Shown one piece after another: positions 1-50,138 of a DNA stretch of 50,138 nt. Origin of the DNA: Alphaproteobacteria bacterium. GTDB taxonomy: Bacteria > Pseudomonadota > Alphaproteobacteria > Thalassobaculales > Thalassobaculaceae. The notes beneath the pieces were generated by a model. That model did no database searches. It was not told the DNA's origin and saw nothing but the letters and a program-made list of their open reading frames with translations. The DNA lies in assembly GCA_013203465.1 (NCBI GenBank), contig JABMNR010000006.1, forward strand, positions 1-50,138, given 5' to 3'. Position 1 is the stretch's first letter. Each line of letters begins with the position of its first letter. The position numbers and the translations under genes were made by a program.

Positions 1-382
1 CGTTGGCGATGGTCAGGTCGCAGACCACCTGCAGCACGTGGCCGCCGCCGACCGCGAAGCCATTGACCATGGCGATCACCGGCTTCTGCAGCTTGTCGAT
101 GGCGTCGTACATCTCCAGGGTCGGCAGCACGCCGGCGTAGAGGGTGGTGTCCTCCATGCCGTCCTTGCGGCCGCCGATGCAGAAGAACTTGTCCCCCGCT
201 CCGGTGAGCACGATCACCCGGGTCCGGGTTTCGCGGCGGATCGCCTCGATGCAGTCGCGGATCTCGACACAGGTGACCGGGGTGAACATGTTGCCGTCCT
301 CCGGCCGATTGAGGGTGATCCAACCGATCGGGCCGTCCTCCTCGTAGAGGATGGTCTCGAAGGTGGCGGTCGTGGCGGCCAT
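1..382 (-). CDS. Enoyl-CoA hydratase/isomerase (crotonase) family, MenB/BadI-like, 3' end outside window
   Basis: About 127 N-terminal residues are visible; the gene runs off the left edge. The crotonase fold is clear: the oxyanion-hole stretch VIVLTGAGDKFFCIGG (about residues 56-71) and the second oxyanion loop VNGFAVGGGHVLQVVCDL (about 107-124). The FCIGGRKDG stretch resembles the MenB/BadI branch (dihydroxynaphthoyl-CoA synthase, 2-ketocyclohexanecarboxyl-CoA hydrolase) more than classical beta-oxidation hydratases, but the missing C-terminal half prevents a firm call. The ATG at 382 follows the stop of the upstream CoA-transferase by about 24 bp on the same strand, so the two are probably cotranscribed. 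The likely role is a hydration or C-C cleavage step on an acyl-CoA made by that transferase. Confidence 0.85.
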   Translation of the reverse strand, partial: MAATTATFETILYEEDGPIGWITLNRPEDGNMFTPVTCVEIRDCIEAIRRETRTRVIVLTGAGDKFFCIGGRKDGMEDTTLYAGVLPTLEMYDAIDKLQKPVIAMVNGFAVGGGHVLQVVCDLTIAN

Positions 383-406
383 GCGGGTCTCCTTAATTCG
401 GTCGGG

Positions 407-1687
407 TCAGCCGAGCGCGCCGTTATCGCGCAGTGCCCGGCGGCGGTCGGCATCGTAGCCGAGCCAGTCGGCCAATACCGCATCCGCGTCGGCGCCCAGA
501 TCGGGCGGGGCCGAGCGCGGAGAATTCGGCGCGCCGTCGATGTGCACGCCGGTGTTGATCTGCGCCGCCGCCGGCTTGCCGTCGCGCGGCATCGCGTACA
601 GGAACCCGCGCTCACGCAGCGCCGGGTCGGATGCGATCTCGTCGAGCCGCAGGATCGGGCCGGCCGGTACCTTGTGCGTCTCGAACAGCGCCAGCCACTC
701 GGCGCGCGGGCGAGCCAGCAGTCGTTCCTGGATATCGGCGACGATGGCGGCACGGTCGACCCGACGGCCGGCGTTGGTCGCGTGCTCGGCGGCCTCGCCC
801 CGCTTCGGCTCGCCCAGTGCCCCCCAGAACCGCCGCCAGATCGCGTCGTTGCCCAGGCCCAGGGTCAGCGGCGCGTCGGCGGTGTCGAACACCTGATAGA
901 CCGCGATCACGCTGTCCCGCGCGCCCGATCGGCGCGGCAGATCGCCGGAACCGAGATAGCTCGCCAGCCGCGGGGTCATGAACCGGGTCATGCTCTCGAC
1001 CATGGAGACGTCGACCACCGCTCCCTGGCCGGTGCGGCCCTTGCGCACCAAGGCGGCGGCGACCGACAACGCCAGATCGTGGCCGGCCAGCAGATCGGCC
1101 GCCGGGGTGCCGATTTTCTGCGGCGGTGCCTCGGCCTCGCCGGTCAAATCCATCACCCCGGAATAGCCCTCGGCGATCAGGTCGTAGCACGGCGCGTCCC
1201 GCCGGGCGCCGGTCAGCCCAAAGCCGGTGACGGTGGCGACGATCAGGTCCGGCTTGAGCGCGTGCAGGGTCGCCGGGTCCATCGCCAGCTTGGCCTGCAC
1301 ACGGGGCACCTGGTTGGTGACCACCACGTCGGCCGCCCGCACCAGATCCTCGAACACCGCCCGGCCCGCCGCGCTGGTGCTATCGAGCGCCACCGAGCGT
1401 TTGTTGCGGTTGACCGACAGGAACCAGAGCGAATCCCCGGCCAGGAACGGCGGCCCCCAATGCCGGGAATCGTCGCCGCCGCCCGGCCGCTCCAGTTTCA
1501 CCACCTCGGCGCCGAAATCGGCCAGCAGCAAGGTGGCGTACGGCCCGGCGATCGAGGTCGTCAGGTCGAGCACCCGCACCCCGCCGAGCAGATCGAACGG
1601 CGGCGTGGCCGGCGGCGGCGGCAGATCATCTTGCGGCAGGGAGCCAGGCGGCAAGGAATCCTGGGGTAAATCGTCCGGGGGCAACAT
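407..1687 (-). CDS. Family III CoA-transferase (CaiB/BaiF type)
   Basis: The 426-residue protein has family III CoA-transferase features. The N-terminal LLGGVRVLDLTTSIAGPYA and LLADFGAEVVKLERPGGGD segments are the usual nucleotide-fold start, and CYDLIAEGYSGVMDLTGE holds the Asp that forms the acyl-anhydride intermediate in formyl-CoA transferase. It should move CoA between carboxylic acids in the cytoplasm. I take the ATG at 1687; a TTG five codons upstream (1702) is possible. No strong ribosome-binding site is seen for either. The first ~25 residues are an unusual proline/aspartate-rich run of imperfect LPxx repeats absent from typical homologues, so the true start may lie further inside. 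It precedes the crotonase gene and probably feeds it its CoA thioester. Confidence 0.9.
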   Translation of the reverse strand: MLPPDDLPQDSLPPGSLPQDDLPPPPATPPFDLLGGVRVLDLTTSIAGPYATLLLADFGAEVVKLERPGGGDDSRHWGPPFLAGDSLWFLSVNRNKRSVALDSTSAAGRAVFEDLVRAADVVVTNQVPRVQAKLAMDPATLHALKPDLIVATVTGFGLTGARRDAPCYDLIAEGYSGVMDLTGEAEAPPQKIGTPAADLLAGHDLALSVAAALVRKGRTGQGAVVDVSMVESMTRFMTPRLASYLGSGDLPRRSGARDSVIAVYQVFDTADAPLTLGLGNDAIWRRFWGALGEPKRGEAAEHATNAGRRVDRAAIVADIQERLLARPRAEWLALFETHKVPAGPILRLDEIASDPALRERGFLYAMPRDGKPAAAQINTGVHIDGAPNSPRSAPPDLGADADAVLADWLGYDADRRRALRDNGALG

Positions 1688-2215
1688 GTGCGGTCTCGTC
1701 AACTGATCCGGGGGTTATCCGGCTGGATCGCGGGAGCCAGAGCACACCGCCCCCACGCCGCGCCGTCAAGCCGTGGCAACGGGTGGCGCCGTGTCGGGTG
1801 CCATGCCGAGGGTGAATGAGTGGATAAGGCGGTGGGTGGTTGGGACGGCCCGCGACGGGCTGGCCCACCACCCCGCATCCCCGGCCGTAGAGCCGGAGCC
1901 TAGACCGGCACGGTTTCTAGGTCCCGGGGTAAGCCCGGGAGTGCGATGCGGGAATGCGATGAACGATGGCGGCCGGCTCGCCAAAGTCTGAGGCGCATCA
2001 GGATGTCGGATCAACCCGATGGACAGCTAAAGGTCAGCTCAAGCATCCAGCCCGCAAGCGATGACGGGAAGAACGGCGCCGGGCCCGAGGTGCGGGTACC
2101 CACGAGCTCGATCGGCTGATCGACATCCAAGGGCGTCGGCGGTTGCCGCACATCGTTGACACCGGAGACCCGCCATGTCCCGATGAACACGGGCGAAAGA
2201 GACACGTGGGCGGGC
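1688..2215. other. Long divergent intergenic region with palindromic repeat copy A
   Basis: About 530 bp separate the CoA-transferase gene (minus) from the alpha/beta hydrolase gene (plus). I see no convincing gene. The stretch holds a small GC-rich hairpin (GCCCG-CGA-CGGGC, 1848-1860) and a repeat related to the palindromic elements near 5130 and 21550. Divergent promoters must lie here, but no clear -35/-10 pair stands out. Confidence 0.5.
1871..1960. repeat. Dispersed intergenic palindromic repeat, copy A (degenerate)
   Basis: Contains CATCCCCGGCCGTAGAGCCGG and, further on, GTCCCGGGGTAAGCCCGGGA followed by GCGGGAATGCG. The same modules (ATCCCCGGCC..GAGCCGG and CCGGGAATGCG) occur in copy B at about 5130. 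The layout resembles the genome-wide palindromic units common between genes of alphaproteobacteria. This copy is the most degenerate of the three. Confidence 0.5.
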
Positions 2216-3070
2216 ATGGAGTTTCTCGATCTACCAGACATCAAGATCGCCTACCGCCGTGAGGGCGCCGGGCCGCCGCTGGTGTTTCTGCACGGCTGGC
2301 CGGAATGGTCCGGCATCTGGCGGCGCAACCTGCCGGTGCTGCGCGACCGGTTCGAGGTGGTGGCGCCGGATTTACGTAATTTCGGCGACAGCGTCGGCGA
2401 GCAGGCCGCCGACATCGACCACTATGTCGCCGATCTGGAAGCGTTGGTCGATTATCTGGGCTACGACCGGTTCGGGCTGGTGAGCCATGACGTCGGCGCC
2501 TTCCTGGCCCAGGACTACGCCCGACGGCACCCCGACCGGCTGGCCGGGCTGTTCTTTTTCGACTGCCCGCATTTCGGCCTCGGCCGGCGCTGGGTCGAGG
2601 GCGGACAGGTGCGGGAGATCTGGTACCAAAGCTTCCATCAGTTGCCGCTCGCCGAGGAGCTGGTCGGCGCCTCGCGCGCCAGTTGCCGCGCCTATTTCCG
2701 GCATTTCCTCGCGCACTGGGCGCGCGACCCTTCGGCGTTCGACGATGTGCTGGAGGAATGGGTCGACAATTTCCTGAAGCCCGGTCGGCTGGCCGGCGGC
2801 TTTCGCTGGTACAGCGTCGCCGCCGAGCGGCGGCTGAAGGCGATGGACGGCGGCAGCCAGGAACAGAGGGCGAAAATCCAGATCCCCGCCTATTCGCTGT
2901 GGGGGGCGCACGACCCGATCCTGCGCGCCGATTGGCAGCCGACCCTGGCGGAGGTTTTCGCCGACATCGAGCTCGACATCGCCCCCAAGGCCGGCCATTT
3001 CGTCGCTTGGGAGCAGCCCAAGCTCGCCAACGAGCGGATCGCCAGGTTCTTCGAGCAGCGGTTCGCCTGA
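2216..3070 (+). CDS. Alpha/beta hydrolase of the epoxide hydrolase / haloalkanoate dehalogenase type
   Basis: The 284-residue hydrolase has the oxyanion HGWP motif at about residues 26-29 and the nucleophile elbow VSHDVGA with Asp92. An Asp nucleophile is typical of epoxide hydrolases and haloacetate/haloalkane dehalogenases, not esterases. A C-terminal GHF supplies the catalytic His and GAHDP the likely acid. I chose the ATG at 2216 (protein MEFLDLPDIKIAY) because homologues begin near there and a GGGCGGG stretch precedes it; in-frame starts also exist at 2183 (ATG) and 2156 (TTG). A GST gene begins 20 bp downstream on the same strand, suggesting a small detoxification operon for electrophilic (epoxide or halogenated) compounds. 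The substrate is not predictable. Confidence 0.88.
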   Translation: MEFLDLPDIKIAYRREGAGPPLVFLHGWPEWSGIWRRNLPVLRDRFEVVAPDLRNFGDSVGEQAADIDHYVADLEALVDYLGYDRFGLVSHDVGAFLAQDYARRHPDRLAGLFFFDCPHFGLGRRWVEGGQVREIWYQSFHQLPLAEELVGASRASCRAYFRHFLAHWARDPSAFDDVLEEWVDNFLKPGRLAGGFRWYSVAAERRLKAMDGGSQEQRAKIQIPAYSLWGAHDPILRADWQPTLAEVFADIELDIAPKAGHFVAWEQPKLANERIARFFEQRFA

Positions 3071-3089
3071 GCGCCGTGGATACGCTGCC

Positions 3090-3806
3090 ATGACCCTACG
3101 CCTGCACTGGTCGCCGGACAGCGCCAATCTGGTCGTCCGCATCGCGCTCGAAACCTTGGCTCTGCCGTTCGAGGGCGTGCGGATCAACCGGGCGGCGGGG
3201 GATCACAAGCGGCCGGAGTATCTGGCGCTGAACCCGCAGGGATTGATCCCGGTGCTGCAAGACGGCGATCTGGTGCTGTTCGAGACCGGCGCCATCCTGT
3301 GGCATGTGGCCGAGCGCGCCGGCCGCCTCGGCCCCGATGGTCCGTTGATGGACGATCCCGCCGCCCGGGCCGCCGCGCTGCGCTGGGTGTTCTATCTGTC
3401 GAACACGGTGCACGCCGATCTGCGGGTGGCGTTCTACGCCGATCGCTATCTCGACGACGCGGCGGCGGTGCCGAGCCTGCGCCGGGGCATCGCCCGGCGG
3501 CTGCGCGGCCACGGTGCCTTGATGGAGGCGCAACTTGCGAAGACCGGCGGCCTGATCGGGCCGAGCGTGACGGTGGCGGACATCTACCTCGCGGTCTGCC
3601 TGCGCTGGGCGCAGCTCTATCCCGCCGGTGCGCCGTTGCTGGCGGGGCTGGCCGAGTGGCCCCGGCTGCACGCGCTTGGCGCCCGCATCGAAGGGCTGGC
3701 GGGCGCGCGGCGGGCGTTCGCCGCCGAGATGATCCCGGCCGACCGCGCCCTCACCGCGCCGCAGCCGCCGAATCTGCCGCGCGATCAGATAACCGGGGTG
3801 GTTTGA
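3090..3806 (+). CDS. Glutathione S-transferase family protein
   Basis: The 238-residue protein has an N-terminal thioredoxin-like GST domain (residues 1-80): the early segment HWSPDSANLVVRIALE at the active-site helix, NPQGLIPVL with the cis-proline, and the gamma-glutamyl-binding FETGAIL. An all-helical C-terminal domain follows, with the N-capping TVADIYLAV stretch near residue 165. It probably conjugates or reduces substrates with glutathione in the cytoplasm. It starts 20 bp after the Asp-nucleophile hydrolase stop, so the two are likely cotranscribed; a glutathione step would fit epoxide or halide detoxification. It ends 4 bp before the convergent GNAT gene. Confidence 0.88.
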   Translation: MTLRLHWSPDSANLVVRIALETLALPFEGVRINRAAGDHKRPEYLALNPQGLIPVLQDGDLVLFETGAILWHVAERAGRLGPDGPLMDDPAARAAALRWVFYLSNTVHADLRVAFYADRYLDDAAAVPSLRRGIARRLRGHGALMEAQLAKTGGLIGPSVTVADIYLAVCLRWAQLYPAGAPLLAGLAEWPRLHALGARIEGLAGARRAFAAEMIPADRALTAPQPPNLPRDQITGVV

Positions 3807-3809
3807 GCC

Positions 3810-4409
3810 TCACACCGTTGCCTTGATGCGCATGGTCACGCGCGGGGTCCAGTTGCGCGGCCGGTTCGGTAAATCCTCCCGGACAACCCGGAAGCCAGCG
3901 CGGCGGAACAGCGGCTCGGTGCCGAAATACGCGTTGTCGTCGCCGGTGCGCCCCTCACCGGCGCGCGGATAGGCTTCGACGGCGGGGGCGCCGTGCTCGG
4001 CGGCGTAGGCCACCGCCGCCCGGATCAAGGCGAGCGCGATACCGCGGCCGCGCGTTGTCTTGCGCACGGTGACACAGGGGATGACCCAGACAGCCGTGTC
4101 GTCGACGCGCGGTGTCGCCCGCGAGGCCTCGACGCGCGCGAAGTCGCTCCGGGGGGCGACGGCGATCCAGCCGACCGGCTCATCGCCCTCGAAGGCCAGC
4201 AGACCCGGCGCCCGCCGCCGCCGCGCGAGGGCCGTCATCGCCGCGCGCCGCCGCTGGTTCTCGGCACCGTCGCCCGGCAGCGCGCGCATCTGCGCGTCGG
4301 TCAAGCGGGGATGCATGCACCAACAACTCGCGCCCCAGCTGCCGCGCAAGACCGCGCCCATGGCCTCCACGAGCGACGGGGTGAGTGGACGGATGGTGAG
4401 CGCTGTCAT
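3810..4409 (-). CDS. GNAT family N-acetyltransferase
   Basis: The 199-residue protein has the GNAT fold. VGWIAVAPRSDF is the central strand region, VIPCVTVRKTTRGRGIALALI (about residues 109-129) contains the RGRGIA pyrophosphate-binding loop for acetyl-CoA, and the C-terminal part (FRRAGFRVVRED) matches the last strands. The N-terminal SWGASCWCMHPRL segment is typical of a subgroup of uncharacterised GNATs. The acceptor is unknown. It lies 7 bp downstream of the gene at 4417-5100, so the two are probably cotranscribed. Confidence 0.88.
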   Translation of the reverse strand: MTALTIRPLTPSLVEAMGAVLRGSWGASCWCMHPRLTDAQMRALPGDGAENQRRRAAMTALARRRRAPGLLAFEGDEPVGWIAVAPRSDFARVEASRATPRVDDTAVWVIPCVTVRKTTRGRGIALALIRAAVAYAAEHGAPAVEAYPRAGEGRTGDDNAYFGTEPLFRRAGFRVVREDLPNRPRNWTPRVTMRIKATV

Positions 4410-4416
4410 CCGGCCC

Positions 4417-5100
4417 TCACATCCCCGGCCGCTGCTCGGTCAGTGAGAACAGCAACTGGTACAGCCCGGCCTGTACATCCACCGCACCGCGTTCCGCCAA
4501 CCCGACTTCGATGCCGGAGGCCGCCAGTGCCGCCGCGACCGCCGCCCGGTCGGTGCCTTCAATCACAGCGGTGAACGGCGCCTCGCCGTCGGCGCCGGTG
4601 CGGATCGCCTGCTCCTTGGTCGCCACCAGGGACTGGCCGCGATCCGCCTCCCAAAGCTGTAGCCGGGTGATGCCGGGATGGTCGCGCAGGCCGTGCAGCG
4701 CATCGCCGCCGAGCCAGCGGGCGATCGGCTCGCGCGCGGCCTCCGGCGGGGCGTAGCGCACGGTGGCGATCACCCCGCCCGCCACCTCGCCCACCGTCAG
4801 CCGCACCCGGCAGGCGGCGCGGATGAAGTTGCGGAACGCCGGCATCATCCGCTGGGTCCACTCGGTCGGGTTGTCGAGCGAGCGGCGGTAGACCGGGTGG
4901 GCGAAGCTGTCGAGGCCGTCGACGTCGTAGACCGCGAGATAGCGGTGCCTGCCGCGGCCGATCTTCTTGAACCGCCGGCCGATCCGCCAACCGGCGACGC
5001 CGACCCGCTCCGGCACATGCTGACGGAAGTACCACTCGTTGAACTCGGCCTCGGCCGAGGGCGCGACATCGCCCCACACCGCCATCACGCCGTCGGTCAT
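4417..5100 (-). CDS. Uncharacterised protein with EthD-like (dimeric alpha/beta barrel) character
   Basis: The 227-residue protein starts at the ATG at 5100 (MTDGVMAVWGDVAP). A longer reading exists upstream but runs through the repeat copy B and is not protein-like. The segment EAEFNEWYFRQHVPERVGVAGWRIGRRFKK, followed by RYLAVYDVDGLDSFAHPVYRRSL, resembles ferredoxin-fold small enzymes related to EthD, with a short N-terminal and a second, weaker C-terminal half. No catalytic residues can be named. It is the first gene of a two-gene minus-strand unit with the GNAT gene. It may act on a small aromatic or lactone metabolite, but that is only a fold-level guess. Confidence 0.65.
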   Translation of the reverse strand: MTDGVMAVWGDVAPSAEAEFNEWYFRQHVPERVGVAGWRIGRRFKKIGRGRHRYLAVYDVDGLDSFAHPVYRRSLDNPTEWTQRMMPAFRNFIRAACRVRLTVGEVAGGVIATVRYAPPEAAREPIARWLGGDALHGLRDHPGITRLQLWEADRGQSLVATKEQAIRTGADGEAPFTAVIEGTDRAAVAAALAASGIEVGLAERGAVDVQAGLYQLLFSLTEQRPGM

Positions 5101-5129
5101 GTGCCGCTCTGTTGCATAGTGATCCACCT

Positions 5130-5215
5130 TGCCCGTATCCCCGGCCTTGAGCCGGGGGCCAGAATTACCCCACCCTAGATCCCGGATCGCGTTGCGTCCG
5201 GGAATGCGTATAAGA
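5130..5215. repeat. Dispersed intergenic palindromic repeat, copy B
   Basis: Between divergent genes. ATCCCCGGCCTTGAGCCGGGG is followed by CCCGGATCGCGTTGCGTCCGGG (5181-5202), which nearly forms a hairpin (CCCGGA..TCCGGG), and by AATGCGTATAAGAGA. Copy C near 21620 shares CCCGGATCGC-TGCGCGTCCGGGGATGC and AGAAAGAGAG. Confidence 0.65.
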
Positions 5216-5251
5216 GAGCGTCGAGACAGCGACCGCAACCGGAGAAGGCCG

Positions 5252-5695
5252 ATGAACATCTTGCTGATCCAGGGCGCCAACATGGAATGGCTCGGCCGGC
5301 GGCAGCCGGAGCTGTACGGCACCACCACCACGGACGAGCTCGACGCCATCATGCGAGCCGAGGTCAAACGCCACGGCGTCGAGCTGGAGATCGCCTACAC
5401 CAACGTCGAGGGCGAGGCGATCAGCCGGATCTACGCCGCCGCCCGGGCCGGGGTCGACGGGCTGCTGATGAACCCGGCGGGCTTTCTCTATGCCGGCTAC
5501 GCGCTGCGCGATTGCCTGCGCGGGGTGCGGCTGCCCTATGTCGAGGTGCATATGACCAACCTCGAGCGCCGGGGCATGCATTCGGTGCTGGCCGAGGAGG
5601 CCGACGGGTTGATCGTCGGGCTCGGGGTCGAGTCCTACGTGCTCGGCCTCGACGCCCTGGTCCGGGTGATCCGCCGCAACGCCACACCGGGCTGA
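5252..5695 (+). CDS. Type II 3-dehydroquinate dehydratase-like protein with altered active site
   Basis: The 147-residue protein has the length and fold pattern of AroQ: IQGANMEWLGRRQPELYG (catalytic-type Tyr22), LLMNPAGF (Asn74), LPYVEVHMTN (Glu98, His100) and GLIVGLGVESYVLGL near the end. Two things differ from true dehydroquinases. The conserved THTS after the Asn is LYAG here, so the active-site His is a Tyr (residue 80). The lid segment after His100 is about three residues shorter. The start at 5252 follows GGAGAAGGCCG. It may be a paralogue with a new substrate, and the nearby catabolic genes rather than aromatic biosynthesis genes fit that. Its stop abuts the convergent methylglyoxal synthase stop. 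Confidence 0.75.
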   Translation: MNILLIQGANMEWLGRRQPELYGTTTTDELDAIMRAEVKRHGVELEIAYTNVEGEAISRIYAAARAGVDGLLMNPAGFLYAGYALRDCLRGVRLPYVEVHMTNLERRGMHSVLAEEADGLIVGLGVESYVLGLDALVRVIRRNATPG

Positions 5696-6151
5696 TCAGC
5701 TCTCCGGTATCCGGCTCGGCACCACCCGTTCCAGATAGCTCGAATAATCCGTCGACGCCGGCGTATAGGGAGTGTCGAACAGCGGGCTGCCCATGACGAA
5801 ATCGGCGGTGGTGTGGTTGCAAGCCAGCACGATGTTGTACACCGTCGACAGCCGGACCAGGGCCTTGACGTCGACGTCGTGCGGCATCGCCGACATCGGA
5901 TCGGCGAAGAAGATCAAGGCGTCCAACCGGCCCTCGGCGATCAACGCCCCCATCTGCTGATCGCCGCCGAGCGGGCCGCTCTTCAAGCGGTGAATGTCGA
6001 GATCGAGCGCGTCGGCCAGCATCGCGCCGGTGGTGCCGGTGGCCCACAACTCGTGCGCCGCCAATTGGTCGCGATGCTCCCGCGCCCAATCCAGCAGTTC
6101 GGCCTTCTTGGCGTCATGGGCGACCAGGCCGATCCGCTTGCGCGCCTGCAT
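5696..6151 (-). CDS. mgsA: Methylglyoxal synthase
   Basis: The 151-residue protein matches MgsA closely: the N-terminal IGLVAHDAKK with His12, SGPLGGDQQMGA with catalytic Asp64, and MPHDVDVKALVR with His91 and Asp94. It converts dihydroxyacetone phosphate to methylglyoxal and phosphate in the cytoplasm. The ATG at 6151 (MQARKR) fits the usual length; a longer reading is not protein-like. It is last in a minus-strand group after a 2OG oxygenase, a KDG-type kinase and a cupin. Its presence beside KDG-type metabolism may act as an overflow for triose phosphate made from 2-keto-3-deoxy sugars. Confidence 0.93.
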   Translation of the reverse strand: MQARKRIGLVAHDAKKAELLDWAREHRDQLAAHELWATGTTGAMLADALDLDIHRLKSGPLGGDQQMGALIAEGRLDALIFFADPMSAMPHDVDVKALVRLSTVYNIVLACNHTTADFVMGSPLFDTPYTPASTDYSSYLERVVPSRIPES

Positions 6152-6189
6152 CAGTCCCGCTCCGGTTTGCGGTGCCGCGCCGGATCGGC

Positions 6190-6702
6190 TCACCGGATGA
6201 ACTGGTCGACGTACTCGGCGCCCAGCCCGACCTCGGTGTAGTGCGCACGGCACATGTCGATCTTGGCGAACACGTCCTCGAAGCCGGTGCTGTTGCCCTG
6301 CTCGTCGACGTAATACATGCAGCCGGCGATGTTGAAGAAGGTGATCATCTCCGCGCAATCCTCGTCGACTACCAGGGTGTGGGTCTCGCCCGGCGGCTCG
6401 AACACGTAGGAGCCCTCGGTGGCGATCCAGTCATGCTCCAGATAGCGCCACTGCCCCTTGAGCACGAAGCCGTGCACCGGGGCGGGGTGCAGATGCCGGC
6501 TCAGCACGCCGGACTTGCGCACCCGCAGCAGGTTGCACCAGCCGCCGTTCAACGTGTTGAACATCAGCGGCCGGAACCAAACGTTGGCCGCCTGCGGCAC
6601 CCAGACCCGCTCATCCTCGGGGATCGCTGTCTCGACGATCTCCATCGGCGACAGCGGATGGGTCGAAGCCGGACGCTCGGTCTTGACGGCGGTTACGCTC
6701 AT
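6190..6702 (-). CDS. Cupin-fold dioxygenase-like protein (2,4'-dihydroxyacetophenone dioxygenase family)
   Basis: The 170-residue single-domain cupin has the metal-binding stretch SRHLHPAPVHGFVLKGQW and the second cupin motif SYVFEPPGETHTLVV. The order and the WRYLEHDW segment recall the DAD family, Fe(II) enzymes that cleave an aliphatic C-C bond beside a carbonyl. I take the ATG at 6702 because a GGAG lies 9 bases upstream; an ATG at 6717 would put the start ahead of that site. It lies 38 bp before mgsA and 58 bp after the kinase gene, all on the minus strand. Whether it is a dioxygenase, isomerase or binding protein cannot be settled. Confidence 0.8.
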   Translation of the reverse strand: MSVTAVKTERPASTHPLSPMEIVETAIPEDERVWVPQAANVWFRPLMFNTLNGGWCNLLRVRKSGVLSRHLHPAPVHGFVLKGQWRYLEHDWIATEGSYVFEPPGETHTLVVDEDCAEMITFFNIAGCMYYVDEQGNSTGFEDVFAKIDMCRAHYTEVGLGAEYVDQFIR

Positions 6703-6760
6703 CGTTCGGGTCTCCAAAAATCGGTGATGGGATCAGTTTAGCCAACTCACCGCCAGGTAT

Positions 6761-7708
6761 TCACGGCAAAAGCGCCACGACATCGGTGCGCGTTGGGATC
6801 GGCGCCACGGCACCATAACCGGTGGTGGTCAGCGCCGCCGCCACCCCGGCATAGCGCGCGGCGGTGAACGGGTCGTCGCCGGCCGCCAGCCGGGCCAGGA
6901 ACGCGCCGTCGAAAGTGTCACCGGCCCCGGTGGCGTCGACCGGCTCGACCGGATGCGGCCCCAGCCTCTCGCGCCGGTCGGCGGTGGCGATCAACGCGCC
7001 CGCCTCCCCCATCTTCAGCGCCACCACGCGCGGCCCGCGCGCCAGATAGGCGTCGACGATGGCGTCCGGCTCCTCGATGCCCAGCAACACGCGGGAGTCG
7101 TCCAGCGACGGCAGCGCGATGGTGCAGCGTTCCATCGCCCCGTGCATCACCGCCCGCGCCGTGTCCAGCGACCACAGCTTGAGCCGCAAATTAGTGTCGT
7201 AGGCGACCTCGCACCCGGCGACCCGCGCCGCCTCGATCAGCGCGAAGCCGGCGTCACGCGGCCCCTCGCCCACCGCTTGGCTAATGCCCGAGAGCTGCAC
7301 GATCCGGGTGCGCGGCAACAGATCCAGCGGCAGGTCGTCCGAGCGGTAGCAGCTAGCCGCCGAGCCGGCGCGGTAATAGGCGAAATCGCGGCCGGCCGGC
7401 GACGGGGTGATGATGTAAAGCCCGGTCGGCGCGGTGGGATCGGTCAGGACCGGGGTGTGATCCACCTCTTCCCGCGTCCACAGCGCCCGCAGCTCGCGGC
7501 CGAAAGCATCGTCACCGACGGCGGAGGCATAGGCGACCCGCGCGCCCTGCCGGGCGGCGGCGACCGCGCAGTTCGAGGTGTCGCCGCCGTATCCCGCGCG
7601 GTAGGTCGGTGCCCCGTCCGAACCGCCGCCGTTGCCCGTCGTGTCGATCCGGGTCAACTCCATCAGCGGCTCGCCGAAGCACAGTAGGTCGATCTCGCGA
7701 TCGGTCAT
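6761..7708 (-). CDS. PfkB-family sugar kinase, probably 2-keto-3-deoxygluconate kinase
   Basis: The 315-residue ribokinase-fold protein has the N-terminal LLCFGEPLMELT and GGDTSNCAVAAARQG (substrate loop), and the PfkB signature DATGAGDTFDGAFLARL with the catalytic Asp near residue 255. The GEPLME start and TGLYI, YYRAGSAAS segments are typical of KDG kinases, which phosphorylate 2-keto-3-deoxygluconate to KDPG, but other keto-deoxy sugars cannot be excluded. It begins 4 bp after the 2OG oxygenase stop, so the genes are cotranscribed. Together with the RraA/HpaI aldolase operon across the divergent promoter, it suggests catabolism of sugar acids. Confidence 0.85.
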   Translation of the reverse strand: MTDREIDLLCFGEPLMELTRIDTTGNGGGSDGAPTYRAGYGGDTSNCAVAAARQGARVAYASAVGDDAFGRELRALWTREEVDHTPVLTDPTAPTGLYIITPSPAGRDFAYYRAGSAASCYRSDDLPLDLLPRTRIVQLSGISQAVGEGPRDAGFALIEAARVAGCEVAYDTNLRLKLWSLDTARAVMHGAMERCTIALPSLDDSRVLLGIEEPDAIVDAYLARGPRVVALKMGEAGALIATADRRERLGPHPVEPVDATGAGDTFDGAFLARLAAGDDPFTAARYAGVAAALTTTGYGAVAPIPTRTDVVALLP

Positions 7709-7712
7709 GGGA

Positions 7713-8459
7713 TCAATCGATCTCCTGCACGATGGATATTTGCAGCAACCGTCTCGACGTCCCGCTCAGGTTCTTGGGCACACCGTGAAACGAGACATTG
7801 CTGCGCGCGAAGGCCAGGCACCGGTTGGCGCGGTACGGAACGCGCGCCGCCTCCTCCATGGTCTCGAACGGCACATAGTCGACGCCGTCGCTGTGAAAGC
7901 CAGGCTTGAGTGGGCGATAGAGCGCCGTGCCCAAGGCTTCGGGATCGCCGGGGCGGGCCAGATAGATCAGAACGGTCACCAGCTTGACCGCGCCATCGGT
8001 ATGCGGCGGCAGGGCATAGCCCTCCACGTCCACGATCAACTCGATCGCGGTCCGCACCCGCAGATCCTCGGGGCGCATACCCGAGGTCACGGCGATCCGC
8101 TTGCCGATGATGCGGCGGAATAGCCACAACCACGCCTCGGCCACCGGCCGCGCCGACAACACCGCCGCCAGATGCCGCAGCACCGGATCGTTCTCCGCCA
8201 TCGGATGCACCGGCTCGGTCAACGCCACGATGCGCCGCTCGTCGGGATAACGGCCGCGATGCCCGGCGCTCTTGCGCACCATCGCCTCCGGCTCCGGCAC
8301 CGTCGCCATCACCGCCTCGAACAACGCCGGCGGCAACAGATCGTCGCCGACCGCATGGCTGAACGGGGTGGCAACCTCTTCCAGGCTCCGAATGCGCGCC
8401 GCGAGCGCCGCCACGTCGGCATCGAGGTCCAGGCGATTAATGGCCGCTGTGTCGTTCAC
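7713..8459 (-). CDS. 2-oxoglutarate/Fe(II)-dependent oxygenase
   Basis: The 248-residue protein has a jelly-roll 2OG oxygenase motif: HTDGAVK (His and Asp iron ligands) in LPPHTDGAVKLVTVLIYL, then SFHGVPKNLSGTSRRLL with the distal His and the 2OG-binding Arg. I chose the GTG at 8459 because an AGGGG sits seven bases before it; an in-frame ATG at 8483 and a longer start at 8528 have poorer sites. It leads the minus-strand group with the kinase, cupin and mgsA. The hydroxylated substrate is unknown; the SFHGVP segment is common in oxygenases found in sugar and polysaccharide clusters, a weak hint. Confidence 0.85.
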   Translation of the reverse strand: MNDTAAINRLDLDADVAALAARIRSLEEVATPFSHAVGDDLLPPALFEAVMATVPEPEAMVRKSAGHRGRYPDERRIVALTEPVHPMAENDPVLRHLAAVLSARPVAEAWLWLFRRIIGKRIAVTSGMRPEDLRVRTAIELIVDVEGYALPPHTDGAVKLVTVLIYLARPGDPEALGTALYRPLKPGFHSDGVDYVPFETMEEAARVPYRANRCLAFARSNVSFHGVPKNLSGTSRRLLQISIVQEID

Positions 8460-8621
8460 GTGATTTCCCCTGTCACGGCGCATGCTATGAACCCGCCCGG
8501 CGATATCCCTGTCAAGCAAGGCGCGCACCCTCTGGCGGTCCGCGTATACGCCCTGCTAGGCTACCGCCATCACGTTCGGGGCCGGCCGGTCTCGATCCAT
8601 ACCGAACCAGGGACCAAGACA

Positions 8622-9338
8622 ATGACCGAGATCACGGCGATCGAGATCACGGCGGCCGACCTTGAGCGGCTGACCGAATGGGACACGCCCACCATCTGCA
8701 ACGGGCTGGAGCTGACCAACCCGGAGCGGCGCGCCACCGGCTTCACCACCGGCGTCATGGTGTGCGCGTTTCCCGAGCTGAAACCGATCTGCGGCTATGC
8801 CCGCACCGCGACCATCCGCGCCGTCGCGCCGGCCAGCCGCAGCGCCGCCGAGAACATGGCCGCACGCCAGAGCTATTACGAATACGTCGCCGGCCACCCC
8901 GGCCCGACCGTGGTGGTGATCCAGGATCTGGACGCCGAGCCTGGCTTCGGCGCCTTCTGGGGCGAGGTGAACACCGCCATCCACAAGGGGCTGGGCGCGC
9001 TGGGCGTGGTGACCGACGGCTCGATCCGCGATCTCGACGCCTGCGCCCCCGGTTTTCAGCTCTTGGCGCGCAAGGTCGGGCCGAGCCACGCCCATGTCCA
9101 CGCGGTCGACACCGGCGGCCAGGTGAACATCTTCGGCATGGTGGTGCAGGACAACGACATCATCCACGCCGACCGACACGGCGCCGTCGTGGTGCCCCGT
9201 GACGCGGTCAAGAAACTGCCCGCCGCGATCGACCTGCTGACCCGCCGGGAAGCCGTCATCCTGGAGGCGGCGCGGGCGCCCGGGTTCGACATCGACAAGC
9301 TCAAGGCGGCGATGGGCCAGTCGTCCGACATTCACTGA
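8622..9338 (+). CDS. RraA-family protein / 4-hydroxy-4-methyl-2-oxoglutarate aldolase-like
   Basis: The 238-residue protein has the RraA fold: DTPTICNGLE at the start, ICGYARTATIRAV, and GVVTDGSIRDLDA, which carries the conserved Gly-x-Arg-Asp of HMG/CHA aldolases that bind divalent metal and pyruvate enolate. Members either cleave 4-hydroxy-2-oxo acids or act as oxaloacetate decarboxylases, while E. coli RraA itself inhibits RNase E. Catabolic context favours the enzyme role. The ATG at 8622 is preceded by AGGGA nine bases upstream. It is the first gene of the six-gene plus-strand operon, 162 bp from the divergent 2OG oxygenase. Confidence 0.85.
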   Translation: MTEITAIEITAADLERLTEWDTPTICNGLELTNPERRATGFTTGVMVCAFPELKPICGYARTATIRAVAPASRSAAENMAARQSYYEYVAGHPGPTVVVIQDLDAEPGFGAFWGEVNTAIHKGLGALGVVTDGSIRDLDACAPGFQLLARKVGPSHAHVHAVDTGGQVNIFGMVVQDNDIIHADRHGAVVVPRDAVKKLPAAIDLLTRREAVILEAARAPGFDIDKLKAAMGQSSDIH

Positions 9339-9349
9339 CGCGGGGTAAC

Positions 9350-10321
9350 ATGACCACGAATAAGAAGAAGGTTCTGATCCTCGGCCCGGTGCACGCCGAC
9401 GGCATGGCGCTGTTCGACGGCCGCGACGACGTGGAAGTCGAGGTGCTGCACGACATCTCGCCCGAGAACGTGATCCGGCACATTCCCGGCGTGCATGGCG
9501 TCGGCGTGCGGGTCGCCAAGATCGACAAGGCGGTGATCGACGCCGCCGACAGTCTGAAAATCGTCTCGCGCCATGGGGTCGGCTATGACGCGGTGGACGT
9601 GGCGGCCTTGAACGCGCGCAACATCCCGCTGGCCATCGCCCCGCGCGCCAACGCGCCCTCGGTGGCCGAGCAGGCGATGATGTACCTGCTGGCGTTGGCC
9701 AAACAGCTTCCGGCCTATGACAAGCTGGTGCGCGCCGGCGACTGGAACCAGCGGTCCACGATCCAGGGGGTCGACCTGGACGGCCGGACTTTGTTGGTGA
9801 TCGGGCTCGGGCGCATCGGCTCGCGCGTGGTCAAGCGGGCGCGGGCCTTCGACATGCGGGTGCTCGGCTACGATCCCTATCTGGAACCCTCGGCAATCGC
9901 GGCCCTCGGCGCCGAGCCGGTGGCCGATTTCCGCGCCGTGCTGGGCGAGGTCGACGCGGTCACCGTGCACTGCCCGCGCAACGAGGAGACCATCGGGTTG
10001 CTCGGGGCCGCCGAGTTGGCGGCGTTGCGGCCGGGCGCCTTGGTGGTGAACTGCGCCCGTGGCGGCCTCATCGACGAAGCGGCGCTGTTGGACGCCGTGC
10101 GCTCGGGACAGGTCAGCGGTGCCGGCATGGACGTGTTCGACGAGGAACCGGCGCTGGATCATCCGTTCTTCGCCGAGCCGCGCATCCTGATGACCCCGCA
10201 TTCCGCCGGGATCAGCCTGGAAGCGTCCAAGCGCTCGGCCTATCAGACCATCGAAAACATCCTGGCGGCGCTGGACGGCACGCTCGATCCCGCCGTCGTC
10301 GTCAACAAGGAAGTTCTTTAA
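9350..10321 (+). CDS. D-isomer-specific 2-hydroxyacid dehydrogenase
   Basis: The 323-residue protein has the two-domain fold of the PGDH/glyoxylate reductase family: the GLGRIGSRV dinucleotide motif near residue 147, the NCARGG arginine and the TPHSAG histidine, the usual catalytic Arg/His pair. The Glu is in the FDEEPALDHPFF stretch. It should interconvert a D-2-hydroxy acid and a 2-oxo acid with NAD(P). It begins 11 bp after the RraA-like gene and is followed 28 bp later by the HpaI-type aldolase, so it probably acts on a shared intermediate such as a D-hydroxy acid formed from aldolase cleavage. Confidence 0.9.
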   Translation: MTTNKKKVLILGPVHADGMALFDGRDDVEVEVLHDISPENVIRHIPGVHGVGVRVAKIDKAVIDAADSLKIVSRHGVGYDAVDVAALNARNIPLAIAPRANAPSVAEQAMMYLLALAKQLPAYDKLVRAGDWNQRSTIQGVDLDGRTLLVIGLGRIGSRVVKRARAFDMRVLGYDPYLEPSAIAALGAEPVADFRAVLGEVDAVTVHCPRNEETIGLLGAAELAALRPGALVVNCARGGLIDEAALLDAVRSGQVSGAGMDVFDEEPALDHPFFAEPRILMTPHSAGISLEASKRSAYQTIENILAALDGTLDPAVVVNKEVL

Positions 10322-10349
10322 GAACCCGCTTCACACGGAGGAATGCCCC

Positions 10350-11120
10350 ATGGATAGCCGATTGCACGACGTTTGGGCCGCCGACAAAGGCGCGTTCAAC
10401 GGGTGGCTTTCGATCCCGTCGACCGTCACCACCGAAATCGCCGCGTTGCAGGATTACGACAGCCTGACCATCGATCTTCAGCACGGCTTGGTCGACTACC
10501 AGGCGGCGCTGCAGATGATGCAGGCCGTACACGGCTACGGCAAGACCGTGCTCGCCCGGGTGCCGTGGAACGAGCCCGGCATCATCATGAAGCTGCTGGA
10601 CGGCGGGGCGCTGGGCATCATTTGTCCGATGATCAACACCGCCGAGGAGGCCGAGCGTTTCGTCGGCGCCTGCCAGTACGCGCCGCGCGGCTACCGCTCG
10701 TCGGGGCCGACCCGGGCCGGGCTGATCTATCCCGACTACTTCAAGCAGGCCAACGACACCATCGTCACCCTGGCGATGATCGAGACGGTGCAGGCGGTGC
10801 AGAACCTGGACGCCATCCTGAAGACCCCGAACCTGACGGGGGTTTATGTCGGGCCGGGCGATCTGGCGGTATCGATGGGCAAGCCGCCATCGCTCGACCA
10901 CACCGATCCCATCATGGTCGCGACGATCGACGGCGTCCTGGCCAAGGTCAAGGCGGCGGGGCTGAAATGCGGCATGCACTGCATGAACCCGCCCTACATG
11001 GTCGAGGCGATCAAGAAGGGCTTCGATTTCGTCACCCTGTCCAGCGACGTGCGCCTGATGACCGCCGCCCAGGTCGAGGGTGTCGGCGCGTTCCGCAAGG
11101 CCGGTGGAGGCAATCGATGA
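10350..11120 (+). CDS. HpcH/HpaI aldolase family protein (2-keto-3-deoxy acid aldolase type)
   Basis: The 256-residue class II aldolase is of the HpaI family. Its motifs are FNGWLSIPS near the start, LDGGALGIICPMINTAEEAE with the metal/acid residues, a PTRAGL segment, and VYVGPGDLAVSMG with the conserved GPxDL. The family cleaves 4-hydroxy-2-oxo acids to pyruvate and an aldehyde, using Mg or Mn. An excellent site, GGAGG, precedes the ATG by eight bases. Its stop overlaps the next start as ATGA, so translation is coupled with the Ldh gene. It is the third gene of the operon and the second aldolase. Confidence 0.9.
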   Translation: MDSRLHDVWAADKGAFNGWLSIPSTVTTEIAALQDYDSLTIDLQHGLVDYQAALQMMQAVHGYGKTVLARVPWNEPGIIMKLLDGGALGIICPMINTAEEAERFVGACQYAPRGYRSSGPTRAGLIYPDYFKQANDTIVTLAMIETVQAVQNLDAILKTPNLTGVYVGPGDLAVSMGKPPSLDHTDPIMVATIDGVLAKVKAAGLKCGMHCMNPPYMVEAIKKGFDFVTLSSDVRLMTAAQVEGVGAFRKAGGGNR

Positions 11121-12262
11121 CCGGAGTGCGGCGCGACGGCGATCAGGTCTTCGTTCCGGTCGATGTCATCCTGGCGCTGGGCGCCAGGGTGTTCGAGGCC
11201 GCCGGTTCGTCCCCGACCGAGGCCAGGACCATCATCACCCGCCTGTCCGGGGCCAATCTGCGCGGCCATGACAGCCATGGGGTGATCCGCATTCCGCGCT
11301 ATGTTCAGTGGGCGCAGGACGGCATCCAGGTACCGAACCAGACGGTAAAGGTGCTGCAGGACCAGCCCAGCTTCGCGGTGATCGACGGGCGGTTCGGTTT
11401 CGGCCAGTCGGTCGGCGAACAAGCCGTCGATATCGGCATCGCCAAGGCCAAGCAGCACGGAGTCGCCATGACCGCGCTGCGCAACAGCGGCCATCTCGGG
11501 CGGATCGGCGACTGGGCCGAGCGGGCGGCGGCCGAGAACATCGTTTCGGTGCACATGGTCAACGTGCGCGGCTCGCTGATCGTCGCCCCGTTCGGCGGCA
11601 TCGACCGGCGCGGCAGCACCAACCCGTTCTGCGCCGGCATTCCCGTCGCGGGCCAGGAGCCGATCATTCTCGACTTCGCCACCTCGGTGGTGGCCGAGGG
11701 TAAGGCGCTGGTCGCCCTCAAGGGCGGCAAACCGCTGCCGCCGGACGCCCTGGTCGACGCCGACGGCACCGTCACCGGCGACCCGCGCCCGCTCTACGGC
11801 GAGGTGCCGCCGGGCACCTATCCCGACCCGAACAACGGTCCCGGTGCCTTGCGCGCGTTCGGCGAGCACAAGGGGTTCGGCATGAACTTCCTGATGGAGA
11901 TGATGGCCGGCGCCTTGACCGGCTCCGGCACCGCCGGGGAGTTGGGCGAGACACAGCGGCGGCGGTTCTGCAACGGCATGCTGTCGTTCTACGTCGATCT
12001 GGACGCCGTGTCCGGCACCCCGACCGAAAGCGGCCATCCGTTCGCCACCGAGGTGATGAACTACGCCGCCTTCGTGAAATCGGCACGGCCGACCGAACCC
12101 GGCGGCAAGGTGCTGATCCCCGGCGAGAAGGAGCGCATGACCCTGGCCGAACGGATGAAAACCGGCCTGCCGCTCGCCGCCGAAGCCTGGGACGACATCG
12201 TGGCCACGGCACGTGGACTGGGGATCAACGATGTGGACGCATTGATCGGGGCTGCCAGATGA
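11117..12262 (+). CDS. Ldh family oxidoreductase (malate/L-lactate/ureidoglycolate dehydrogenase type)
   Basis: The 381-residue protein matches the non-Rossmann MDH2/Ldh family: the RGHDSHGVIRIPRY segment with the invariant HDSHG, NSGHLGRIGDWAERAA with His and Gly nucleotide-binding residues, and the NPFCAGIP and FGEHKGFGMNFLMEMMAGAL stretches. It oxidises an L-2-hydroxy acid with NAD(P). The ATG at 11117 overlaps the previous stop (ATGA). One base separates its stop from the next ATG, so it is tightly coupled. It sits beside a D-specific dehydrogenase, so the two may invert a hydroxy-acid centre between D and L forms. Confidence 0.92.
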   Translation: MTGVRRDGDQVFVPVDVILALGARVFEAAGSSPTEARTIITRLSGANLRGHDSHGVIRIPRYVQWAQDGIQVPNQTVKVLQDQPSFAVIDGRFGFGQSVGEQAVDIGIAKAKQHGVAMTALRNSGHLGRIGDWAERAAAENIVSVHMVNVRGSLIVAPFGGIDRRGSTNPFCAGIPVAGQEPIILDFATSVVAEGKALVALKGGKPLPPDALVDADGTVTGDPRPLYGEVPPGTYPDPNNGPGALRAFGEHKGFGMNFLMEMMAGALTGSGTAGELGETQRRRFCNGMLSFYVDLDAVSGTPTESGHPFATEVMNYAAFVKSARPTEPGGKVLIPGEKERMTLAERMKTGLPLAAEAWDDIVATARGLGINDVDALIGAAR

Positions 12263-12263
12263 C

Positions 12264-13709
12264 ATGACCACCACCGTCATCCGCGACTGCGCCTGGATCG
12301 TCGCCTGGGACGCGGAGGCCGGATCGCACGTCTACTTGCGTGGCGGCGATGTGGCGTTCGACGAGTCCATTATTCTGGCGGTCGGTGGCCGCTGGGACCG
12401 ACCGGCGGAGCGGGAGATCGACGGCCGTGCCCGCATGGTCATGCCGGGTTTGGTCAACCTGCACGCCCACCCCATGGGCGGCTCGCTCGACAAAGGCACC
12501 TTCGACGAGGTCGGCGCACCGATGCAGTGGGGCCACGCACTGTACCACCTGTCGCCGCTGCTGGAGGACGACGCCGAGGGCATCGCCGCCAACACCAAGT
12601 TGGCGATCGCCGAGTTGCTGTTGTCCGGGGTAACCACCATGGTCGATCTCGGCCGGGCGCGCGACGGCTGGCTTGACCTGATCGCCGACACCGGCATCCG
12701 CGGGGTCATTGGCGCCGGTTTTCGCGAGGCGCAGTGGGTCGATGTCGGCGGCCACCGGGTTGACTACGCCTGGGACAAGCCGGCCGGCCGCCGCGCGTTC
12801 GACCGGGCGCTCGCCACGGTCGACGCCGCCGAACGCCATCCCAGCGGCCGGCTGACCGGGATGATCGCGCCGGCGCAGATCGACACGGTGTCCGAAGGGT
12901 TGCTGCGCGACGCCCACGCCGCCGCCGTCGAGCGCGGCATGAAGCTGCAGGTCCACGCCGCCCAAACCATGGTCGAGGTGATGGAGATGTTGCGCCGCCA
13001 TGGCATGGGGGCGGTGAGCTGGCTCGACCATCTCGGCCTGCTCGACGAGCGGGTGATCCTGGGCCACGGCATCTATCTCGACCACCACACCTGGAATCCG
13101 CTGCGCACCGCGCGGGAGCTGCCGATGCTGGCCGAGCGCGGGGTGACCGTCGCCCACTGCCCCACGGTATTCGCCCGCACCGGCATGACGTTGCAGACCT
13201 TTGGCCGTTACGTGAAGGTCGGCGTGCGCATGGGCATCGGCACCGACAGCTTCCCGCACAACATGCTGGAGGAGCTGCGTCACGTCGGCTACTTCGCGCG
13301 GATCACCGCCGGCGACGTGCACGATCACAGCACGACCGACGTGTTCAACGCCGCCACGATCGGCGGGGCGGGCGCGTTGGGCCGGGGCGATTTAGGACGC
13401 CTCACCCTCGGCGCCCGGGCGGATCTGGTGCTGGTCGATGTCGAACATCCGGCCATGCGCCCGACGCGGGAGCCGATCCGCTCGCTGATCATCCAGGCGG
13501 CGGAGCGGGTGGTCACCGACGTGTTCGTCGACGGCACGCCGGTGGTGCGAGACGGGCGGTGCCTGACCATCGATCTCGACGCCGAAGCGGCGGCGGTCGA
13601 GGACGCCCAGGCGCGGGCGCTGGAACGGCTGCCGTCTCTGGACGCCCGCCGCCGCACCATCGATGATATCGCCCCGATGACCTACCCCGTGCGTTCGGAG
13701 GCGTTATGA
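12264..13709 (+). CDS. Amidohydrolase, TRZ/ATZ-type chlorohydrolase/deaminase family
   Basis: The 481-residue protein has a beta-barrel metal hydrolase fold: GLVNLHAHPMGG (metal HxH), LQVHAAQ (third His), a later GHGIYLD (fourth His region), and GTDSFPHNMLEE with the catalytic Asp. It resembles SsnA/AtzA/8-oxoguanine deaminase relatives, which remove an amine, halide or similar leaving group from a heterocycle or guanidine; the substrate cannot be assigned. It starts one base after the Ldh stop and ends in an ATGA overlap with the MetE-like gene. It is translated within the sugar/hydroxy-acid operon, an unusual partner for aldolases. Confidence 0.88.
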   Translation: MTTTVIRDCAWIVAWDAEAGSHVYLRGGDVAFDESIILAVGGRWDRPAEREIDGRARMVMPGLVNLHAHPMGGSLDKGTFDEVGAPMQWGHALYHLSPLLEDDAEGIAANTKLAIAELLLSGVTTMVDLGRARDGWLDLIADTGIRGVIGAGFREAQWVDVGGHRVDYAWDKPAGRRAFDRALATVDAAERHPSGRLTGMIAPAQIDTVSEGLLRDAHAAAVERGMKLQVHAAQTMVEVMEMLRRHGMGAVSWLDHLGLLDERVILGHGIYLDHHTWNPLRTARELPMLAERGVTVAHCPTVFARTGMTLQTFGRYVKVGVRMGIGTDSFPHNMLEELRHVGYFARITAGDVHDHSTTDVFNAATIGGAGALGRGDLGRLTLGARADLVLVDVEHPAMRPTREPIRSLIIQAAERVVTDVFVDGTPVVRDGRCLTIDLDAEAAAVEDAQARALERLPSLDARRRTIDDIAPMTYPVRSEAL

Positions 13710-14860
13710 GCCGAATCCTGGTCACCCACGCCGGCTCGCTGCCCCGGCCGAAGCGGTTGGTGCAGCTTTACGCCTGGCGGGTCGACGGCAAGCCGATCGA
13801 CGAGGCCGAACTCAACGCTCTCGGCGATGCCGCCACCCGTGACATCGTCGCCCGGCAGAGGGACGTCGGCATCGACATCCCAAGCGATGGCGAGCAGGTG
13901 CGCGAGGGGTTTTTTCTCTACGTCCAGCGCCGCATGTCCGGTTTCGGCGGGCATTGGCAGCGGCCGAGCGGGCGCGAGCTGAGCGCCTATCCCGAGTTCG
14001 CCAAGGCACGGCAGGAGATGCTCCAGGGCCGGGTCGCGGTCAGCAATTTCGCCCCGCCCATGGCGATCGGCCCGGTCGCCCACACCAATCCGGCGGCCAA
14101 CGAGGCCGAGCTGACGACTTTCGAGGCGGCGCTGGACGCCGTCGGGCGGGAGCGTTTCAGCGACGCGTTCATGACCGCCCCCTCGCCGGGCATCCTGGCC
14201 ATGGCCCTGAAGAACGATTTCTACCCGGACGACGACAGCTACCTCACCGCTCTGGCCGAAGCCATGCGGGTCGAGTACCGGGCCGCCATCAAGCACGGGC
14301 TGATGCTGCAGATCGACGCGCCGGACTTGGCGCTGGAACGGCATGTCAGCTTCGCCGACCGGCCGATCGGCGAGTTCGTTGCCTTCGTCGACCGGGTGAT
14401 CGCGGCCATCAACCGGGCGCTCGACGGGCTGCCGAGGGACCGGGTGCGGTTGCACGTCTGCTGGGGCAACTATGAATCGCCGCACGATCAGGACGTGGCG
14501 CTGGCGGCGATCCTGCCCTCGCTGCTGCAAGCCAGGGTCGGCACCTTCATGCTGCCGTTCGCCAACCCCCGGCACCAGCACGAGATCAAGGTGTTCAAGG
14601 ACATCCCGCTGGCCCCGGACCAGACCCTGATCGTCGGCGCGATCGACACCCAGACCGCTTATGTCGAGCATCCCGAGGTGGTGGCCGAGCGGCTGGAGCG
14701 CGCCGCCGAGGCGGTCGGCGATCCGGCGCGCATCCAGGCCGGCACCGATTGCGGTTTCGACACCTCGGCCGGCATGGGCCGGGTCACCCCGGACGTGGTC
14801 TGGGCCAAGTTCCGCGCCCTGCGCGAGGGCGCCGATCTGGCGAGCAAGCGGCTGTTTTAA
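13706..14860 (+). CDS. MetE C-terminal-domain-like (cobalamin-independent methionine synthase / epoxyalkane:CoM transferase superfamily)
   Basis: The 384-residue protein contains only the zinc-binding catalytic barrel of MetE, without the N-terminal half. VTHAGSLPRPKRL opens it, LHVCWGNYE (His and Cys) and GTDCGFDTSAGMG (second Cys) are likely zinc ligands, and QIDAPDLALE carries conserved acids. Stand-alone members are methylcobalamin- or methylfolate-linked transferases, or epoxyalkane:CoM transferases. It begins in an ATGA overlap with the amidohydrolase and ends the operon. The substrate is unknown; a thiol- or C1-transfer step linked to the amidohydrolase product is the simplest guess. 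Confidence 0.85.
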   Translation: MSRILVTHAGSLPRPKRLVQLYAWRVDGKPIDEAELNALGDAATRDIVARQRDVGIDIPSDGEQVREGFFLYVQRRMSGFGGHWQRPSGRELSAYPEFAKARQEMLQGRVAVSNFAPPMAIGPVAHTNPAANEAELTTFEAALDAVGRERFSDAFMTAPSPGILAMALKNDFYPDDDSYLTALAEAMRVEYRAAIKHGLMLQIDAPDLALERHVSFADRPIGEFVAFVDRVIAAINRALDGLPRDRVRLHVCWGNYESPHDQDVALAAILPSLLQARVGTFMLPFANPRHQHEIKVFKDIPLAPDQTLIVGAIDTQTAYVEHPEVVAERLERAAEAVGDPARIQAGTDCGFDTSAGMGRVTPDVVWAKFRALREGADLASKRLF

Positions 14861-14869
14861 TGTTTCAGG

Positions 14870-14889
14870 AGGCGCTTAGGCGGGCGCCT
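14870..14889. terminator. Possible hairpin between convergent genes
   Basis: AGGCGC-TTAGGCGG-GCGCCT forms a six-base stem with an eight-base loop just past the MetE-like stop (14860) and overlapping the last codons of the convergent pmpB. There is no T tract, so it may only weakly end either transcript. Confidence 0.3.
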
Positions 14890-15313
14890 TGGCCGAACGC
14901 GGCGGTGCCCGCAGGAAGCTGGCAATCCCCATACCCACCAGCATCGCCGGCACGAACACCAGGGTTCCGGGCGCCAGCAGCGGCAACGCCGTCCACGCCG
15001 GCCCCGGACAGAAGCCGCCGAGCCCCCAGCCGACCCCGAACAGCGCCGCACCGGTCAGCAGCGGGGTGTCGAGATCGACCCGGCTCGGAATCTCGAAGCG
15101 CGGTAGCAGCACCGGCTGCTCGCGGCGCCAGGCCAGCCGGTAGCCGACGAACGCCGTCACCACCGCCCCGCCCATGACGAACGCCAAGCTCGGGTCCCAA
15201 GCGCCGAACAGATCGAGGAAATTCAGCACTTTGGCCGGGTCCGCCATGCCCGAGACCACAAGCCCGATCCCGAACAGCAACCCGGCGGCAAAGCCGAACA
15301 GCGCGCGCGTCAT
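14876..15313 (-). CDS. YeeE/YedE family sulfur transporter, C-terminal half (PmpB-like)
   Basis: The 145-residue membrane protein has about four hydrophobic segments. TRALFGFAAGLLFGIGLVVSGMADPAKVLNFLD is a typical start, and GLGGFCPGP carries the conserved Cys of these thiosulfate/sulfur-compound channels. It pairs with the preceding gene: together they equal one YeeE/YedE protein split in two. The ATG at 15313 overlaps the pmpA stop as ATGA, so the halves are separate genes with coupled translation, not a frameshift. The pair likely moves a reduced sulfur species, by family analogy. Confidence 0.88.
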   Translation of the reverse strand: MTRALFGFAAGLLFGIGLVVSGMADPAKVLNFLDLFGAWDPSLAFVMGGAVVTAFVGYRLAWRREQPVLLPRFEIPSRVDLDTPLLTGAALFGVGWGLGGFCPGPAWTALPLLAPGTLVFVPAMLVGMGIASFLRAPPRSAKAPA

Positions 15314-15756
15314 GACGCTATCCCCGCAACCAGGTGACGGAGAACGAACACGGTGGCAACCCCGGTGCCGAGAAACGTCACCGTGGCGACCAGCGACCGG
15401 GTCGACAGCCGCGCCAGCCCGCACACCCCATGGCCGCTGGTGCAGCCCGAGCCCCACACCGTGCCGAAGCCCACCAGCAGACCGGCCAACGCCATCACCA
15501 CCGGATTGTCGCTCACGGTCTGCGCCACCGGCTCGCCGGTGACCGCCTGGACCAGCAGCGGCGCCGCCACCAGCCCGGCGATGAACGCCAATCGCCACAG
15601 CCAGTCCTCGCGTTGGCCGGGCAGCGCGCCGGTCGAAATCCCGGCGATACCGGCGATGCGGCCGAACAGCGTCATCACCAGGACCGCCGAAAGCCCTATG
15701 AGAACCCCGCCGATCAGCGAAGCCCACGGGGTGAACTCCGTCGCTACTACCATCAT
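15310..15756 (-). CDS. YeeE/YedE family sulfur transporter, N-terminal half (PmpA-like)
   Basis: The 148-residue membrane protein has several transmembrane segments; FGTVWGSGCTSGHGVCGLARLSTRS carries the conserved Cys-Thr-Ser-Gly-His-Gly-Val-Cys-Gly signature of YeeE/YedE proteins, where Cys residues handle the sulfur compound. It is the first of a two-gene unit with PmpB (ATGA overlap). In alphaproteobacteria such pairs are often under a sulfide-responsive ArsR-type repressor; no such regulator gene is nearby. An inverted repeat sits about 35 bp upstream of the ATG. Confidence 0.88.
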   Translation of the reverse strand: MMVVATEFTPWASLIGGVLIGLSAVLVMTLFGRIAGIAGISTGALPGQREDWLWRLAFIAGLVAAPLLVQAVTGEPVAQTVSDNPVVMALAGLLVGFGTVWGSGCTSGHGVCGLARLSTRSLVATVTFLGTGVATVFVLRHLVAGIAS

Positions 15757-15792
15757 TCACGATCTCCCGTCGCACATTGGAGCGGACACGTT

Positions 15793-15804
15793 CCATACAT
15801 ATGG
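15793..15804 (-). promoter_or_regulatory. Candidate operator upstream of pmpA
   Basis: CCATA-CA-TATGG, a symmetric sequence with five-base arms, lies about 37 bp before the pmpA start, inside an AT-rich patch. Its position fits repressor control of the PmpA/PmpB pair. The regulator is unknown. Confidence 0.4.
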
Positions 15805-15860
15805 TTTTCTTGAATGCGCCCATGACATAGATCACCCGCGCCCGGACACCAGATCGCACC

Positions 15861-16955
15861 TCAGACATCCACCCCGCGCCGCACCGCGCGCGGGAATGCC
15901 CGGGCCAGCACCGTCGGCAGGCCGCCGCCCCACTGGTCGTCGAGATAACGCCGGAAGTCGTAAATCGTCACCGCCGGGCAGACCTCGACCTCCAGCAGCC
16001 ACGGTGTGCCGTCCCCGCCGAGCCGGATATCGACGGAGAACAGATCACGCAACCCGAACCCGGCGGCCAGCCGGCGGGTGATACCGGCGATGCGTCCGGC
16101 GATTGTTGGCTCCGCGTCGGCCAGATCGACCAAACTTGGCTGGAACGCCGCCCCGCCCGCCAGCGACGCGGTGGCCGTGCCGTCGGTGTCGGCGAGCCCC
16201 GACAGGGTGGCGTTATCGGCCATGGTCATGAAGGCACCAGCCGCCTGCCCGCCGCCGCCGGTCTCCAGGCGGTACACCCCAAGGCGCGTCAACGCCGGAT
16301 CGTCCTCCACCGCCATGTACGACACCCGCACGTCGGCGCCGGGGACAAAGGCCTGAACCACCGCGTCGTCGCGGTATCGCGCGAAAATACGCCGCGACCG
16401 ATCGGCGGCCGCCGCGAGGGTCTCGACCTTGCTGTCCGGCCAGATGCCGATCTTGGCACCCAGGGTGTTCGGCTTGACGAACCACGGCCCCGGCCCCTCG
16501 GGCGGCGGTGTCAGCCACACGCCATCGCGCATCACCCCGAACGCCGGCGCCGCGACACCAAGCATCTCGGCCACGACCCCGGTCTTCGCCTTATCCTGGG
16601 CGATGTTCTGCGCCTGGACCGAACAGCCGAACACCGGCGCGCCGATCATCCGGGCGAACGACACCGCCCCGCTGCCCCGGTAGTAGCGGATGCCGTCGGT
16701 GACCGACCACACCACGGTCTCGGTCGGCCGCTCGGCCAGCCAGTCGAGCCAAACGGCGGGCTCGGTCGGGTCAGCGATGCGCCCCTCCACCCCAACGGCA
16801 TCGAGAGTCCCGAGGATCGGCTCCACCTGGTCTTGCAGATCGGTCGCCTGGCTCAGGTAGAAGGCGATTTCCTCGGCCACCTCGGGCGTGAATCCAGCAT
16901 CCCGCAGCCGGGCGGCGCATCCCTCCTTGCGCTCGGCCAGAATCAGCGCCCTCAC
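15861..16955 (-). CDS. ATP-grasp domain protein, carboxylate-amine ligase-like
   Basis: The 364-residue protein looks like a D-Ala-D-Ala-ligase-type ATP-grasp. An N-terminal substrate domain (1-120) holds FGCSVQAQNIAQDKAKT; the central part has PWFVKPNTLGAKIGI with the lysine for ATP binding, VVQAFVPGADVRVSYM, and LFSVDIRLGGDGTPWLLEVEVCPA, the metal-binding Asp/Glu pair near the end. It would join an amine or thiol to a carboxylate using ATP. The stop of the metallo-beta-lactamase gene upstream overlaps its start by four bases (16952-16955), so the two act together. The product is unknown; a peptide-like conjugate that the hydrolase later cleaves is possible. Confidence 0.8.
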   Translation of the reverse strand: MRALILAERKEGCAARLRDAGFTPEVAEEIAFYLSQATDLQDQVEPILGTLDAVGVEGRIADPTEPAVWLDWLAERPTETVVWSVTDGIRYYRGSGAVSFARMIGAPVFGCSVQAQNIAQDKAKTGVVAEMLGVAAPAFGVMRDGVWLTPPPEGPGPWFVKPNTLGAKIGIWPDSKVETLAAAADRSRRIFARYRDDAVVQAFVPGADVRVSYMAVEDDPALTRLGVYRLETGGGGQAAGAFMTMADNATLSGLADTDGTATASLAGGAAFQPSLVDLADAEPTIAGRIAGITRRLAAGFGLRDLFSVDIRLGGDGTPWLLEVEVCPAVTIYDFRRYLDDQWGGGLPTVLARAFPRAVRRGVDV

Positions 16956-17698
16956 ACCGCCTTGCTCCGCCGGTAGACCTCGGTCAACGCCCGCATCCGC
17001 GCGCCGTCGAACACGCCGAAATGGCCGGGCAGCACCCGGTCGACCTCCAAGGCGTCCAACCGCCGGTGCGTGGCCAGCAGGTCGTCGATGTCAGCACCGG
17101 GAATGGCGTCCAAAATCTCACCCTCATAGACCACATCGACCGAGAACAAGATTCGGCGCGCCGCCTCGTACAGGCACAGATGGCCGGGCGAGTGCCCTGG
17201 GGTGTGCAAGGCGATCAGCCTACGCCCGCCGAGATCGATCACGCCGCCATCGTCCAGCAAGCCGGTGGCCGGTGCCGGCGGGATGCGCCACGCGCGCGGA
17301 TCGAAACCACCCCCGACCCCACCCGCCATCGGATCGAAGGCCAGCGACTCCGGATAGTCCAACAGATAGGGGAGTATTTGCGTCGGCTCCGGCGCCGGGT
17401 CGTCGAGCACGCCCGCCTCCAGTGGATGCACCCAGCGCTCGGCGAACTGATGTAGGCCGCCGATGTGATCGAAGTGGGTGTGGCTGGCGACGGCGACGAT
17501 CGGCCGACCGAACAGCGCCGGCACGTGATCGGCCAGCGGCACCAGGCCCCAGCCGGCGTCCAGCACCAGCCGCCGTTCGGTGCCGTCAACCACCCAGATC
17601 GCGCCCCGGCCACCGGGGCTGGCGTACAGCTCTTCGATCCGCCAAATGCCGTCTTGGTGATCCTCGACCCGGATCACCCCATCGTCGAATGCTTTCAT
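16952..17698 (-). CDS. Metallo-beta-lactamase-fold hydrolase
   Basis: The 248-residue protein has the HxHxDH metal motif in VASHTHFDHIGG near residue 75, ALHTPGHSPGHLCLYE with the next His, SVDVVYEG with the bridging Asp, and GHFGVFDG at the C-terminus. The VVDGTERRLVLDAGWG start and short, one-domain form fit glyoxalase II- or thioesterase-like members. It is coupled by a four-base overlap to the ATP-grasp gene. The rpmF terminator lies just upstream, so this pair has its own promoter in the short space between 17699 and 17721 or is read through at a low level. Confidence 0.85.
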   Translation of the reverse strand: MKAFDDGVIRVEDHQDGIWRIEELYASPGGRGAIWVVDGTERRLVLDAGWGLVPLADHVPALFGRPIVAVASHTHFDHIGGLHQFAERWVHPLEAGVLDDPAPEPTQILPYLLDYPESLAFDPMAGGVGGGFDPRAWRIPPAPATGLLDDGGVIDLGGRRLIALHTPGHSPGHLCLYEAARRILFSVDVVYEGEILDAIPGADIDDLLATHRRLDALEVDRVLPGHFGVFDGARMRALTEVYRRSKAV

Positions 17699-17721
17699 GC
17701 GCCGATGCTATGGCGGAGGCT

Positions 17722-17755
17722 ACAAAAGCAAAAGCCCCCGCCAGGGCAGGGGCTT
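17722..17755 (-). terminator. Rho-independent terminator of rpmF
   Basis: On the minus strand the stem GAAGCCCC/GGGGCTT (17732-17755) with a ten-base loop is followed by TTGCTTTTG. It lies about 27 bp after the rpmF stop, and its T-rich tail identifies it as a factor-independent terminator. Confidence 0.8.
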
Positions 17756-17781
17756 CGCGCGGTCCGCTGCATGGGCGCAAC

Positions 17782-17967
17782 TCAGGCGCGATCTTTCACC
17801 TTCAACACCTGCCGGCCCTTGTACATGCCGGTCTTCAGATCGATGTGGTGCGGCCGGTGCAGCTCGCCGGTGTCCGGGTTCTCGACATAGGCGTCGGACC
17901 GGAGCGCGTCGTGCCCCCGGCGCATGCCCCGCTTGGACGGGGTGGTTTTACGTTTCGGAACCGCCAT
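17782..17967 (-). CDS. rpmF: 50S ribosomal protein L32
   Basis: The 61-residue basic protein starts [20 protein letters not shown], the standard L32 N-terminus, and continues with [26 protein letters not shown]. This alphaproteobacterial version lacks the zinc-binding cysteines. The ATG at 17967 gives the known length. It is a single-gene unit with a recognisable promoter (18026-18054) and a terminator (17722-17755). The plsX/fabH genes that often follow rpmF are not adjacent. Confidence 0.97.
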
Positions 17968-18025
17968 CGTTCGCACTCCACAGAAAACACGGCGCCGCGA
18001 TCCTCGGTCCGCGACGAAGCGCGGG

Positions 18026-18054
18026 TTATACGGTCTCACCGGCCGGGATGCAAG
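18026..18054 (-). promoter_or_regulatory. Putative sigma-70 promoter of rpmF
   Basis: On the minus strand, TTGCAT (18054-18049), then a 17-base spacer, then TATAAC (18031-18026). The hexamers and spacing fit housekeeping promoters. It leaves an untranslated leader of about 50 bases ahead of the ATG at 17967. Confidence 0.65.
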
Positions 18055-18149
18055 ACGCCGAACACGGTTTGCGCCACCAAAGCGTCACTTGTCCCGCACA
18101 CTCGAATCAACTACCCACAAATGCCTTTTTGGCGTATCCGAGCTCCATC

Positions 18150-19289
18150 ATGGCAACCGTGTTCAAAAATGCCCGGCTCGTCCTGCCCGACGCCGTGGTG
18201 TCCGGCTCCCTCAACGTTGAGGGTGGCCGCATCGCCGCCGTCGACGACAGCCCGGCCGCGCCGAACGGTGCGCTCGATCTCGACGGCGATTACCTGCTTC
18301 CGGGCCTGATCGACCTGCATACCGACAACGTAGAGAAACACTACGAACCCCGGCCGCAGGTGTACTGGGATCCGGTGGCCGCCGCCGTGAACCACGACGC
18401 CCAGATCGCCACCTCCGGCATCACCACGGTCTACGACTCGGTCTGTCTCGGCCTTACCAGCAAGGGCGAGCTGCGGTCCGAGCATATCCGTCCGATGATC
18501 GACGGCATCGCCCAGGCCCAGACCACCGGCATGCTGCGCACCGACCACCGGATTCATCTGCGGTGCGAGGTGACCGGCGCCGATGTGTTGGATCAGCTCA
18601 CCGCCTTCGACAACGACACCATGATCGGCCTGGTCTCGGTGATGGATCACGCGCCGGGCCAGCGCCAAACCGCCGATATGGACGTGTGGCGCCATATCAA
18701 GCGGGAGCACGACGGGCTGACCGAGGATGAGATCGAGCGCGAGTATGACCGTTTGACCCGCGCCTCGCGGGAGCTTGGACCCACGCAACGGTGGGCGGTG
18801 GCCGACTGGTCGCGGGCGCGGGCGTTCGGCTTGGCCAGCCACGACGACCAGACCGTCGCGCATGTCGCCGAATCGGCGGAGATCGGCTGCACCATCGCCG
18901 AGTTTCCCACCACGGTCGAGGCCGCCAAGGCGTCGCGCGACCACGGGCTGGCGGTGCTGATGGGCGGCCCCAACCTGGTGCGCGGGCGCTCGTCCTACGG
19001 CAACATCACCGCCCGCGACCTCGCCGAGCAAGGCCTGCTCGACATCGTGTCCTCGGACTACGTGCCGGCCAGCATGCTGCACGCGGCGTTCACCCTGGCC
19101 GACACGGTCACGGGCTGGGACCTGCCGCGGGCGGTGGCGACCATGACCGCGACCCCGGCCCGGGTCGCCGGGCTGGACGATCGCGGGCGGCTGGAGCCCG
19201 GGTTGCGGGCCGATCTGATCCGGGTGCGCCTGGTCGATGGCCGGCCGGTGGTGCGTGGCGTCTGGGTCGCCGGCGAGCGGGTGGTCTGA
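18150..19289 (+). CDS. phnM: PhnM-like phosphonate-pathway amidohydrolase (alpha-D-ribose 1-methylphosphonate 5-triphosphate diphosphatase)
   Basis: The 379-residue protein is a classic PhnM: LPGLIDLHTDNVEKHYEPRP (metal HxD motif near 53-60), GITTVYDSVCLG, HDDQTVAHV, and PNLVRGRSSYGNITARDLAEQGLLDIVSSDYVP. PhnM removes pyrophosphate from the ribosyl methylphosphonate triphosphate made by the C-P lyase machinery. Here none of phnG-L or phnJ lies nearby, so it is a solitary member, either supporting a complex encoded elsewhere or repurposed. The start at 18150 is preceded by a weak site. Confidence 0.88.
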   Translation: MATVFKNARLVLPDAVVSGSLNVEGGRIAAVDDSPAAPNGALDLDGDYLLPGLIDLHTDNVEKHYEPRPQVYWDPVAAAVNHDAQIATSGITTVYDSVCLGLTSKGELRSEHIRPMIDGIAQAQTTGMLRTDHRIHLRCEVTGADVLDQLTAFDNDTMIGLVSVMDHAPGQRQTADMDVWRHIKREHDGLTEDEIEREYDRLTRASRELGPTQRWAVADWSRARAFGLASHDDQTVAHVAESAEIGCTIAEFPTTVEAAKASRDHGLAVLMGGPNLVRGRSSYGNITARDLAEQGLLDIVSSDYVPASMLHAAFTLADTVTGWDLPRAVATMTATPARVAGLDDRGRLEPGLRADLIRVRLVDGRPVVRGVWVAGERVV

Positions 19290-19292
19290 GAC

Positions 19293-19784
19293 CTATTCGC
19301 CGCCCGCCTCCGGCTTGAACGAATAGCGGAAATCGCAGTGGCTGGCGCCGCTCATGATGGTCTGGGTCCGCTCCAGGGTGATGCGCGGATCGTAGCCGGT
19401 GCAGAATGTGCCGTCACGGTTGCACGACAGCAGATGGCCGATCCCGCCTAGCCCCAGGGCTTTGTAGGTCTCGGCGTAGCGGCAGCGGGTGACGTTGAAG
19501 TGCAGCGTGGTATCGGTCCGCTCCAGCGGCTCGATTTCCAAGGCACCACCCGCCGTCCAGTGCTTCTGGATGTCGGCGAAGCCGTCGAGCGAGGTCGCTC
19601 CGCCGTGTTCGTCGGCGAACTCCCGGCCCTGGGCGATCGCCGCCTTCTCGATCGCCGCCCCCAGGATGGCGTCGGCCTTCTCGCGACCGACTTGCGCCAC
19701 CATCTCGTCGTGGATCGGCTTGATCACCCTGGCCTCGATCCGGCGCTGTTCCAGGATCGGCAGGCGGTCGGTCTTGTCGGTCAT
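19293..19784 (-). CDS. L-2-amino-thiazoline-4-carboxylate (ATC) hydrolase family protein
   Basis: The 163-residue protein resembles the small ATC-hydrolase family: IQKHWTAGGALEIEPLERTDTTLHFNVTRCRYAETYKALGL, then LLSCNRDGTFCTGYDPRITLERTQTIMSGASHCDFRYSF. Conserved Cys residues (in TRCRYAE, LLSCNRD and SHCDFRY) are typical. Named members hydrolyse a thiazoline ring to cysteine precursors, but many are found in unrelated catabolic clusters, so the reaction here is open. It is the last gene of a three-gene minus-strand set with an alpha/beta hydrolase and an SDR; 13 bp separate it from the SDR. Confidence 0.75.
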   Translation of the reverse strand: MTDKTDRLPILEQRRIEARVIKPIHDEMVAQVGREKADAILGAAIEKAAIAQGREFADEHGGATSLDGFADIQKHWTAGGALEIEPLERTDTTLHFNVTRCRYAETYKALGLGGIGHLLSCNRDGTFCTGYDPRITLERTQTIMSGASHCDFRYSFKPEAGGE

Positions 19785-19797
19785 CGCCCCCGCTCCC

Positions 19798-20571
19798 TCA
19801 CCGTGCGCTGTAGCCGCCGTCGAGCAGCAGATCGGCGCCGGTCATGAAGCTCGACTCCTCGCTGGCCAGGAACACCGCCCCCGCCGCCATCTCCTCCGGC
19901 CGGCCGAGGCGGCCGAGCGGGTGCATCGGCAGGCCCCACCGCGCTTCGGCCTGCTCAAGATCGCCGAACTGTTGCACCAGGCGGTCGGTGGCGGTGCCGC
20001 CCGGCGACAGGGTGTTGACCCGGATGCCGTCATCGGCGTGATCCAGCGCCATGGTCCTAGCCAGCTGCACCAGCGCCCCCTTGGTCGCGCAATAGACGGC
20101 GCTGCCCGGCTTACCGACCCGGGCCATCTGCGAGGCGGTGAGAATAATCGCCCCGCCGCCGGCGCGTTTCAGGTGCGGGATGCCGTGCTTGCACAGGTGA
20201 TAGGCCCCGGTCAGGTTGACCGCCAGCGCCTGGGCCCAATCGCTCTCTTCCAGCTTGTCGATGGTCGCCGCCGGGGTCTGGGTCGCGGCGTTGGCCACCA
20301 AGATGTCGAGCCCGCCGAACGCGCTGGCCGCCGCGCTCACCGCGTCGTGCACGCTGTCGGTCGAGCGCACGTCGCAATAGCCGCCATCGGCCTTGCCATC
20401 GGCGGCGCGAATGGCGTCGACCGCCGCCTCGACCTCACCGCCATGCACATCGGCGAGCCAGACGGCCGCTCCCTCCTCGGCATAGGCCTTGGCGATGGCG
20501 AGGCCGATGCCCCGCGCGGCGCCGGTGATGATCGCCGCCCTGCCTACCAAACGCGCGCCCGGGATGCCCAC
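19798..20571 (-). CDS. Short-chain dehydrogenase/reductase
   Basis: The 257-residue classical SDR has TGAARGIGLAIAKAYAEEG (TGxxxGIG, NAD(P) binding), ILVANAATQT (NAG-type motif with NA-A), the catalytic Ser near GGGAIILTASQMA, then YCATKGALVQLARTMALDHA (YxxxK) and RVNTLSPGGTAT. The GTG start at 20571 is supported by AGGAG seven bases upstream and by its position one base after the previous stop. It is sandwiched between an alpha/beta hydrolase and the ATC-hydrolase-like gene. It probably oxidises or reduces an alcohol/ketone released by that hydrolase. Confidence 0.92.
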   Translation of the reverse strand: MGIPGARLVGRAAIITGAARGIGLAIAKAYAEEGAAVWLADVHGGEVEAAVDAIRAADGKADGGYCDVRSTDSVHDAVSAAASAFGGLDILVANAATQTPAATIDKLEESDWAQALAVNLTGAYHLCKHGIPHLKRAGGGAIILTASQMARVGKPGSAVYCATKGALVQLARTMALDHADDGIRVNTLSPGGTATDRLVQQFGDLEQAEARWGLPMHPLGRLGRPEEMAAGAVFLASEESSFMTGADLLLDGGYSAR

Positions 20572-20572
20572 G

Positions 20573-21463
20573 TCACTTCTCCTCGGTTGCTGTGATGATG
20601 CCGCCGCCGATCGAGCGCGGGTCGCGCAAGCTCCAGCGGCCGCATTCGACGGTGTGCAGGAAATCCTCGACCACCGCGTTGAACTTGGCCGGCTCCTCGA
20701 TGTTCATGGTGTGTCCGGTCTTCGGCAGCACCGCCAGCGCCGCCGAGGGGATCTTGCGTTTCATGAAATTGCCGACATCCAGGCACGGCTCGTCCTCGTC
20801 GCCGTTGACGATCAGCGTCGGCACCGTCAGCGCTTCCATCTTGTCGACCAGATCGTACAACGACGGCCGGCGGGCCTGCACCCCGCGCATGGTGTTGGCG
20901 GCACCCAGGGTCGAGTGCTCGCGCAACTGGGTCTCGAACTCCTGCCAGCCGCGCGGATCCTTGGCCAGGAACTGCACCCGGGTCGGGCCGCGCGCGTACA
21001 TCTTGCCGACCTCGGCCATGGTTTCGCTGGCGATGCGGGCGGCGGTCGCTTCGGTCTCCTGGCGGAATTGCTCGCGCTTGTCGGCGTCGGCGCCGTAACC
21101 GCACCCCGCCACCACCAGCGACAGCGCCCGGTCGGGGTATTGGAAGCCGAAATGCAGCGTCGCGAACCCGCCCATGGACAGCCCGACCACGTGCGCCTCG
21201 CCAATGCCGAGCCCGTCCAGCACGTCGCGGATGTCGTCGCGCGCCCGGTCTTGCGAGTATGCGTCCGGATTGTTCGGCACGTCCGAGGGGGGGTAGCCGC
21301 GCGCGCTGTAGCTGACGCAGCGATAGCGCCGACCGAAATGCCGCATCTGCGGCTCCCAGGCGCGATGATCGCCGGCGTATTCGTGCACGAAGACGATCGG
21401 CGTGCCCTCGCCGACTTCCTCGTAGTACAGCCTCACCCCGTCATCCGCTGTAATGTGCGGCAT
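20573..21463 (-). CDS. Alpha/beta hydrolase (enol-lactonase/C-C hydrolase type)
   Basis: The 296-residue hydrolase has FVHEYAGDHRAW as the oxyanion region (HE in place of HG), the nucleophile elbow VGLSMGGFATLHFG with Ser at about 99, NGDEDEPC with the acid and KTGHTMNIEEP with the His. It resembles 3-oxoadipate enol-lactonase and meta-cleavage hydrolases. The start at 21463 is preceded by GGGGGT; an in-frame ATG at 21475 is possible. It is followed after one base by the SDR, so it heads a compact three-gene unit. Palindromic repeat copy C lies directly upstream. Confidence 0.88.
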   Translation of the reverse strand: MPHITADDGVRLYYEEVGEGTPIVFVHEYAGDHRAWEPQMRHFGRRYRCVSYSARGYPPSDVPNNPDAYSQDRARDDIRDVLDGLGIGEAHVVGLSMGGFATLHFGFQYPDRALSLVVAGCGYGADADKREQFRQETEATAARIASETMAEVGKMYARGPTRVQFLAKDPRGWQEFETQLREHSTLGAANTMRGVQARRPSLYDLVDKMEALTVPTLIVNGDEDEPCLDVGNFMKRKIPSAALAVLPKTGHTMNIEEPAKFNAVVEDFLHTVECGRWSLRDPRSIGGGIITATEEK

Positions 21464-21549
21464 CGTTACCCCCATCTTTCATCGGTTTCGCATGGAACAC
21501 CCCCGGCGGGCCGAGGGCAACGGTGTTCGCGTCCGTCGATCCCCCAACC

Positions 21550-21650
21550 ACCCTTCCCGCATTCCCGGACGACACCGGAGGTGTCGAGCCGGGATCAGCA
21601 CGCGTGTGACTCTGGACCCCGGATCGCTGCGCGTCCGGGGATGCTAGAAA
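21550..21650. repeat. Dispersed intergenic palindromic repeat, copy C
   Basis: CATTCCCGGACGACACCGGAG and, on the far side, CCCCGGATCGCTGCGCGTCCGGGG flanked by ATGCTAGAAAGAGAG. The latter core almost matches copy B at 5181-5212. It lies between two hydrolase genes read the same way. Confidence 0.65.
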
Positions 21651-21666
21651 GAGAGTGCCACGCCTC

Positions 21667-22470
21667 TCAACACTCGGCCAGGAAATCGAGGATGCGCCCG
21701 GCGAATTCGGCGGTCGCGTCACGGCCGGTGACCACGTGGGCGGCTTGCGGCATCTCGTGGCCGATGGCGCCCGGGATGCCGGCTTGCACCGGACGAGTGG
21801 TGCGCGGCGGAGTGATGCGGTCGGCGCCGTTGTGGAACACCAGGGTCGGGCAGGCGATCCGGCTCAGCCGGTCGAGGGTGTCGTGCGCCTTGGCCGCCTC
21901 GGTCAGGCGCGCGTGGGCCGAGAGGTTACCGCGCAGTTCCTTCCAGCCGCCGGTCGGACCGAGCAGCCGATCGCCCCGCGCGGCGAAGTAATCCGGCCGG
22001 AAGCTCTCCAGCACCACCAGACGCTGGAACGCCGCGAACCCCATCTCCCGGTGCACGTCGAGCCACAGGTCCATCTGCGCCGCCAGATACCGGTCGGCCC
22101 GCGCCCAACAGCCGGAATTGATCAGACTGCGGGCCAGCGACGGCCGGTGCAGCGCCACCTGTTGGAAGATGCAGGCGCCGATGCCGACAATGCCGACCAG
22201 ATGCGCCCGCTCGATCCCCAGATGGTCGGCCAACGCAATCACGTCGTCGGCCATGGTCGCCGTGCTCGACGGGATTGAGAGGTCGTCATCGGACCCCGCC
22301 AAACCGCGATGATCGAACACCACCACCGTATGCCGCTCGGTCAACCCGGCCGGCAGATGCTGAACCCCGCCATGGCAGAACGTGCCCCAGCCGCCGGAAA
22401 GGAACACCGGATCACCGGCGCCATGTACCTCCCAGTACATGCGGTGATTATTAATATTTTCAAATGACAT
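21667..22470 (-). CDS. Alpha/beta-hydrolase-fold protein lacking the catalytic serine
   Basis: The 267-residue protein is alpha/beta-hydrolase-like (VVVFDHRGLAGSDD, then the region of the nucleophile elbow, FHNGADRITPP, PQAAHVV with an end His). At the elbow, where family members have GxSxGG, the sequence reads HLVGIVGIGACIFQQVA, with no Ser, Cys or Asp. The helix side is preserved, so it folds but cannot act as a classical nucleophilic hydrolase. Cofactor-free lyases and oxygenases of this fold usually keep a Ser, so this is unusual. The start ATG at 22470 is inside an AT-rich patch with a poor ribosome site. It follows the amidase gene by 19 bp on the same strand. Confidence 0.8.
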   Translation of the reverse strand: MSFENINNHRMYWEVHGAGDPVFLSGGWGTFCHGGVQHLPAGLTERHTVVVFDHRGLAGSDDDLSIPSSTATMADDVIALADHLGIERAHLVGIVGIGACIFQQVALHRPSLARSLINSGCWARADRYLAAQMDLWLDVHREMGFAAFQRLVVLESFRPDYFAARGDRLLGPTGGWKELRGNLSAHARLTEAAKAHDTLDRLSRIACPTLVFHNGADRITPPRTTRPVQAGIPGAIGHEMPQAAHVVTGRDATAEFAGRILDFLAEC

Positions 22471-22489
22471 ATATGGTTTTCTTAATGTA

Positions 22490-23794
22490 TTATCTTAGTA
22501 ATTTTTCGACCGCCAATGCCATACCCAGCAAGCGTGCGTCCTCGTAGAAACCACCGATCAGCTGCAGGCCAACCGGCAGGCCCTCGCCATCGGCCCCGCA
22601 GGGCAGAGTGATCGCCGGCGCGCCGCCCATGTTGGCCAATCCCGTAAGGTCGGCTTGGTCGTCCGGCACCGCCGCGTCGAACGGGAACGCCGTATGGCCC
22701 ACCGTGGGCAGAAGCAGCGCGTCGAAGCTCTCCAACGCGGCGTTGACGGCGGCACCGGCGGTCTCGACCCGGCGAAATGCCTTCACATAACGCGAGGACG
22801 GCGCGTCGCGGCCATAGGACAGCATACCTTTCAACGTATCGGACAACGCCTCCGGATGGTCCGCCCAAATAGTTTCCAGGGCAACCGCGCCTTCCGCTTC
22901 CACAATCAGCAGCGCGGCCCGGCGCAGCGCCGACAGCGAACCAAGCCCGAGGTCGACGGCTTCGATCGTCACGCCCGCCCGCCGCAACCGCGCGAGCGTG
23001 GCGTCGATGACGCCGTGGACACCAGGTTCGATCGCCACGGTATCGGCCTCGGCCACCCAGCCCAGCCGCAGCCCTTGAAGCGGCCTCTCCTCCGGCTCGA
23101 ACCCGGTCAAGGCCGGAGCGGCGAAGGCGATATCGGCGACCGTCCGCGCCAAGGGGCCGACATGATCCAGGGTCCAGCACAGCGGCATCACCCCGTCGGT
23201 CGCGATCGCATCGAAACTGGGCTTGTAGCCCACGACCCCGCAATAGGCGGCGGGAAGACGCACCGATCCCAAGGTGTCGGTGCCCAGCGTCAGCGGCAGC
23301 ATGCCCGCCGCGACCGCCACCGCCGATCCGCCCGACGAGCCGCCGGGCGTCCTCCCCGGCGCGGTCGGGTGCTCGACACGGCCATGGTGCGGGTTGTCGC
23401 TGGTCGCCCCCAACGCCGCTTCGTGCATGCCGAGCTTGGCCACCGGGATGGCTCCCTCGGCCCGCAGCCGGGCCACGATCTCGGCGTCCGCCTCGGCGGT
23501 CCACGCCAGACCCAAACCGTTGGTGGTTGGCCGGCCGGCGACATCGATGTTGTCCTTGAGGCCGATCGGAATGCCGTCAAGGGAGCCGCGTGCCTCTCCC
23601 GCCGCCCGGCGCCGGTCGCTCTCGACGGCGGCGGCACGCGCGCCGTCGGCGTCCAGATCCCAGACCGCGTTCAACGCCGGGTTGGCCCGCCCGATCACCG
23701 TCAGATGCGCCTCCAACAGCTCGACGGCGGAGAAGCTCCCGGCATCGAGGCCGTCGGCCATGGCGGCGAGGGAAAGCCGGGTAAGGTCGGTCAT
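22490..23794 (-). CDS. Amidase signature family protein
   Basis: The 434-residue protein has the amidase signature: the catalytic Lys in AKLGMHEAALG, the cis-Ser loop PGGSSGGSAVAVAAGM, and GTDTLGSVRLPAAYCGVVG with the nucleophile Ser. DGIPIGLKDNIDVAG is the typical approach. It hydrolyses an amide, ammonia-releasing or otherwise, in the cytoplasm. Its ATG overlaps the PaaK-like stop as ATGA. It is the fifth gene of a coupled minus-strand operon (GST, PuuE-like, MmgE/PrpD, PaaK-like, amidase). Its 3' end lies in an AT-rich patch. Confidence 0.92.
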   Translation of the reverse strand: MTDLTRLSLAAMADGLDAGSFSAVELLEAHLTVIGRANPALNAVWDLDADGARAAAVESDRRRAAGEARGSLDGIPIGLKDNIDVAGRPTTNGLGLAWTAEADAEIVARLRAEGAIPVAKLGMHEAALGATSDNPHHGRVEHPTAPGRTPGGSSGGSAVAVAAGMLPLTLGTDTLGSVRLPAAYCGVVGYKPSFDAIATDGVMPLCWTLDHVGPLARTVADIAFAAPALTGFEPEERPLQGLRLGWVAEADTVAIEPGVHGVIDATLARLRRAGVTIEAVDLGLGSLSALRRAALLIVEAEGAVALETIWADHPEALSDTLKGMLSYGRDAPSSRYVKAFRRVETAGAAVNAALESFDALLLPTVGHTAFPFDAAVPDDQADLTGLANMGGAPAITLPCGADGEGLPVGLQLIGGFYEDARLLGMALAVEKLLR

Positions 23795-25176
23795 CGTTGC
23801 TCCACTAGCCGCAAATCCACAAGTCGTAGCGGTTTCTGCCGCCGTTCGATCTCGGTCAAGGCCGCCGTGCCGCCCATCGCGACCAGCTCGACGGCGATCG
23901 TCACGCCAATCCGCGCCTTCAGATGCGCCTCGACCGCCGTGCGTAGCACGTTCGACGGGCTCGCCGTTTCCGCTCGAACGGTCATCGCCTCGCCGTCCGG
24001 CCCGCGCGACAGCAGGCAGACATATTCCCCGCCCAGCGGCTCGATCTCGGCCAACGCCGCGCCGACCGCCGTCGGGTAGACGTTGATGCCACGCAGCTTG
24101 ACCATGTTGTCGCTGCGGCCCTGGAACCCCTCGATCCGGCGAAACGGCAGATCCAGCGGATTGGCGCCCGGCCGGATCGTCGACAGATCCTTGGTGTCGA
24201 ACCGGATGATCGGGTAAACGCCGTCCTTGAACAGCACGGTCGCGGTGATGTTGCCCGCCTGTCCGTCCGCCACCGGTGTACCGGTTTCCGGGTCCAGCAG
24301 CTCGATGACGTGGGCGTCCTCCATCAGGTACAGGCCGTCACGCTCCGCCCCCTCGGCGGCCAGGATGCCGGTGTCGCCCACCCCGTACCAGTCGAACGCC
24401 TGCACCCCGCCCCACGACGCCTCCAACACCGCGCGGGTGTCGTGGGCGATGTGGCCGGCGATCATGCGCAACGGAATATCACGGCCGGGCTCAAGCCCTT
24501 GGCGCCGCGCTTCCTCGGCCAGGCGGAACAGATAGTCGCCGAAGCCGACCAGCACCGTCGCCCCGAACCGGGCCATCAGCCGCACCTGTTGCTCGGTCCG
24601 GGTCTCGATGCCGGTACCGGCCGGGATGTGCAGCGTCTTGGTGAAGCGCAGCAGGGCCTCGCGGATGTAGTGGCCGCCGTTGACCGGCCCGAAGCCGTAG
24701 ACCGAGTGCACCACGTCGCCGTCGACCATCCCCTGCAGTTTGTAGGCACGGGCCAGGAGCGCGTTCTGAATCTCCCGGTCCCTGGCGCCGTACAACAGCG
24801 GTTGCGGATCGCCGGTGGTGCCGCTGGTGGTGTGCAGGACCACCGCCGGACGCGGACCACTGTCGGGCAGGCCGTGAAAATCGCCCAACGGCGGGTGCGC
24901 CGCCACGCTGGCCATGATGTCGGCCTTGGAGAACGGCGGAATTTTGGGCAGGTCGTCGAGGCCGCGGATATCCCCCGGCTGCAGCCCCGCCTCGCTCCAG
25001 CGGCGGCGGTAGAACGGCACCTGCCAGGCCCGCGCCATCACCGTGGCGAAGCGCGTTTCCTGCACCACCCTGAGCGCGTCCCGGCTCATGCCGCGAAAGC
25101 GATCCAGGAACGCCGCGCCGATCGGATAGTCACGGGCGATGGCCGGAAAATCCGCCTCGGCGACGTAATCGCTCAT
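23791..25176 (-). CDS. Phenylacetate-CoA-ligase-like (PaaK family) AMP-forming ligase
   Basis: The 461-residue protein matches the PaaK branch: VPFYRRRWSEAGLQPGDI early on, LHTTSGTTGDPQPLLYG as the phosphate-binding loop, an AFDWYGVGDTGI adenine region, and FRRIEGFQGRSDNMVKLRGINVYPTAVGAAL at the C-terminal hinge. It should make an aryl- or alkyl-CoA thioester through an acyl-adenylate. It overlaps both neighbours by ATGA, with MmgE/PrpD upstream and the amidase downstream. A CoA activation step after ring-opening and before the amide step is one plausible order. Confidence 0.9.
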   Translation of the reverse strand: MSDYVAEADFPAIARDYPIGAAFLDRFRGMSRDALRVVQETRFATVMARAWQVPFYRRRWSEAGLQPGDIRGLDDLPKIPPFSKADIMASVAAHPPLGDFHGLPDSGPRPAVVLHTTSGTTGDPQPLLYGARDREIQNALLARAYKLQGMVDGDVVHSVYGFGPVNGGHYIREALLRFTKTLHIPAGTGIETRTEQQVRLMARFGATVLVGFGDYLFRLAEEARRQGLEPGRDIPLRMIAGHIAHDTRAVLEASWGGVQAFDWYGVGDTGILAAEGAERDGLYLMEDAHVIELLDPETGTPVADGQAGNITATVLFKDGVYPIIRFDTKDLSTIRPGANPLDLPFRRIEGFQGRSDNMVKLRGINVYPTAVGAALAEIEPLGGEYVCLLSRGPDGEAMTVRAETASPSNVLRTAVEAHLKARIGVTIAVELVAMGGTAALTEIERRQKPLRLVDLRLVEQR

Positions 25177-26537
25177 GCCGCGACCAACAGATCGACGATG
25201 CGCCGGGCGTCGTCCAGGCTCTCCAGATCGTCGACCATGGCGATCAGCGCCTCGGCGTTGCCCTCGGGGATCGGCCCCACGGCGAAGGCGACGTTCTCGC
25301 GGAACTTCCGCAGATGCGCCTCACGGCTCATCGGCTTCCTGGGGTTGCCGTACACCGTGTCGATGCTAGCGCTGTACGCGGCGCCGTCCCGCATCCGCAC
25401 GGTGACGCTGATGGGGGTCAGGGCGTTCGGATCGGGATTGTCGTCGGCCTCGACCACGATGCGGCGGCCGAGATCGTGGGTCGCCGCATCGACCAGGGCG
25501 TCCGGCAGGAAATCCGGCAGGCCAAGCCCGCCGCCCAACAACAGCCGCGCCGCCGTGTACGGCCCCGACAGCCGGGCATAGTTTGACGTCATACCATCCT
25601 TGATCGGTCGGCCGATCAGCCGGTGGGTCAGCGGCGGTACCGAGGCGGCAACCGACGCCACGCCTTGTCCCGTGATCCCGTGCTCGGCCACCAGCCCGAT
25701 CAACGCGTCGATCACCCCATGGGTCGCCCGGCCGCTGGGGAACGGTTTATGCGCCACTTCGGTAATGCGCCATATCTGTCCAATACTGTCCAACAGCGCG
25801 CCGCGATCGTACTCCCCCTCCATCAGCCGCAAATAGCCGAACGGCCCTTCCAGCGTGCCGCGCGTGCCCGGAATCCCCGCCTCGGCCAACCGCACCGCCA
25901 CCACCGCGTTGCGCGAGCAGAACCCGACCTGCATGCCAAGCATGGCCAGCCCCTCGACATGGGCCTGCATGGTGCCGCTGGCCTGGGCGTAGTACAGCCC
26001 GAAGGCGTTCAGCAGCTGCTCACGATCGAGCCCGGCGATCACCCCGATCGCCGCCACGGCACCAAACCCGCCGGCGGTCGCCGGGCGGAAGAATTTCAAG
26101 CCCGTGGTCACCGAATTGCCGATGTGACAGGCAACGTCGACGCCCAGCGCGATCGCTCGGATCAGGGTCTTGCCGTCAACCTCGCCACGCGCCTCGGCCT
26201 CGACCATCAGCGCCGACAGCAGGGTCGCCATCGGGTGCAGCACCGCGTCCTCGTGCACGCAGTCGTATTCCGAATTGTGGATCAGGTAGCCGATCACGGC
26301 CGCCGCCGCCGGGGTCGGCAGCGGCTCGCCCCGGCCCCAGACCCGGGCGCCGGCTCCCGGCACCGCCCCTTGATAGGCGCCGAGCCATTCCTCGACATAA
26401 GCCCCCCGCGTTCCCGCCAACCCCACGCCCAGACTGTCGAGCAGGAAGGTCTTGACGGCGAGCACGGCCTTCGCCGGCAGATCGTCATAGGAGGTGCCGA
26501 GCACATGGTCGGCGAAGGCTTCGATGGCGTCGGTCAC
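25173..26537 (-). CDS. MmgE/PrpD family protein
   Basis: The 454-residue protein has MmgE/PrpD features: FADHVLGTSYDDLP near the start, the HNSEYDCVHEDAVLHP segment, FFRPATAGGFGAVAAIG, KPFPSGRATHGVIDAL, and a C-terminal beta domain. Members include 2-methylcitrate dehydratase and cis-aconitate decarboxylase, which remove water or CO2 from polycarboxylates. A GTG start at 26537 is chosen: it overlaps the upstream stop as GTGA, and GGGGAG lies seven bases before it. A longer upstream start is not needed. It is the middle gene of the minus-strand operon. Confidence 0.9.
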   Translation of the reverse strand: MTDAIEAFADHVLGTSYDDLPAKAVLAVKTFLLDSLGVGLAGTRGAYVEEWLGAYQGAVPGAGARVWGRGEPLPTPAAAAVIGYLIHNSEYDCVHEDAVLHPMATLLSALMVEAEARGEVDGKTLIRAIALGVDVACHIGNSVTTGLKFFRPATAGGFGAVAAIGVIAGLDREQLLNAFGLYYAQASGTMQAHVEGLAMLGMQVGFCSRNAVVAVRLAEAGIPGTRGTLEGPFGYLRLMEGEYDRGALLDSIGQIWRITEVAHKPFPSGRATHGVIDALIGLVAEHGITGQGVASVAASVPPLTHRLIGRPIKDGMTSNYARLSGPYTAARLLLGGGLGLPDFLPDALVDAATHDLGRRIVVEADDNPDPNALTPISVTVRMRDGAAYSASIDTVYGNPRKPMSREAHLRKFRENVAFAVGPIPEGNAEALIAMVDDLESLDDARRIVDLLVAA

Positions 26538-27400
26538 GCGGCGTCTCCCCTCACGGTCGCCCATCGTTGCGCGATCTCGGCCCGGCGCGCCACCCACACG
26601 GCCTCACCGGCTTGGCGCACGTGCTCCAACACCCGCTCCAGCGCCGCCATGCGGCCGGGTCGGCCGATGATGCGCAGGTGCAGGCCAATGGACAGCATCT
26701 TCGGGCTGTCCCGGCCCTCGCGCAGCATCCAGTCGATGCTGTCGCAGGCGTATGTCGCCCACATTTCCGGGGTGTAGGCCGGATCGGTCCACATCTTCAT
26801 ATCGTTGGTGTCCAGCGCGTAGGGCAGCACCACGATGGACTTGCCCGACACGGTCACGGCATCGACGAAGGGGCGGTCGTCGGAATAGTCGTCCATATGG
26901 TAGCCGAACCCCTCCTCGATCAGCAGCCGCCGGGTGTTCTCGGTCAGCAGATAGCGCGACAGCCAGCCGGTCGGCCGGGTGCCGGTGGTGGCCTCGATGG
27001 AGTCCGCCGCCCGGAGGATGAAAGCGCGCTCGGCGTCCTCGTCCATGCGGAACTGATGCACCCAGCGCCAACCATGAGCCGCCGCCTCGTGGCCACCCTC
27101 GACGATCAGCCGCGCGACCTCCGGGTAGGTCTCCAGGCTTTGGGCGGCGGCGGTAACGGTGGTGCAATACCCATACGTCCCGATCAGGCCGAACACCCGC
27201 GGCGCGCCCGCCTTGATGCCGTAGAGATAGTTGCTTTCGTTGCCGTAATTGCGGATCGGCTTGGACAGGGCGACGCCCAACTCGTCGACCGGCTCCGGGC
27301 CGCGATCGCCGCGGGCGATCGACATTTCCGAGCCTTCCTCGACATTGACGACCAGCGACAGCGCCAGCCGCGCCCCGCCGGGCCATATATCCTTGGGCAT
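26534..27400 (-). CDS. Polysaccharide deacetylase family protein, PuuE-allantoinase-like
   Basis: The 288-residue NodB-fold protein starts WPGGARLALSLVVNVEEGSE, in which the VEEGSE region takes the place of the usual Asp-Asp. It has the family stretch LIVEGGHEAAAHGWRWVHQ with metal-binding His, LTENTRRLLIEEGFGYHMDDYSDDRPF, and SIGLHLRIIGRPGRM. PuuE-type members open ring amides such as allantoin without a metal-dependent amidohydrolase fold. It is the second gene of the operon, 17 bp after the GST. It could open a cyclic ureide or imide that is then passed to the downstream enzymes. Confidence 0.85.
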   Translation of the reverse strand: MPKDIWPGGARLALSLVVNVEEGSEMSIARGDRGPEPVDELGVALSKPIRNYGNESNYLYGIKAGAPRVFGLIGTYGYCTTVTAAAQSLETYPEVARLIVEGGHEAAAHGWRWVHQFRMDEDAERAFILRAADSIEATTGTRPTGWLSRYLLTENTRRLLIEEGFGYHMDDYSDDRPFVDAVTVSGKSIVVLPYALDTNDMKMWTDPAYTPEMWATYACDSIDWMLREGRDSPKMLSIGLHLRIIGRPGRMAALERVLEHVRQAGEAVWVARRAEIAQRWATVRGDAA

Positions 27401-27417
27401 TTTCCCGCGCCCCGGCC

Positions 27418-28110
27418 TCAGCGTTCCTTGAACTGAGTGGCGCCGAACATGACTTCTTTTTGCTCATCGGTCATCGGGACCTTACGACGACGTTCCTCCA
27501 GCACCGCGAGCCCCCGCTGCACGGCGGGCCGGGAGTCGATCGCCTCGAACCAACGTTTGACGTTCGGCAGCGCGTCCAGGTCGACGTCGTAGCGGTCGTG
27601 AGCCCGCATCCAGGGGAAGATCGCCATGTCGGCGATGGTGTATTCGCCGGCCACGTACTCGGCCTCACCCAGCCGCTTGTTGAGCACCCGGCACAGCCGG
27701 TGCACCTCGTTGCGGTAGCGATCGATGGCGTAGTCGATCTTGTCCTTGGCGTAGACGATGAAATGGTTGGCCTGACCAAACATCGGGCCGACCCCGCCCA
27801 TCTGCCACATCAGCCATTCGATCGCCCGGAACTCGTCGACCGGGTCGGTCGGCAGGAACTGGCCGGTCTTGCGCGCGAGGTAAAGCAGGATGGCGCCCGA
27901 TTCCATCAGGTGAAAATCCACACCGCCCGGCCCGTCATGATCGATGATCGCCGGAATACGGTTGTTCGGCGCGATCTTGAGGAATTCCGGGTCAAACTGG
28001 TCACCGGCGCCAATATCGATGCCGTGCACCGTGTAGTCGAGCCCCATCTCTTCCAACGCGATGGAGATTTTGTAGCCGTTCGGCGTAGGCCAGAAATAGA
28101 GATCAATCAC
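27418..28110 (-). CDS. Glutathione S-transferase (YfcG/YghU-like)
   Basis: The 230-residue protein starts IDLYFWPTPNGYKISIALEEMGL, then IAPNNRIPAIIDHDG with the cis-Pro, LMESGAIL (the E-S glutathione motif), and a helical C-terminal half ending IDSRPAVQRGL. It resembles the Nu-class YfcG/YghU GSTs, disulfide-bond reductases. I chose the GTG at 28110 because AGGGAG sits seven bases before it; a longer in-frame start at 28155 is less likely. It leads the catabolic operon. The motif at 28191-28212 lies about 80 bp upstream and is shared with the APC gene. Confidence 0.88.
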   Translation of the reverse strand: MIDLYFWPTPNGYKISIALEEMGLDYTVHGIDIGAGDQFDPEFLKIAPNNRIPAIIDHDGPGGVDFHLMESGAILLYLARKTGQFLPTDPVDEFRAIEWLMWQMGGVGPMFGQANHFIVYAKDKIDYAIDRYRNEVHRLCRVLNKRLGEAEYVAGEYTIADMAIFPWMRAHDRYDVDLDALPNVKRWFEAIDSRPAVQRGLAVLEERRRKVPMTDEQKEVMFGATQFKER

Positions 28111-28190
28111 GATGGTGCTCCCTGCGTTGCGCGCCTCTTCCGAGGCGTCGTCCATGAAGATGGAGCGGACCGTAGCAGGAAGCGGCGGGA

Positions 28191-28212
28191 ACGCGGAAGC
28201 TGATCAATCACC
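28191..28212 (-). promoter_or_regulatory. Shared upstream motif, GST copy
   Basis: On the minus strand TTGATCAGCTTCCGCGTT. A near copy (three mismatches over 22 bases) lies at 29700-29721, upstream of the APC permease. Both occur ahead of genes of the same catabolic block, so a common operator is possible. Confidence 0.35.
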
Positions 28213-28244
28213 CTGGCGAGGCGCTATGATCGGGCTGACCGCGT

Positions 28245-29570
28245 TCAGTGTTCGCCATGCCCGTCCTGCCCGGCAGGGGCGGTCCAGCGCGACAGGTAAA
28301 GCCGCTCGAAGACGAACACGGTGGCGATCGCAGCGACGGCGATGCCGACGATAAGCGGGTCCGATCGCAGCTTCATGGCGCCGAACACTCCCAGCACGAT
28401 GGCGTCGAGGGCGATCGCCGAGAGCAGCACCCAGCTCTTGGCCTTGATCTGGTGGCGCAGGCGGCGAAACACCCCCCAGTGGATCAGAATATCCATGACC
28501 AGATAGAAAAAGGCGCCGAGCGAAGCAATGCGGCTGAGATCGAAGAACACCGTCAGCACGCCCGCGGCCACCACGGTGTAGACCAGCGTATGCTCCTGGA
28601 TACCGCCCGACATGCCGAAATGGCTGTGCGGGATCATCTTCATGTCGGTCAGCATCGCCAGCATGCGCGAGACCGCGAAGACGCTGGCGATCACCCCGGA
28701 CGCGGTCGCGACTACCGCGAGCGCGACGGTGCCATAGAAACCGTAAGGCCCAAACGCCGGCTCGGCCGCCTGGGCGAGCGAATAATCCTTCGCCGCCACG
28801 ATCTCGTCGAGCGACAGGGTGGCACCGACCGCGAAGGCGACCAGCAGATACACGATCACACAGATGATGATGGAGACGATGATCGCGCGGCCGACATTGC
28901 GGTGCGGGTCGACGATCTCGGCGCCGCTGTTGGTGATGGTGGTGAAGCCCTTGAAGGCGAGGATCGACAGCGCGATTGAGGCAATGAAACCGGCGGCCGG
29001 TGTTGCGTCGACCCCGGATGACGCCGGCTCGAAGCTGAAGCCTCCGACCCACAACGCCGCGACGCCAAAGAGTGCGATGCCGCCGATCTTCAACAACGCC
29101 ATGGCGAACGAGAACAAGCCAACCGATCGGTTGCCCCAGATGTTCACCAGATAGGCGAAGACGATCACCCCGACACCCAGCGCTGGCACGAGATAGCGGT
29201 CGTCACCGACATTGAACGGCCGCAGCGCATAGGTGCCGAAGGTCCGCGCGACCAGGCTTTCGTTGATCACCATCGAGAGTGCCATCAACAGCGCGGCGGC
29301 GGCGGCGACCGCTCCCGGCCCATACGCTTTCTGCAGGATCATCCCAATGCCGCCGGCGGACGGGAACGCGTTCGACATCTTCACGTAGGTATAGGCACTG
29401 AAGGCGGTGACGATCGCCCCGGCAACGAAGGACAGCGGGAACCACGGCCCGGCAAGCTCGGCGATCTGGCCGGTGAGCGCGAAGATTCCCGCCCCGATCA
29501 TCACGCCGGTACCCATGGAGATGCCGCCGACGAGAGTAATACTGTTCGCTTGATACTCGGATTTCATCAT
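28245..29570 (-). CDS. APC family amino acid/polyamine permease
   Basis: The 441-residue protein has about 12 hydrophobic segments. SMGTGVMIGAGIFALTGQ in segment 1 is the APC substrate/cation-binding start, ITNSGAEIVDPHRNVGRAI the intracellular loop, and VSRMLAMLTDMKMIPHSHFG a later conserved loop. It takes up an amino acid or related compound by proton coupling. It sits just upstream of the GST-PuuE-MmgE-PaaK-amidase operon on the same strand with its own upstream region, so it is a good candidate uptake system for that pathway's substrate. Confidence 0.9.
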   Translation of the reverse strand: MMKSEYQANSITLVGGISMGTGVMIGAGIFALTGQIAELAGPWFPLSFVAGAIVTAFSAYTYVKMSNAFPSAGGIGMILQKAYGPGAVAAAAALLMALSMVINESLVARTFGTYALRPFNVGDDRYLVPALGVGVIVFAYLVNIWGNRSVGLFSFAMALLKIGGIALFGVAALWVGGFSFEPASSGVDATPAAGFIASIALSILAFKGFTTITNSGAEIVDPHRNVGRAIIVSIIICVIVYLLVAFAVGATLSLDEIVAAKDYSLAQAAEPAFGPYGFYGTVALAVVATASGVIASVFAVSRMLAMLTDMKMIPHSHFGMSGGIQEHTLVYTVVAAGVLTVFFDLSRIASLGAFFYLVMDILIHWGVFRRLRHQIKAKSWVLLSAIALDAIVLGVFGAMKLRSDPLIVGIAVAAIATVFVFERLYLSRWTAPAGQDGHGEH

Positions 29571-29699
29571 GTCAGTCGCCTTCTGATCCTCGAAGGTCGT
29601 CTCGTCTCCGGTTCAATAGTTTGGGCGCAATCGATACTGCGTCCTGTGCATCGTCATCAACGGTCGCCGGTCCACGGTCTTTCAGTGGGGTATCCAGAA

Positions 29700-29721
29700 A
29701 CGCGGAAGCCGATCAGTCGCC
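29700..29721 (-). promoter_or_regulatory. Shared upstream motif, APC copy
   Basis: On the minus strand CTGATCGGCTTCCGCGTTTC. It overlaps the stop codon of the CDF gene and lies about 130 bp upstream of the APC start, matching the copy at 28191-28212. Confidence 0.35.
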
Positions 29722-30366
29722 GGCGGCGGAAATGTCCAGGGTATCCGCGTGGGTGCGGGCGTAGCGCAACTCCGCGGTCGACTGGCGTAGGATCGCCACC
29801 GAGGATTTGAGGAACAGCGCCGCCATGATGCCGGCGACGATCACGTCGGGCCAGCCGGTGCCGGTCAGATACACCGCCCCGCCAGCCACCACCACGGCGA
29901 CATTGCCGATGGCGTCGTTGCGCGAGCATAGCCAGACCGAGCGCACGTTGCTGTCACCATCACGCCAACGGAACAGGATCATCACGCTGACCAAGTTGGC
30001 GACCAGCGCCAGCATGCCGATCCCGCTCATCATCGCCGCATCGGGCACACCGATCACGAACACCTGGTAGACCGTGGCGCCGAACACCCAGGCCCCCATG
30101 GCCGCCAAGGACACACCCTTGGCCAGCGCCGTCCAGGCCCGCCAGGCGAGCGGCCGGCCGATCACCCACAGACTGACGCCATAGGTCAGGCTGTCGGCCA
30201 GGAAGTCTAGGCTGTCGGCGGTCAGCGCCATCGAGCCGGCGATCGACCCCGCGCTCAGCTCGACCACGAACATCGCCGCGTTGATCGCGATGACCGCGAT
30301 CAGCGCGCGCTTGTAGCCGCCCGATACGCCTTCGAACTGTACCCCGTGTCCGCAACTTCCAGCCAT
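29713..30366 (-). CDS. Cation diffusion facilitator family transporter, short form
   Basis: The 217-residue protein has six likely transmembrane segments. Motif AADSLDFLADSLTYG-type residues (ADSLDFLAD near residue 50) and SRNDAIGNVAVVVAG (near residue 148) are the two metal-binding helices of the CDF fold. It ends soon after segment 6 and so lacks the cytoplasmic C-terminal dimer domain of most CDF proteins. The N-terminal HGV may bind metal. It exports a divalent ion such as zinc, cobalt or iron. The ATG at 30366 has AGAAGGGAAG upstream. Confidence 0.85.
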   Translation of the reverse strand: MAGSCGHGVQFEGVSGGYKRALIAVIAINAAMFVVELSAGSIAGSMALTADSLDFLADSLTYGVSLWVIGRPLAWRAWTALAKGVSLAAMGAWVFGATVYQVFVIGVPDAAMMSGIGMLALVANLVSVMILFRWRDGDSNVRSVWLCSRNDAIGNVAVVVAGGAVYLTGTGWPDVIVAGIMAALFLKSSVAILRQSTAELRYARTHADTLDISAAGD

Positions 30367-30423
30367 GATGCTTCCCTTCTCGGTCGACCATGGCGCGGGC
30401 GCCGAGTGTGCTCAACCCCACCG

Positions 30424-30436
30424 GTTACATGGTAAC
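30424..30436. promoter_or_regulatory. Candidate operator between divergent genes
   Basis: GTTAC-ATG-GTAAC, a perfect inverted repeat, lies between the CDF gene (minus) and the transglutaminase locus (plus). It could bind a metal-responsive regulator of the CDF gene, or control the locus to its right. The role is unproven. Confidence 0.3.
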
Positions 30437-30521
30437 GTCGGGCAAGCACCCCACCTCGCATTGCCAGAACCGGTGCGGCGGAGTATCGACACATAACCCA
30501 CATCACCGGGATAGCGGCCCC

Positions 30522-33500
30522 ATGGCCTTGCACGTCGCGCTTACCCACGAGACCACCTATCGCTACGCCAAGCCGATCGCCCTCGGCCCGCAGGTGATCC
30601 GGTTGCGCCCGGCACCGCATGCTCGAACGCCGGTGTTGAGCTACAGCCTCAAGGTCGAGCCCGAGGAGCATTTCCTGAATTGGTTGCAGGACCCTCAGGG
30701 CAATTTCCTTGCCCGTGTGGTGGTGCCGGACAAGACGGACCACTTCAAGGTCACGGTGGACCTGATCGCCGACATGGCGATCATCAACCCGTTCGATTTC
30801 TTCGTCGAGCCCGAGGCCGAGCATTTTCCGTTTGCGTACGCGCCGGTACTGAAGCTGGACCTCGCCCCCTATCTCGACCCGGCTCCGGCCGCTCCGCGCC
30901 TGCAAACCTGGCTCGATCAGGTGCCGCGCGGCCGCCAACAGATCGTCGATTTCCTGGTCATGCTGAACCAGCGGCTGGAAGCGGATATCGGCTACATCGT
31001 GCGGATGGAGCCGGGTATTCAGGACCCGGAGGAAACCCTGGGCCTGGCCAAGGGGTCGTGCCGGGACAGCGGCTGGCTGCTGGTGCAGATTCTGCGCCAC
31101 CTCGGCCTCGCCGCCCGTTTCGCCTCGGGCTATCTGATCCAGCTCAAGCCGGACCAGAAGGCGCTCGACGGGCCGAGCGGCACGGATGTCGACTTCACCG
31201 ACCTGCACGCCTGGGCCGAGGTCTACATACCCGGCGCCGGCTGGGTCGGCCTCGACCCGACCTCCGGCCTGCTGTGCGGCGAGGGACACATTCCGGTCGC
31301 CTGCACGGCCGACCCGCGCTCGGCGGCGCCGATCGAGGGATTGGTCGAGCCCGCCGAGGTCACCTTCTCGCACCACATGACGGTCACGCGGGTGCTGGAG
31401 ACGCCGCGGGTGACCAAGCCCTACTCCGAGGAACAATGGCGGGCGATCGACGCGGTCGGCCGCCAGGTCGATGCCGACCTGCACGCCGGTGACGTGCGCC
31501 TGACCATGGGTGGGGAACCGACGTTCATCTCGATCGACGATCTGGACGACGAGGAGTGGAACACCGCCGCCGTCGGCCCGACCAAGCGGAAACTGGCCGA
31601 CACGCTGATCCGGCGGCTGCGCCAGCGGTTCGCGCCGGACGGCCTGCTGCATTATGGCCAGGGCAAGTGGTATCCCGGCGAGACCCTGCCGCGCTGGTCG
31701 TTCGAGCTGTACTGGCGCGGCGACGGCAAGCCGCTGTGGACAAGCGGCGACCTGATCGCCGGCGAAGACGAGAAGACCGGGGCGACGACCGACGACGCCG
31801 ACCGTCTGTTGCGCGCCGTCGCGCGACGGCTGGCGGTTGACGAGAACGCGGTGCTCCGCACCTACGAAGACCCGATCCGTTTCCTCGACCGCGAGAGCAA
31901 ACTGCCGAACAACGTCGACCCGCTCGACTCGAAGCTTGACGACCCGGAGGAACGGGCGCGGCTGGCGCGAGTGTTCGACCGTGGCCTGGATAAACCGGTG
32001 GCCGTGGCCCTGCCGCTGCAAGTCTGGCAGGCCAAGGATGGCGACCGGCGGTGGATGACCGAAATCTGGGAGACCCGGCGCGGAAAACTGTTGCTTGTGC
32101 CCGGTGATTCGCCGGCGGGGTTCCGTCTGCCGCTCGGCGCCTTGCCCTACGTGCCGCCGTCCAGCTACCCCTACTACCACCCGGCCGATCCGTTTGAGGA
32201 ACGCCCGCCGCTGCCGGATCAGGACCCTCGGCAACGGCATATCGCCGCCGGGTCGGCCGACACCGGCGCGGCCCGCCAGGACGTGCGCGAGCAGGTGCTG
32301 TCCGACGACCCAAGCGACCGCAAGGTGCGCACCGCTTTGTCGGTTGAGCCGCGCGACGGGCGGTTGTGCGTGTTCCTGCCGCCGTTACGCACGGCCGAGG
32401 ACTACGTCGACCTGTTGGGCGCGATCGAGGGCGCGGCCGGCGAGGTCGGCAAACCGATTCACCTGGAAGGCTACACCCCGCCGCCGGACGCGCGCCTGAA
32501 CGTCATCAAGGTGACGCCCGATCCCGGGGTGATCGAGGTGAATATCCACCCGGCCCATGGCTGGGACGAGCAGGTGGCGGTCACCGAGGTGCTGTACGAG
32601 GAAGCCCGGCTGACGCGGCTCGGCACCGAGAAGTTCCTGTTGGACGGTCGCGCGGTCGGCACCGGTGGCGGCAACCACGTGGTGGTCGGTGGCGCGACCC
32701 CGCCCGACAGCCCGTTCCTGCGCCGGCCGGACCTGCTGCGCTCGCTGGTGGCGTATTGGCAGAACCATCCGTCGCTCAGCTATCTGTTTTCCGGGCTGTT
32801 CATCGGGCCGACCAGCCAAGCCCCTCGCATCGACGAAGCGCGGCACGACCAACTGAACGAACTGGAACTAGCGTTCCGTCAGGTGCCCGATCCGGCGGGT
32901 CTGGCCGAGGGTTCGGTACCGCCGTGGTTGGTCGACCGGCTCTTCCGCAACCTGCTGGTCGACGTGACCGGCAACACCCATCGGACCGAGATCTGCATCG
33001 ACAAGCTGTATTCCCCGGACGGGCCGACCGGGCGGCTCGGGCTGGTCGAGTTTCGCGGCTTCGAGATGCCGCCGCATCCACGCATGAGCTTGGCACAGCA
33101 ACTGCTTATCCGCGCACTGATCGCCTGGTTCTGGCGCGCGCCCTACCCGGCGCGGCTGGTGCGCTGGGGCACCCGGTTGCACGACCGGTTCATGTTGCCG
33201 GAGTTCGTCTGGCAGGACTTCACCGATGTGCTGCGCGACCTTCGCGAGGCCGGCTATGCCTTCGATGAGGCGTGGTACCGCCCGCATCTGGAGTTCCGCT
33301 TTCCGGTGATGGGGCGCACCCACTGGCGCGACATCAAGTTGGAGCTGCGCACGGCGCTGGAGCCCTGGCACGTATTGGGCGAAACCGGGGCGATCGGTGG
33401 CACCGTGCGTTATGTCGACAGCTCGCTGGAACGGCTTCAGGCCCGGGTGACGAATTTCGAGCCGCAACGCTACCGGCTGACCTGCAACGGCATCGACGTG

Positions 33501-33857
33501 CCGCTGACGGCGACCGGCACCATGGGCGAGGCGGTGGCCGGCGTCCGGTTCCGCGCCTGGCGTCCGGCCAAGGCGCTGCACCCGACCATCAAGCCGCACG
33601 CGCCCTTGACCTTCGACCTTATCGACGACTGGACCGGCCGGTCTGTCGCCGGTTGCGTCTATCATGTCGGCCATCCCGGTGGCCGCAACTTCGAGACCTC
33701 GCCGGTCAACGCCTTCGAGGCCGAGGGCCGGCGGTTAGCGCGCTTCGAAGCGATCGGACACACCCCCGGAACCCGGCCCACGCCACGCCGGTCGGCGGCT
33801 CGGGCGGAGTTCCCCACCACCCTCGATCTGCGCTTCGCTGAACCGGGCGGCGCGTGA
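30522..33857 (+). CDS. Transglutaminase-like protein fused to DUF2126 domain
   Basis: The 1111-residue protein has an N-terminal transglutaminase/protease-like domain with the triad Cys180 (in [10 protein letters not shown]), His229 (in DLHAWAEV) and Asp245 (in GLDPTSG). A DUF2126 domain of over 800 residues follows, including [43 protein letters not shown] and [14 protein letters not shown] start it at the ATG 30522; an upstream extension is not protein-like. It heads a three-gene unit with the ATP-grasp/alpha-E fusion and a second transglutaminase. Such loci are widespread and predicted to synthesise or trim peptides or amide-linked products; to my knowledge the product is unknown. Confidence 0.9.
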
Positions 33858-33892
33858 TAGCGTCCGCGCGCTTTCGATTAAATATGTGAGTC

Positions 33893-36475
33893 ATGCACGC
33901 AACCGACCCCGACGCCTCCGGCGACAACGATCTCTTGGCGGGCTACCGTCCGGTAGACGGTATCTATGATGAGCTGATCGGCCCGGATGGCACGCCGCAC
34001 GCGCACTGGCGGCCGTTCCTCGATGGCCTCAAGGCCATGCCCGAGGGCGAGCTCGACCAGCATTGGGAGACCGCCCTTCGCCTGATCCGCCAGCACGGCG
34101 TGACCTACAACGTCTACGGCGACCCCAATGGCGAGCAACGGCCGTGGGAGTTGGACACCCTGCCGCTACTCATCCCCGCGCACGAGTGGGAAATGCTGGA
34201 GCGCGGGCTCAAGCAGCGCGCCCGGTTGATGAACGCGCTGCTGGCCGATCTTTATGGGCCACAAACCTTGCTGAAGGACGGTGTGCTGCCGCCGGCTCTG
34301 GTCTACGCCAACCCGAACTTCCAACTCCCCTGCCACGGCATCGCGCCGTCGGCCGGCACCTTCTTGCATATCTACGCCGCCGACATCGCCCGATCGCCGG
34401 ACGGCCGCTGGTGGGTGTTCAACGACCGCACCCAAGCCCCGTCCGGTGCCGGGTATTCGTTGGAAAACCGGGTCATCACCGCGCAATGCCTGGCCGACCC
34501 GTTCCGCGACGGCCGGGTCCGCCGCCTCGCCCACTTCTTCCAGGCGCTGCGCGAGAACCTTCGGGCGCTGGCTCGTAACGACGATCCACGCATCATTCTG
34601 CTGACACCTGGACCTCTGAACGAGGCCTATTTCGAGCATGCCTTCCTGGCTCGCTATCTCGGCTATCCGCTGGTCGAAGGCGCCGATCTGACGGTGCGTG
34701 ACAACCGGGTCTACTTGAAAACCGTGGGCGGGCTGCGCCCCGTCGATGTGATCCTGCGCCGGGTAGACACCGAATGGTGCGATCCGTTGGAGCTGCGCCC
34801 GGACTCGGCGCTTGGCATCGCCGGGTTGGTGGAGGCGGCGCGCGCCGGCAACGTGGCGATCGCCAACGCGCTCGGCTCCGGCTTGGTCGAGTGCACGGCG
34901 CTGATGAGTTTCCTTCCCGGAATTTGCGATCACCTTCTGGGCGAGCAGCTGATTCTGCCGCATGTCGCCACATGGTGGTGCGGCCAGGAAGACGCCAAAG
35001 CGTACGTTTTGGACAACCTCGACCGGCTGGTGATCGGTCCGACCTTCGAGACCCCGACACTGGTCTCCACCGCTCCCGGTCAGGTGTATGGCGGCGATCT
35101 CGATGACGAGGCAAGGCGCGCGCTGATCACCCGCATTCAAGAGCGTGGCTACGACTACGTTGGCCAAGAGGCGGTGACCCTCTCCACGGCGCCGACCTGG
35201 GAGGACGGCCACCTGACGGCGCGTCCCATGGCGTTGCGTATGTTCGCGACCGCGTTGGGCGACGACTACGTCGTCATGCCCGGCGGCTTGACCCGTATCT
35301 CCTCGGGACACAGCACCCGGGCCGTCAGCATGCAGCGCGGGTCGGGTTCCAAGGACACCTGGGTGTTGTCAAACACGCCAGTCGACAGCTTCAGCCTGCT
35401 GAGCCAAGCCGATGGCGACGTGGTCTTACGCCGGGCCGGCGACGATGTGCCCAGCCGCGCCGCCGACAACCTGTTCTGGCTCGGCCGCTATGCCGAGCGG
35501 ACCGAAAACGCCATGCGCCTGTTGCGCAGCCTGCTCACGCGGCTTGCCGAGGATCCGGTGCAGGATGGCGACGGCAATGTCGTCATGCAAAAGCTGCTGT
35601 TCATGCTGGCGCGGCCAGGCGACATCGACGGGTTGATGAGGAAACGCGGGCGTCCCCTCTCCCCCAATCAACTCGAGCAACGTATTCAGGCCTATCTGTT
35701 CGACCCGGAACAGCCGGGCGGCATTCCCCAATTGGTCCGCACCGTGAACGGCGCGGCGGCCTTGTGTCGGGATCGCCTGTCGCTCGACGCCTGGCGCACA
35801 CTGGATCAGCTTCATACCCAGGTGCGCAGCCAACGTCCGCGGATTTGGCTCGACATCGGCGACGCCTCGGCGGTGTTGAACGACATGCTGCGAACCATGT
35901 CGGCCTTCGCCGGACTGGGCATGGAGAACACCACCCGCACGCTGGGTTGGCGCTTCATGGACATGGGCCGGCGGCTGGAACGCGCGGTGGCGACCGTCGG
36001 GTTGCTGCGCGGTCTGCTGGCGGTAGGCGACCCGGAGCGGTTCGGTTATCTCGACCGCATGCTGGAGCTGGCCGACAGCTTCATGACCTACCGTTCCAGC
36101 TACGTGAGCATGCCGCGTCTGGTACCGGTGCTGGACCTGCTGCTGATCGACGAGAGCAACCCGCGGTCCGTTGCCTTCCAACTCGGCGCTTTGGAGGATC
36201 ATGTTGACCGTCTGCCGCCGGTTGGCGCCACGCTCGACCGTTCGCCCGAACAACGGCAACTATTATCCTGCCTCGCCGCCGTACGCCTCGCCGATGTTCA
36301 TGCCCTCGCGCGCGCCGACGCCCGTGGCCGGCGCCTGGAACTGGATATGTTGATGGCTCGGATCACCGGCTCCCTTGCCGAGTTGTCGGAGACCATCGGC
36401 CGTCACTATTTCAGCCATGCCGACCTCGGCCGTCACGCTGACTCCATTACCCTCAATCGGATTTTCGAACCGTGA
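33893..36475 (+). CDS. Circularly permuted type 2 ATP-grasp fused to an alpha-E domain (DUF404/DUF407 plus DUF403)
   Basis: The 860-residue protein has an ATP-grasp half (about residues 20-490): YGDPNGEQRPWELD, GIAPSAGTFLHIYAADIARSPDG, and EWCDPLELRPDSALG, with HVATWWCGQE. After a linker, ADNLFWLGRYAERTENAMRL begins the alpha-E domain (about 530-850). The two halves are separate genes in many genomes; fusion here shows they act on the same product. The stop overlaps the next GTG start by four bases. Together with the flanking transglutaminases it should form an amidoligase system. The ATG at 33893 has a weak ribosome site. Confidence 0.9.
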   Translation: MHATDPDASGDNDLLAGYRPVDGIYDELIGPDGTPHAHWRPFLDGLKAMPEGELDQHWETALRLIRQHGVTYNVYGDPNGEQRPWELDTLPLLIPAHEWEMLERGLKQRARLMNALLADLYGPQTLLKDGVLPPALVYANPNFQLPCHGIAPSAGTFLHIYAADIARSPDGRWWVFNDRTQAPSGAGYSLENRVITAQCLADPFRDGRVRRLAHFFQALRENLRALARNDDPRIILLTPGPLNEAYFEHAFLARYLGYPLVEGADLTVRDNRVYLKTVGGLRPVDVILRRVDTEWCDPLELRPDSALGIAGLVEAARAGNVAIANALGSGLVECTALMSFLPGICDHLLGEQLILPHVATWWCGQEDAKAYVLDNLDRLVIGPTFETPTLVSTAPGQVYGGDLDDEARRALITRIQERGYDYVGQEAVTLSTAPTWEDGHLTARPMALRMFATALGDDYVVMPGGLTRISSGHSTRAVSMQRGSGSKDTWVLSNTPVDSFSLLSQADGDVVLRRAGDDVPSRAADNLFWLGRYAERTENAMRLLRSLLTRLAEDPVQDGDGNVVMQKLLFMLARPGDIDGLMRKRGRPLSPNQLEQRIQAYLFDPEQPGGIPQLVRTVNGAAALCRDRLSLDAWRTLDQLHTQVRSQRPRIWLDIGDASAVLNDMLRTMSAFAGLGMENTTRTLGWRFMDMGRRLERAVATVGLLRGLLAVGDPERFGYLDRMLELADSFMTYRSSYVSMPRLVPVLDLLLIDESNPRSVAFQLGALEDHVDRLPPVGATLDRSPEQRQLLSCLAAVRLADVHALARADARGRRLELDMLMARITGSLAELSETIGRHYFSHADLGRHADSITLNRIFEP

Positions 36476-37377
36476 TCCGCTACGCCGTCAAGCATCGGAC
36501 CGAGTTCCTCTATTCGTCACCGGTGGCGATCTCGCACCATCTGCTGCATCTAACGCCTCGCGCGACCGACCGTCAGCGGATCGACGGTTGGCGTGTCGTT
36601 CTGACCCCGGCGCCGGCAATCCGGCGATCCGGAACGGATTTCTTCGGCAATGCCGTCGAGCATCTGACAATCCAGGACGAGCACCAGACCCTGGTGGTGC
36701 AGGCCGGCGGGACGGTCGTGGTCGAGCCGGGACATGGGCCGGCCCCGTCCGACACAGTGCCGTGGGAAGACGCGGTGATCATCGGCGGCGGCAGCCGCGA
36801 CGCCGACGTACTGGCGGCCCAGCCCTTCGCCTTCGACGCCGACATGACCCGCGCCGGTGACGCGGTCCGGGCCTGGGCGCGGCAGTCCTTCGCGCCGGGC
36901 CGGCCGTTGTTGGACGCGGCGCTGGAGTTGAACCATCGCGTCTACGAGGCGTTCGAGTACGACCCCGCCGCCACCACCATAACCACGCCGGTCGACGAGG
37001 TGTTTGATATTCGACGCGGCGTGTGCCAGGACTTCGCCCATCTGATGCTGGCTTGTCTGCGCGGCATGGGGTTGGCCGCGCGCTACATCAGCGGCTATCT
37101 GCTGACTTATCCGCCGCCGGGCGGCGAGAAGCTTCAGGGCTCCGATGCCAGCCATGCCTGGGTCGCGGTGCGGGTGCCGGAGGTTGGCTGGATCGACCTT
37201 GACCCAACCAACGATAAGATCGCCACGACCGAGCACATCACCCTGGCCTGGGGCCGCGACTATGCCGACGTAAGCCCGGTCAAGGGGGCCATCGTCGGCG
37301 GCGGCAAGCATGAGGTAAAGGTCGACGTCGACGTCAGACCGCTCGACAATCAAGCCGCCGCGACAGCCGTCACATAA
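36472..37377 (+). CDS. Transglutaminase-like cysteine protease family protein
   Basis: The 301-residue protein has a transglutaminase core with Cys185 (in IRRGVCQDFAH), His228 (in DASHAWVAV) and Asp244 (in WIDLDPTND), and an N-terminal beta domain opening IRYAVKHRTEFLYSSPVAISHH. The GTG start overlaps the ATP-grasp/alpha-E stop (GTGA), so the three genes are translationally coupled. It is shorter than the first transglutaminase and probably cleaves or transfers the product of the ligase. Its stop overlaps by eight bases the convergent secreted-protein gene. Confidence 0.92.
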   Translation: MIRYAVKHRTEFLYSSPVAISHHLLHLTPRATDRQRIDGWRVVLTPAPAIRRSGTDFFGNAVEHLTIQDEHQTLVVQAGGTVVVEPGHGPAPSDTVPWEDAVIIGGGSRDADVLAAQPFAFDADMTRAGDAVRAWARQSFAPGRPLLDAALELNHRVYEAFEYDPAATTITTPVDEVFDIRRGVCQDFAHLMLACLRGMGLAARYISGYLLTYPPPGGEKLQGSDASHAWVAVRVPEVGWIDLDPTNDKIATTEHITLAWGRDYADVSPVKGAIVGGGKHEVKVDVDVRPLDNQAAATAVT

Positions 37378-37816
37378 AGAACTCGGCGTTGGCGCGGCTG
37401 CGGGTCACCACCCGGTCGAGGCATCCGGTAAGCCGCCCGGTGTCGTCACCACAGTCGTAGAAATCGTTCAGCAGCAAGCGATCGATCCGATCGCAGGTCA
37501 CACCGACGATATCGAACAGCTTCACCGAGGTCTTGTTCGGCCGCAGTGGCGCTGCGTCAACCGCCAGCCGCTTCTGGATCACACCATCCACGTCGAACAC
37601 CAGCACGTCGAGCTTGAAGGTGGTGAACGACGTGTCCGTGGGGTTGGCGAACACCATGTAGGCCCGGCAACTGCCATCCACGGGTTCAAGCTTGTTCAGC
37701 TCCAACGTGATCGTCTTGGACGTTGCCGGCTTGTCCTGGGCCCAGGCCCCGGCACCGCCCATGATGGCGGCCAAGACAACCACAGATGCCACGGTTCCGC
37801 GCGCGATCCCGACCAT
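37370..37816 (-). CDS. Secreted small protein of unknown function
   Basis: The 148-residue protein starts MVGIARGTVASVVVLAAIM, a typical signal peptide, likely cleaved after AGAWA. The mature part has four Cys (in GSCRAY, GVTCDR, YDCGDD, TGCLDR), suggesting two disulfides in the periplasm, and a beta-rich middle (FTTFKLDVLVFDVDG). I do not recognise a named family. GGAGC precedes the ATG by seven bases. It is convergent with the transglutaminase gene, overlapping it by eight bases. Confidence 0.75.
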   Translation of the reverse strand: MVGIARGTVASVVVLAAIMGGAGAWAQDKPATSKTITLELNKLEPVDGSCRAYMVFANPTDTSFTTFKLDVLVFDVDGVIQKRLAVDAAPLRPNKTSVKLFDIVGVTCDRIDRLLLNDFYDCGDDTGRLTGCLDRVVTRSRANAEFFM

Positions 37817-38050
37817 TGTGCTTGCTCCATGCTTGTGTCCACCGTCCCCCCGACATAAAGCCGAATTGCGGCGGCAACAAGCACGCGATCAACGATAGGA
37901 CACCGTGAAGAACCGGAGTCTCGAGGCCTTGAAGCGTGATTTTGGCGCCGAGCACGCGGAAGATTTCCGGTTTTCCGGCTGTTTTGCGTCGGTCTGATCT
38001 GGTGGGGCGATTGACCAAACGGATGGAACCTATCCGTTTCGATCGCACTA
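37817..38050. other. Intergenic region
   Basis: About 230 bp between the secreted-protein start and the narR stop, both on the minus strand. Apart from the hairpin at 38017-38039 and a short CCGG-TTTT-CCGG repeat near 37966, no gene or RNA is seen. It should hold the promoter of the secreted-protein gene. Confidence 0.4.
38017..38039 (-). terminator. Possible hairpin after narR
   Basis: AAACGGAT-GGAACCT-ATCCGTTT forms an eight-base perfect stem with a seven-base loop, 11 bp after the narR stop. There is no T tract, so it may be a rho-assisted end or a stability hairpin. Confidence 0.45.
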
Positions 38051-38749
38051 CTAGGTTTCTCGGTCGTCGATGAGAGGGTTGGATTTCGCCAGTCCGCGCA
38101 GATCATCGGGCCTGGAGAGCACGATCTCGCGGCCCGCGACCTCGATCCCATAGCCCCGGAGCGTCCCGAAAGCGCGCGACAGGTTTTCCGGAGTCATGCC
38201 CAGCAAGGCGGCCAGGGTCCGCTTGTCGATCCCGAGGGTGACGGTGCCGTTTGCCCCTTGATCGTCGTGCGCCACCAAGAGCCAGTTCGCCAAACGCTCG
38301 ACCGCCGAGCGTAGCTTTTGCGACTTCAGGGACTTGATGACCCCGCGAAAGGCACCCGCCAACTCGCGAACCATGGCTCGGGTGAAGGCCGGGTCGCGTT
38401 CCATGGCTTCACGAATGCTCTCGGCCGGGATCATCAAGAGACGCGAACGTTCCAACGTACGCGCCGACATCAGGTAGACGGCATCGCGCAGCACGGCGGC
38501 CAGGATGAAGGTCGAGACCGGTTCCATGACCGCGATGGTCGTCTCCCGCTCATTGCCTTGGGCGATCATCTCGACCATGCCCTCGACCACGACGTAGAGG
38601 AAGTCGGCCGTGTCTCCCTCCTCGATCAGCATAACCTGTGGCGGGAATCGCTGAAAAAAAGCGCCCTGCATGAGATCGGCAAACGACTCGTCCGACATCG
38701 CCGCGAATAGGTCGAGCGCTCGTACGGTGGGGAGGTCTTCAGTCCGCAT
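38051..38749 (-). CDS. narR: Crp/Fnr family regulator, NarR/Dnr-like
   Basis: The 232-residue protein has a cyclic-nucleotide-like N-terminal domain (LIEEGDTADFLYVVVEGMVEM) and a winged-helix C-terminus (DKRTLAALLGMTPENLSRAFGTLRG). It has no cysteine at all, so it cannot hold the FNR iron-sulfur cluster. In Paracoccus a similar protein, NarR, sits beside narKGHJI and responds to nitrite/NO. It lies divergent from narK1, with a perfect FNR-type box 22 bp before its start. That box is too close to the start for simple class II activation, so autorepression is possible. The role is inferred from position and fold. Confidence 0.85.
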   Translation of the reverse strand: MRTEDLPTVRALDLFAAMSDESFADLMQGAFFQRFPPQVMLIEEGDTADFLYVVVEGMVEMIAQGNERETTIAVMEPVSTFILAAVLRDAVYLMSARTLERSRLLMIPAESIREAMERDPAFTRAMVRELAGAFRGVIKSLKSQKLRSAVERLANWLLVAHDDQGANGTVTLGIDKRTLAALLGMTPENLSRAFGTLRGYGIEVAGREIVLSRPDDLRGLAKSNPLIDDRET

Positions 38750-38770
38750 GGCGAACAGATCGCAGATTTC

Positions 38771-38784
38771 TTGATATTAATCAA
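38771..38784 (-). promoter_or_regulatory. FNR/Dnr-type binding site near narR
   Basis: TTGATATTAATCAA is a perfect FNR-consensus palindrome (TTGAT-N4-ATCAA), 22 bp upstream of narR. FNR, NarR or Dnr could bind. Confidence 0.8.
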
Positions 38785-38787
38785 TGT

Positions 38788-38820
38788 TCTCCCGTGAGTT
38801 TGTCATTTTAATACGGGAGA
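38788..38820. repeat. Inverted repeat in the narR-narK1 region
   Basis: TCTCCCGT and ACGGGAGA are eight-base arms 17 bases apart in an AT-rich intergenic region, next to the FNR-type box. It may be an extra operator or an RNA hairpin. Confidence 0.5.
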
Positions 38821-38904
38821 TAAATAATTTTGAAGATATAAATTTAATAATTAATAGGCCGAATTATGAACAGGGAAATTTATTTAAACATCCGTAGATA
38901 TTTT

Positions 38905-38953
38905 TTGACCTGCATCAAAGTCAAGCTGATCACGAATCTTAACAATCCCACCA
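38905..38953 (+). promoter_or_regulatory. Anaerobic promoter of narK1K2GHJI
   Basis: TTGACCTGCATCAA (38905-38918) is a one-mismatch FNR/NarR site. Class II spacing places the start near 38953, and AACAAT lies exactly where a -10 would (38941-38946, four of six). This leaves about 70 bases of leader to the narK1 ATG at 39024. Confidence 0.65.
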
Positions 38954-39023
38954 CGAACGTCGCTCCAGGTCATGCGGACTAGGTCACACGGGGCGGAGGC
39001 GATTGATACAGTGGGGCGGAACC

Positions 39024-40403
39024 ATGCACGACATCGACGGAACTACGGCGGGGCAGCCACACCGCATGCTCGGTATGAGCACATTGGCGTTCACGGTTTG
39101 CTTTGCCGTATGGACCATCTTCTCGATCATCGGCGTGCGGATTAAGCAGGACCTCGGCCTATCCGAGACCGAGTTTGGCATTCTGGTGGCCACGCCGGTG
39201 CTGACCGGATCGATCAGCCGAATCTTCCTCGGTGTCTGGACCGAACAGTATGGCGGGCGACTGATCTTTACGCTTCAGATGTTGACTACGGCGGTCGCGA
39301 CGTTCCTGTTGTCGATGGCTGAAACCTACACGATGTTCCTGGTCGCGGCACTTGGTGTCGGCCTGGCCGGCGGCTCGTTCATCATTGGCGTCGCTTACGT
39401 CTCGCGCTGGTACTCGAAGGACGCCCAGGGCACGGCCCTTGGGATTTTCGGCGCCGGCAATGTCGGCGCCGCCGTCACAAACTTCGGCGCCCCCTTTCTG
39501 GTGGTCGCCTTCGGGTGGGAGCAGACGGCGCAGATCTACTCGGTGATCCTGGCGATCATGGCGGTCACCTTCTATTTGTTCGCGGCGGACGACCCGGCTC
39601 ATAAGGCGCGCAAGGCCAGCGGCGAGAAGCCCGTCTCGGCCGCCATGCAGCTTGAGCCGCTGAGGAACATCCAGGTCTGGCGGTTCGCCACCTACTACTT
39701 CTTCGTGTTCGGTGCCTTCGTGGCCATGGCCTCCTGGCTGCCGCGCTACTACGTCGGGGCCTATGGGCTCGACTTGACCAGCGCCGGCATGCTGGCGGCC
39801 GCCTACTCGCTGCCCGGCTCGGTGTTCCGCGCGCTCGGCGGTTGGATGTCGGACAAGTGGGGCGCGCGGTTCGTCATGTACCTGACCTTCGCGGTCTCGC
39901 TCGGCTGCCTGTTCATCCTGAGCTATCCCGAGACCCGCTATGTGGTCAGCGGCATCGATGGGCCGATTGAGTTCACCTTCGGGGTGGGTGTGGCGACGTT
40001 CGCAACGCTGACCGTGTTGCTTGGTTTCGTCATGTCGCTTGGCAAGGCGGCGGTCTACAAGCACATCCCGGTCTATTACCCGCATCACGTCGGCTCGGTC
40101 GGCGGCTTGGTCGGCATGATCGGTGGGCTCGGCGGTTTCGTTTTGCCGGTGTCATTCGGAATCATGAACGACCTGACCGGGGTTTGGACCAGTTGCTTCA
40201 TGCTGATGTTCCTGCTTGTCGCGATCAGCTTCGTATGGATGCACGTAGCGATCCGGCGGATGGAAACCCGCAAGTTCCCGGCCCTGGCCGCCGAGACCTA
40301 TCTCAGCGACGTGCCCGATCTACCGGTGCCGCGATCGACAACTGACCGGGACGACACGGAACAGGACGACGACGCCCCGCGCGGCGCCAAGCCCGCTCGC
40401 TGA
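39024..40403 (+). CDS. narK1: Nitrate/nitrite transporter, NarK1 type
   Basis: The 459-residue major facilitator protein has about 12 transmembrane segments. LSETEFGILVATPVLTGSISRIFLGVWTEQYGG covers helix 2 with the substrate-binding Arg, and FGAGNVGAAVTNFGAPF is the nitrate signature. It likely brings in nitrate with protons to start respiration. I use the ATG at 39024, preceded by GGGGCGGA; an upstream TTG at 39003 is unlikely. It heads the nar operon. In Paracoccus NarK1 and NarK2 are fused; here they are two genes. Confidence 0.93.
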   Translation: MHDIDGTTAGQPHRMLGMSTLAFTVCFAVWTIFSIIGVRIKQDLGLSETEFGILVATPVLTGSISRIFLGVWTEQYGGRLIFTLQMLTTAVATFLLSMAETYTMFLVAALGVGLAGGSFIIGVAYVSRWYSKDAQGTALGIFGAGNVGAAVTNFGAPFLVVAFGWEQTAQIYSVILAIMAVTFYLFAADDPAHKARKASGEKPVSAAMQLEPLRNIQVWRFATYYFFVFGAFVAMASWLPRYYVGAYGLDLTSAGMLAAAYSLPGSVFRALGGWMSDKWGARFVMYLTFAVSLGCLFILSYPETRYVVSGIDGPIEFTFGVGVATFATLTVLLGFVMSLGKAAVYKHIPVYYPHHVGSVGGLVGMIGGLGGFVLPVSFGIMNDLTGVWTSCFMLMFLLVAISFVWMHVAIRRMETRKFPALAAETYLSDVPDLPVPRSTTDRDDTEQDDDAPRGAKPAR

Positions 40404-40461
40404 CCTGAACGCAACGCGCGGGTCAACAGCGGTTGGCTCGCTCTCCAGACGGAGGACACCC

Positions 40462-41847
40462 ATGTCGACGACCGACGCCACCCACGGCCATGTGCTGACC
40501 GATTGGCGCCCTGATGATGCCGAGTTCTGGGCGCGCTCGGGCCGGCGGATCGCCAGCCGCAATCTATGGATCTCGATCCCGTGCTTGCTGCTGGCTTTCT
40601 CGGTTTGGCTGGTGTGGAGCGTGGTGGTCGCCAAACTGCCGACGATCGGTTTCGCCTATGCCACCGACCAGCTGTTCTGGTTGGCCGCACTGCCCGGCCT
40701 GTCGGGCGCGACGCTGCGGATTTTCTATTCCTTCATGGTGCCGATCTTCGGCGGCCGGCTGTGGACCACGCTGTCGACCGCCTCCCTGCTGATCCCGGCG
40801 ATCGGCATCGGCTTCGCGGTTCAAGACCCCGACACGCCTTATATTGTGTTCTTGGGTCTCGCCCTGCTGTGTGGCCTCGGCGGCGGCAACTTCGCCTCGT
40901 CAATGGCCAATATCAGCTTCTTCTACCCCAAGAAGGAAAAAGGCAACGCGCTGGCGCTGAACGCCGGCCTCGGCAATGCCGGGGTCAGCGTCATGCAGTT
41001 CGTCGTACCGCTGGTGATCACCATCGGTGTATTCGGCGCGATCGGCGGCGCGCCGCAGGTGACCAAGCTCGGCGGTGAGCTGTGGCTGCAGAACGCCGGC
41101 TTCGTCTGGGTGCCGTTCTTGGTCATCGCCACCGTCGCCGCGTGGTTCGGCATGAACGACATCGCGTCGGCGCGCGCCTCCTTCAAGGAGCAGTCGGTGA
41201 TCTTCAGCCGCAAGCACAACTGGATCATGTGCGTGCTCTATACCGGAACCTTCGGCTCGTTCATTGGATACTCGGCTGGATTTCCGTTGCTGGCGAAAAC
41301 CCAGTTTCCCGAGGTCGACTCCCTGCCGTTCGTGTTCCTGGGACCGCTGGTTGGCGCGTTGAGCCGGGCCGCGACCGGTTGGATTTCCGACAAGCTGGGC
41401 GGCGGCCGGGTCACCTTCTGGACCTTCCTGGTGATGATCGTCGCGGTCGCGGGCGTGCTGTTCTTCCTCGATATCAAGGAACAGCCGGGGGCGTTCTGGG
41501 GCTTCTTCGCGATGTTCATGGTGCTGTTCTTCGCCACCGGCGTCGGCAACGCGTCGACCTTCCAGATGATCCCAATGATCATGCGCCAGGAGGTCAGCCG
41601 GCTGATGCCTGGGCTGACCCCGGAGGAGCATCTGCGCCAATCCGACCGTGAGGCGGCCGCGATCATCGCCTTCACCTCGGCGATCGCCGCCTACGGTGCC
41701 TTCTTCATCCCCAAGGCCTACGGCACCTCGATCACCATGACCGGCGGGCCGGACATGGCGTTGTATTTGTTCATGGCGTTCTACGCGCTGTGCCTTGTCG
41801 TGACGTGGCTGTTCTACACGCGGCGCAACGCGCCAGTGCCGTGCTGA
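40462..41847 (+). CDS. narK2: Nitrate/nitrite antiporter, NarK2 type
   Basis: The 461-residue MFS protein has a long N-terminal tail before helix 1 (about 30 residues), the LGNAGVSVMQF nitrate signature in helix 5, and SGATLRIFYSFMVPIFGGR in helix 2 with the conserved Arg. It probably exchanges nitrate for nitrite once respiration runs, by analogy to P. aeruginosa NarK2. It follows narK1 after 58 bp with GGAGG in front, and precedes narG by 27 bp. It is part of the narK1K2GHJI operon. Confidence 0.93.
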   Translation: MSTTDATHGHVLTDWRPDDAEFWARSGRRIASRNLWISIPCLLLAFSVWLVWSVVVAKLPTIGFAYATDQLFWLAALPGLSGATLRIFYSFMVPIFGGRLWTTLSTASLLIPAIGIGFAVQDPDTPYIVFLGLALLCGLGGGNFASSMANISFFYPKKEKGNALALNAGLGNAGVSVMQFVVPLVITIGVFGAIGGAPQVTKLGGELWLQNAGFVWVPFLVIATVAAWFGMNDIASARASFKEQSVIFSRKHNWIMCVLYTGTFGSFIGYSAGFPLLAKTQFPEVDSLPFVFLGPLVGALSRAATGWISDKLGGGRVTFWTFLVMIVAVAGVLFFLDIKEQPGAFWGFFAMFMVLFFATGVGNASTFQMIPMIMRQEVSRLMPGLTPEEHLRQSDREAAAIIAFTSAIAAYGAFFIPKAYGTSITMTGGPDMALYLFMAFYALCLVVTWLFYTRRNAPVPC

Positions 41848-41874
41848 GTTGACCCGAGAATTAGGAGAAGCCAG

Positions 41875-44800
41875 ATGAGCCATCTGCTCGACCGCCTGAA
41901 CTTCCTGGCCCAAAAGAACGTCGGCAGCTTCGCCGAGGGCCACGGCACCACCACCAACGAGGACCGGCGCTGGGAGGACGGCTACCGCAAGCGCTGGCAG
42001 CACGACAAAATCGTGCGCTCCACCCACGGCGCCAATTGCACCGGCTCGTGCTCCTGGAAGATTTACGTCAAGGGCGGGATCGTCACCTGGGAGACGCAAC
42101 AGACCGACTACCCACGCACCCGGCCGGACCTGCCGAACCATGAGCCGCGCGGTTGCTCCCGGGGGGCGAGCTACAGCTGGTACATGTATTCGGGCAACCG
42201 GGTGAAATACCCGCTGGTACGCTCGGCTCTCATGAAATTGTGGCGCATCGCTCGGGCGCATCAAAGCCCAGTGGCGGCCTGGGCCTCGATCGTCGAGGAC
42301 AAGAGCAAACGCGACTCCTACACCACCCGGCGCGGGCTTGGCGGCTTCGTCCGCGCCGGCTGGGACGAGGTCAACGACATCATCGCGGCGGCCAACGCCT
42401 ACACCGCCAAGACCTATGGTCCCGACCGGGTGATCGGGTTCTCGCCGATCCCCGCCATGTCGATGGTCTCCTACGCCGCCGGCTCACGTTATCTGTCGCT
42501 GCTCGGCGGCGTGTGCATGTCGTTCTACGACTGGTACTGCGATCTGCCGCCAGCCAGCCCGCAGACCTGGGGCGAGCAGACCGACGTCCCGGAAAGCGCC
42601 GACTGGTTCAACTCCGGCTTCCTGATTCTGTGGGGCTCGAACGTCCCGCAAACCCGGACGCCCGACGCGCATTTCTACACCGAGGTTCGCTACCGCGGCG
42701 CCAAGAGCGTGGTGGTCAGCCCGGACTACTCGGAGGCCGCCAAGTTCTCCGATCTCTGGCTGAACCCGAAACAGGGTACCGACTCCGCCCTCGCCATGGC
42801 GATGGGCCACGTGATCCTGCGCGAGTTCCATCTAGACCGGCAGGTTGAGTACTTCGAGGATTACTGCCGACGCTACACCGACATGCCGATGCTGGTACGT
42901 CTGGTACAAAAGGACGGCCATTTCGTGCCGGACCGGCTGATCCGCGCCTCCGACTTCGAAGGGAACCTCGGCCAACAGAACAATCCGGAGTGGAAGACCG
43001 TCGCGCTCGACCGTACCACCGGCAAGGTGGTGGTTCCGGTAGGCTCGGTCGGGTTTCGTTGGGGCGATGCCGGAAAGTGGAATCTCGAGGCCAAGGATGG
43101 CGACGGCAACGACGTCGCGCTCGATCTCAGCTTGGTGGAAGACGACAAGCACGACCATGCCGTCGAGGTTGCCTTTCCCTATTTCGGCAGCCGCAAGCAC
43201 GAGCACTTCGCCAGCACCGAGCATCCGGAGGTCTTGCACCGCCGGGTACCGGCCAAGGCGGTTCAACTAGCCGATGGCGAGGCGATGGTCGCCACGGTGT
43301 TCGACCTGTTCATCGCCAACTACGGGCTCGACCGCGGGCTTGGCGGCGACAACGTCGCCAAGAGCTTCGACGACAACGTGCCCTACACGCCCGCCTGGGC
43401 CGAGCGGATAACCGGCGTGCCGGCCGACCGCATCGTCACCGTGGCCCGCGAGTTCGCGTTGAACGCCGAGAAAACCAGGGGCAAGTCCATGGTGATCCTC
43501 GGCGCTGGGCTGAACCACTGGTACCACATGGACATGAACTACCGGGGGATCATCAATCTCCTGGTGATGTGCGGCTGTGTCGGACAGTCGGGCGGCGGCT
43601 GGTCGCACTATGTCGGCCAAGAGAAGCTGCGGCCGCAAACCGGCTGGCTGCCGCTGGCCTTCGCGCTCGATTGGAACCGGCCGCCCCGGCACATGAATTC
43701 GACCTCGTTCTGGTACGCCCACACCGACCAGTGGCGCTACGAGACCTTGAACGTGAAAGACATCCTGTCGCCGACGGCGCCCGAGGGCCCGTGGGACGGC
43801 ACCCTCATCGACTACAACATCCGGGCCGAACGCATGGGCTGGCTGCCCTCGGCGCCACAGCTTGAAACCAACCCGCTTGAGGTGGCCAAGGCCGCCGAGG
43901 CGGCGGGCAAGGACGTCAAGGATTACGTCATCGACGGGCTTCAGGACGGCTCGCTGCGGATGTCCTGCGAGGATCCGGACGGCGAGAAGAACTGGCCACG
44001 CAACCTGTTCGTGTGGCGCTCCAACCTGTTGGGTTCGTCGGGCAAGGGCCACGAGTACTTTTTGAAGCACCTGCTCGGCACCAGCCACGGGGTGCTGGGC
44101 AAGGACCTCGGCCAGGATGGCGCCCAAGCGTCGCGGGAAGTTGCCTGGCATGAGGAGGCGCCGGAGGGCAAGCTCGACCTGTTGGTTACCCTCGACTTCC
44201 GGATGTCGACGACCTGCGTCTATTCCGACATCGTGCTGCCGACCGCCACCTGGTACGAGAAGAACGACCTCAACACCTCCGACATGCATCCCTTCATCCA
44301 TCCGCTGACGGCGGCGGTGGACCCGGTGTGGGAGAGCAAGTCGGACTGGGACATCTACAAAGGCATCGCCAAACGCTTTTCCGAGGTGGCGCCCGAGGTG
44401 CTCGGGGTGGAAAAGGACGTCGTCCTGACCCCGATCCTGCACGACACCCCGGCCGAGATGGCCCAGGCGATGGGCGTCAAGGACTGGAAGAAGGGGGAGA
44501 TCGAGGCAATCCCCGGCAAGACCATGCCGCAGATCACCGTGGTCGAGCGCGACTACCCGAACCTCTACAAGCGGTTTACCGCCCTTGGCCCGCTGATGAC
44601 CAGCATCGGCAATGGCGGCAAGGGCATCACCTGGAACACCGAGCACGAGGTCGATCTGCTCGGCCGCTTGAACGGCACGGTCGAGGAGGACGGGCCGACC
44701 AAGGGAATGCCGCGGATCGAGTCGGACATCGATGCGACCGAGGTGATTCTGAGCTTGGCGCCGGAAACCAACGGCGAGGTCGCGGTCAAGGCCTGGGAGG

Positions 44801-45618
44801 CGCTCGGTAAGTTGACCGGCCGGGACCATACCCATCTCGCGACCCCGAAACAGGACGAGAAAATCCGCTTCCGCGACGTGGTCGCCCAGCCGCGCAAGAT
44901 CATCAGCTCGCCCATCTGGTCCGGACTGGAGTCCGAGAAGGTCTGCTACAACGCCGGCTACACCAACGTCCACGAGCTGATCCCGTGGCGCACCCTCAGT
45001 GGGCGCCAGCAGCTCTACCAGGACCATCTCTGGATGCGGGCGTTCGGCGAGGCCCTCTGCGTCTACCGGCCACCGATCGACACCAAGACCATTACCCCTG
45101 CCCTCAAGGGCAACGGCGAGCAGCCGCACGTGGTGTTGAATTTCATCACCCCGCATCAGAAGTGGGGCATTCACTCCACCTACACCGACAACTTGCTGAT
45201 GCTAACCCTGAACCGAGGTGGGCCGGTGGCCTGGCTGAGCGAGATCGACGCCGCCAAGGCCGGCATCGAGGACAATGACTGGGTCGAGGCCTACAACGCC
45301 AATGGCGCGCTCGTGGCCCGGGCGGTCGTCTCCCAGCGCATTAAGGAGGGGATGCTCTTCATGTACCACGCGCAGGAGAAGATCGTGAATGTGCCCGGCT
45401 CGCAGATGACCGGCCAGCGCGGCGGTATCCACAACTCGGTGACCCGCGCGGTGCTGAAACCAACCCACATGGTCGGCGGATACGCCCAGCAATCCTATGG
45501 GTTCAACTATTACGGCACCGTCGGTTCGAACCGCGACGAGTTCGTGATCGTCCGAAAAATGGAAAAGGTCGACTGGCTCGACGGGCCAGCCACTTCGACG
45601 AAGGAGGCTGCGGAATGA
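41875..45618 (+). CDS. narG: Respiratory nitrate reductase, alpha subunit
   Basis: The 1247-residue catalytic subunit is full length. The FS0 cluster ligands are His51, Cys55, Cys59 and Cys94 (HGANCTGSC..PRGC), spaced as in E. coli NarG. The molybdenum ligand is Asp223 in WYCDLPPASPQTWG. It reduces nitrate to nitrite with bis-MGD on the cytoplasmic face. The short N-terminus has no Tat signal, so it is the Nar (membrane-facing) type. Its stop overlaps narH by ATGA. GGAG lies a few bases before the ATG. Confidence 0.98.
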   Translation: MSHLLDRLNFLAQKNVGSFAEGHGTTTNEDRRWEDGYRKRWQHDKIVRSTHGANCTGSCSWKIYVKGGIVTWETQQTDYPRTRPDLPNHEPRGCSRGASYSWYMYSGNRVKYPLVRSALMKLWRIARAHQSPVAAWASIVEDKSKRDSYTTRRGLGGFVRAGWDEVNDIIAAANAYTAKTYGPDRVIGFSPIPAMSMVSYAAGSRYLSLLGGVCMSFYDWYCDLPPASPQTWGEQTDVPESADWFNSGFLILWGSNVPQTRTPDAHFYTEVRYRGAKSVVVSPDYSEAAKFSDLWLNPKQGTDSALAMAMGHVILREFHLDRQVEYFEDYCRRYTDMPMLVRLVQKDGHFVPDRLIRASDFEGNLGQQNNPEWKTVALDRTTGKVVVPVGSVGFRWGDAGKWNLEAKDGDGNDVALDLSLVEDDKHDHAVEVAFPYFGSRKHEHFASTEHPEVLHRRVPAKAVQLADGEAMVATVFDLFIANYGLDRGLGGDNVAKSFDDNVPYTPAWAERITGVPADRIVTVAREFALNAEKTRGKSMVILGAGLNHWYHMDMNYRGIINLLVMCGCVGQSGGGWSHYVGQEKLRPQTGWLPLAFALDWNRPPRHMNSTSFWYAHTDQWRYETLNVKDILSPTAPEGPWDGTLIDYNIRAERMGWLPSAPQLETNPLEVAKAAEAAGKDVKDYVIDGLQDGSLRMSCEDPDGEKNWPRNLFVWRSNLLGSSGKGHEYFLKHLLGTSHGVLGKDLGQDGAQASREVAWHEEAPEGKLDLLVTLDFRMSTTCVYSDIVLPTATWYEKNDLNTSDMHPFIHPLTAAVDPVWESKSDWDIYKGIAKRFSEVAPEVLGVEKDVVLTPILHDTPAEMAQAMGVKDWKKGEIEAIPGKTMPQITVVERDYPNLYKRFTALGPLMTSIGNGGKGITWNTEHEVDLLGRLNGTVEEDGPTKGMPRIESDIDATEVILSLAPETNGEVAVKAWEALGKLTGRDHTHLATPKQDEKIRFRDVVAQPRKIISSPIWSGLESEKVCYNAGYTNVHELIPWRTLSGRQQLYQDHLWMRAFGEALCVYRPPIDTKTITPALKGNGEQPHVVLNFITPHQKWGIHSTYTDNLLMLTLNRGGPVAWLSEIDAAKAGIEDNDWVEAYNANGALVARAVVSQRIKEGMLFMYHAQEKIVNVPGSQMTGQRGGIHNSVTRAVLKPTHMVGGYAQQSYGFNYYGTVGSNRDEFVIVRKMEKVDWLDGPATSTKEAAE

Positions 45619-47144
45619 AGATTCGCGCGCAAATCGGCATGGTGCTGAACCTGGATAAGTGCATCGGGTGTCACACCTGCTCGGTGACCTGCAAGAACGT
45701 GTGGACCAACCGCGAAGGCATGGAATACGCGTGGTTCAACAACGTCGAAACCAAGCCCGGCATCGGTTATCCCAAGCAGTGGGAGAATCAGAAGAAGTGG
45801 AACGGCGGCTGGGTGCGCACCAAATCCGGCGACCTGCAGCCGAAGATGGGAGCGAAGTGGCGGATTCTGGCAAAAATCTTCGCCAATCCGGATTTACCGG
45901 AAATCGACGACTACTACGAGCCGTTTACCTTCGACTACGAGCATTTGCAGACCGCGCCCGACTCCAAGGCCTCGCCGACCGCGCGGCCGCGTTCGCTGAT
46001 TACCGGCGAGCGCATGGAGAAGATCGAATGGGGCCCGAACTGGGAGGAAATCCTCGGCGGCGAATTCGCCAAGCGCTCCAAGGACACGAACTTCGAAGGC
46101 ATCGAGAAGGAGATTTACGGCCAGTTCGAGAACACCTTCATGATGTACCTGCCGCGACTGTGCGAGCACTGCCTGAACCCGACCTGCGTGGCGGCCTGCC
46201 CTTCCGGCGCGATCTACAAGCGCGAGGAGGACGGCATCGTCCTGATCGACCAGGAGAAGTGCCGCGGCTGGCGGATGTGCGTGTCCGGCTGTCCGTATAA
46301 GAAGATTTATTACAACTGGTCGTCGGGTAAATCGGAGAAGTGCATCTTCTGCTACCCGCGCATCGAGGCGGGTGAGCCGACGGTATGCTCGGAGACGTGC
46401 GTCGGCAGGATTCGCTATCTCGGTGTCTTGTTGTATGACGCCGACCGGATCGCCGAAGCGGCTTCCGCCGAAGACGAACAGGACCTGTACGAGGCTCAGC
46501 TCTCGATCTTCCTCGATCCGAACGACCCGGCGGTCATCGAGCAGGCGCGACGGGACGGTGTGCCCGACGCGTGGCTTGAAGCGGCCAAGATTTCGCCGGT
46601 CTACAAGATGGCCATGGACTGGAAAGTGGCGTTCCCGCTGCATCCGGAATACCGCACCCTGCCGATGGTCTGGTACGTGCCGCCGCTGTCGCCGATCCAG
46701 TCGGCGGCCGAGGCCGGCAAGATCGGGATCGATGGCGAGATGCCCGACGTCCGTAGTCTACGCATTCCGCTGCGCTATCTCGCCAACCTGCTGACCGCCG
46801 GCAAGGAAGAGCCGGTGGCGTTGGCGCTCGAACGTATGCTGGCGATGCGCACCTACATGCGCGCCAAGACCGTCGACGGTGTCATCAACGCCAAGGTGGC
46901 CGCCGATGTCGGGCTCGAACCGGCGCAGATCGAGGCGATGTACCAGATCATGGCAATCGCCAATTACGAGGACCGGTTCGTCATCCCGACCTCTCACCGT
47001 GAGGTCACCGAGGATGCCTATGACCTTCGTGGTTCCTGCGGTTTCAGCTTCGGCAATGGCTGCTCGGGCGGGACCAGCACGCCGAACCTGTTCTCCACTC
47101 CCAAACGAAAGTCGGTGACGACGCCGACGGAGATGATCCGATGA
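45615..47144 (+). CDS. narH: Respiratory nitrate reductase, beta subunit
   Basis: The 509-residue iron-sulfur protein has Cys16, 19, 22 and 26 for the first cluster, the LCEHCLNPTCVAACPSG motif for another, and CRGWRMCVSGCPY, in which a Trp replaces a Cys and makes a [3Fe-4S] cluster as in E. coli NarH. KCIFCYPRIEAGEPTVCSETCVG gives the last set. It carries electrons from NarI to NarG. It overlaps narG and narJ by ATGA. The length matches the family. Confidence 0.98.
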   Translation: MKIRAQIGMVLNLDKCIGCHTCSVTCKNVWTNREGMEYAWFNNVETKPGIGYPKQWENQKKWNGGWVRTKSGDLQPKMGAKWRILAKIFANPDLPEIDDYYEPFTFDYEHLQTAPDSKASPTARPRSLITGERMEKIEWGPNWEEILGGEFAKRSKDTNFEGIEKEIYGQFENTFMMYLPRLCEHCLNPTCVAACPSGAIYKREEDGIVLIDQEKCRGWRMCVSGCPYKKIYYNWSSGKSEKCIFCYPRIEAGEPTVCSETCVGRIRYLGVLLYDADRIAEAASAEDEQDLYEAQLSIFLDPNDPAVIEQARRDGVPDAWLEAAKISPVYKMAMDWKVAFPLHPEYRTLPMVWYVPPLSPIQSAAEAGKIGIDGEMPDVRSLRIPLRYLANLLTAGKEEPVALALERMLAMRTYMRAKTVDGVINAKVAADVGLEPAQIEAMYQIMAIANYEDRFVIPTSHREVTEDAYDLRGSCGFSFGNGCSGGTSTPNLFSTPKRKSVTTPTEMIR

Positions 47145-47860
47145 TCCGAACCTTCAAAGCTCTGTCCTTGCTCCTCGCCTATCCGAGCGCCGAGCTGCAG
47201 CGGGCGGCCCCGGAATTGCGAAGCGCCCTGGCGGCGGAGGGGCTGCTAACCGAGCAGCGGCATCCCGACCTCTTCGCCCTGATCGACCAACTCGCCACGC
47301 AGGACATCTACGAGTTGCAGGAACGCTATGTGTTCCTGTTCGACCGCACCCGCTCCTTGTCGTTGCAACTGTTCGAGCATGTGCACGGCGAGGGCCGGGA
47401 TCGCGGCCAAGCCATGGTCGACCTGCAAGCGCTGTACGAAGCGCACGGTCTGATGGTGGAGGCTCGGGAACTGCCGGATTATCTACCGCTGTTCCTGGAA
47501 TTCCTGGCAACCCGCCCGCTCGACGAGGCGCGGGCTCTGCTCGGCCAACCGCTGCACGTGCTGACGACATTGCGCGAGCGCCTGATCAAGCGCGGCAGTG
47601 ACTATGCGTCGGTGTTCGCGGCGCTGGCGACGCTCGCCGATGGTGAGGCGTCGGACAAGGACTTGGCGATCGTTCAGTCCGAGCCGGATGACGATCCGAA
47701 TGACCTCGAAGCGCTCGACCGCGCCTGGGAGGAGACCGCCGTTACCTTCGGGCCGCAATCAGGCCCGGACGAAGGTTGTCCGAAGGCCGAATGGATGCTG
47801 AAGCAGATGGACACCGATAAGGCCCTGCCGGCGTCCGTGCCCGTATCTGTGACCCGGTAA
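47141..47860 (+). CDS. narJ: Nitrate reductase assembly chaperone
   Basis: The 239-residue chaperone has the NarJ/TorD fold: FKALSLLLAYPSAELQ, IYELQERYVFLFDRTRSLSLQLFEHVHGEGRDRGQAMVDL (residues near 55-95), and DYLPLFLEFLATRP. It binds the NarG N-terminus and helps insert cofactor before the complex meets NarI; it is not part of the mature enzyme. It starts in an ATGA overlap with narH, and narI follows after 13 bp. Confidence 0.95.
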   Translation: MIRTFKALSLLLAYPSAELQRAAPELRSALAAEGLLTEQRHPDLFALIDQLATQDIYELQERYVFLFDRTRSLSLQLFEHVHGEGRDRGQAMVDLQALYEAHGLMVEARELPDYLPLFLEFLATRPLDEARALLGQPLHVLTTLRERLIKRGSDYASVFAALATLADGEASDKDLAIVQSEPDDDPNDLEALDRAWEETAVTFGPQSGPDEGCPKAEWMLKQMDTDKALPASVPVSVTR

Positions 47861-47873
47861 GGAGGATGGGGCG

Positions 47874-48602
47874 ATGGAGAGTTATCTGAACACCGCGCTG
47901 TTCGGGATTTACCCCTACATTGCGCTGTCGGTGCTGGCGACCGGCAGCATCGTGCGCTACGACCGCGAGCCCTTCACTTGGCGCTCCGGCTCCAGTCAGT
48001 TGTTGCGCCGGCGCCAGTTGATGTGGGGCTCCGTGCTGTTCCATATCGGTGTCCTGATCGTGTTCTTCGGGCATCTTGTTGGCCTGCTGACGCCGATCTG
48101 GGTGTTCGACGCGGTCGGCATCACCCATGGGTTCAAGCAAGTGATGGCGATCGTGGTCGGCGGCGTGTCGGGAGTTCTGGCACTCGTGGGCGCAACCCTG
48201 TTGATGCATCGTCGGTTGTTCGACCGGCGCATCCGAGCAACCTCAACCTTTGCCGATAACGCGGTGATCATGCTGCTGTGGGTTCAGCTGGTGCTTGGTC
48301 TTGCCACCATCCCGATCTCGCTGCAGCACCTGGACGGCGGCGAGATGGTCCTGTTCATGTCCTGGGCACAGGGCATCTTCACCTTCGATCTTGCGGCATC
48401 GACGTTCGTGCTGGGCGCCCACTGGATCTTCAAGCTTCACCTGTTCCTCGGCCTGACCATCCTGCTGCTGTTTCCGTTCACCCGGCTGGTCCACATGCTC
48501 AGCGTCCCGCTGCGCTACCTCTGGCGGCCCGGGTATCAGGTGGTCCGCATTCGGCAGAATGGACGCGCGTCCCGGCCGAGTTCAGCCGCACCAGCGGAGT
48601 GA
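47874..48602 (+). CDS. narI: Respiratory nitrate reductase, gamma subunit (cytochrome b)
   Basis: The 242-residue membrane subunit has five transmembrane segments. His57, His67, His189 and His207 match the heme ligands of E. coli NarI (56, 66, 187, 205). It takes electrons from quinol at the outer side and passes them inward to NarH. GGAGG lies nine bases before the ATG. It precedes the parvulin gene with seven bases between stop and start. Confidence 0.97.
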   Translation: MESYLNTALFGIYPYIALSVLATGSIVRYDREPFTWRSGSSQLLRRRQLMWGSVLFHIGVLIVFFGHLVGLLTPIWVFDAVGITHGFKQVMAIVVGGVSGVLALVGATLLMHRRLFDRRIRATSTFADNAVIMLLWVQLVLGLATIPISLQHLDGGEMVLFMSWAQGIFTFDLAASTFVLGAHWIFKLHLFLGLTILLLFPFTRLVHMLSVPLRYLWRPGYQVVRIRQNGRASRPSSAAPAE

Positions 48603-48609
48603 GGCGGCC

Positions 48610-49404
48610 ATGAACCCGGTAAGCGTCAATGATGTGGTGATTGCAGAGCGGGTGATCGCCGCCGAGATGCAGAACCAGCCCGCTGCCTCCCCCGAGGCCG
48701 CTTGGACCGAGGCGGCCCGAGCGCTGGCGATCCGAGAGCTGCTGCTTCAGGAGGCACGACGTCAAGGCATGAATCCGAGCCGGCAACCCGAGACCGACGG
48801 ATCCAGACTGACCGAAGAGGAAACGCTGATTGACCGGTTGTTGGACGCTGAAATCACGATGCCGGACGCCGACGAGGACGCCTGCCGACGCTACTATGGG
48901 AACAACCGTCAGCGGTTCCGCAGCCCCGATTTGTTCGAAGCCGCCCACATTCTACTGCCGGCCTCGCCCGACGACCGGATGGCCTACGACGCGGCTGTAC
49001 AGCAAGCCGAGGGTCTGATCGCCACGCTGCAGGTCCGCCCAGGGGACTTCACCGTACTGGCGCAGCGTCATTCGGCCTGTCCGTCGGCGGCGCAGGGCGG
49101 ACGCCTGGGTCAAGTCGCGCGTGGTCAGACGGTGCCGGAGTTCGAGACCTTCCTGTGCGGGCTCGATGCCGGGCAGCTTTGCCCCGTGCCGGTCAAGACC
49201 CGCTATGGCGCGCATGTGCTGCGGCTCGACCACCGGATCGAAGGACGAGAGTTACCCTTCGAACTGGTTTGGGAGCGAGTTGCCTCCTATCTACGCGAGA
49301 CCTGCTGGCGCCAAGCCGTCGCTCAATACATTGACCTTTTGGCCGGCCAAGCGGACATGCAGGGCATTGACCTGGGAGGATCGCGAGGCCGCCTTGTGCA
49401 GTAA
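48610..49404 (+). CDS. PpiC-type peptidyl-prolyl isomerase linked to nar
   Basis: The 264-residue protein has a helical N-terminal region (1-110) and a parvulin domain (about 115-220): AAHILLPASPDDRMAYD, FTVLAQRHSACPSAAQGGRLGQVARGQTVPEFE, and VKTRYGAHVLRLDHR. No signal peptide is seen, so it works in the cytoplasm, unlike PrsA/SurA. A NifM-like parvulin also follows narI in P. aeruginosa, where it is considered part of the nar operon. It probably helps fold NarG or NarH. GAGGCGGCC precedes the ATG. Confidence 0.9.
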   Translation: MNPVSVNDVVIAERVIAAEMQNQPAASPEAAWTEAARALAIRELLLQEARRQGMNPSRQPETDGSRLTEEETLIDRLLDAEITMPDADEDACRRYYGNNRQRFRSPDLFEAAHILLPASPDDRMAYDAAVQQAEGLIATLQVRPGDFTVLAQRHSACPSAAQGGRLGQVARGQTVPEFETFLCGLDAGQLCPVPVKTRYGAHVLRLDHRIEGRELPFELVWERVASYLRETCWRQAVAQYIDLLAGQADMQGIDLGGSRGRLVQ

Positions 49405-49453
49405 GCAAGGCATAATCGCACGTCACGCTCGACGGACGTTCATGGCTTTCGGC

Positions 49454-49487
49454 CCGGGTTCACGGTTATTCCGGGTTCACGGTTATT
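49454..49487. repeat. 17-bp tandem duplication
   Basis: CCGGGTTCACGGTTATT occurs twice in direct succession (49454-49470 and 49471-49487). The second copy carries the stop codon of the minus-strand gene at 49483. A recent slippage or insertion junction could make such a repeat. Confidence 0.85.
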
Positions 49488-50013
49488 GTTGATCGGCCGT
49501 GCGGCACATGGAGATCGCCCGACGAAACATGGGCGATAGTTCCATGCCACGAAGTTCCATCGCCTTCTCGAAATAAAAATGCTGAAAATAGTCGGGGTTC
49601 TCCTCAGCCGAATTGTCGCGAAAAGCCTCTCGGTCCTCCAGCCATGCCTCGCGGTGGCGGTTACTTTTTCCAAAGGAGAAGGGAGCCCCACGAAACTCCA
49701 TGGCGTCAGTACAGTCTTTAGGCGCGGCACATATGGAATAAAACAAAATATCCCGCCAAAATTCACGCATTCTACGCGGGTAGACATGGTTTGGTCTTGG
49801 GTTTTTGAGAATAAGCGGAAAACACATATACTCGGGATAGGTAAAATATTTTCGAAGGTTACGATAAACATGTTTGACGATCATATCGCTTTCAGGAAGT
49901 GACTTGTTTGGTCTAAAAACCTCTTTTGAGTATTCTATATTGGCCGCTAGAAAATTAAATACCACGTCAACGTGTCCGCCAAATGACAAATCATTTGTAC
50001 CCGGATTTCCCAT
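49483..50013 (-). CDS. Hypothetical protein, AT-richer than neighbours
   Basis: The 176-residue protein is unlike any family I recognise. It is rich in aromatic and charged residues (YRNLRKYFTYPEYMCFPLI, REFWRDILFYSICAAPKDC, FQHFYFEKAMELRGMELSPMF), has no signal peptide, and is about half AT, clearly lower in GC than its neighbours. I take the ATG at 50013; a GTG two codons earlier (50019) is also possible. It converges with the nar operon and may have been acquired. The overlapping alternative frame on the same strand is less protein-like. Confidence 0.6.
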   Translation of the reverse strand: MGNPGTNDLSFGGHVDVVFNFLAANIEYSKEVFRPNKSLPESDMIVKHVYRNLRKYFTYPEYMCFPLILKNPRPNHVYPRRMREFWRDILFYSICAAPKDCTDAMEFRGAPFSFGKSNRHREAWLEDREAFRDNSAEENPDYFQHFYFEKAMELRGMELSPMFRRAISMCRTADQQ

Positions 50014-50055
50014 GTGCACCGTTCATTTGACGCCAGCACTGTGCGATTGTGGTAT

Positions 50056-50069
50056 ACATATCAGTATGT
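50056..50069. promoter_or_regulatory. Candidate operator between divergent starts
   Basis: ACATA-TCAG-TATGT, an inverted repeat in an AT-rich 80-bp gap between the orphan gene (minus) and the putative partial gene (plus). Confidence 0.25.
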
Positions 50070-50093
50070 TGGGTTGGTTGGAGGGCGGGTAAG

Positions 50094-50138
50094 ATGCGGA
50101 ACCCAGAGGGTGAAGCCAATATGCCGCCTTTGCGCCTC
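50094..50138 (+). CDS. Possible gene start at right edge (partial)
   Basis: An ATG at 50094 opens a frame reading MRNPEGEANMPPLRL to the window end. GGAGG lies nine bases before it. In P. aeruginosa a moaA gene follows the nar parvulin, but 15 residues are too few to identify the product. Confidence 0.35.
   Translation, partial: MRNPEGEANMPPLRL

Follow-up and report, generated by a model that had tools for sequence, protein, structure and literature searches.

A conserved four-gene keto-acid unit with two probable later additions, a candidate composite catabolic operon in an alphaproteobacterium

Several described systems share parts with the locus reported here. The sulfofucose/sulfolactate cluster of Paracoccus wurundjeri, as presented in the cited part of PMC12421959, brings together a PfkB family member, a PF03328 aldolase and two 2-hydroxyacid dehydrogenases. 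The core methionine synthase MesD (structure 3rpd) is described in the relevant sections of Price et al. 2021 (PMC7857596) as a single catalytic barrel that lacks the folate-binding half of MetE, and it retains Ser, Glu and Asp residues for its substrate. Among RraA family proteins, the HMG/CHA aldolase carries an Arg123-Asp124 pair, according to the cited portion of PMC5065237.

The operon examined here lies in a window of 50,138 nt of DNA from an alphaproteobacterial genome. A preliminary description had recognized a run of six genes at 8622-14860, and this run stands: it consists of six co-directional, tightly packed open reading frames on the plus strand, and every one of them has a Pfam match. 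The first gene, RRAA (8622..9338), encodes an RraA-like aldolase/decarboxylase (PF03737, 1e-15). It is followed after 11 bp by DHDH (9350..10321), a PGDH-like D-2-hydroxyacid dehydrogenase (PF02826 2-Hacid_dh_C, 1.8e-56), and after another 28 bp by HPAI (10350..11120), an HpaI-type class II aldolase (PF03328 HpcH_HpaI, 1.9e-30), which shares an ATGA overlap with LDH2 (11117..12262), a malate/L-lactate-type dehydrogenase of the Ldh_2 family (PF02615, 3.4e-92). Behind these four core genes come AMH (12264..13709), a TRZ/ATZ-type amidohydrolase (PF01979 Amidohydro_1, 2.9e-37), and METE (13706..14860), a core-MetE-like protein with an altered zinc site whose match to PF01717 Meth_synt_2 is weak (2.2e-5; 24.3 bits against a cut-off of 21). 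The last two genes had been called coupled by overlaps, which holds for the 4-bp ATGA overlap of AMH and METE but not for LDH2 and AMH, which are separated by a 1-bp gap. A scan of positions 8400-15100 for the sigma-70 consensus returned no sites where 0.9 were expected, a result that carries little weight because the genome is GC-rich.

Comparison of gene order among relatives separates the six genes into an old part and a seemingly later one. RRAA, DHDH, HPAI and LDH2 are contiguous in 17 of the 18 family loci fetched, and in the 18th the contig ends too early. These four genes are thus inherited together within a single family of alphaproteobacteria, one that includes the marine Thalassobaculum, in agreement with the earlier view of them as a coherent keto/hydroxy-acid set. 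None of these 18 loci, 17 of them complete, shows AMH or METE. Seven genomes from two related genera, g12 and g3, likewise lack both genes at the orthologous site; the RRAA orthologs of these genera are 83-87% identical. In the relatives examined, both genes therefore lie outside the inherited core unit, and the gene-order comparison rules out the six genes as a single conserved operon. Because the conserved genes can now be told apart from the local ones, assays can begin with the right genes.

The core is usually divergent from a PfkB kinase gene, located in the window at 6761..7708 on the minus strand (PF00294, 5.4e-51) and present beside the core in 14 of the 18 family loci as well as in both loci of another genus in which the operon is split. 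Two further minus-strand neighbors accompany the core in some genera. A ChrR-type cupin gene (6190..6717; PF12973, 3.4e-19) is adjacent in 3 of the 18 family loci, a methylglyoxal synthase gene (5696..6163; NCBIfam PRK05234, 202.8 bits against a cut-off of 84) in 6, and each also occurs in both split loci. A wider distribution of the four-gene core as an alphaproteobacterial unit was rejected: it was not seen in 20 loci outside the family, taken from a set of 65 genomes of the class that match RraA, although an LDH2-RRAA pair occurs in 3 of these 20.

RRAA shares PF03737 with the HMG/CHA aldolase, and an Arg-Asp motif resembling the pair given in the cited portion of PMC5065237 is visible in the stretch DGSIRD, read by eye and not from an alignment. 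Its scores against the NCBIfam models of 4-carboxy-4-hydroxy-2-oxoadipate aldolase are far below cut-off (28.4 of 179 bits and 24.3 of 304.5 bits), and the latter score places it outside the LigK type. The solved chains closest to DHDH are phosphoglycerate dehydrogenases, and the top solved relative of HPAI is the hydroxyketoacid aldolase 6r62 (9.8e-54). LDH2 reaches 324.5 bits against the NCBIfam model PRK10098, below its cut-off of 336.

In the amidohydrolase, residues H67, H69, H231, H268 and D328, the expected metal ligands, are kept in all 22 aligned sequences and reproduce the H-x-H, H, H, D pattern of TRZ/ATZ amidohydrolases such as the PRK06151 subfamily and atrazine chlorohydrolase (4v1x). 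AMH differs from 4v1x in the alignment by having Gln234 in place of Glu, and its score of 343 bits against PRK06151 is below the cut-off of 416, which leaves it outside that chlorohydrolase subfamily. The searches made, including a class-wide search limited to E 1e-150 in which the best few candidates per genome were scored, returned no relative above 55% identity. Neither the core nor METE was near AMH in any of the 20 AMH loci fetched, of which one was a paralog in the same genome and several were on short contigs. Conversely, the only AMH match in 80 METE loci (the best 80 of at least 548) was at 30% identity. Some AMH relatives reside in operons for peptide-type ABC transporters; two such cases were found and three more were recognized by eye, whereas no such transporter was visible by eye at another two loci.

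METE had been described as a MetE catalytic barrel without its N-terminal half. This is correct: the 384-aa protein aligns to MetE over its C-terminal half alone (1xdj, residues 401-733) and lacks the N-terminal, folate-binding half expected of a MetE. Its predicted model (pLDDT 93.9) has MesD as its best structural match (3rpd; Z 38.0, rmsd 2.1, 319 aligned residues), at a sequence identity of 22-25%. As in MesD, in the account given by the sections of PMC7857596 used here, the homocysteine-binding Ser, Glu and Asp are present along with His, Cys and Cys zinc ligands. In METE these residues correspond to S11, E63 and D204, and to H250, C252 and C349, all of which are kept in 97 of 97 aligned rows; S11 and E63 were placed by alignment, and D204 by conserved context alone. 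The fourth ligand of the His, Cys, Glu or Asp, Cys site common to MetE, MesA, MesB and MesD is replaced. At this position (Glu665 in Escherichia coli, P284 in METE), located by alignments and by section 11 of PMC7857596, the rows show Pro in 91, Ser in 2 and Glu in 4 of 97. The alignment omits 2 of the 80 named loci (a stop, an X or insufficient length) and repeats some proteins under two names, the window protein among them. Replacement of this Glu by Pro may leave the site unable to bind zinc. Together, the missing folate half and the missing zinc ligand rule out METE as a classical methionine synthase, and METE is unlikely to be a standard enzyme of that type. In plasmid records the clade's remoter relatives carry the annotation methionine synthase, a label that probably misnames the clade. 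A search for the MesD partner MesX (PF08908) found no match in the genome, and control genomes gave none either. A PF01717 search of the same genome gave no matches and missed METE itself, so other weak MetE-like genes may be present.

Elsewhere, METE keeps varied company. In a class-wide search (limited to E 1e-90, with the best few candidates scored per genome), no further METE hit was paired with AMH. METE is unlinked from the core in 18 of 20 METE loci fetched, and their sharing of an operon may therefore be incidental. In the remaining two, both from one other genus, the operon is split: METE stands behind HPAI-LDH2 while RRAA-DHDH occupies the ancestral place. That METE was retained with HPAI-LDH2 after this split favors some connection of METE to the core. 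Outside the family, its neighbors are very diverse and, judged by eye and by a few scans, mostly catabolic-looking. In 9 of 80 loci (the best 80 of at least 548), a CuyA-like gene directly precedes METE, and all three of these genes that were scanned exceeded the CuyA cut-off. In 5 of the same best 80 of at least 548, METE lies directly beside organic-acid transporter genes, two identified by Pfam as DctM, two as TctC and one by clustering only. The analysis points to a large MetE-like clade that is missing one canonical zinc ligand and often resides beside catabolic genes.

The explanation we favor, and hold with about even confidence, is a composite catabolic operon in which AMH and METE were added to an old four-gene core. 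Because both genes seem to be later arrivals, the six-gene set is less unified than its appearance suggests. METE likely took its place behind LDH2 before genera g1 and g5 diverged, although the METE tree groups the window with the two split loci only weakly (UFBoot 70), and AMH likely entered between LDH2 and METE within the lineage of the window. By analogy with SlcC/ComC acting on sulfolactate, DHDH and LDH2, which belong to different families, could turn either enantiomer of a 2-hydroxyacid into the other by way of the 2-keto acid, and HPAI, perhaps with RRAA, would split a 4-hydroxy-2-keto acid, yielding an aldehyde together with pyruvate or hydroxypyruvate. More tentatively, METE might bind an amino-acid thiol, for instance homocysteine, at its three-ligand zinc site and accept a methyl group or another alkyl group carried by a substituted acid, with the freed acid passing to the core, and AMH might hydrolyze a C-N bond in a related compound that the cell imports. 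We infer these functions for all six gene products. The preliminary description went further and proposed one six-step route, in which one substrate loses a nitrogen group to AMH and a methyl or thiol group to METE before the core degrades its carbon skeleton. The tight final junctions and the persistence of METE behind HPAI-LDH2 in a second genus fit this proposal, but we consider it unlikely given that AMH pairs with METE or the core in no other locus examined, that METE-HPAI-LDH2 occurs in only 2 of 20 METE loci, and that all 17 complete family loci carry the core without either gene. The same description had named a survey of gene order as its check and would count as refuted if the last two genes were unlinked from the first four in relatives; AMH proved unlinked and METE mostly so.

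The guanidines, betaines and sulfonium compounds put forward earlier as substrates find no specific support, and the recurrent clue is sulfonate chemistry: the CuyA-like genes directly before METE make organosulfur compounds the better lead. A C3 sulfonate or sulfosugar-acid operon would use DHDH and LDH2 as a SlcC/ComC-like pair that racemizes sulfolactate, HPAI as a keto-deoxy-sulfosugar-acid aldolase, and METE with a nearby YeeE/YedE-type pair to manage sulfur. This pair of short minus-strand genes (14876..15756; PF04143 in 15310-15756, with 14876-15310 named by eye and giving no NCBIfam match) shares the lineage-specific stretch with AMH and METE, and the seven g12 and g3 loci gave no match to either half at the orthologous site. 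Co-occurrence of PF00294, PF03328, SlcC and ComC homologs in the sulfofucose cluster covered by the cited part of PMC12421959 agrees with such a role, as does the rank of the L-sulfolactate dehydrogenase 2x06 as the third-best solved chain for LDH2. However, LDH2 scores only 163.4 bits of the 500 required for L-sulfolactate dehydrogenase (ComC) and fits PRK10098 better, YeeE reaches a mere 24.4 of 400 bits for a thiosulfate transporter, and the genome's best CuyA match (331 of 450 bits) is below cut-off and on another contig. An operon for C3 sulfonates or sulfosugar acids seems improbable to us. The Paracoccus cluster itself differs from the present one: RraA is absent from the text on it, AMH and METE are not among the genes that its cited part describes, and the SuyAB and dehydratase genes given there are not seen beside the window's operon (PMC12421959). 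We judge it quite unlikely, too, that METE serves as an auxiliary methionine synthase or as a one-carbon sink merely riding on the operon. Its fold and homocysteine-binding residues, and a distant Croceicoccus relative beside MTHFR, purU, folD and an aminomethyltransferase-family gene, are in keeping with that role; the lost fourth zinc ligand, a MetH signature elsewhere in the genome and the mostly catabolic neighbors in other genomes count against it. One of the Croceicoccus genes is presumably LigM-like.

METE could represent a widespread clade of thiol alkyl-transferases that share the MetE fold and hold their metal with three ligands, Pro replacing the fourth. Such enzymes would act in organosulfur or methylated hydroxy-acid catabolism, coupling the removal of alkyl groups or sulfur to keto-acid aldolase/dehydrogenase operons of this kind and to the CuyA operons of Acetobacteraceae, a family to which we take Rhodopila and Acidisphaera to belong. 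We offer this as a doubtful idea. If it were true, the clade would be one that is absent from the papers searched, since among open-licence papers no title or abstract describes it or the operon.

The gene at 18147-19289 of the window is one that we take to be PhnM. On a Variovorax plasmid, an RraA gene is followed by one annotated as 4-hydroxy-2-oxovalerate aldolase, a partial parallel to the core.

The genes for an RraA-like aldolase (RRAA), a D-2-hydroxyacid dehydrogenase (DHDH), an HpaI-type aldolase (HPAI), an Ldh_2 dehydrogenase (LDH2), a TRZ/ATZ-type amidohydrolase (AMH) and a MetE-like protein without its N-terminal half (METE) fill, in this order, positions 8622-14860 of the plus strand in a draft genome of 4.48 Mb. 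A crude GC-based caller chose five of them (third-position GC 0.85-0.90) and not LDH2, which is secured by its Pfam match. The successive junctions are 11 bp, 28 bp, an ATGA overlap, 1 bp and another ATGA overlap, and the six-gene operon of the preliminary description is thereby confirmed as six plus-strand genes with short junctions. A site scan of the operon region found no promoter-like sites, and its three terminator-like sites are within chance (2.5 expected). A 271-aa ORF lacking a Pfam or NCBIfam match (7713-8528, minus strand) lies between RRAA and the divergent PfkB kinase gene.

Tail to tail with METE are two short YeeE/YedE-type genes (14876-15756, minus strand), one matching Pfam PF04143 and, weakly, a thiosulfate transporter (24.4 bits). 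Mutually overlapping genes for an ATP-grasp-like protein, with weak likeness to D-Ala-D-Ala ligase, and an MBL-fold hydrolase follow (15861-17698, minus strand). A further amidohydrolase (18147-19289, plus strand; Pfam Amidohydro_3), which we take to be PhnM, may be part of a phosphonate (C-P lyase) cluster.

The first four genes form a conserved core. HPAI matches occur at 46 places in 36 of 61 genomes (own included), and 20 of these loci were fetched, 18 from other genomes of the window's family. RRAA-DHDH-HPAI-LDH2 is contiguous and in the same order in 17 of the 18; in the remaining one (L109) the contig stops after HPAI, and in L110 the DHDH match is in two pieces. The remaining two fetched loci, L106 and L111, belong to other families and carry only HPAI. 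On the opposite strand, PfkB is close to RRAA in 14 of the 18 family loci, while methylglyoxal synthase is near RRAA in six and the ChrR-type cupin in three. An RRAA match is present in 65 of 385 class genomes, from which 20 RRAA loci outside the family were drawn; none holds the four-gene core, three have an LDH2-RRAA pair and one has METE-hydrolase-RRAA. As far as sampled, the core is a speciality of the window's family.

It had been proposed that all six genes make one route, but conservation gives no support for such a joint pathway. No AMH or METE match (E 1e-12) was found in the 18 family core loci. In four g12 and three g3 genomes (related genera with the core), the orthologous stretch runs from LDH2 to MBL, ATP-grasp or PhnM-like genes (at least one of these markers per locus, not all three in every locus), and neither AMH, METE nor the YeeE pair lies between; the MBL gene is near the core in four of these seven loci. 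Family, class and plasmid searches gave no AMH relative above 55% identity, and 20 fetched AMH loci, of which one is an own-genome paralog and several are on short contigs, show neither a core gene nor METE. METE matches at E 1e-30 or better occur in 25 of 61 genomes (own included), and near-full-length matches span 39 to 74% identity, so not all are orthologs. Only two of 20 fetched METE loci, from genomes G004 and G014 of one genus, carry HPAI-LDH2-METE. In the relatives examined, AMH is thus unlinked from the first four genes, and METE mostly, not wholly, so.

In G004 and G014, RRAA-DHDH lies elsewhere, still adjoining PfkB, cupin and methylglyoxal synthase; therefore, the operon was split there and METE kept with HPAI-LDH2. 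The METE tree groups the window with G004 and G014, weakly (UFBoot 70), and the HPAI and LDH2 trees group it with g12 (support 95 and 99), whose genomes hold no METE match. Linkage of METE to the core is probably older than the split between the genera of the window's lineage and of G004/G014 (g1/g5), with METE later lost in g12 and AMH inserted in the window's lineage; METE may instead have become linked to HPAI-LDH2 convergently.

The most interesting part of the operon is METE's clade, which has Pro at a zinc-ligand position. The AlphaFold2 model (pLDDT 93.9) best matches 3rpd (Z 38.0, rmsd 2.1, 319 aligned, 25% identity). This selenomethionine-containing, B12-independent methionine synthase is a MesD protein according to Price et al. 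(PMC7857596). The next matches are full-length MetE chains (Z 27-34), over their C-terminal half. Price et al. give the E. coli zinc ligands as His641, Cys643, Glu665 and Cys726, and the substrate residues as Ser433, Glu484 and Asp599. The equivalents of three zinc ligands (H250, C252, C349) and of the substrate residues (S11, E63, D204) are present in 97 of 97 aligned rows. At the Glu665 position, 91 rows have Pro, two have Ser and four have Glu, these last four being distant plasmid relatives; phmmer aligned Pro284 of METE to the zinc-ligand Glu of both 3rpd and 1ypx. Some MesC proteins have Gly here, for which zinc binding is not expected and another function is considered possible (PMC7857596). 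The clade therefore keeps the MetE fold and amino-acid-thiol pocket and has an altered metal site.

METE contexts vary widely among 80 named loci, the best of at least 548. By METE, the nearest named relatives include Thalassobaculum fulvum and Oceanibacterium hippocampi. Within these best 80, RRAA was not found, and HPAI, LDH2 and AMH matches are all 33% identity or less. The most regular neighbour is an upstream PLP enzyme, within 6 kb in 11 of the 80 loci and 14-81 bp from METE in nine of them. The three scanned all pass the NCBIfam CuyA D-cysteate sulfo-lyase cut-off (521.8, 517.1 and 515.2 versus 450), and the other eight were assigned by clustering. Five of the 80 have a DctM or TctC-type gene next to METE, one of these being placed through clustering. 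Directly upstream of the METE ortholog in L142 (JAESSL010000154.1) is an ORF that, judged by eye, resembles a second MetE-like protein.

Glu-type distant relatives lie between a cupin and a hydrolase-RraA pair in Ruegeria and Octadecabacter, with a methyltransferase gene between the cupin and the METE relative in Ruegeria; these clusters also hold histidinol-dehydrogenase homolog, SDR and LacI genes. Loci L132 and L133 (annotated) and L237 and L244 (by eye) combine a hisD homolog, SDR, LacI, cupin-like protein, Glu-type METE, alpha/beta hydrolase and RraA. RraA and MetE-like proteins thus occur together in two or more distinct arrangements. In Croceicoccus, a Glu-type relative sits beside folate one-carbon genes.

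The core would provide a keto/hydroxy-acid route with retro-aldol cleavage. Its PGDH-like DHDH and LDH2 recall the SlcC/ComC two-component sulfolactate racemase, and a report on the Paracoccus wurundjeri sulfofucose cluster describes an SlcC/ComC-type pair together with an aldolase of PF03328 and a member of PF00294 (PMC12421959). This likeness extends to enzyme kinds only; against the ComC model LDH2 scores 163 bits, short of the 500 required. More tentatively than for the core, METE might act as a thiol alkyl acceptor and AMH as a C-N hydrolase.

AMH residues H67, H69, H231, H268 and D328 are present in 22 of 22 aligned sequences, as is Gln234, which aligns with Glu in 4v1x. Some AMH homologs belong to operons for peptide-type ABC transporters (L136 and L246; L113, L119 and L122 by eye), and others are near dihydroorotase or hydantoinase genes (L245 and L247); neither kind of neighbour was seen by eye in L114 and L118. 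These contexts suggest hydrolysis of an imported nitrogen compound.
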